16,547 nucleotides of DNA from positions 1 to 16,547 of the forward strand of contig DXDC01000275.1 in the NCBI GenBank assembly GCA_019115685.1, in the 5' to 3' direction. The stretch comes from Candidatus Agrococcus pullicola (lineage in GTDB: Bacteria > Actinomycetota > Actinomycetes > Actinomycetales > Microbacteriaceae). Below are positions 1-16,547 of this stretch, piece by piece (the first letter of the stretch is position 1; each line of letters begins with the position of its first letter). The notes beneath the pieces are model-generated. The model was not told the origin of the DNA. It saw only the letters and a program-made list of their open reading frames with translations, and did not search any database. The position numbers were made by a program, and so were the translations under genes.

Positions 1-367
1 GCAACTCGAACGTGACGCTGTTCTGCTCCGTAACGCGTTCGAGCACCGGCATGAACCATGTCAGCAGCGAATCGGAGTTCACGGCGAGCGAGATTCGCGG
101 CACCGTCGAGTCATCGCCGAGTGCTGTTACGGCATCCTGCTCCAGGAGCTCGAGCTGCCGGGCGAGTCGCAGCAGTGGCGCACCGGCATCCGTGGTCCGA
201 ATCGGCTTGCCGCGGAGCAGCACGATGCGGCCGACCCGCTGCTCGATTGCGCGGATGCGCTGGCTCACGGCGCTGGGAGTTATGCCGAGCTTCGTCGCCG
301 CACGATCGAGCGTGCCCGTGTCGACAGCGGCGGACAGCGTGCGTAAGTGGTCGAGCGGGAGTTCCAT
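1..367 (-). CDS. lysG: LysR-type regulator LysG/ArgP (N-terminal part; 3' end outside window)
   Basis: This is a transcriptional regulator of the LysR family that, next to lysE, should sense basic amino acids (lysine, arginine, histidine) and activate the exporter gene. The 122 visible residues start MELPLDHLRTLSA. They show the winged helix-turn-helix at about residues 15-45, with TLDRAATKLGITPSAVSQRI followed by the linker helix. The frame stays open to the window edge (residues ISLAVNSDSLLTWFMPVLERV), where the ligand-binding domain begins, so the gene is partial. A GTG two codons upstream (371-373) is in frame. The ATG at 365-367 is preferred because a TACGCT -10 element lies 7 nt upstream of it, which suits a leaderless mRNA. 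The gene is divergent from lysE with 86 bp between starts, the classic lysEG arrangement of actinobacteria. The family call is firm; the ligand is inferred from the neighbour. Confidence 0.93.
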   Translation of the reverse strand, partial: MELPLDHLRTLSAAVDTGTLDRAATKLGITPSAVSQRIRAIEQRVGRIVLLRGKPIRTTDAGAPLLRLARQLELLEQDAVTALGDDSTVPRISLAVNSDSLLTWFMPVLERVTEQNSVTFEL

Positions 368-374
368 ACGCACC

Positions 375-380
375 AGCGTA
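375..380 (-). promoter_or_regulatory. Putative -10 element of lysG (leaderless)
   Basis: On the minus strand the hexamer TACGCT fits the actinobacterial TAnnnT -10 pattern and ends 7 nt before the lysG ATG. Transcription would then start at or next to the A of the start codon. No Shine-Dalgarno sequence is visible. No convincing -35 hexamer was found. Confidence 0.5.
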
Positions 381-429
381 AATGAAGTAAAACTGCATTT
401 GGCTAAGAATAATTCGCTGTACTTCAGTA
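380..429. promoter_or_regulatory. Inverted repeat between lysG and lysE, candidate LysG operator
   Basis: Arms at 380-389 and 420-429 are complementary except for one position. Each arm contains an exact TGAAGTA / TACTTCA pair (383-389 and 420-426), separated by 30 bp of AT-rich DNA unlike the GC-rich surroundings. The left arm touches the lysG -10 hexamer. The right arm lies where the -35 of lysE would be, if its -10 is TAACGT at 441. LysR-type regulators commonly bind a dyad in exactly this position and contact a second half-site near the -35. That this dyad is the LysG site is inference from position and symmetry. Confidence 0.45.
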
Positions 430-440
430 GCCTGCGTTCG

Positions 441-446
441 TAACGT
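441..446 (+). promoter_or_regulatory. Putative -10 element of lysE (leaderless)
   Basis: TAACGT matches the TAnnnT pattern and ends 7 nt before the GTG start at 454, which places the transcription start at the initiation codon. A GGGAG at 448-452 is too close to the GTG (1 nt) to act as a normal ribosome binding site, which supports leaderless initiation. Confidence 0.45.
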
Positions 447-453
447 CGGGAGT

Positions 454-1113
454 GTGACCGATCAGATCTTCGCGTTTCTCAGCGCGCTCGGGCTCGTGCT
501 CGGGCTCATCGTCTCCATCGGCGGCCAGAACGCCTTTCTCCTGCGCCAGGGCGTCCGAAAGGAGCACGTGGGCATCGTGGTGCTCGTGTTTGCCGTGAGC
601 GACGCGATACTGCAGGCGGCAGGAGTGTTCGGTATCGCGACCCTCGTGGAACGCTTGCCCGTCCTGGAGACGATCGCGAGGTGGGCGGGAGCGCTGTTCC
701 TGCTCGGTTACGCGTTCTTCAGCGCTCGCCGCGCCATCCGCGGCGGCGGCTCGCTGGAGGAGGCTCCTGAAACGAATGCGGGAGCGCCCTCGCAGGCAGG
801 AATCACGTTGGTCGGAACGGCTAGGAGCACGCGTCGTCGAGCCTTCCTCGGCGCGGTCGTCGTAACCTGGCTGAACCCGCACGCGCTCGTCGAGACGACG
901 GTTGTCATCGGTTCCGTCTCAACGCAGTTCGGCCCGGACCGGCTGCTGTTCCTGCTCGGCGGCATAACTGCGAGCACGGTGTGGTTCGTCGCCTTCGGCT
1001 ACGGCACCAGGCTTCTGGCCCCGTTCCTGCGGACGGAGCGGGCTTGGCGCGTTCTCGACGGCGGGATCGCGGCCATCATGGTCGCGATCGCCACCGTGCT
1101 GGTGACGGGCTGA
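454..1113 (+). CDS. lysE: LysE family basic amino acid exporter
   Basis: A 219-residue inner-membrane transporter that exports lysine and/or arginine, relieving overload during growth on peptides. It belongs to LysE proper (LysE/ArgO), not the wider RhtB group. The N-terminus carries SIGGQNAFLLRQGVRKEHV (about 21-39), equivalent to the family's SIGPQN...QG signature. Residues 138-158 contain TWLNPHALVETTVVIGSV, matching the WLNP-aromatic/aliphatic-D/E-T/A motif of LysE and ArgO. Hydrophobic stretches at about 6-28, 39-62, 72-91, 130-155, 163-186 and 203-218 fit the usual five or six helices, with a polar cytoplasmic loop at 92-128. The length is normal for the family. The GTG start is set by residue alignment with the family and by the TAACGT element upstream. 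The 3' end lies only 4 nt from the convergent helicase gene. LysG is the probable activator. Confidence 0.94.
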   Translation: MTDQIFAFLSALGLVLGLIVSIGGQNAFLLRQGVRKEHVGIVVLVFAVSDAILQAAGVFGIATLVERLPVLETIARWAGALFLLGYAFFSARRAIRGGGSLEEAPETNAGAPSQAGITLVGTARSTRRRAFLGAVVVTWLNPHALVETTVVIGSVSTQFGPDRLLFLLGGITASTVWFVAFGYGTRLLAPFLRTERAWRVLDGGIAAIMVAIATVLVTG

Positions 1114-1117
1114 CTCG

Positions 1118-2479
1118 CTATTCGGCGGTGGGCTGCGAAGCACCGGAGTTCGAGCCGGAGCGCCGACGGCGGCGACGGCGGCGCTTCGGCTTGTCGCCTT
1201 CGCTTCGAGGAGCATCGTTCGCGGCACGGGTCCGGTCGCCATCGCGCCCGGATCGCTCGTTCCGTCCACGGGCGGGCTTGCCCTTCGCAGGGGGCGTCGG
1301 CTGCAGTCGGCCCTTCGACCCTTCGGGGATTCCCAGGTCGGTGAACAGGTGCGGGCTCGAAGAGTAGGTCTCAACCGGCTCCGGCTGCTCCATTTCGAGC
1401 GCCCTGTTGATGAGCGACCATTTGTGCAGATCCTCCCAGTCGACGAATGTGACGGCGATGCCAGTCCGTCCGGCACGCCCCGTGCGGCCCACTCGGTGCA
1501 GGTAGGTCTCCTCGTCGTCGGGAATCGTGTGGTTGATGACGTGCGTGACGTCGTCGACGTCGATGCCGCGGGAGGCGACGTCGGTTGCGATCAGAACGTC
1601 CTTCTTGCCCGATTTGAACGCCTTCATGGCGCGTTCGCGCCCCTCTTGACGCATGTCTCCGTGGACGGCCGCGGCCGCGAATCCGCGATCGATCAGCTCT
1701 TCGACGAGTTTCGACGCCGCCCGCTTGGTACGGGTGAATACGAGCGTTTTGCCGCGGCCGTCGGCCTGCAGAATGCGCCCTATGACCTCGTCTTTGTCGA
1801 GCTGGTGGGCGCGGTAGACGAGGTGGCGGATGTTCGCCTGCGTCTTCCCCTCGAGCGGATCGGTTGCTCGGATGTGCATGGGGCGATTCATGAAGCGACG
1901 AGCGAGCGAGATGACCTGACCGGGCATCGTCGCTGAGAACAGCATCGTGTGCCGGACGGCAGGTGTCATCGAGAAGAGTCGTTCGACGTCGGGCAGGAAT
2001 CCGAGATCGAGCATCTTGTCGGCCTCGTCCAGCACCATCTCCTGCACGTCTCCGAGCTGGAGGATGCGGCGTCCGGCGAGATCGAGCAGCCGACCGGGAG
2101 TTCCGACGACGATCTGCGCGCCGGCCTTCAGCTTCTCGATCTGCTCGTCGTAGCTCTTGCCGCCGTAGACGGAGACGACAGCTGCCGATCGGCCGGAGGT
2201 GATCATCTCCATGTCCTGTGTCACCTGCGTTGCCAGCTCCCGTGTCGGAACGACGATGAGCGCTTTGACTCCGCGTGTCGGCTCCAAGCCGAGACGCTGC
2301 GCGACGGGGATGCCGAACGCGAAGGTCTTACCGGTACCGGTTTTTGCCTGGCCGATGATGTCGGTGCCGCCCAGGGCGAGTGGGATGCACTGCTGCTGGA
2401 TCGGGAACGCTTCGGAGATCCCTCGCTGCGCGAGGGCGTCGACGATGTCGCTGTCGATGTCGAGTTGTGAGAAAGTCAA
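1118..2479 (-). CDS. rhlE: DEAD-box ATP-dependent RNA helicase, RhlE type
   Basis: A 453-residue cytoplasmic RNA helicase that unwinds short RNA duplexes with ATP, probably in ribosome assembly or mRNA turnover. All core motifs are present in order: Q motif (F-x17-FPIQQQ, about 3-30), Walker A AKTGTGKT (45-52), PTRELATQ (78-85), TPGRLLDL (127-134), DEAD in VLDEADKMLDLGF (149-161), SAT in LFSATMP (180-186), LVFTRTKR (246-253), TDVASRGID (299-307) and HRVGRTGRAGRTG (328-340). The C-terminal 65 residues are a basic, disordered tail with eight consecutive arginines (433-440), typical of actinobacterial RhlE and probably RNA-binding. Initiation is at a TTG, with AGGTGG 3 nt upstream; no better in-frame start is near, and the resulting N-terminus MTFSQLDI matches the family. 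The gene is divergent from the ferritin-fold gene and converges on lysE. Confidence 0.96.
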   Translation of the reverse strand: MTFSQLDIDSDIVDALAQRGISEAFPIQQQCIPLALGGTDIIGQAKTGTGKTFAFGIPVAQRLGLEPTRGVKALIVVPTRELATQVTQDMEMITSGRSAAVVSVYGGKSYDEQIEKLKAGAQIVVGTPGRLLDLAGRRILQLGDVQEMVLDEADKMLDLGFLPDVERLFSMTPAVRHTMLFSATMPGQVISLARRFMNRPMHIRATDPLEGKTQANIRHLVYRAHQLDKDEVIGRILQADGRGKTLVFTRTKRAASKLVEELIDRGFAAAAVHGDMRQEGRERAMKAFKSGKKDVLIATDVASRGIDVDDVTHVINHTIPDDEETYLHRVGRTGRAGRTGIAVTFVDWEDLHKWSLINRALEMEQPEPVETYSSSPHLFTDLGIPEGSKGRLQPTPPAKGKPARGRNERSGRDGDRTRAANDAPRSEGDKPKRRRRRRRRSGSNSGASQPTAE

Positions 2480-2482
2480 TGT

Positions 2483-2488
2483 CCACCT
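2483..2488 (-). promoter_or_regulatory. Ribosome binding site deciding the TTG start of rhlE
   Basis: On the minus strand AGGTGG lies 3 nt upstream of the TTG at 2477-2479. It is the only Shine-Dalgarno-like sequence near a plausible start and supports the rare TTG codon, though the spacing is short. Confidence 0.5.
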
Positions 2489-2546
2489 GTCTTCGGTTAA
2501 CCACGCCGGTTCTGTCTGTCTGCGCCTACGGGCATCCGATACCGCT

Positions 2547-2552
2547 TAGACT
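2547..2552 (+). promoter_or_regulatory. Putative -10 element of the ferritin-fold gene (leaderless)
   Basis: TAGACT fits TAnnnT and ends 7 nt before the first of two adjacent in-frame GTG codons (2560 and 2563). This spacing favours the GTG at 2560 as a leaderless start, since no Shine-Dalgarno sequence is visible. Confidence 0.45.
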
Positions 2553-2559
2553 CAGTGGC

Positions 2560-3291
2560 GTGGTGAAATGGTTCGATCGGACGCCGCGCGAGGCGCTGGC
2601 TCCGCTGCTTCGTCCTCGAAAGCAACGTGTCGAGGGGAACCGCGTCCTGCTGCAGGATCTGCGGCCCGAGCCGCTCGTGTTTCTCGGCCAGGCCGCTGCC
2701 TTGCAACTGGCCGTACTGCAGCAGGCCAGTCAGGCGGTACGCGATGCGCCCTCCCTAGAGTCTAAGGCACAGTTGGCGGATGTCACGCGTATTGTGGCAG
2801 ATCGCTTCTCGGCTCTGAGCTCGTTGATCGAGAGCGAAGGCGAGCAGAGCGAACGAGCGATGCAGCCCTTCCTCGCCGAAAGCGAGCGTTTCACGCGCGC
2901 TACGAGCGGTGCGGACTGGTACGAATTGCTGCTGAGCCTGCACGTGACGAGCGGACTTCTCATCGACTTCTTCGTCGCATACGCGGGCAGTCTTCCGGAA
3001 TCCTATCGGGGCCCGGTGCTGCGAGCGCTGCAGCGGGAGACGGGACAGCCGATCCTTGCGGCGCTTCTGAAAGCGACGATCGATGGCAATCCGAGGCTGG
3101 CCTCACGCCTTGCGCTGTGGGGACGCCGGCTGGTCGGTGACACGCTGCTGCAGATGTACATCGCCGTCAACGGTGGCGATCAGGCCACGGTCGCCGATGC
3201 TGCGCCGGGAGAAGGGATGCTCGAGCCCGCGTTCAACGACCTCGTCGCACTGCACTCCATACGCATGGATGCGCTGGGGTTGACCGCCTGA
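2560..3291 (+). CDS. Ferritin-like fold protein, MiaE_2 family
   Basis: A 243-residue, mostly helical protein beginning VVKWFDRTPREALAPLL. I assign it to the actinobacterial MiaE_2/ferritin-like family (Rv3210c-like). This rests on helical amphipathic composition, on blocks such as LADVTRIVADRFSALSSLI and the central WYELLLSLHVTSGLLIDFF, and on its place beside rhlE and a DUF3107 gene. The family is related to the di-iron tRNA hydroxylase MiaE, but I see no ExxH iron-ligand pair anywhere in the sequence. A metal centre is therefore not supported and a structural or binding role is equally possible. The GTG at 2560 is chosen over 2563 because of the TAGACT element 7 nt upstream. The stop codon lies 3 nt from the end of the convergent membrane protein gene. 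The exact function is unknown. Confidence 0.8.
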   Translation: MVKWFDRTPREALAPLLRPRKQRVEGNRVLLQDLRPEPLVFLGQAAALQLAVLQQASQAVRDAPSLESKAQLADVTRIVADRFSALSSLIESEGEQSERAMQPFLAESERFTRATSGADWYELLLSLHVTSGLLIDFFVAYAGSLPESYRGPVLRALQRETGQPILAALLKATIDGNPRLASRLALWGRRLVGDTLLQMYIAVNGGDQATVADAAPGEGMLEPAFNDLVALHSIRMDALGLTA

Positions 3292-3294
3292 CGG

Positions 3295-3594
3295 CTAGAT
3301 CGGCTGATTCATCAGCTCTTCGAGAAGACGGGCGTCGCGCTTGGGGCGCCGCGCTCCGGCGAGGAACGGCACAATGAGCGCTACGACGGCACCCGCGCCG
3401 ATCGAGATGAGCCAGATGCCCGCCTGCTCGCTGTACATATCGGCCCAGAACAGCAGTCCGCTCCATACGAGCCCCGTAACGGCAGCACAGACGCCCGCCG
3501 TCAGTGCAACGCCGTAGGTTTCACGGTTCGGGAGTATGTAGCGCAGGATCCAGCCCAGGCTCGCTGCGATCACCATCGCGACGAGGAGGCCCAT
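3295..3594 (-). CDS. Small three-helix membrane protein of unknown function
   Basis: A 99-residue integral membrane protein. Hydrophobic segments at about 2-20 (LLVAMVIAASLGWILRYIL), 28-50 (VALTAGVCAAVTGLVWSGLLFW) and 58-80 (AGIWLISIGAGAVVALIVPFL) predict three transmembrane helices. A short charged C-terminal tail (ARRPKRDARLLEELMNQPI) probably faces the cytoplasm by the positive-inside rule. Its ATG overlaps the TGA of the upstream DUF3107 gene (TGATG), so the two are translationally coupled and form an operon. I recognise no domain with a known role. The position between DUF3107 and the ferritin-fold gene corresponds to where other actinobacteria keep an uncharacterised membrane protein. 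Confidence 0.82.
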   Translation of the reverse strand: MGLLVAMVIAASLGWILRYILPNRETYGVALTAGVCAAVTGLVWSGLLFWADMYSEQAGIWLISIGAGAVVALIVPFLAGARRPKRDARLLEELMNQPI

Positions 3595-3812
3595 CAGGCC
3601 ACGAATCCGATCTTGCGGCCCGCTTCGTCGCCGATTTCGACGTACGCGATCTGGGTGGAAGGAACCAGGTAGCGACGGCCCTTCGAATCGTCGATCTTGA
3701 GCACCGACCCTCCCAAGGCAGCTTCCACGAGCTGCTCGACTTCATCGCGAGTCTGCGAGGAGTCGAATGCGATCTCCCGCGCGGTGTCCTTGATGCCAAT
3801 GCGAATGTCCAT
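3594..3812 (-). CDS. DUF3107 family protein
   Basis: A 72-residue soluble protein starting MDIRIGIKDTAREIAFD. It matches the DUF3107 family (M. tuberculosis TB9.4/Rv3208A type), small alpha/beta proteins of unknown function that are near-universal in actinobacteria. Visible family features are the N-terminal beta strand (IRIGIKDTAREIAF), the acidic helix (QTRDEVEQLVEAALG) and the GRRYLVPSTQIAYVEIG block ending in a short C-terminus. The ATG is preceded by GGAG at 5 nt spacing, a good ribosome binding site. The gene is divergent from adnA with 138 bp between starts, and leads a two-gene operon with the membrane protein downstream. The mutual arrangement with adnAB, rhlE and the ferritin-fold gene agrees with mycobacterial synteny. 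Confidence 0.9.
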   Translation of the reverse strand: MDIRIGIKDTAREIAFDSSQTRDEVEQLVEAALGGSVLKIDDSKGRRYLVPSTQIAYVEIGDEAGRKIGFVA

Positions 3813-3867
3813 GATTGCTCCAGGATATTGCCTTTCTGCTCCGGTTGCACATCCTGGTCCGTACGCG

Positions 3868-3890
3868 CTGTCGGTGGTGCGGTTTAGTGT
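3868..3890 (+). promoter_or_regulatory. Candidate RecA-independent DNA-damage promoter (RecA-NDp / PafBC type) of adnAB
   Basis: The sequence reads CTGTCGGTG, then exactly 8 nt, then TAGTGT. This matches the mycobacterial RecA-NDp consensus as I recall it, tTGTCRGTG-N8-TAnnnT, at every strongly conserved position; only the weak first T is C. That promoter class is activated by the PafBC regulator after DNA damage, independently of LexA/RecA. It lies on the coding strand of adnA, about 60 bp upstream of its start, which would leave a leader of roughly 55 nt. The match and spacing are seen; PafBC control is inferred. Confidence 0.7.
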
Positions 3891-3908
3891 TGTTCGAAGG
3901 GTTCTAGA

Positions 3909-3929
3909 AGTTCAGGAATCCCGTGAACT
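3909..3929. repeat. Short inverted repeat in the adnA leader
   Basis: Perfect 6-bp arms AGTTCA (3909-3914) and TGAACT (3924-3929) are separated by 9 bp. They fall in the predicted 5' leader of adnA, just upstream of its ribosome binding site. It could be an operator or a weak hairpin. It does not fit the LexA box, whose GAAC and GTTC half-sites are in the opposite orientation. Confidence 0.3.
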
Positions 3930-3940
3930 GCGGAGAGAGA

Positions 3941-3944
3941 GGAG
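3941..3944 (+). promoter_or_regulatory. Ribosome binding site deciding the TTG start of adnA
   Basis: GGAG within a purine-rich run (3931-3944) lies 6 nt before the TTG at 3951. This is the best Shine-Dalgarno in the region and supports the TTG as the initiation codon. Confidence 0.65.
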
Positions 3945-3950
3945 TGGGGC

Positions 3951-6900
3951 TTGAGTAGCGTCCCGGAAGTCGATCGGTTCGGCACAACGAGCTTTGATCT
4001 CGACGCCGATCAGCGTGCTGCGATCCGTCAGGAGCCCGGAACCCGCAGGCTGATTCTTGGAGGGCCGGGAACCGGCAAGAGCACCGCTGCTGCCGAGGCG
4101 GTGGCTCAGTATCTCGAATCCGGCGGTGATGTCCGGCGAGTTATCGCACTCACCGCGTCGCGTTCTACGGCGACCGCACTGCGCGACAGGATCGCCGAAC
4201 GTGCGCAGCGCACATCGGCGGGGCCGCTGGCGAGGTCGATTGCTTCGCTCGCGCACCTGATCGTCGGCGAGCATTCGATGAGAGCGCATCGGGAACCGCC
4301 GGTGCTGCTCTCCGGCGGCGATGAGGACGCTCACTGGCAGAGATTCCTCTCATCGGATGCTCGGAGCGCGGATGGCATCGTATGGCCCGCTCCCATCGAC
4401 GCGACGGTGCGTGCACTGCCCGAGTTCCGTGCCGAGCTGCGGGAGTTCGTGGCAAGACTGACCGAGCGCGGCGAAACTCCGGAATCCTTCGCTGCGGCAG
4501 CCGAGTCGACAGAGCATGCGGATCTCTGGGGAGCTGTCGCGAGGGCCTGGGCCGGGTTTGAAGCCGCAATCGCGACCGATTCCCACAGAGCTCCGACCGT
4601 CACGCTGAGCACGATCGTTCGCGAGGCGACTCGCGTGAGCAGACTCTCGCCGGAACCCCGGTACGATCTCGTCGTCGTCGATGATGTGCAAGAATTCACG
4701 GCAGGCGGCATCGAACTCGTCCTCAGCCTCACGGGCGGCGAGGTTGCGGAGGACCCGCGCAGACGTTCGCGGGCATCGGTGCTGATGTTCGGAAGTTCCG
4801 ACACGACCGCGGGTGTCTTTCGCGGTGCTCAGCCTGATGTCGCGCGTACTGCTGCTCTGCAGTATTTCGACCGTGCAGAACTCGGTCAGCAGCACCGTTT
4901 CGGCTCTGCGATCGCGAGCGATTACGCAAGCGTCGTCGAGACGATCGGCGTATCGGGGTCGGCGGGTGAGCGGCGCTGGGATATCGAAGAATCACTGGAT
5001 TCATGCTCGGAGGCGGTCACGGTGGCTTCGGCAGCCGAGCAGACGAGGCTGATCGCGAGTACGCTTCGGCAACGGAACCTCATCGACGGAATCCCGTGGT
5101 CGGAGCTTGCGGTCATCACCCGCACATCCGGTGCAGTCGGCCAACTCGCGGAAGCACTCGCGGCGCTCGACGTCCCGGTGCATAAAGCGGGAGCACTGCA
5201 GTGGCGGCACTCGGCGGCGGTGCGACCTCTGATCTTGTTGATCGCTGTCGCTTCCGGGCAGAGGAGTCTGAGCGCCACAGACATCCATTCACTGCTGACC
5301 TCACCGTACTTCGATCTCGACTCGGTGGCCTGGCGACGTCTGCGTCGCGCAGTCCGAGCCGAGCAAGCGCGTCCGGGAGCGACACCGTCGAGCACCGTCG
5401 ACGAGTGGCTCGTGACAGCTGCACAGCAAGGAGTCGTGCCGCACGATGCAGAAGATTTCGAACCGGTGCGCATGCTCGCAGGCGTCCTGCAACGCGTCGA
5501 GCGCTATGCGAATGCGGCGCCCGGCCTCGCTCTTTGGGAGGCTTGGGACGCTCTCGGGCGAGCGGATGCGTGGCGCGCGACTGCGACGGGTGAAGGGCCG
5601 GCCCGCCGCGCCGCCAACGAGCACCTCGATGCCGTTCTCGCATTGTTCAGGCAGGCGGACACGTTCAGCGAACGCTTTCCCGATCGCACCGTCACCGACT
5701 TTCTGACGGAGTGGTTCGCATCCGCGCTCGATGATGATTCTCTCGTGGCGGGTGCGAACGGCGAGGCCGTTACGATCGGCACGCCGCTGTCGTTTGTTTC
5801 CATGGAATACGACACCGTGGTCGTGGCGGGTGTCGAAGAGTCCGTGTGGCCGAACCTGAAGCTGCGCTCATCGCTACTGCGCGCGGAGCACTTCGTGCGA
5901 GGAGCCTCCGACCGCAGGGAGGTTCGGCAGGACGAGGCCCGGCTGTTCGCGCTCGCGATCTCACGAGCGAAACGTCGGCTCCTCGTCATTGCGGAAGCAT
6001 CGGAGAACGCGGCGCCGTCGTCCTTCCAAGAGCTGCTGCGACCGGTGGCCGCAACCGACCCGGGGCCGATGTCCGTTGCTGCACTGGTCTCCGACAATCG
6101 CCGAACGCTGACTTCTGCGAGTTCGAGTGAGGAAGAGAAGGAGAGAGCCGCGAGCGTGCTCAAGTATCTCGCCGATCGCGGCGTGCAGGCCGCCCATCCG
6201 CAAGGCTGGTGGGGGATGCTGGAGCCCTCCACCACGACGCCGATCGGCGCGACGAGTGAGAAGCCGAGAATTTCCCCGTCGAAGATCGAATCGTTCAATC
6301 AGTGCCAGGTGCAGTGGGCGGTCGGCAATCTCGCCGGCGATGCGGTCGGGAATGCCCGTGCAATCGGCAACATCGTGCATTCGGCCGTCGAACTCGCGTC
6401 GACGTTTACGGCCGAAGAGATGATGCAGCTCGTCGATCGCGAGTGGAATGGGCTTGAGTTCGAGACCGAATGGGAAGCAGCACGGAATCACGACGATATC
6501 GGCCGCATGGTCAGCAGGCTTGAAGAGTACTTCGAGCACATTCGCGACGAGGGATTCCACGTGCATCGCCAGCTGCGGGAGGCGAGGATCGAAGTGGATC
6601 TCGGCGAAGCGATTCTGTCGGGCTACATCGACTGGATCGAGCGCTCAGCAGGGGGGATTCGGATCTGCGACCTGAAAACCGGCAGCGTGATTTCGCAGCA
6701 GGCGGCTGCCGAACATCCGCAGCTGGGTGCGTACCAGCTGGCCGCGAGTCGGGGCGGAATAGTCGACGGTGACAGCGTGGCAGGCGAGAGCGTACTCGGC
6801 GCGAGGCTCGTCTATCCGAAGCAGGAGGGCGCGACCGTGAAACCCATGATCCGTGAACAGGCGCCGCTGGGGCGCGAGGAGCTCGAGACATTCGCGCAGA

Positions 6901-7028
6901 GCGTTGTCGCGGCGGCGCAGGCCATGGCCGGCTCGGTCTTCACCGCAAGCCCCGAGCAGCACTGCTTCTCGTCGAACGGCTTCGTGCCGGATTGCCGTGT
7001 GCACGTTACGAGGCAGGTGACCGAGTAA
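3951..7028 (+). CDS. adnA: AdnA subunit of the AdnAB helicase-nuclease (UvrD-like motor plus RecB-family nuclease)
   Basis: A 1025-residue subunit of the heterodimeric motor-nuclease that resects double-strand DNA breaks for homologous recombination. The N-terminal SF1A motor has Walker A GGPGTGKS (37-44) but altered later motifs. Motif II is VVDDVQE (242-248) where active enzymes have DE-x-QD; motif III is FGSSDTTAGVFRGA (280-293) instead of VGDPNQSIYGWRGA; motif V is TPLSFVSMEYD (611-621) without the AKGLE core. Motif VI, ARLFALAISRAKRR (663-676), keeps its arginine. The C-terminal nuclease (about 772-1025) has a complete RecB-type set: IVHSAVE with H810, GYIDWIE with D894, CDLKTG with D907 and K909, and QLGAYQLA with Q924 and Y928. 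Three cysteines (785, 1005, 1015) recall the AddB Fe-S arrangement, but a fourth is not evident. The gene begins at TTG and overlaps adnB (TAATG). A degenerate motor beside an intact one fits the AdnA/AdnB division of labour. Confidence 0.93.
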   Translation: MSSVPEVDRFGTTSFDLDADQRAAIRQEPGTRRLILGGPGTGKSTAAAEAVAQYLESGGDVRRVIALTASRSTATALRDRIAERAQRTSAGPLARSIASLAHLIVGEHSMRAHREPPVLLSGGDEDAHWQRFLSSDARSADGIVWPAPIDATVRALPEFRAELREFVARLTERGETPESFAAAAESTEHADLWGAVARAWAGFEAAIATDSHRAPTVTLSTIVREATRVSRLSPEPRYDLVVVDDVQEFTAGGIELVLSLTGGEVAEDPRRRSRASVLMFGSSDTTAGVFRGAQPDVARTAALQYFDRAELGQQHRFGSAIASDYASVVETIGVSGSAGERRWDIEESLDSCSEAVTVASAAEQTRLIASTLRQRNLIDGIPWSELAVITRTSGAVGQLAEALAALDVPVHKAGALQWRHSAAVRPLILLIAVASGQRSLSATDIHSLLTSPYFDLDSVAWRRLRRAVRAEQARPGATPSSTVDEWLVTAAQQGVVPHDAEDFEPVRMLAGVLQRVERYANAAPGLALWEAWDALGRADAWRATATGEGPARRAANEHLDAVLALFRQADTFSERFPDRTVTDFLTEWFASALDDDSLVAGANGEAVTIGTPLSFVSMEYDTVVVAGVEESVWPNLKLRSSLLRAEHFVRGASDRREVRQDEARLFALAISRAKRRLLVIAEASENAAPSSFQELLRPVAATDPGPMSVAALVSDNRRTLTSASSSEEEKERAASVLKYLADRGVQAAHPQGWWGMLEPSTTTPIGATSEKPRISPSKIESFNQCQVQWAVGNLAGDAVGNARAIGNIVHSAVELASTFTAEEMMQLVDREWNGLEFETEWEAARNHDDIGRMVSRLEEYFEHIRDEGFHVHRQLREARIEVDLGEAILSGYIDWIERSAGGIRICDLKTGSVISQQAAAEHPQLGAYQLAASRGGIVDGDSVAGESVLGARLVYPKQEGATVKPMIREQAPLGREELETFAQSVVAAAQAMAGSVFTASPEQHCFSSNGFVPDCRVHVTRQVTE

Positions 7029-10000
7029 TGCTGTCGCCGCAGGAGATCACGGAACGAATGAACGCGGTGCTGCCCGCCGATGAGCAGCTGTTCCCTCCCA
7101 GTGAAGAGCAGTTCCCCGTTGTGACCGCAGCCGCAGATCGCCCAGCGCTCGTCGTCGCCGGCGCAGGGAGCGGTAAGACCGAAACGATGGCCAATAGAAC
7201 GCTCTGGTTGGTCGCCAACGGATCGGTCAGCCCTGAGCACGTACTCGGGCTCACATTCACCAGGAAAGCAGCGGGAGAACTTTCGAACCGATTCCGGGAG
7301 CGATTGACGACGCTCGAGGCGGCCGGTCTTTCCGGATTCGGAGCAGAGCGCATCCCCCCGACCGTCTCCACGTACAACTCGTTCGCGAACGAGATGTTCA
7401 GGGAATTCGCCAACTTGATCGGCCGGAGCCCCGATGCCGAGGTGCTCACCGAGACTGCATCGCGCGTCTTGGCACGAGATGTCGTCCTCGCGAGCACGGA
7501 CGATCGCCTGGCGGCTTTCGGCAGCGTGAACAGTGTCGTGAAGGCGCTCATAGAGTTGGCTGCCGGGATGGGAGACAATCTCTTGACGACCGATCAGCTC
7601 AGAGATTACCCGGAGGCGTTCGTTCAGGATCTCAATCGGATTCTGCTGCAGGACTCGAAGCGGAAGTCCGCTGTCGAGGCGACTCAGGGGCTGTTGGAGA
7701 ACGCGCAGAAGTTCGAAGCGTTGCTCGACCTCGTCGATTCCTTCGAGGATCGGAAGCGCGAGCGCAACGTCGTCACGTTCAGCGATCAGGTTCGTTTGGC
7801 GATCGAAGTGATCGAGCGGGTACCGAGCGTGGCGAGAGAGATGCGCGACCGCTACCGCGTCATTCTCCTCGACGAGTACCAGGACACCTCGGTCATGCAG
7901 GTGCGGCTGCTGTCGGCGCTGTTCTCGGGCGCCGGTGTGATGGCCGTCGGCGACCCCAATCAGTCCATTTACGGTTGGCGCGGTGCCGCGGCCGGCACCC
8001 TGGAGCGGTTCCTCGACGAATTCGCCGGCGACAGTTCGGATAGGTTCGAGCTTTCGACTTCCTGGCGCAACGATGCGGCGATTCTGGCGGTCGCCAACCG
8101 GATTGCACGCGCCGGGGACGACGTGTTGCAGCTGACCGAACGCGCCGACGCAGGCGAGGGCCTCGTCGATCGCAGGTTCTACGAACTGCTCACGGATGAA
8201 GCAGAAGCGCTCGCCGCGTGGTTCTCGCAGCACGTGACGAACAGCGAGGCGCCTCCGACTGCGGCTATGCTGATGCGTTCGCGCACATGGCTTCGTGCGT
8301 ATACGCGAGCGCTCGATGCCGAGGGAGTGGACTACACGATTATCGGCGGAGGAGGGCTGCTGCAACAGCCGGCAATCGTCGACATCATCGCCATCCTGCG
8401 GGTCCTGGGGCGCCCGGACGACGGGCAGTCGCTGCTGCGCATCTTGGCTTCCGCGCGATGGCGAATAGGTGCTGCGGACATGGCAGCGCTAGTGAAGTTC
8501 TCACGCGCGCTGGCGGAAAAGGATGCTCCACCGGGAACCGAAGCGCAGTCGATGAGAACGACACCCGAGCAGCTGGCTTCCGTCGTCGATGCACTCGATT
8601 CCCTGCACCTCGCCGAGCACCTGGACCTCACCACGAAAGAGTTCTCCGAAGCCGGACTCAACCGCATGCTTTCGTTAGCCGCTGAATTGAGAGCACTCCG
8701 AGCGGTTCGGCACCGTCCGGCGGCAGAGCTGATTCGGACAGTAGTCAGGTCAACAGGGCTCGACATCGAATTGGCCGCGAATGAGCACGCCGACCAGCGC
8801 GTCCTGGACACCTTCCTGGACGAGGTACTGCTCATGCAGAGAACGGAACCGGTGTTCGGACTCGAGGAGTTGCTCGCGTGGGTGGACATCGCTGAGCAGG
8901 ACGACCGCATGGAATTGCCGCCACCAGAACCGACACCCGGCCGAGTGCAGATCATGACGGTGCACGGGGCGAAGGGGCTCGAGTGGGACGTCGTCGCGAT
9001 CCCCGCGCTCAGCATCGGTTCATTCCCGGCGACATCGCGCGATCAATCGGCTGGGCTCACACCGTCAACGGTGCCGCACCAGTTCCGCGGGGACCGGGCC
9101 GCCCTGCAGATCTTCGACTCCGCGGCGGCTGCAACTCCCGACGATCTGGAAGCTGCGCTCAAGGAGTACAGGGCAGCCAACGAGCAACGCCGACTCGCAG
9201 AAGAACGCCGCATCGCATACGTGGGGGTCACCCGTGCACGGAGAAAGCTGTGGATGTCCGGCTCAGCGCTCGCACCGGAGCAGACACGTGCCAAGAAGCC
9301 CAGCGAGTTCCTCACAGACGCCGGGCCCCTAGAACGCATCGCCGCTCTTCACCGGGGCGAATCCGGTGCCGGGGAGTCAATCGTCGAGTGGCCGCCGCGG
9401 CCGTTCGGTGGCCGGGTCGAAGCGATTCGAGACGCGGAGCGTCGCTTCGCGGAGGCCGCACCGATCAACGATTCCGGGCTGACTGACCACTTGGACGCAT
9501 TGCTTGCCGAGCGCGCGACAGAAACGGTCGCGCCGCTGAAGCGCGTGGGGGCGTCCAAACTGCTCGAATGGATTGATTCGCCGACGTTGGCAGAGCATGA
9601 GCGCACCCGGCCCATGCCGTCTCGGCGGAGTGCTCGAGCGCTGCTGGGTACCGTGTTTCACCAGTGGACCGAAAGCAGAATCGCCGGTGGATACGACGAA
9701 ACGCTTCCCGGCTTCGAACTCGATGATCCCGGGGAGCGCTCTGCCGACCTGGAGAAGCTGCAGGCAAGCTACCTGCGGGCAAGTCGTTATGCGCGCCTCG
9801 AGCTTTCGGGAGGCGTTGCGGAGCAGCAGATCGATCTCCGGATCGCGGGCATCACGATCTCGTGCAAGATCGACGCCGTGTTCGCTTCCGGTGACCGCCT
9901 GCTGATCGTCGATTGGAAGATCGGGAGAGCGCCGAGCGGTCGAAACCTCGAACGACGATCCCGGCAGCTTTCGCTCTACCGGATCGCACTGAGCGAACTC

Positions 10001-10147
10001 ACGGGCACCCCGCTCGAACGCATCGATGCCGAGTTCTTCTTCGCCGAAGACGGTGTAACGGTTCCGCTAGAGCACCCGATGTCGAGGAACGAACTCGAGA
10101 ATCTCATCCTGGCCGCAAAGGGCAGCGACTCCGACGCACAGCGCTAG
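7028..10147 (+). CDS. adnB: AdnB subunit of the AdnAB helicase-nuclease (lead motor plus nuclease)
   Basis: A 1039-residue partner of AdnA and the probable main translocating motor. All UvrD-type motifs are canonical: AGAGSGKT (44-51), LTFTRKAA (75-82), DEYQD (282-286), VGDPNQSIYGWRGA (307-320), STSWRND (343-349), TVHGAKGLEWD (644-654) and AEERRIAYVGVTRAR (724-738). The C-terminal nuclease, about 835-1039, has GTVFHQW (H878), CKIDAV (D949), VDWKIG (D962, K964) and RQLSLYRIA (Q980, Y984). This is the full RecB-family metal-binding and catalytic set, so both subunits should cut DNA. The ATG at 7028 shares one base with the adnA stop (TAATG), with a purine stretch upstream. A longer in-frame extension to 6992 lacks support. 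The gene ends 7 nt from the convergent APH-fold gene. It is co-transcribed with adnA, so the damage promoter should drive both. Confidence 0.95.
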   Translation: MLSPQEITERMNAVLPADEQLFPPSEEQFPVVTAAADRPALVVAGAGSGKTETMANRTLWLVANGSVSPEHVLGLTFTRKAAGELSNRFRERLTTLEAAGLSGFGAERIPPTVSTYNSFANEMFREFANLIGRSPDAEVLTETASRVLARDVVLASTDDRLAAFGSVNSVVKALIELAAGMGDNLLTTDQLRDYPEAFVQDLNRILLQDSKRKSAVEATQGLLENAQKFEALLDLVDSFEDRKRERNVVTFSDQVRLAIEVIERVPSVAREMRDRYRVILLDEYQDTSVMQVRLLSALFSGAGVMAVGDPNQSIYGWRGAAAGTLERFLDEFAGDSSDRFELSTSWRNDAAILAVANRIARAGDDVLQLTERADAGEGLVDRRFYELLTDEAEALAAWFSQHVTNSEAPPTAAMLMRSRTWLRAYTRALDAEGVDYTIIGGGGLLQQPAIVDIIAILRVLGRPDDGQSLLRILASARWRIGAADMAALVKFSRALAEKDAPPGTEAQSMRTTPEQLASVVDALDSLHLAEHLDLTTKEFSEAGLNRMLSLAAELRALRAVRHRPAAELIRTVVRSTGLDIELAANEHADQRVLDTFLDEVLLMQRTEPVFGLEELLAWVDIAEQDDRMELPPPEPTPGRVQIMTVHGAKGLEWDVVAIPALSIGSFPATSRDQSAGLTPSTVPHQFRGDRAALQIFDSAAAATPDDLEAALKEYRAANEQRRLAEERRIAYVGVTRARRKLWMSGSALAPEQTRAKKPSEFLTDAGPLERIAALHRGESGAGESIVEWPPRPFGGRVEAIRDAERRFAEAAPINDSGLTDHLDALLAERATETVAPLKRVGASKLLEWIDSPTLAEHERTRPMPSRRSARALLGTVFHQWTESRIAGGYDETLPGFELDDPGERSADLEKLQASYLRASRYARLELSGGVAEQQIDLRIAGITISCKIDAVFASGDRLLIVDWKIGRAPSGRNLERRSRQLSLYRIALSELTGTPLERIDAEFFFAEDGVTVPLEHPMSRNELENLILAAKGSDSDAQR

Positions 10148-10154
10148 TGTCGGA

Positions 10155-11327
10155 TCAAGAGCCGCGCTCGGAGTCCTCCGGTTCGGTTGCTTCGGTCATG
10201 CCCGTCTCATCGGCGGCTTCTTCGTCACGCGAGGCAGTCGTGTCCAGCGCCACGGTCTCGGCCTCGGTTGCGGGGGCGGGCGAAGAGGGAGCCGCTTCGG
10301 TTGCTTCCGACTCGGCCGGCACGGCGGCCGCGCGTGCTACTCCCAGCGAACGATTGCCTTCCAAGAGCTCCTGCACTTCGCTGAGATCCATCGTGTCGAC
10401 TCGGGTCGGCTCGATTCGAACAGCGTCATCGTCATCGTCTACGCGCTCGACCAGGGCACCCAGCATCCCCACGGCATCGTCGATGGTCTCCTGGTGGTTC
10501 CGCTCCACGCCGAAAAGCAACCACCTCGCAATATCGAGCTCCGCATGCAGCATGGCCCTTGCACGGACCAAACGGTCACCGGGATGCTGCTCCGCGTAAC
10601 GTGCGAAGGCGCTATCGACAGCCTCGAAGTCGGCACTGCCGAGCAACCAAGCGAGGTCGCGAGCGGGGTCGCCGACGCTGAGCGAGTGCCATCCCTCGAT
10701 CCCGCACACGCTGCCGCCGTCGCGCCGGAGCGCCTGAGCCTGCAGGTCACCGTGCGTCACGGTGGGGGTGAACTGCCAGAGTTCGGCGCTGTCGGCGGCC
10801 CGCTCCCAGCGCTCCAGCAGCGCCGTTGGCACGTTACGGGTCGCGACGGCACGATCGAACACGGTCAAAACATCCTGTCGGACCCGAGGTGCGGAAAGGT
10901 GGGGGAGCCCCGCGTCGGCGACAATGCTGGTGGGAAGATCGTGGATTGCAGCGATCGACTCGGCGACGCTCTCGGCAACTCCGGGTGCGCCGATGTCTTC
11001 CAGGGAGCACGGTACTCCCGGCAGACGAGTCCAGACGAAGATCTCGGTCTTCCCCAGCGGCGCACTGCCCAGCAGTTCAGGGATCACGAAGGGGAGGCGT
11101 TCGCGCACGCCCGCGCTGGCGGCCGAGAGCGCTTTCGCTTCGGCTCGAGCGCGTTCCAGGACGTGAGGCACACGCGGCACCCGAATGCGCACGGTCACAC
11201 CTTCGCCCGTCTGTGCCGCTACCTGTTCGACCTCCGCGGTAGAACCGTCGTCGGTCGCACCCCTGAGTTCGAGACCTTCTACGGCTGTCGTAGCCAACGC
11301 GGCTAGAGTGAAGGGGTTGGTGGCCAT
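10155..11327 (-). CDS. Aminoglycoside-phosphotransferase-fold protein, probably catalytically altered
   Basis: A 390-residue cytoplasmic protein with an APH/kinase-like domain at about 15-300. The catalytic loop is seen as VTHGDLQAQALRRDG (190-204) and the following GDPARDLAWLLG (219-230), typical of APH family proteins. However, the metal-binding Asn expected in HGDxxxxN is Ala199, and the aspartate expected in the next strand (ID-F/W) is Glu211 (GIEGW). A nucleotide-binding lysine is not obvious in VTVRIRVPRV. The residual HGD aspartate (194) remains. The C-terminal 95 residues form an acidic, Ala/Glu/Thr-rich, probably disordered tail. The ATG has no Shine-Dalgarno but a TACGCT element 6 nt upstream, so it is likely leaderless. 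It sits between adnB and nudC, a spot where related genomes also carry 'phosphotransferase' genes. It is probably a pseudokinase or divergent small-molecule kinase; an antibiotic resistance role is not supported. Confidence 0.85.
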   Translation of the reverse strand: MATNPFTLAALATTAVEGLELRGATDDGSTAEVEQVAAQTGEGVTVRIRVPRVPHVLERARAEAKALSAASAGVRERLPFVIPELLGSAPLGKTEIFVWTRLPGVPCSLEDIGAPGVAESVAESIAAIHDLPTSIVADAGLPHLSAPRVRQDVLTVFDRAVATRNVPTALLERWERAADSAELWQFTPTVTHGDLQAQALRRDGGSVCGIEGWHSLSVGDPARDLAWLLGSADFEAVDSAFARYAEQHPGDRLVRARAMLHAELDIARWLLFGVERNHQETIDDAVGMLGALVERVDDDDDAVRIEPTRVDTMDLSEVQELLEGNRSLGVARAAAVPAESEATEAAPSSPAPATEAETVALDTTASRDEEAADETGMTEATEPEDSERGS

Positions 11328-11333
11328 GCGGCA

Positions 11334-11339
11334 AGCGTA
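11334..11339 (-). promoter_or_regulatory. Putative -10 element of the APH-fold gene (leaderless)
   Basis: Minus-strand TACGCT ends 6 nt before the ATG at 11325-11327, and no ribosome binding site is seen. This matches the arrangement at lysG and at the zincin homologue. Confidence 0.5.
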
Positions 11340-11401
11340 GTCGCTTCGACTTGCGGGTCGAAGATGCCACGCGGCGTAGCAAAAGTGTGTCGATGAGGAA
11401 A

Positions 11402-11406
11402 GGGAG
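11402..11406 (+). promoter_or_regulatory. Ribosome binding site of nudC
   Basis: GGGAG lies 3 nt before the ATG at 11410 and supports this start. A tiny reading frame of six codons plus stop begins with ATG at 11393. It runs through this site and ends in the TGA overlapping the nudC ATG. Confidence 0.5.
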
Positions 11407-11409
11407 CGG

Positions 11410-12240
11410 ATGAGGATCGGGCGGCTGTCACGACGGGGCCTCGACTACTCGACGGATGCCGACGCGACGCTCTCCGCCGCCGTGCGGGACCCTCGCACGC
11501 GCCTGCTTGCGGTGTCACGCGACGGCATCGCGTTTCTCTCGGATGCAGCACGAGCCGGCGAGTCACTTGTGTGGCTCGGGCAGACGCCCGACGAACGGCA
11601 CTGGGTCGCTTCCCTCGGCTGGGCAGGCGACGAGGACGAACTCGACTGGAGTAATCTGCGAACCATTCTGGCCGAGGGCGATGAAGACTTCACCGCGATC
11701 GCGACCCAGGCAACCGCTCTCGCACGCTGGCACGACGACCACGGGTACTCACCGGTCGACGGATCAGCGGTGCGACCTGTGCACGCGGGATGGGCGTTGC
11801 AGGATGCCGGAGACCGCTTGCATTTCCCGCGAACGGATCCGGCCGTGATCGTAGCGATCGCGACGCAGGACGACGAGCGCCTGCTCCTTGCGAGCAACAC
11901 CGCGTGGGATGAGAACCGCTTCTCGCTGATCGCGGGATTCGTCGACCCCGGCGAGAGTCTCGAGTCCGCTGTCGTGCGGGAGTCGCTGGAAGAGGTCGGG
12001 CTCGAGCTCTCCCGTGTTCGCTACGTGAGTTCGCAACCCTGGCCCTTTCCCCGATCGCTCATGGTCGGATTCGCGGCGACGGCGACGAACCCCGGTGACG
12101 TTCACGTCGACGGAGTCGAGATACGGGATGCCCGTTGGTTCACACGGGCTCAGCTGCGATCAGGGGCCGTGCAGTTACCTGGCAGCGAGTCGATCGCTCG
12201 CAAGCTGATCGAGCGGTGGCTGGCCGCGGATACGCGATGA
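11410..12240 (+). CDS. nudC: NADH pyrophosphatase / RNA NAD-decapping Nudix hydrolase
   Basis: A 276-residue enzyme that hydrolyses NAD(H) to NMN(H) and AMP and can remove NAD caps from RNA. The Nudix box is complete: GFVDPGESLESAVVRESLEE (176-195) continuing VGLEL. The diagnostic NudC motif SQPWPFPRSLM (208-218) follows it. The N-terminal domain (1-105) and FPRTDPAVIVAI (139-150) also fit. What is missing is the zinc ribbon. In the 107-140 stretch, where the family has two CxxC pairs, the residues are Y-S-P-V-D (113-117) and L-Q-D-A (130-133), with no cysteine left. The linker length and flanking WH and PRTDPAVI are kept, so the fold may persist without zinc. The ATG has GGGAG at 3 nt. The stop overlaps the uvrD2 start (ATGA), so the two are coupled. 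Confidence 0.93.
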   Translation: MRIGRLSRRGLDYSTDADATLSAAVRDPRTRLLAVSRDGIAFLSDAARAGESLVWLGQTPDERHWVASLGWAGDEDELDWSNLRTILAEGDEDFTAIATQATALARWHDDHGYSPVDGSAVRPVHAGWALQDAGDRLHFPRTDPAVIVAIATQDDERLLLASNTAWDENRFSLIAGFVDPGESLESAVVRESLEEVGLELSRVRYVSSQPWPFPRSLMVGFAATATNPGDVHVDGVEIRDARWFTRAQLRSGAVQLPGSESIARKLIERWLAADTR

Positions 12241-13937
12241 CGGTGCACCCGGAGCACCTGCTGGATGGGCTGGATGACCGCCAGCGGGAGGCTGCCGAGG
12301 CGCTGCACGGCCCGGTGTGCATCCTTGCCGGGGCCGGGACCGGCAAGACGCGAGCGATCACCCATCGAATCGCCTACGGTGTCGCGACCGGCGCGTACGA
12401 CCCGGCAAGGGTCATGGCGTTGACCTTCACGACGAAAGCGGCGGGAGAAATGCGTTCGCGACTCGCCGCGCTCGGCGCTGGCGCGGTGCAGACAAGAACG
12501 TTCCATTCCGCGGCGCTGTCACAATTGTCGTACTTCTGGCCGCGAACGCTCGGCACGCCCACACCGGAGTTGATACGCGCGAAGGTGCCGCTGATCGCGG
12601 ACGCCGCGGCGCAGCTGGGTGAGCGATTCGATACGGCAACGCTGCGCGATCTGGCAGGCGATATCGAATGGCGGAAGTCCAGAGCCTTGACGGTGGAGCA
12701 GTATGCCGCGCAGGCAGGTGAACGTGCTCTCGCCGAACGTCTCGGGGTCGACAGGGTCGTCGATCTCCACGGGGCCTACGAACGCATCAAGGACGACCGT
12801 CGGCAAATGGACTTCGAAGACGTGCTCCTCGCGACAGCGGGCATGATTGCCCGAGAGCCGGATGTAGCTCAGTGGGTGCGCGAGCAGTACCGGCATTTCA
12901 CGGTCGACGAGTATCAGGATGCGTCCCCCGCCCAGACCAATCTCCTCGAACTCTGGTTGGGGCGCCGTGTCGACGTCTGCGTCGTCGGTGACCCGAATCA
13001 GACGATCTACTCCTTTGCGGGCGCGGACCGAGCAAGCCTCTCCCGCTTTCAGTCCGATCATCCGGGCACTCGGGTTGTGCAGCTCGTCCGGAACTACCGT
13101 TCCCAGTCTCGGGTGCTAGACGCGGCGAACGCTCTCACTCACGGTTCGGATCGTGCTCCGCTGGAAGCAACGCATCCGGCGGGCGAACCGGTGCGACTGG
13201 AGGAGGCGGAGACGGACGCTGCAGAGGGAGCGCGAATCGCGGAGCGGATTCGTGAACTCCTTGCGAGGGGTGCGGCACCTGCCGATATCGCGGTGCTCGT
13301 GCGCTTCCACGCCCAGGGGGCCCCTATCGTGCAAGCGGTGCGAGCCGAGGGAATCGGCATCGTCACGGAAGGGTCCGCGCCGTTCTTCGAGCTGCAGGTC
13401 GTGCGCAAGCTGATCCTCGCCTTTCGCGCAGCGCCCGCAGAGGACCGGCCGCTGTTCCAGCAGGTGGTCGACCTCGCGAGGGACGCCGGATGGTCATCGA
13501 ATCCGCCGCCGGGTCGAGGTGAGGAACGCGAGCAATGGGACGCGGTGCAGTCCATCGTCAACATGGCGGAAGAGGCCGGCGAGGGCACGACGCTGGCCGC
13601 GTTCGCACAATCGCTCACGCAGATGGCGGAGGCGGAGCAGCAACCGCGTGTCGACGCCGTGACGCTCGCGACGCTGCACGCTGCGAAGGGGCTCGAATGG
13701 AAGCACGTTGTCATCGCGGGGCTCTCGGAGGGCATTCTGCCGATCTCCTATGCCACGTCGGAGGCGGCAGTTGCGGAAGAGCGGCGGTTGTTCTACGTGG
13801 GAGTCACGCGAGCGCGCACGTCGCTCACGCTCACGCGCTCCCTTTCGTCCGGCGGGTCGCCGCGGAAGGCGTCACGGTTTCTGGCGCCCCTGCAGGACGC
13901 ACTCGAGCCGGTCCCGAAACGGGCGGTGCGTCGCTAG
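12237..13937 (+). CDS. uvrD2: UvrD2-type SF1A DNA helicase, short form
   Basis: A 566-residue 3'-5' DNA helicase of the UvrD/PcrA superfamily, assigned to UvrD2 by its coupling to nudC. All motifs are canonical: AGAGTGKT (31-38), LTFTTKAA (62-69), TFHS (88-91), DEYQD (224-228), VGDPNQTIYSFAGA (250-263), RNYRS (285-289), TLHAAKGLEW (479-488) and AEERRLFYVGVTRAR (513-527). The protein ends about 25 residues after the SPRKASRFL block (541-549). Mycobacterial UvrD2 is about 700 residues and continues into a tetracysteine module and an HRDC domain; both are absent here. The ATG at 12237 overlaps the nudC stop by ATGA; an upstream in-frame extension inside nudC is not credible. The 3' end overlaps the convergent E1-like gene by 107 bp. 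The biological role is probably DNA repair or replication maintenance. Confidence 0.93.
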   Translation: MTVHPEHLLDGLDDRQREAAEALHGPVCILAGAGTGKTRAITHRIAYGVATGAYDPARVMALTFTTKAAGEMRSRLAALGAGAVQTRTFHSAALSQLSYFWPRTLGTPTPELIRAKVPLIADAAAQLGERFDTATLRDLAGDIEWRKSRALTVEQYAAQAGERALAERLGVDRVVDLHGAYERIKDDRRQMDFEDVLLATAGMIAREPDVAQWVREQYRHFTVDEYQDASPAQTNLLELWLGRRVDVCVVGDPNQTIYSFAGADRASLSRFQSDHPGTRVVQLVRNYRSQSRVLDAANALTHGSDRAPLEATHPAGEPVRLEEAETDAAEGARIAERIRELLARGAAPADIAVLVRFHAQGAPIVQAVRAEGIGIVTEGSAPFFELQVVRKLILAFRAAPAEDRPLFQQVVDLARDAGWSSNPPPGRGEEREQWDAVQSIVNMAEEAGEGTTLAAFAQSLTQMAEAEQQPRVDAVTLATLHAAKGLEWKHVVIAGLSEGILPISYATSEAAVAEERRLFYVGVTRARTSLTLTRSLSSGGSPRKASRFLAPLQDALEPVPKRAVRR

Positions 13938-14631
13938 CGCAGGGGCAATCGTCGCGAAACCCGAGGTCGTACTCGGTTATGACGGCGGTTCCGCGCTCGA
14001 CCGTTACGAAGGGGCGGCAGTCTTCGCCGGTGGCAAAGTTCGCGAAAGCATCGGCGACCACGCCGAGCACCGCAGCGTGTTCCAGCGGTTCCAGCCGGAG
14101 CGAGTGCTCGAACTCGTCCGCTAGCGGAAGAAGGGGAGGCGGCGCGGGTCTGGCGCACTTCCTGCACGGTCGGCCGGGGCGCCAGAGAGGCCCGATGTCG
14201 ATAGAGGCGTCGCCGAGCACGATCGGTAGGTAGGGCAGCTGACGGGCGAGCGACCGCTGCCATTCGAGTTCGGGAAGTTCCCATAGCGCAACCGATACGA
14301 AGAGATTCGCGGGCCGCCTGCCCGCGGAGTACCCGGATGCTCGTGCGAGTCGTTGAACCTCGGACGCCAGGGGCGAGGAGCCTGCGACGCGGATTCGCAC
14401 ATCGGGGGAGGGCTGTACGAGCGCATCCCGCAGCGCATGCAGCAGTTGCGTCCCACGCTTTCTTCCGCAACGCACAACGAACTCGTTCTGCAGCATCCCG
14501 TGGCGCAGTAGCTCGATCGCCTCCGCTTCCTCATCATTCACATCGAGGCGGGCAATCGGCTCCTGTACACCGATCTGCAGAGTGTTCGGGGCGACCCAGA
14601 ACAATGGAATATGCGGGAGGAGGCGGAGCAT
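13831..14631 (-). CDS. E1/ThiF-like (TOMM leader-binding-like) conserved actinobacterial protein
   Basis: A 266-residue protein. The N-terminus (LPHIPLFWVAPNTLQIGVQEPIARL, 5-29) and the following helix resemble the small winged-helix domain found before ThiF-like proteins of the TOMM type. The middle has a strand-helix VRIRVAGSSPLASEVQRLARASGY (78-101) in place of the Rossmann Gly motif. Next come LPYLPIVLGDASIDIGPLWRPG and CRKC (132-159), close to the E1-like block ending in GPLxxPGxxPCxxC. CPC near 229-231 could complete a zinc site. No GxGxxG or other ATP-binding motif is seen, so adenylation is unlikely. It follows the DUF2342 gene after 61 bp, and I recall an analogous pair (Rv3195-Rv3196) in mycobacteria. 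No precursor peptide or cyclodehydratase partner lies nearby, so a RiPP role is not supported. The C-terminal ~35 residues are low complexity and overlap uvrD2. Confidence 0.68.
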   Translation of the reverse strand: MLRLLPHIPLFWVAPNTLQIGVQEPIARLDVNDEEAEAIELLRHGMLQNEFVVRCGRKRGTQLLHALRDALVQPSPDVRIRVAGSSPLASEVQRLARASGYSAGRRPANLFVSVALWELPELEWQRSLARQLPYLPIVLGDASIDIGPLWRPGRPCRKCARPAPPPLLPLADEFEHSLRLEPLEHAAVLGVVADAFANFATGEDCRPFVTVERGTAVITEYDLGFRDDCPCASDAPPVSGPARVRPAGAPETVTPSAATRRTKGSA

Positions 14632-14658
14632 GCGGGCATTCTGCCTGCTGCTCGGCTA

Positions 14659-14670
14659 CCGCTGCAGCGG
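14659..14670. repeat. 12-bp perfect palindrome in the zincin/E1-like gap
   Basis: CCGCTGCAGCGG is a perfect 12-bp palindrome in the 61-bp gap between the two minus-strand genes. It may be a protein binding site or chance; it has no loop and is too short to act as a terminator. Confidence 0.3.
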
Positions 14671-14671
14671 A

Positions 14672-14680
14672 TTGTCCACA
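14672..14680 (+). promoter_or_regulatory. Consensus DnaA box
   Basis: TTGTCCACA equals the high-GC actinobacterial DnaA box exactly. It is a single box one base from the palindrome, with no cluster of further boxes nearby, so this is not an origin. It could titrate DnaA or regulate the E1-like gene. Confidence 0.35.
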
Positions 14681-14692
14681 ACAGCCGTGCAA

Positions 14693-16126
14693 TCACTCGG
14701 TCTTGGGTTCGCCCTCTTGGCTGTCGTCCGGGGCTTCGTCACCCTCGTCGCCATCGGATGAGCCGCTGGCGCTGTCGGTGACATCGCTGCTCTCGTGACT
14801 CTCCTCCGCAGCGTCACCGGCCTCCTCATCGAACAGTTGACGAAGCGCGATGTCGATCTCGTCGAGATCGGTTGATTCGCCCTTGAGTTGAGCGATAATG
14901 CGGGACGGGTCGTCGATATCTTCTGCGGTGGGAACCAGGTCGAAGCTCTCCCACAGGCTGTCGCGCTTCTCGGCGCCCACTTCAGCGGTGATCCGCTGCC
15001 AGAACTCGCTCGCTTCGCGCAGCCGTCTGGGCCGAATCTCGAGACCGACGAGTGTGGAAAGCGCCTTCTCGGCAGGACCACCGGTGGCTCGGCGTCGTCG
15101 CACAGCTTCCGCGATCGCCGCTTGCTTCGGCAGTCGGGCCGCTGCCTGCTGCGTTACGCAGTCGACCCAGCCTTCGATGAGCGCGAGCGTGGTTTCGAGC
15201 GATGCGAGCGCTTCCTCCTGCTCCCTTGTGCGGGGAGGAATCAGCGATCCGTTTCGCAGGAGCTCTTGGATCTGCTCCGGGTTCGACGGGTCTACCTGCA
15301 TGGCGAGATCGTCCAGCGCCCGCACATCCACGTGAATTCCCTCGGCGTAGCTGCGAACCTCGCTCATCACTTCGAGGCGCAGCCACTTTGCGTGATGGAA
15401 GAGCCGCGCGTGGGCAAGCTCACGCAGGGCCAACCAGATTCGGGTCTGGTCGTCTGGAACTTCAAGCCCATCGGTGAGTTGCGGGAGATTGGCCGTGATG
15501 ACCGCGGCCCGGTCGTCGAGAAGGGGGAAACCGATATCGCCACCGGAGAGCACCTCTCCCGCCAGTTGACCGACGACCTGGCCGAGCTGCACCGCGAACA
15601 GCGTTCCACCGACAGAGCGCAGCAGCCGGCCGGCCCCCTGCACCATGTCGGCTTCCGATTCGGGCGTCATTTCGCTCATGGCGTCCGTCAGCGCTTTCGC
15701 GATGCTCGCTGCGACCGGTTCGGACATCTCTTGCCAAACGGGGAACGTCGCTTCCGCCCACTGCTGGCGCGAGAGGTGTTCGATACGGTCGACCGTTCCC
15801 AGCTGGGTCTGCTCATCGAGCCACAGCGCCGCGAGATGCGCCGCCTGCTGCGTCGCCTCGCGATCCTCGGCACTGACAGAGCCGGGATTCTGCTGGACGA
15901 CTCGCTGCGCTTGCTTCACACCCGCAGACCAGTCGATCTCCTCACTCGGATTCGAAAGCGCCGACTGCAGGTGCTGCATGAGCCCTGCGAATGCATCGGC
16001 GTTGCCGCCCTGCATGCCAGCTGCATTAGCGAGCGATTGGAGATCGAGCTCGCCCTCGCCCCCGAGCATCCGCTGGATCATTTCGCGGAGTTCCTCGGCT
16101 GGATCCTTCTCGTGCTCATCGGCCAT
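14693..16126 (-). CDS. DUF2342 (Zincin_2) family 'zinc-dependent metalloprotease' homologue
   Basis: A 477-residue soluble protein of the actinobacterial DUF2342 family (Rv3195-like). The N-terminal part holds LREMIQRMLGG (13-23) and the family block WSAGVKQAQRVVQ. This is followed by FPVWQEMSEPVAASIAKAL (128-146), a Gly-rich segment GGTLFAVQLGQVVGQLAGEV (173-192) and SGGDIGFPLL (194-203). The zincin helix reads ALRELAHARLFHHAKWLRLEV (233-253). Where a metallopeptidase has HExxH this protein has R235-E-L-A-H239, so the first zinc ligand is lost. EGWVDCVTQQAAARLP (318-333) is the later conserved block. The last 44 residues are strongly acidic and disordered. I infer a non-proteolytic or altered metal-binding role, although the same change may be normal in this subfamily. 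The ATG is probably leaderless (TAGCGT 6 nt upstream). The gene is divergent from the YlbL-type gene. Confidence 0.86.
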   Translation of the reverse strand: MADEHEKDPAEELREMIQRMLGGEGELDLQSLANAAGMQGGNADAFAGLMQHLQSALSNPSEEIDWSAGVKQAQRVVQQNPGSVSAEDREATQQAAHLAALWLDEQTQLGTVDRIEHLSRQQWAEATFPVWQEMSEPVAASIAKALTDAMSEMTPESEADMVQGAGRLLRSVGGTLFAVQLGQVVGQLAGEVLSGGDIGFPLLDDRAAVITANLPQLTDGLEVPDDQTRIWLALRELAHARLFHHAKWLRLEVMSEVRSYAEGIHVDVRALDDLAMQVDPSNPEQIQELLRNGSLIPPRTREQEEALASLETTLALIEGWVDCVTQQAAARLPKQAAIAEAVRRRRATGGPAEKALSTLVGLEIRPRRLREASEFWQRITAEVGAEKRDSLWESFDLVPTAEDIDDPSRIIAQLKGESTDLDEIDIALRQLFDEEAGDAAEESHESSDVTDSASGSSDGDEGDEAPDDSQEGEPKTE

Positions 16127-16132
16127 GGCACT

Positions 16133-16138
16133 ACGCTA
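16133..16138 (-). promoter_or_regulatory. Putative -10 element of the zincin homologue (leaderless)
   Basis: Minus-strand TAGCGT ends 6 nt before the ATG at 16124-16126, with no ribosome binding site between. It has the same spacing as the APH-fold gene. Confidence 0.5.
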
Positions 16139-16248
16139 TCCGTGGAGGGTGTCTCGCCGCAGCGAAATCCTGAGATTCGGCATCAGCCAGCGGCGAACAA
16201 CCGAGCGGTCGGTGACGAGCGGTGCGAGCATTGGCCTGAGTCGAGCAG

Positions 16249-16254
16249 AGGAGG
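16249..16254 (+). promoter_or_regulatory. Strong ribosome binding site of the YlbL-type gene
   Basis: A complete AGGAGG lies 6 nt before the GTG at 16261 and fixes that codon as the start. Confidence 0.75.
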
Positions 16255-16260
16255 GTGCGG

Positions 16261-16547
16261 GTGTTTCGACAACGAGCGGAGGGCCGCAAGGCGGTCGGCA
16301 CGTTCGCGACGCTTGCAGCGCTCCTGGCGCTCGCGACCATGGCGTTCCTGCCTTCGCCGTTCATCACCCAGTCTCCCGGACCCACGTTCGACACGCTTGG
16401 CGAAACGGATGAAGGACCGATCATCGAAGTCAGTGATGCCGAAACCTATCCGGTCGACGGCGAGTTGCGTCTGCTCACGATTTCCCTTCGCGGAAATCCT
16501 GACAACCCCTTGAACTGGGCAGAGGTGGCCGCAGCGTATTTTGCTCC
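16261..16547 (+). CDS. YlbL-type PDZ/Lon-like protease, membrane-anchored (3' end outside window)
   Basis: The first 95 residues of a secreted/membrane-anchored protein of the actinobacterial PDZ-plus-S16 (Lon-like) family, equivalent by position to Rv3194c. After a basic start (VFRQRAEGRKAVG), residues 14-33 form one hydrophobic helix (TFATLAALLALATMAFLPSP), a signal anchor. Next comes the family hallmark FITQSPGPTFDTLGE (34-48), the SPGPTFDTLG type sequence. Then come the strands YPVDGELRLLTISLRGNPDNP (about 64-84). The PDZ domain and the Ser-Lys catalytic dyad of S16 lie downstream and are not seen, so activity cannot be judged. The GTG start is fixed by AGGAGG. The gene is divergent from the zincin homologue with 134 bp between starts, the usual pairing of these two families in actinobacteria. 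Confidence 0.88.
   Translation, partial: MFRQRAEGRKAVGTFATLAALLALATMAFLPSPFITQSPGPTFDTLGETDEGPIIEVSDAETYPVDGELRLLTISLRGNPDNPLNWAEVAAAYFA

Follow-up and report, generated by a model that had tools for sequence, protein, structure and literature searches.

The adnAB locus and its upstream motif

The analyzed window, a stretch of 16,547 nucleotides from Candidatus Agrococcus pullicola (Microbacteriaceae), belongs to a 2.98 Mb draft assembly of 488 contigs that is 78.7% complete. It carries two overlapping genes whose products match, by sequence, the solved AdnA chain 6ppj_A (3.1e-70) and the solved AdnB chain 6ppu_B (1.4e-137), preceded by an intergenic region that separates adnA from a divergently oriented gene. 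The features of this region are as follows:

3594-3812, minus strand: divergent DUF3107 gene of 72 codons (domain match), from which the motif points away
3869-3876, plus strand: TGTCGGTG, the -26 element, an exact match, recognized by PafB according to the PafBC model
3877-3884, plus strand: spacer GTGCGGTT of 8 bases, a length favoured over 4-7 and 9-12 in 123 genomes
3885-3890, plus strand: TAGTGT, the -10 hexamer, whose T1, A2 and T6 are conserved in family sites
3897-3898, plus strand: projected transcription start, from the distance between start codon and hexamer in relatives
3897-3950, plus strand: projected 5' leader of ~54 bases, from the projected start to the TTG
3940-3944, plus strand: AGGAG, a likely ribosome-binding site (sequence read)
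3951-7028, plus strand: adnA, open reading frame of 1025 aa with a TTG start, UvrD helicase and PDDEXK_1 domains
6992-10147, plus strand: adnB, open reading frame of 1051 aa overlapping adnA, assigned by its domains and chain match

The encoded AdnA is strongly divergent, with a mean identity of 34% to 29 Microbacteriaceae members that are mostly ~50-58% identical among themselves, and the AdnA of a member of the same genus (L017) is likewise low, at 40% identity. The possibility of a foreign contig in the draft was considered and rejected: a window gene at 14693-16123 is 92% and 76% identical to its counterparts in two congeners and AdnA is 84% identical to that of the first of these, and the contig therefore belongs to the genus.

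Read directly from the plus strand, positions 3868-3890 consist of C-TGTCGGTG-GTGCGGTT-TAGTGT. The original prediction held that this stretch conforms to the RecA-NDp consensus with an exact 8-nt spacer, and a pattern scan bore this out, since positions 3869-3890 match TGTCRGTG-N8-TANNNT exactly, as the single such match on either strand of the window and one that is present in 0 of 200 dinucleotide shuffles. Its predicted placement on the adnA strand was also upheld, the motif being located between the divergent DUF3107 gene and adnA and oriented towards the latter, with 60 bases between the hexamer and the adnA TTG. Furthermore, the same positions fit TGTCGG-N10-TA-N3-T, the form in which the PafBC motif of M. 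tuberculosis has been reported (PMC8151990).

Conservation and start-codon phasing in the Microbacteriaceae

Matches to the adnA query were obtained in 150 of 150 family genomes, those of genomes G081 and G144 being too weak for adnA, and upstream regions were examined in 123 (30 adnA loci and 93 stretches), while the alignments of the other 27 start deep within the gene or no match is listed near its start. Of these 123 genomes, 96 have the pattern TGTCGGNG-N8-TANNNT upstream of adnA with no more than one mismatch (57 exact and 39 with one mismatch), the remaining 27 having at least two (17 with two, 8 with three and 2 with four). The antisense control on the same regions returned no exact and four one-mismatch sites and the reversed control none of either kind, while spacers of 4-7 and 9-12 bases gave no exact and 0-5 one-mismatch sites, as against 57 and 39 for a spacer of 8. 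The family-wide comparison of adnA upstream regions, by which the original prediction was to be judged, thus speaks in its favour (96/123 versus 0-5 in the controls). Within 111 family sites, T1, G2, T3, C4 and G6 of the -26 element are each retained in 94-99%, and T1, A2 and T6 of the hexamer in 99-100%, both sets of percentages being inflated by the preselection of these sites at two mismatches or fewer.

Closer to the window genome, the adnA motif is exact in 12 of 16 congeners, with one mismatch in two further congeners (hence at most one in 14/16), two mismatches in one and three in another. The closest congener (AdnA 84% identical) keeps both elements while its flanks have changed, although position 8 of the -26 element is T. 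Among named loci, some of which are from other families, 66 of 80 have a site with at most one mismatch.

The position of the start codon was analyzed in 111 sites, i.e., the 113 family sites with at most two mismatches minus two distant ones. In 95 of these the nearest in-frame start codon lies at +6 (46 sites) or +7 (49 sites) from the hexamer, and for five more no start is listed, the alignment beginning close to the motif. ATG or GTG occurs at +6 in 50/111 and at +7 in 56/111, whereas a shifted control gives ~4.5 at each position. This phasing provides independent evidence for the hexamer as a working -10 element, and it appears to be the pattern expected of a leaderless mRNA in most relatives. 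The congeners have the start at +6 in 14 of 16 cases, and a fifteenth (L386) has it at +7 as judged by eye.

The window genome differs in this respect, as an in-frame TGA at 3924-3926, 33 bases past the hexamer, excludes a leaderless adnA start, and the sole start is the TTG at +60. A 5' leader is consequently projected here that would be absent from most of the Microbacteriaceae, which is a less expected arrangement. The closest congener has a TTG at +56 and also one at +2 with no intervening stop, so that a leader is likely in this genome, yet not forced.

A different -10 element in other families

A further 123 genomes were sampled from other families of the Actinomycetes, of which 102 were examined upstream of adnA. 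The TA form of the motif yielded no exact and 24 one-mismatch sites in these ~102 genomes, and because the -10 half differs outside the Microbacteriaceae, a TAnnnT search undercounts the sites. When only the outer bases of the hexamer were specified (TGTCGGNG-N8-TNNNNT), 51/102 genomes had a site with at most one mismatch, as opposed to none in the antisense and reversed controls, and an in-frame ATG or GTG follows at +6/+7 in 36 of the 51. At the second hexamer base, these 51 sites have G (34), C (11) or T (6) but never A, and 50 of them have TGn before the hexamer, whereas the same free pattern in the Microbacteriaceae gives 98 of 123 genomes with a site, of which 96 have A at this base and none has TGn (0/98). 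The form found outside the family would represent a weak -10 aided by a TG extension.

Outside the family the spacer-5 control is high, with 33/102 genomes at one mismatch or fewer, and the corresponding counts for spacers of 4, 6, 7, 9, 10, 11 and 12 bases are 8, 0, 1, 6, 14, 8 and 3 of 102. The spacer-5 excess is probably due to the TGn step, which is situated three bases ahead of the hexamer. Sites with at most one mismatch occur in 20 of the 32 other families, and no adnA site was found at this threshold in 12, including f17 (10 genomes) and f19 (8 genomes). In f17 and f19, PafC is present although the adnA site was not found.

PafBC, its candidate targets and probable control of adnAB

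The source genome possesses adjacent pafB and pafC genes that overlap by a few bases, as would be anticipated if the original prediction is correct. Their products match solved PafBC structures (6sj9, an Arthrobacter fusion; 7p5x, 9fnd and 9fne) by sequence, PafB matching 9fnd_X at 6.6e-30 and PafC matching 6sj9_A at 2.5e-14, although the two are separate genes rather than a fusion as in Arthrobacter. Identity to the proteins of two congeners is 41-42% for PafB and 37-39% for PafC. Of 150 family genomes, 147 have a match to the PafC HTH (above the curated cut-off in 144), as do 125 of 128 genomes of the class.

Loss of PafBC was considered for nine genomes with a poor PF19187 match (G005, G015, G065, G081, G088 and G144 of the family; G174, G209 and G217 of the class). 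A search for WYL domains led to its rejection in G005 (a frame of 702 residues containing two WYL domains), G088 (a 714-residue WYL frame, representing a diverged fused protein), G065 and G217 (one WYL match each) and G174 (two neighbouring matches), and returned zero matches only in G015, G081, G144 and G209. The adnA motif is absent from G088 and is kept in G065 and G174, both of which are weak for PafC. G015 has neither WYL proteins nor the adnA motif, and as the only such genome it makes for a weak test of co-loss, while in G081 and G144 a good match to adnA is missing as well. G209, a 91% complete draft, has no WYL match, yet retains TGTCGGAC-N8-TTCGAT.

The motif is not confined to adnA. 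Matches to a strict form, TGTCGGYG-N8-TASCGT, number 69 across 40 family genomes, versus one in the reversed control, and 27 of the 40 have at least one. Downstream of 30 returned strict loci, 14 recombination or repair genes were identified, namely recA (2), uvrB (2), sbcD (3), adnA (3), recG, dinB, radA and a gene for an AlkZ-like glycosylase; three further loci precede genes for a SprT-like protein (L152), a helicase and an RNase-H-like protein, and the remaining downstream genes encode unrelated Pfam families (8) or products without any (5). At two loci from two genera (L155 and L158), the strict motif is followed by genes for small, mutually similar proteins (MTTLDF..., 80-86 residues) that have no Pfam family.

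In the source genome itself, TGTCRGNG-N8-TANNNT occurs at 10 sites, compared to two for the reversed pattern. These precede recA, radA, pcrA, clpX, adnA, pyrG and genes for a DrmD-like helicase and a MerR-like regulator (the latter named by eye and from a weak HspR match), while the other two sites lie in stretches without a convincing gene. The presence of the motif at recA itself (L135) implies that the two damage pathways are linked and not separate. The clpX site (L002, contig C245) is an exact TGTCGGTG-N8-TACGCT located ~22-30 bases upstream of the gene, which suggests that the ClpX protease subunit may belong to the damage regulon. At another locus (L382, contig C119), TGTCGGAG-N8-TATCGT lies upstream of a gene for a DISARM DrmD-like SNF2 helicase, a partial match below the family cut-off, and a link between phage defence and the damage response through this site is possible.

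Taken together, these data indicate that the adnA-adnB operon is probably driven by a RecA-NDp/PafBC-type promoter at 3869-3890 (probability roughly 0.9), a reading based on sequence comparison. PafB has been reported to bind the -26 motif, PafC to bind domain 4 of SigA and single-stranded DNA to activate PafBC (PMC11804915), and we infer that this mycobacterial mode of working also applies in the present genome. DNA damage would then generate single-stranded DNA to be bound by the WYL domains of PafBC, upon which active PafBC and RNA polymerase-SigA would assemble at the 3869-3890 promoter, where PafB would recognize TGTCGG around -26 and the docking of PafC onto domain 4 of SigA would substitute for the usual -35 contact. 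Transcription from near 3897 would yield an adnAB mRNA with the projected leader of ~54 bases, and the resection of breaks by AdnAB could in turn produce more single-stranded DNA, thereby closing a positive loop. More tentative, at somewhat worse than even odds, is the broader proposal of two mutually exclusive -10 designs, in which a PafBC-driven and mostly leaderless adnAB mRNA would start from a lineage-specific, deliberately weak -10 element, with single-stranded DNA feeding back onto the gene for its own production machinery.

It is improbable, if the strongest of the competing explanations, that TGTCGG in a real and conserved adnA promoter is recognized not by PafBC but by a different activator, for example another WYL regulator. 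The genome has seven WYL-domain matches, only two of which belong to the pafB-pafC pair, and G209 keeps a TGTCGG site without any WYL match; on the other hand, element and spacing alike are those of the PafBC-tied motif of M. tuberculosis (PMC8151990). Moreover, the sites precede repair genes, and PafC is matched in nearly all family genomes.

With regard to LexA, we take TCGAACNNNNGTTCGA to be the box pattern, which is uncalibrated for the Microbacteriaceae, and no match to it with at most three mismatches begins between 3222 and 4650, so that the original claim that a LexA box is absent holds at the promoter. Across the whole window such weak matches number 28, compared to a shuffle mean of 12.3, with none of 200 shuffles reaching 28; this excess lies away from the adnA promoter and perhaps reflects codon usage. 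That LexA/SOS controls adnAB, by itself or jointly with PafBC, is accordingly very unlikely: the window-wide excess and the dual control described for some mycobacterial genes, including recA (PMC8223512), lend it some colour, but no match begins in the promoter region. The likelihood that an ordinary intergenic region resembles the motif by chance is next to negligible, for although the pattern is at chance level in the window when two mismatches are allowed (3 versus 2.79 expected) and the exact mycobacterial form has just four matches in the draft genome (versus none reversed), such a coincidence is contradicted by the family-wide conservation relative to controls, the +6/+7 phasing and the 14 of 16 congeners.

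A PafBC-type promoter of adnAB is thus favoured by motif, spacing, strand, conservation, the presence of pafBC, the motif at other repair genes and the lack of a LexA box at the promoter; its occurrence outside the mycobacteria, which the original prediction pointed out, is in itself not new. RecA-NDp promoters occur in Streptomyces (PMC5087735, PMC9411070) and are said to reach other Actinobacteria (PMC8223512), while AdnAB has been named within the mycobacterial PafBC regulon (PMC8223512) and is PafBC-upregulated in M. tuberculosis (PMC8151990). RecA-NDp promoters and PafBC control of AdnAB are therefore already known, and the present promoter would extend them to the Microbacteriaceae; among the open-licence papers listed, titles and abstract openings contained nothing on a PafBC promoter of adnAB in this family, or on a leaderless or extended -10 form. 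The present promoter resembles those of mycobacteria in its -26 element, in the 10 bases from TGTCGG to TA and in its adnAB target (PMC8151990, PMC8223512), and differs in that it belongs to another family, in which the mRNA of relatives is for the most part seemingly leaderless while the window genome has a leader, AGGAG and TTG. The Streptomyces promoters of recA and SCO6735 represent the same class, before DNA-damage genes and outside the mycobacteria, and adnA is unnamed in the available part of that report (PMC5087735).

The finding would place AdnAB under PafBC control in one more family besides the mycobacteria, and as the transcription start is predicted to within a base or two, the claim is cheaply testable. 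In S. venezuelae, an initial search is reported to have found the M. smegmatis motif not conserved, and a RecA/LexA-independent response is stated to remain to be shown in Streptomyces (PMC9380542); the occurrence of the -26 element upstream of adnA in half of the examined genomes outside the Microbacteriaceae (51/102) bears on that statement. Finally, the swapped -10 element may be regarded as a natural experiment on what SigA requires once an activator stands in for the -35 contact.
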